Below are positions 1 through 8,654 of a DNA stretch of 8,654 nt, piece after piece. How positions within the stretch are numbered: the first letter of the stretch is position 1; every line of letters begins with the position of its first letter. Location: positions 1 through 8,654 of the forward strand of contig JALSQH010000190.1 of the NCBI GenBank assembly GCA_026985515.1, given 5' to 3'. The position numbers and the translations under genes were made by a program. Below the pieces are notes generated by a model, which saw only the letters and a list, made by a program, of their open reading frames with translations, was not told the DNA's origin and ran no database searches. The DNA is from a bacterium (GTDB taxonomy: Bacteria > JALSQH01).

Positions 1-1
1 A

Positions 2-355
2 TTTTTTAAGAGAGAAGGTGATGACTTGATCTGCAGGGTTCCTATCAGTTTCCCTCAGGCGGCTCTCGGTGACGAGATTGAAGTTCCCACCCCTTATGGG
101 GTTGAAAGAGTAAAAATCCCCCCCGGGACTCAGCCAGGCACCGTTTTTACTCTTAAAGGAAAAGGTGTGGTAAATCCCAGAACTGGAAGGAAAGGAGACC
201 TCCATATTGAAGTCTACATAGAGGTACCCAGGAAACTGGATGCGAAACAGAAGGAGCTTCTAAGAGAATTTGAGAGAGAAACCAGACAGAAATACCCTCA
301 GAGGGAAAAGTTCTGGGAGAAGATAAGAAATATTTTTGCTCATAAGAGGAACTAA
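2..355 (+). CDS. dnaJ: Chaperone protein DnaJ, C-terminal part (5' end outside window)
   Basis: This is the last 117 codons of the Hsp40 co-chaperone DnaJ, which stimulates the ATPase of DnaK and hands it unfolded proteins in the cytoplasm. The frame is open from the window edge; the TTG at 26 is internal, because the codons before it already read as DnaJ (FKREGDDL). Recognisable pieces are the second C-terminal beta-domain with VPISFPQAALG, EVPTPYG and the IPPGTQPG...LKGKG hallmark, then the KLDAKQKELLREFE helix that leads to the dimerisation end. The J-domain, G/F region and zinc fingers must lie upstream. The tail after that helix (about 25 residues, rich in K, R and F) is not conserved in the family as I know it. 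The gene is convergent with the outer-membrane barrel gene, and its TAA (353-355) overlaps that gene's TAG (352-354). A CbpA-type paralogue is a less likely alternative. Confidence 0.93.
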   Translation, partial: FFKREGDDLICRVPISFPQAALGDEIEVPTPYGVERVKIPPGTQPGTVFTLKGKGVVNPRTGRKGDLHIEVYIEVPRKLDAKQKELLREFERETRQKYPQREKFWEKIRNIFAHKRN

Positions 356-1764
356 AAAGAGTATCTGATACCTGTTGTGAGAAAATCGTTTTTTCTGAAC
401 TGATACAGCAGAGAATCTTTTTCAGCATCAATTATATTCAGGGAACCAAAAAATGATATGAAATCGGAGTACTGGTAGGTGGCTTTCAGAGAGAGTATCA
501 TCTGATACTGCGTCAGCGCAAATATAAATCTTCCTTCCAGGGTTAGAGTATCATGAAAATAGGATCCTCGCAGGAGGGATATTGTAAAAATATTATCTCT
601 TTTAAAGAGGTATGTTTTTGCATTTGTGAAGAAATGTACCCATGTAATCAGTATGTTTCCATAAAGGTTGTGGGGAAAATTATAATCTGCACCTATGTTC
701 CATGTTAAGGAAGGAACATGCAAAAGCTCAAGATGGACATTGTAAATTGAGGAATTGGTATGCAATGCACCTTCACTTCTTATTCCCACGCTTTTAAAAG
801 TCGTGCTTATTCCGCCTCCAAAGGTGAATATCCTGTGAGGCTTAAATTTCATCATTGGAAGAAAGGAAATCTGTTCAAGGGGGGAAAGGTTATTGAGAGC
901 ATCCATTGGTTTATCAGTTGATTTTAAATATTCAACAAGATCAGGATTGAATTCAGGAAAAGGCATTTTTTCCCATCCATAGTGGATCGCTACCTGGTAA
1001 TCATAGCCTTCGCGGTAACTTTTTAAAAGAAAACCTATTTCTCCATTGAAGGGAGAATTTTTCGGGTAATCTGTTACATATGAAGTGGTACCACTTTCCT
1101 CAATATTAACTCCATATTCCTTCCTGTATTCCTCCACTGTTCTGTAATACATTTCCCTCGGTAGAATTGACCAGTCGGAGTTAATAAGAACAAAGTGTGA
1201 AGGCTTATAGAATGGTACATATATACCCTCAATGGTTGTTTGATCATTTACATAGTAATCTCCCCGGAGCATCAGAACAGGTAGTTTCGCAAAATCTTCT
1301 TCAGAAAAGATGAATTCATCCATTTCCTGGGGATTTACCACATCAATGGGACTCACATCAGAAACCCCCCAGGAAACTATCTGATTACCGGCAGTTATAT
1401 CCCATTTGTCGCTGCTTTTCTTGACGTAAAATTCAAAGGGTTGAAATCTGTTGTTAAAGTAATCGTTGTAGGATGAATGAAAGTAGTAGTATTTGTCCAG
1501 GAATGAGGAGAAGAAGGAAAAATTGCTTTTTATATCGCCTGAAAATGAGAGGTAGATACCGGTGATCCACTCTTCTGTGAATTCATACTTTGAATCCTGG
1601 TGAAGGTCGGAATTCAGTTTGGAGAATATTTTTCCTTCAAATTTCACTCCTGCTGTTTCGCCACCGAAAATGTCAAGCCCAAATTCCCCTTCTTCCGCAC
1701 ACAGAAGGAGAGGGAAAAGAGTTAAAAGGAAAACAGACAGGAAAATCTTAAATTTCTTTTTCAA
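352..1764 (-). CDS. Probable outer-membrane beta-barrel protein (DUF1302-like porin family), last gene of the envelope operon
   Basis: About 470 residues, the product probably spans the outer membrane. A signal peptide is plain: KKKFK, then a hydrophobic stretch ending near LLLCA/EEG. The rest alternates polar and aromatic residues as a barrel does and ends in an aromatic C-terminus (GIRYSF), the usual Bam-recognised signature. Around residues 126-145, GNQIVSWGVSDVSP followed by DVVNP resembles the 'G-Q-W-G-D-P-D-NP' block I associate with DUF1302-type and related porins; the exact family is uncertain. The frame stays open to an ATG at 1812, and another ATG lies at 1788. I prefer the TTG at 1764 because it directly precedes the Lys-rich n-region and has AGAGG (1769-1773) four bases upstream. 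The start overlaps the end of the LolA-like gene by 17 nt, so translation is probably coupled. A Cys precedes the cleavage region, but Leu before it argues against a lipobox. Confidence 0.72.
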   Translation of the reverse strand: MKKKFKIFLSVFLLTLFPLLLCAEEGEFGLDIFGGETAGVKFEGKIFSKLNSDLHQDSKYEFTEEWITGIYLSFSGDIKSNFSFFSSFLDKYYYFHSSYNDYFNNRFQPFEFYVKKSSDKWDITAGNQIVSWGVSDVSPIDVVNPQEMDEFIFSEEDFAKLPVLMLRGDYYVNDQTTIEGIYVPFYKPSHFVLINSDWSILPREMYYRTVEEYRKEYGVNIEESGTTSYVTDYPKNSPFNGEIGFLLKSYREGYDYQVAIHYGWEKMPFPEFNPDLVEYLKSTDKPMDALNNLSPLEQISFLPMMKFKPHRIFTFGGGISTTFKSVGIRSEGALHTNSSIYNVHLELLHVPSLTWNIGADYNFPHNLYGNILITWVHFFTNAKTYLFKRDNIFTISLLRGSYFHDTLTLEGRFIFALTQYQMILSLKATYQYSDFISFFGSLNIIDAEKDSLLYQFRKNDFLTTGIRYSF

Positions 1765-2518
1765 GGTACCTCTGTGTGAAGTAGGCATCTGGTATTTTCT
1801 TGTCCACAACAATTTTCTCGATGGTCAGGATAGTTTTGTGATGCGTTTTGAGGTTTTCCATAACGCTTTCCTTCATGATCCAGTAGTTTTTTATTTTTTC
1901 AAGTTTATTAACGGTAAGCCTCTTTATTTTTTTTCCTTTCTTATCGTACATTTCAGCCTTTACAGGAACAAAAATGTCTTTTCTTATCCATTCAACCACC
2001 TTGCTGTACTGGTAATCTGTACCTGGTTTAGGAATAGATTCAACAACATAACATTCATAATTTCCACACTTTTCTTCTCTCAGAAGTTTGTGGGTTGCTT
2101 TGTTTACTTTCACGCCCTCCATATCCTGGTATGAAAAATCTGTTCCCAGAAAGCTCTGATTCTTCTGGCTGGAAGAGATCCTTCTTGTTTTCTTCAAAGC
2201 CGGCAGATAGAGAAACTGGTCACTTTCCTTATCGGAGTTCTTGTAGTCCCAGATCAAAAATCCAGTGTTTCTTATGTCCGCAGGGGAGAGAAATTTCATA
2301 AGGGTTTTTGTCATATTTTTGTCTTCTTTAATGTAAGTTACAACTTCCCTTACCCTTTTGCTCCCCGATTTGCTGACAAGAATCATTTTCATTTTTGCTA
2401 TGGTTGTTTTGGGTTTGGGCTGATTATCAACTTTATGTATAATTTCCTCCCCCGTTAAGCCCCATAGAAGTCCTCCCGTTAACAAAAGAAAAACAGCCAC
2501 GAGAATTCCTCGCTTCAT
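1748..2518 (-). CDS. Outer membrane lipoprotein-sorting protein, LolA-like (TP0789 type)
   Basis: A 256-residue exported protein of the LolA/LolB-fold family typified by Treponema TP0789, thought to carry lipids or lipoproteins in the periplasm. Residues 1-20 are a signal peptide (MKRG, then a Leu-rich core ending LLWG); no lipobox Cys is present, so it should be soluble. Family hallmarks follow in order: TGEEII near 22, an amphipathic beta region, KFLSPADIRNTGFLIWDY (about 83-100), FLYLPALKKTRRISSS (about 110-125) and FLGTDFSYQDMEG (about 131-143). The start is secure: AAGGAGG (2526-2532) stands seven bases before ATG. It lies 44 nt after the hydrolase stop and overlaps the barrel gene, so it sits in the middle of an operon. 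In other bacteria as I recall, relatives of this protein occur with an MMPL/RND permease and a barrel protein; no permease is visible here. Confidence 0.85.
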   Translation of the reverse strand: MKRGILVAVFLLLTGGLLWGLTGEEIIHKVDNQPKPKTTIAKMKMILVSKSGSKRVREVVTYIKEDKNMTKTLMKFLSPADIRNTGFLIWDYKNSDKESDQFLYLPALKKTRRISSSQKNQSFLGTDFSYQDMEGVKVNKATHKLLREEKCGNYECYVVESIPKPGTDYQYSKVVEWIRKDIFVPVKAEMYDKKGKKIKRLTVNKLEKIKNYWIMKESVMENLKTHHKTILTIEKIVVDKKIPDAYFTQRYLEKEI

Positions 2519-2562
2519 TTTCTATCCTCCTTTTTTGAACAGTTGTACAGCTCAATTATACT

Positions 2563-3875
2563 TCATCTTGCTGAACCAATCAAGGATTTATGTGATCTCA
2601 ACCATCTGTCAACATAGTCAAAAACCTCTTCTGCATGGTTACCCATTAAAAGATCCACATGACCATAATCTTGAAAACACTTATATGTTTTATCTTTTGA
2701 GGAGATAACCCTGTATACCCGATTATAAATGTTTTCCCTGTTTACCAGCTTATCTGACCCTCCAGAAATCAGCAGAAGCGGCAGATTGATTCGATTCAGA
2801 TTTTTTAAGTAATCAACGGGTTTGCATCCGGGATAATCACATTGTTCCATGAATGTCCCATTTCTGAGCCAGCTGTGCCACTGCTGTAAAACTCGAGGTG
2901 AAAAATTGTCAAGACCCTTTTCAATGATGTAGTAAATTCCTTTAAGAAAAGTATTTTTTGTGTTCCAGATCATGTTAAGGACAAAATTTAGGGGTTCAAT
3001 TCCCATTTTTCTCTTTATGAAGCGGGTGAAAGCGTCAAGATGAGCTGGAAATTTTTCTCCAAGATATTTAAAAATTACAGGTGTAAGTAAATCAAGGAGA
3101 AGCGAAGCAGTGAAATTATTGGCCCATAGGGGAGGAGTAAGATGGAGCTTATCAAGTAAGGTTTCATTGTGTGTAAGAATATATGATGATTTTTCAATCT
3201 TTTCCCATGGGTAATCCGCAGCCATTTGCAGGAGTAAATCATAATCATAATAGTTGTGCCTGAGGAGAGACTTTAGCCCCTTTCCCTTTAAATTAACAGG
3301 GAAACTGAGACCAGCCGGACTGGCAACGGCAATAAAACCCTTCAATTCTCTATTCCTCTCCTCTGATAGTTTTTCGGAGGTAAACATTTTTAAGTATTTT
3401 TTCCATTAATTGTTACAGGTACTCCATAGACGCCCTCCAGATAGATGTACATAATTGTTCCACCCATTGAATGTCCAATCCAGAAGGGTTTTTCCCCGGT
3501 TCGTTCAGTCACGGTATGGATAATGGCAGGAACATCATAGGCAACAAAGGTATCTATGTCCCAATTTCCTGGTCCCCTGTCTGGACCGCTCTGATACTCT
3601 CCTTCACCATGCCCTCTGAGATTGGTTATCCATACATCGTAACCCCTGTCTGCAAGGTATTTTGCGAAGCTCTTTTGAGGATAATCCTAGCTGTTCAGGT
3701 TTACTGCAAAGCCGTGTTGAAGGATAACGGGTACCCCTCCCGGATTGTAGTATCTTCGAGCAACAAGTGTAACTCCGTCCGTTGTCTTTATAGTTTCCCT
3801 TCTTATCTCCCATGGGTAGGTAATGGAACCTGACAGGAAAAGAACAATTAAAATAAAAATCCATTTCTTAATCAT
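2563..3875 (-). pseudogene. Exported alpha/beta hydrolase (lipase/esterase-like), interrupted by one TAG and one -1 frameshift
   Basis: Read as one gene of about 437 codons, this is a serine hydrolase with a signal peptide (MIKKWIFILIVLFLSGS), so probably periplasmic or lipid-facing. Visible landmarks: VILQHGF (oxyanion loop, about residues 50-56), YDVWITNLRGHG, the nucleophile elbow GHSMGG with Ser136 (codon 3468-3470), GGSDKLV with Asp about 375, and DYGHVD with His about 406. All three triad residues are present. Two lesions split it: a TAG at 3687-3689 (codon 63, between NLNS and DYPQKSFAKYL), and a missing base in a six-A run (3397-3402 on the + strand as T's). One extra A there joins ...VTINGKKYLK smoothly to MFTSEKLSEERN. 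There are no other stops. Causes could be sequencing or assembly error, a recent pseudogene, or recoding (A AAA AAT is a slippery heptamer). It has its own promoter and is first in the operon with the LolA-like carrier. Confidence 0.82.
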
Positions 3876-3904
3876 CTCCTGCTTCTCCTCCTTTTTGTTG
3901 AAAA

Positions 3905-3933
3905 ATAATAGTATAAGTTGACATGGGTGTCAA
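3905..3933 (-). promoter_or_regulatory. Sigma-70 promoter of the hydrolase / LolA-like / barrel operon
   Basis: On the minus strand, TTGACA (3933-3928), a 17-bp spacer and TATTAT (3910-3905) match the consensus at 6/6 and 5/6. The predicted transcript starts near 3898, leaving a leader of about 22 nt with AAGGAGG before the hydrolase ATG at 3875. Assigned by consensus only. Confidence 0.7.
3918..3933. promoter_or_regulatory. Dyad TTGACA-N4-TGTCAA overlapping the -35 box: candidate operator
   Basis: The + strand reads TTGACA TGGG TGTCAA, a perfect 6-4-6 inverted repeat. One arm is the -35 element of the operon promoter and the other lies in its spacer, so a dimeric protein bound here would block RNA polymerase. 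The size and symmetry suit a TetR- or GntR-type repressor, but no regulator gene is in the window. Because half the dyad is itself a consensus -35 box, part of the symmetry is expected; only the second arm is extra. Confidence 0.4.
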
Positions 3934-3944
3934 TAGAAGTGGGA

Positions 3945-4400
3945 CTATTTGAGAGGTTCGTCAGAAAATGAAGGAAGGGTTATTTTCCAGCCCTCGTCAC
4001 TATTAACGGCGATTAATTTTATTTGAAATGATTTTGTGAAGAAAAGAAAATGGTGAAAATAAACTTCGACAATTCCCTCAAAGTTCCCGTCCGGTCTTTT
4101 TTTACATGCAAGGAGTTTGATTCTCTTTACAATGGAAGAAGATATATTCAATTTTCTCCACTTCCAAGCCATTCTTACGATGAAAGTATAATAATTGTTT
4201 TCCTTCTCTTTTGAGGTACCCCTGAAAAATGGTAAAAGTTTTTTCTTAAGTTCGTAATGCAGGAAATCTTTCCCCGAAATTTCACTGATAAAGTGTTGAA
4301 TGATAGTGCATCCATTTGCTCCCTCTCTATTTTGATCAGCTGAAAGGGGAGAAAGGAATATGACGGCAGTAATTATAAGTGCAACAATTTGCATTTTCAT
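3945..4400 (-). CDS. Small exported protein of unknown function
   Basis: I do not recognise this 151-residue protein. It begins MKMQIVALIITAVIFLSPLSADQN, a clear signal peptide with likely cleavage after LSA. The mature part is basic (many Lys/Arg) and has a long helical-looking start (IIQHFISEISGKDFLHYELKKKL), then beta-like segments such as FEGIVEVYFHHFLFF and GWKITLPSFSD. That layout, helix then antiparallel strands ending in 'GWKI', is reminiscent of small SnoaL/NTF2-like or DUF4878-like exported domains, but this is only a resemblance. Two Cys are present in the mature part. The ORF can also start at a TTG one codon upstream (4403); I chose ATG 4400. A near-perfect promoter lies so close that the mRNA should begin at about 4402, essentially leaderless. 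It is transcribed in the same direction as the hydrolase operon, but 69 nt and a second promoter separate them. Confidence 0.7.
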   Translation of the reverse strand: MKMQIVALIITAVIFLSPLSADQNREGANGCTIIQHFISEISGKDFLHYELKKKLLPFFRGTSKEKENNYYTFIVRMAWKWRKLNISSSIVKRIKLLACKKRPDGNFEGIVEVYFHHFLFFTKSFQIKLIAVNSDEGWKITLPSFSDEPLK

Positions 4401-4408
4401 CAACTCAG

Positions 4409-4436
4409 ATTATACCTCTCTGCGGGTTTATGTCAA
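4409..4436 (-). promoter_or_regulatory. Sigma-70 promoter of the small exported protein gene
   Basis: On the minus strand, TTGACA (4436-4431), a 16-bp spacer and TATAAT (4414-4409) match both boxes exactly. The expected start of transcription is about 4402, right at the TTG (4403) / ATG (4400) of the gene, so the mRNA would have almost no leader. The AGAGG upstream of the ORF lies in the promoter spacer and would not be transcribed. Confidence 0.72.
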
Positions 4437-4457
4437 AGAAAGAGGCAATTTTTGACA
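4431..4457. repeat. Inverted repeat TGTCAAA-N13-TTTGACA between the divergent promoters
   Basis: A 7-bp perfect inverted repeat (4431-4437 and 4451-4457) whose arms contain the two outward-facing -35 boxes of the divergent promoters. It uses the same TGTCAA/TTGACA words as the 3918-3933 dyad but with 13 rather than 4 bases between arms. It may simply reflect two consensus -35 elements back to back, or a shared operator. Confidence 0.4.
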
Positions 4458-4480
4458 AAATTAGTAATCTAAGATAAAAT
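4452..4480 (+). promoter_or_regulatory. Sigma-70 promoter of thiC
   Basis: TTGACA (4452-4457), a 17-bp spacer and TAAAAT (4475-4480) match the consensus at 6/6 and 5/6. Transcription should start near A4487, leaving about 22 nt before the GTG start. This may drive the whole thiC - Yip1 - htrA - tRNA run, as no other strong promoter is seen downstream. Confidence 0.72.
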
Positions 4481-4494
4481 AGTTTTACAAAGTT

Positions 4495-4501
4495 AAGGAG
4501 G
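4495..4501 (+). promoter_or_regulatory. Ribosome binding site that decides the thiC start
   Basis: AAGGAGG is only one base from the ATG at 4503, too close for initiation, but seven bases from the in-frame GTG at 4509. This favours GTG 4509, which also gives the usual short-form N-terminus. Confidence 0.65.
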
Positions 4502-4508
4502 AATGAAA

Positions 4509-5810
4509 GTGACTTTAAAGGAAAGAGCAAGGAAAGGCGAAATAACTGAAGAGATGAAAAAGGCGGCTGAGGAGGAAGGGGTATCTCCCGAGTATATCAG
4601 GGAAGGAATTGCGAATGGTACAATTGTTATAACAAAAAACAGGTTAAGGAAGAATATTAAAATTGTACCAATTGGAAAAGGGCTGAGAGTAAAAGTAAAT
4701 GTAAATCTGGGCACCTCTCCTGATCATATTGATTATGAGGAGGAGATGTGTAAAGCAAGGGTTGCTCTCAACAATGGTGCCGATACCATTATGGATCTTT
4801 CTATTGCAGGTGACATTGATGGTTTCAGAAAAAAGTTAATTGAGGAAATCCCTTTGCCTCTGGGAACTGTCCCCGTTTATCAGGCAGCCATTGAAGTGGA
4901 AAATAGAGGTGGCAGAATTCAGGATATGAGTGTTGATGATTTCCTTGGAGCGATACAGAAGCACGCAGAAGATGGTGTGGATTATATGACTGTTCATGTG
5001 GGTGTTACACAGGTTGTAGCTGAAAGATTAAAGCATACCAGAAGATTTATGGATGTGGTTAGCAGGGGTGGCTCAATAATCCTCAGCTGGATGAGGTACA
5101 ATAAAAAGGAAAATCCTCTCTATGAGCATTTTGATAAGCTCTTAGAAATTGCCAGAGAATATGATGTTACTCTCAGTCTCGGAGATGGCCTGAGGCCAGG
5201 TGCAATAGTTGATGCCTCTGATGGTCCACAGTTTCAGGAATTGATACTGCTTGGTGAGTTAACTGAAAAAGCGTGGGATGCGGGGGTTCAGGTTATTATT
5301 GAAGGTCCCGGTCATATCCCCCTTGATCAGATTGAGGCGAACATCCTTCTTGAGAAGAGTCTCTGCCACGGAGCACCCTTCTATGTCCTTGGTCCAGTTG
5401 TTCTTGATGTTGCACCTGGATATGATCATATCACCGGAGCAATAGGAGGAGCTGTTGCTGCTCTTGCAGGGGCAGATTTTCTCTGCTATGTTACTCCAGC
5501 AGAGCACCTGAGGTTGCCCTCAGTTGAAGATGTGAAAGAAGGTTTGATTGCCACCAGAATTGCGGCACTAGCGGCTGATACTGCCAGAAGACATCCAAAG
5601 ATATGGAAGTGGAATGAAGAGATGGCTTATTACAGAAAGCATCTCAAATGGGGTGACCAGATCAGAATCGCCATTGATCCTGAAAAGGCGAGGGAGTACC
5701 GTCAGAGTATCCCTGTTCATGATCCTGAGACATGCACCATGTGTGGAGAACTGTGTGCAATAAAGCTGAGCAGAGAAAGCAAGAAGGAGACGGAAAAGGC
5801 TGGGGTATAA
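4509..5810 (+). CDS. thiC: Phosphomethylpyrimidine synthase ThiC (short form)
   Basis: This is the radical-SAM enzyme that rearranges aminoimidazole ribotide into HMP phosphate, the pyrimidine half of thiamine; it works in the cytoplasm with a 4Fe-4S cluster. The 433 residues match the short ThiC form, without the long N-terminal domain of the E. coli enzyme. Landmarks in order: KGEITEEMKKAAEEEGV near the start, MDLSIAGDIDGFR, PLGTVPVYQA, MTVHVGVT, ILSWM, ENPLYEHFD, TLSLGDGLRPG, IEGPGHIPL, APGYDHITGAIGGA, FLCYVTPAEHL, and a C-terminal cluster motif with Cys409, Cys412 and Cys416. That motif is C-x2-C-x3-C, one residue shorter than the C-x2-C-x4-C I recall for E. coli; some short forms appear to share it. 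An ATG six bases upstream (4503) is possible but sits on top of the ribosome site. No other thi genes are in the window. Confidence 0.95.
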   Translation: MTLKERARKGEITEEMKKAAEEEGVSPEYIREGIANGTIVITKNRLRKNIKIVPIGKGLRVKVNVNLGTSPDHIDYEEEMCKARVALNNGADTIMDLSIAGDIDGFRKKLIEEIPLPLGTVPVYQAAIEVENRGGRIQDMSVDDFLGAIQKHAEDGVDYMTVHVGVTQVVAERLKHTRRFMDVVSRGGSIILSWMRYNKKENPLYEHFDKLLEIAREYDVTLSLGDGLRPGAIVDASDGPQFQELILLGELTEKAWDAGVQVIIEGPGHIPLDQIEANILLEKSLCHGAPFYVLGPVVLDVAPGYDHITGAIGGAVAALAGADFLCYVTPAEHLRLPSVEDVKEGLIATRIAALAADTARRHPKIWKWNEEMAYYRKHLKWGDQIRIAIDPEKAREYRQSIPVHDPETCTMCGELCAIKLSRESKKETEKAGV

Positions 5811-6879
5811 TATATCCGATACCAAGAGCTGTATCACGTTTCTGAGCATTCCCGAAGGGGAAGTTTTTCTCCGTGTAGTTGCACTTGCAGAGCAGCTTTA
5901 TCCGGACAGAAGTCCCGAGTACTGGGAGGAGTATTTCAAAACACTTCCGAGAAATCTCCTTGTACCTCATAAAATAGTAGACAGGCTGATTGAGTGGCTA
6001 CAGAAATGGGGATGCAGAGTGGAATTGTGTGAAGAGGAAAGGGATGTAGAGCTGCCGGAACTGAAAAATGAAATTAATGAAGAGATGGATTCCTTTCTCA
6101 GACCCCCGGGTGATGATTTGCGCGATATCAGCTCCGGTGAAGCCCTGGATTATGTTGTTGAAGAGATCCCAGATTCCTCACACACCGGTGAGAATGATAA
6201 AATTTATTCCTCATCAGAAGTCTTACCAGAGTCGCTAACAAAAGAAAAAGAATATGATGAAATTGCTTACTGGGACCGGTGGAGAGAATATGGTTTTTTC
6301 ACTTCACTCTGGGATACCTGGACATCAGTTATGTTCAGGACTGATTCATTTTTCAAAAATCTGCCATCTCCAAATTTTGTAAATCTATTTCTTTACTACC
6401 TTCTCTTCTCCCTTATTGGAGTAAATTCAAGCATCATTCCAGTGATTTCAGTTTTTGGAATGAAGAAACCCGGCGTGGAACTATTTTTATTTGAGCTGGG
6501 ATTCATACTTGTGAAATTTTTTGTCGCTGCTGCAGTGCTTCACTTTTCCATTTTCATCTTCGGGGAGACGCGAGGTTTTGGGAAAACTCTCCAGATCATT
6601 TCATATGGAAGTTCGCCATCCATTTTTCTGGTAATTCCTGTAGCTGGCGCCATTGCAGATTTCTTTTACAGAATTGCGATATATATATCAGGAGTGCATC
6701 ATACCCACAAATTATCTGTGGCTGCTGCAACTGGAGCGGTTCTCCTACCATTATTTGCGATATTTTTCTTTATGATTATAGTAATGGTATTGATAATTGC
6801 CCTGGCTGGAGGATCGGATGTTGAAAAGTTTCACTTCTTCTGGAAAAATTTTTCTTCTCTCGCTCTTCTTATCTTTTAA
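5800..6879 (+). CDS. Yip1-type membrane protein with a soluble N-terminal domain; start codon non-canonical or unresolved
   Basis: The C-terminal half is a bacterial Yip1-domain integral membrane protein of unknown role. After WDRWREYGFFTSLWDTW and a membrane-proximal FF..LPSP stretch come four to five hydrophobic segments (about residues 195-219, 225-255, 269-298 and 309-337, counted from CTG 5800), including the typical SGVHHTHKLSVAAATGAVLLP. An acidic, Ser/Glu-rich linker precedes it. The first ATG/GTG/TTG in frame is GTG 6019 (286 residues), but the same frame reads well for about 70 more codons upstream: LSIPEGEVFLRVVALAEQL, then YWEEYFKTLP and DRLIEWLQKWG. It is open back to 5770. CTG at 5800, inside the thiC end with AAGGAG ten bases before, is my best guess; translation may be coupled to thiC. 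The last 62 nt overlap htrA. The Yip1 call is firm to the family, the start is not. Confidence 0.72.
   Translation: MGYNISDTKSCITFLSIPEGEVFLRVVALAEQLYPDRSPEYWEEYFKTLPRNLLVPHKIVDRLIEWLQKWGCRVELCEEERDVELPELKNEINEEMDSFLRPPGDDLRDISSGEALDYVVEEIPDSSHTGENDKIYSSSEVLPESLTKEKEYDEIAYWDRWREYGFFTSLWDTWTSVMFRTDSFFKNLPSPNFVNLFLYYLLFSLIGVNSSIIPVISVFGMKKPGVELFLFELGFILVKFFVAAAVLHFSIFIFGETRGFGKTLQIISYGSSPSIFLVIPVAGAIADFFYRIAIYISGVHHTHKLSVAAATGAVLLPLFAIFFFMIIVMVLIIALAGGSDVEKFHFFWKNFSSLALLIF
6808..6812 (+). promoter_or_regulatory. Ribosome binding site that decides the htrA start
   Basis: GGAGG lies five bases before the ATG at 6818, inside the end of the Yip1 gene. It selects that ATG, which directly precedes the signal peptide, over the upstream in-frame TTG at 6797. 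Confidence 0.75.
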
Positions 6880-8209
6880 TCTCTTTCCCTTTAGTGGTAA
6901 TGTAACTGGAGGAATATTTAAAAACAATGTGATTGAGTTAATCGAAGACAGGATTTACCAGATTGCCGATGAAATAGTTCCACTGGTTGTACATATCGAG
7001 GTGATTCAGAAGTATCTTGGGGAAAGGAAAAGGAAGGTAAGTGGATCTGGACTGATCGTGAGCCAGGATGGTTATATTCTCACCAACAACCATGTTGTGG
7101 AGGATGCAACTGTTATCAATGTCACTCTTTATAAAGGCAAAAAGAAGTATAAGGCAAAATTGATTGGAAGGGATGAGTTAACAGATATCGCGGTGATCAA
7201 GATCGATCTTGATAAAAAAGTCAAAATACCAAAGTTTGGTCATTATAAAGATGTAAAAGTTGGTGACCTTGTGCTTGCCATAGGGAATCCCTATGGTCTT
7301 GATGGTACTGTTTCTCTGGGGATTGTCAGTGCCAAGGGAAGAAACATCAGATATGGCAATCTTATCAATGAGTTCATTCAAACAGATGCAATGATAGATT
7401 ATGGTTCCAGTGGAGGTCCCCTGGTAAATTTTAAGGGTGAGGTGATAGGTATAAATTCGATGGGTGAGGGGAGAGGAATTGGTTTCACCATCCCCATTGA
7501 TACTGCCTTGAAGGTGATGCGGGATTTTATAAAACTGGGTAGAATTGAAAGGGGATGGCTTGGGGTGGTGGTTCAGGCTTTTAATAGAGATATGGCTGAA
7601 TATTTTGGCAAGCCTCAGTTAACAGGTGTGCTTGTTTCAGAAGTTATAAAAAATTCTCCTGCTTACAGGGCAGGTATAAAAGTGGGGGATGTTATATGTG
7701 AATTTGGTGGTCACAATGTTGATGTTGAAGAAAGTAAGGATATAAATAGCTTCAGAAGATTGATTACAAATTATGCTCCCGGGTCGAAGGTTAAGGTTAA
7801 GATTTACAGATTTGATCCCCGGAAACGGAAAGGTAGATTCATCACATTGACTGTAAAACTGTCAAAACATCCGAAAGTCGAACCTGACAAGTACGATTCT
7901 GATTATGGTTTCAGTGTTGAGGATATTACGGTTGAGACCCAGTTAAGGCTCCAGTTGAAGAAGAGAGAGGGGGTTCTTGTTACTTATGTTGAAAGAGGGA
8001 CACCTGCGTCTGAGGCTCATCTCTTTTCCGGTGAAGTAATTGTCAGTATTGACGGAAAAAAGATCAAAAGTATTAAGGATCTGAAGCGAATTCTTGAAAA
8101 GTACAAAAAGGAAAGAAAGAGGAAATTTCTGATAATAGCATGGTATAAGGGAAGTTACAAATATCATCTGATTATCCCATTTGCATCGGGTAGCAAGGAA
8201 AAGGAATAA
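6818..8209 (+). CDS. HtrA/DegP-family periplasmic serine protease with two PDZ domains
   Basis: A 463-residue quality-control protease that should degrade or chaperone misfolded envelope proteins. Residues 1-27 form a signal peptide (MLKSFTSSGK, then a Leu/Phe core). The trypsin-like domain follows: SGSGLIVS and ILTNNHVV with His92, LTDIAVIK with Asp123, IGNPYGL, and QTDAMIDYGSSGGPLVN with Ser198. The block before the serine is GSSGGP, where the family usually has GNSGGP; the nucleophile and oxyanion glycine remain, so it should be active. PDZ1 covers about 246-350 (RGWLGVVVQ, SPAYRAGIKVGDVI) and PDZ2 about 360-455 (EGVLVTYVERGTPASEA, GEVIVSIDGKKI). PDZ1 carries an unusually basic strand (RFDPRKRKGR). 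It overlaps the upstream Yip1 gene, and the next ORF begins directly at its stop (TAAATG). DegP, DegQ and DegS types cannot be separated by eye, though two PDZ domains exclude a DegS-like form. Confidence 0.93.
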   Translation: MLKSFTSSGKIFLLSLFLSFNLFPFSGNVTGGIFKNNVIELIEDRIYQIADEIVPLVVHIEVIQKYLGERKRKVSGSGLIVSQDGYILTNNHVVEDATVINVTLYKGKKKYKAKLIGRDELTDIAVIKIDLDKKVKIPKFGHYKDVKVGDLVLAIGNPYGLDGTVSLGIVSAKGRNIRYGNLINEFIQTDAMIDYGSSGGPLVNFKGEVIGINSMGEGRGIGFTIPIDTALKVMRDFIKLGRIERGWLGVVVQAFNRDMAEYFGKPQLTGVLVSEVIKNSPAYRAGIKVGDVICEFGGHNVDVEESKDINSFRRLITNYAPGSKVKVKIYRFDPRKRKGRFITLTVKLSKHPKVEPDKYDSDYGFSVEDITVETQLRLQLKKREGVLVTYVERGTPASEAHLFSGEVIVSIDGKKIKSIKDLKRILEKYKKERKRKFLIIAWYKGSYKYHLIIPFASGSKEKE

Positions 8210-8216
8210 ATGTTTC

Positions 8217-8291
8217 GCCGGGGTAGCTCAGCGGTAGAGCAGCTGATTCGTAATCAGCAGGTCGTGGGTTCAAATCCCACCCCCGGCTCCA
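8217..8291 (+). tRNA. tRNA-Thr (anticodon CGU), CCA encoded
   Basis: A complete 75-nt cloverleaf. The 7-bp acceptor GCCGGGG/CCCCGGC is perfect, the D stem GCTC/GAGC, the anticodon stem GCTGA/TCAGC and loop TTCGTAA, the variable loop AGGTC, and the T arm GTGGG-TTCAAAT-CCCAC are all intact. The anticodon CGT (8249-8251) reads ACG, threonine. The discriminator is U and the CCA end (8289-8291) is in the DNA. It starts 7 nt after the htrA stop with no good promoter of its own visible, so it is probably cut from the htrA transcript. A T7 tract follows immediately. Confidence 0.97.
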
Positions 8292-8298
8292 TTTTTTT
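8292..8298 (+). terminator. T7 tract after the tRNA: possible weak terminator or attenuator
   Basis: Seven T's directly follow the GC-rich T arm and acceptor strand of the tRNA. In an unfolded or nascent transcript the T arm hairpin plus this U-run could act as a weak intrinsic terminator, separating the tRNA from the outer-membrane gene. The spacing (acceptor strand and CCA between stem and T's) is not ideal, so this is tentative. Confidence 0.25.
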
Positions 8299-8654
8299 GA
8301 TTTTAATTATTCTCTTCCTCCTTTTGCCTTCAGGGGTGAGGGGAGAGGTCGGCGGTTCATACCAGAGATTGTATCAGGGAGCTGCCTTTGTATCTCTTGA
8401 ACCTGAACTTGTGGTACCATCATCATTATCTCTGAATGTCAAGGGTGGTTTTGCTTTTTCAAGGAAACTTGTCATGGAGCTTATCCTGGGACTTGGGAAT
8501 GTTCCGTACCCCTCCTCAGGAACATACTATTTTGGTACAAGAATGTACTACAGGGTCATTGTTGATCACTATGGAATGCCGGGTTTTCTACTTATGATTG
8601 GAGCAAACAACAGAAGTAAGCTTGGTATAGATCTGGGTATGGAAATTTCAAAGA
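8297..8654 (+). CDS. Probable exported outer-membrane-type protein, 5' part (runs off the window)
   Basis: The frame is open from before the tRNA to the window edge. After a hydrophobic signal-like core (ILIILFLLLPSGVRG, probable cleavage before EVGG) the sequence alternates hydrophobic and polar residues with Gly, Tyr and Phe, for example LSLNVKGGFAFSRKLVMELILGLG and YYFGTRMYYRVIV, as expected of beta-barrel strands. I cannot name the family. The start is unclear. TTG 8297 falls just after the tRNA but lacks a ribosome site and a Lys/Arg n-region. ATG 8210 has AAGGA upstream (8201-8205) and an Arg-Arg n-region, yet its first 27 codons are mostly the tRNA gene read in frame. GTG 8264, inside the tRNA T arm, is also in frame. 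I list the TTG because it does not depend on an unprocessed tRNA. Confidence 0.6.
   Translation, partial: MILIILFLLLPSGVRGEVGGSYQRLYQGAAFVSLEPELVVPSSLSLNVKGGFAFSRKLVMELILGLGNVPYPSSGTYYFGTRMYYRVIVDHYGMPGFLLMIGANNRSKLGIDLGMEISK

Follow-up and report, generated by a model that had tools for sequence, protein, structure and literature searches.

A gene for an exported alpha/beta hydrolase, probably inactivated very recently by two lesions

We describe here a gene for an exported alpha/beta hydrolase which is interrupted twice and which we consider, with a probability of about 75%, to be a very recently inactivated, two-hit pseudogene of the ordinary kind. It lies on the minus strand of the window, i.e. 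the whole stretch of DNA analysed (contig C190, 8654 bases). An initial annotation had proposed three explanations for its state: a very recent pseudogene, errors of the assembly, or recoding. The first is the best supported, since the broken copy has no excess of amino-acid changes and since its ortholog and its paralog are whole; an assembly error keeps a minor share of the probability, and recoding is poorly supported.

Results

Genomic context

The window belongs to an assembly of 2.36 Mb in 268 contigs, which is 97.6% complete. We compared it with G001, a MAG from the same family and a different genus and the single further genome of the phylum covered here. The hydrolase gene forms a minus-strand cluster together with a LolA-like gene and a DUF1302 gene; next to it, on the plus strand, lie thiC, a gene for a Yip1-domain protein and a gene for a DegP-like protease. 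The genes downstream of the hydrolase are intact, as the initial annotation had claimed: the LolA-like gene, of the outer-membrane lipoprotein-sorting type (1748..2518, minus strand; PF17131), is 81% identical to its G001 ortholog and is accompanied by the gene for the DUF1302 protein, of outer-membrane type (352..1812, minus strand; PF06980). Upstream, at 3945-4403 on the minus strand, we observed a gene for a small, putatively exported protein of about 150 aa, for which we found no match in Pfam or NCBIfam and no homolog in G001, the only related genome. This gene and the DUF1302 gene both end in TAG, in agreement with the claim that two neighbouring genes terminate with this codon.

One hydrolase coded in three pieces

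At 3875-2563 on the minus strand, one exported alpha/beta hydrolase is coded in three pieces. From the ATG at 3875, the zero frame meets a first stop, TAG, at 3687-3689 and a second one, TAA, at 3390-3392; the -1 frame is open from a run of six A at 3397-3402 as far as the TGA at 2563-2565. The first segment (3690..3875, minus strand) starts with the ATG and contains a hydrophobic, signal-like N-terminus and the oxyanion motif HGF (3708-3716). The second (3402..3686, minus strand) is the continuation in the zero frame after the TAG and carries the motif GHSMGG (3459-3476), with the Ser codon at 3468-3470; Abhydrolase_1 is matched on these two segments. The third (2563..3402, minus strand) codes for the lid region and the C-terminal part, with the motifs GGSDKL (Asp codon 2752-2754) and YGHVDL (His codon 2659-2661), and is closed by the TGA. 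The TAG and the A6 run were thus found as first described, and the signal-like N-terminus and all four motifs that were said to survive are present. Read in the zero frame, the run stands in the context GGA AAA AAT and so contains A AAA AAT, which confirms the slippery-type heptamer that had been pointed out.

We observed that the segments on either side of the split both score as alpha/beta hydrolase in Pfam, and that the pieces of the broken copy line up one after another along a single intact ortholog. At the level of the sequence, this makes the split a genuine one and not a chance juxtaposition.

The ortholog and the paralog are intact

G001 contains a syntenic ortholog of the hydrolase gene, in an arrangement identical to that of the window (the end of DnaJ, DUF1302, LolA-like, hydrolase). 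It is read in one open frame of 380 aa up to the edge of its contig, and the part coding for the signal peptide lies beyond the contig. At the position of the TAG it has a Trp, and across the region of the A6 run it has an unbroken frame and a different sequence. The genome of the window also contains a paralog (on contig C210), open over 403 aa, which has a Trp at the same position. The comparison with relatives that had been suggested as a check thus yielded two intact genes, free of either lesion. Since the ortholog is in a single frame with a Trp at the TAG position and the paralog is whole, neither lesion is conserved or ancestral. That a base was lost at the A6 run is what we infer from this comparison, backed by the single frame of both genes.

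The best partner of the paralog is a second G001 sequence (on contig C260), with 58% identity, which suggests that the family already comprised two members before the genera diverged. No internal stop was found within the matched stretches of the other hydrolase relatives of the same genome, and searches of viral contigs and plasmids returned no close relative.

Identity of the intact enzyme

The Pfam matches on the pieces, the ortholog and the paralog, together with the Ser, Asp and His motifs, identify the family as serine alpha/beta hydrolases. When a profile of the ortholog and the paralog was compared with solved structures, the best match was to the gastric and lysosomal acid lipases (PDB 1hlg, 1k8q, 6v7n), with a strong alignment at the serine elbow and weak ones in the Asp and His regions. 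The hydrolase has in common with these enzymes (Abhydrolase_1, PF00561; Hydrolase_4, PF12146) the HG oxyanion motif, the G-H-S-x-G nucleophile elbow and a long insert between Ser and Asp; its Asp and His align with the acid-lipase positions, the C-terminal part weakly. Unlike them, it is bacterial and exported, and the strong profile match is limited to the N-terminal ~110 residues. These features suggest that the intact enzyme has an exported lipase- or esterase-like function.

The broken copy shows no excess of changes

The ratio dN/dS, which had been proposed as a check, is uninformative against the ortholog because synonymous sites are saturated between the two genomes, and its value for segment 2 against the paralog, taken over a misplaced slice of 8 codons, was disregarded; we used in its place the private changes by codon position. 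These come from a relative-rate test between the broken copy and the G001 ortholog, over the segments open to comparison, with the C210 paralog as outgroup. We counted 33 private amino-acid changes for the broken copy vs 32 for the intact ortholog, and 26 vs 26 when only the part after both lesions is considered. The private base changes at codon positions 1, 2 and 3 are 36, 22 and 75 in the broken copy and 39, 31 and 68 in the ortholog, and the columns conserved in the family deviate in 6/49 cases in the former and in 4/49 in the latter. At the 95% level, at most about 15 extra amino-acid changes are compatible with these counts, which corresponds to roughly 0.03 neutral substitutions per site. 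On these counts, the gene has evidently been under normal selection for nearly all its history, and the lesions must then be very young, if they are real at all. An old pseudogene was rejected by the same test.

The hydrolase gene is the only interruption among the gene pairs compared

We also carried out a census of gene pairs between this genome and G001, on sampled contigs (~0.76 Mb of the former and 0.26 Mb of the latter). Among 74 pairs (21,287 aa), the hydrolase gene alone is interrupted. The other interruption flags raised in this census were discarded as shadow frames, tandem duplicates, or stops located upstream of start codons.

As a separate observation in the two genomes, we noted two large, apparently secreted proteins encoded in tandem (L127, G000 C180, 1523-6056, minus strand; L170, G001 C33), which are ~34% identical to each other and contain many repeats with Asp, such as DGYDNDGDGNID. 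The tandem arrangement of these secreted-type proteins is kept in both compared genomes of this small phylum.

Discussion

The hydrolase gene carries two lesions relative to an intact syntenic ortholog and an intact paralog, and has undergone little drift after its presumed inactivation. We propose that the ancestral product was an exported serine alpha/beta hydrolase, resembling acid lipases or esterases, and that the gene was disabled by a nonsense mutation and by the slip of one base in a short run of A. Translation would now halt after 62 codons, and an active enzyme is not expected. The lesions are probably real in the organism, in which the loss may be tolerable thanks to the paralog or to other hydrolases.

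In most prokaryotes, pseudogenes normally make up 1-5% of the genome (Liu et al. 2004, PMC522871). Those of recent origin have few disablements and are otherwise conserved (PMC522871). The hydrolase gene resembles them, with one nonsense codon, one frameshift, conservation elsewhere and an intact ortholog and paralog; we see no notable difference, the host lineage being merely poorly sampled. Its density of disablements, ~4.6 per 1000 residues, is below the typical value (PMC522871), as expected of a young pseudogene. Against a recent pseudogene, two lesions without a detectable missense excess imply a somewhat tight time window.

The main rival to the pseudogene is an error of the assembly or consensus, or a mixing of strains in the metagenome bin, such that the gene would be whole or the two lesions would come from different strains. 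In favour of this rival, the assembly is split over 268 contigs, one of the two lesions changes the length of a homopolymer by a single base, G001 is a MAG, and the lack of a missense excess is what a functional gene would show. However, the other lesion replaces a base, the homopolymer counts only six A, no interruption was seen in the remaining 73 gene pairs (about 20,900 aa), and the other hydrolase relatives in the genome have no internal stop in their matched stretches. Two independent errors within ~290 bases of one gene are unlikely unless local coverage is poor. With a lone interruption among the 74 pairs, a generally error-ridden assembly is unlikely and two independent local errors are improbable. 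We therefore estimate that an artefact of this kind is unlikely, with a chance of the order of one in several.

Much less probable is that the fragments are made as separate functional polypeptides: the C-terminal piece is indeed open over 274 aa from an ATG (at 3387), but no clear ribosome-binding site was seen before it, the split parts Ser from Asp and His within one fold, and the relatives are single chains, of which the fragments match parts.

Programmed recoding, in which readthrough of the TAG and -1 slippage at A AAA AAT would restore the full-length enzyme, seems to us the least credible explanation, and a low-level, conditional production of the exported hydrolase by this route, in this one species, is equally improbable. 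As in the programmed -1 frameshifting at A AAA AAN described in E. coli and IS elements (PMC4066793), the heptamer conforms to the X XXZ ZZN pattern, and it is in the zero frame; the frame resumes exactly at the A run, and coding constraint is preserved on either side of both lesions. However, the full product needs two events in series, and neither is needed by the ortholog or the paralog. In this genome, the 459 genes sampled hold 108 in-frame copies of A AAA AAT, and 239 of these genes have at least one heptamer of the type A AAA AAN; the presence of A AAA AAT in the hydrolase gene is therefore unremarkable. The 91 nt after the run fold no better than shuffled sequences (z -0.04), which gives no sign of a downstream stimulatory structure, and a search for an SD-like motif in the interval 6-17 nt before the run, taken from PMC4066793, gave none; a GGAG is located farther away. 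A stimulator is absent in some prokaryotic cases of -1 frameshifting (PMC4066793). Unlike the known A AAA AAN systems, the hydrolase gene thus combines a site which is not conserved in the relative, a motif common in the genome, no stimulator found and a stop codon upstream of the site.

The readthrough of TAG finds no more support. The gene of RF1, prfA, is present and uninterrupted; TAG terminates 75 of the 459 long genes sampled (16%), which extends to this sample the earlier argument against a TAG-recoding genome; and, of the 40 tRNAs found, the 38 that were read include none with a CUA anticodon. Neither a loss or change of RF1, nor a suppressor tRNA, nor an avoidance of TAG as terminator was thus observed. 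Programmed slippage had been called conceivable, and recoding as a whole fares poorly given the absence of both the stop and the slippery site in the ortholog, the frequency of the heptamer, the lack of a stimulator and the presence of RF1. In G001, the prfA match (L005, G001 C72:6531-7601) has one TGA inside, which may be an edge effect or a MAG error.

The very recent pseudogene that we favour is a small and clean example of how far the comparison with a whole ortholog and a whole paralog, combined with a relative-rate test, can go in deciding between recoding and pseudogene from sequence alone, and it comes from a lineage with two genomes compared. If the lesions are real, they would represent the ongoing loss of a hydrolase of which the genome also carries a paralog.
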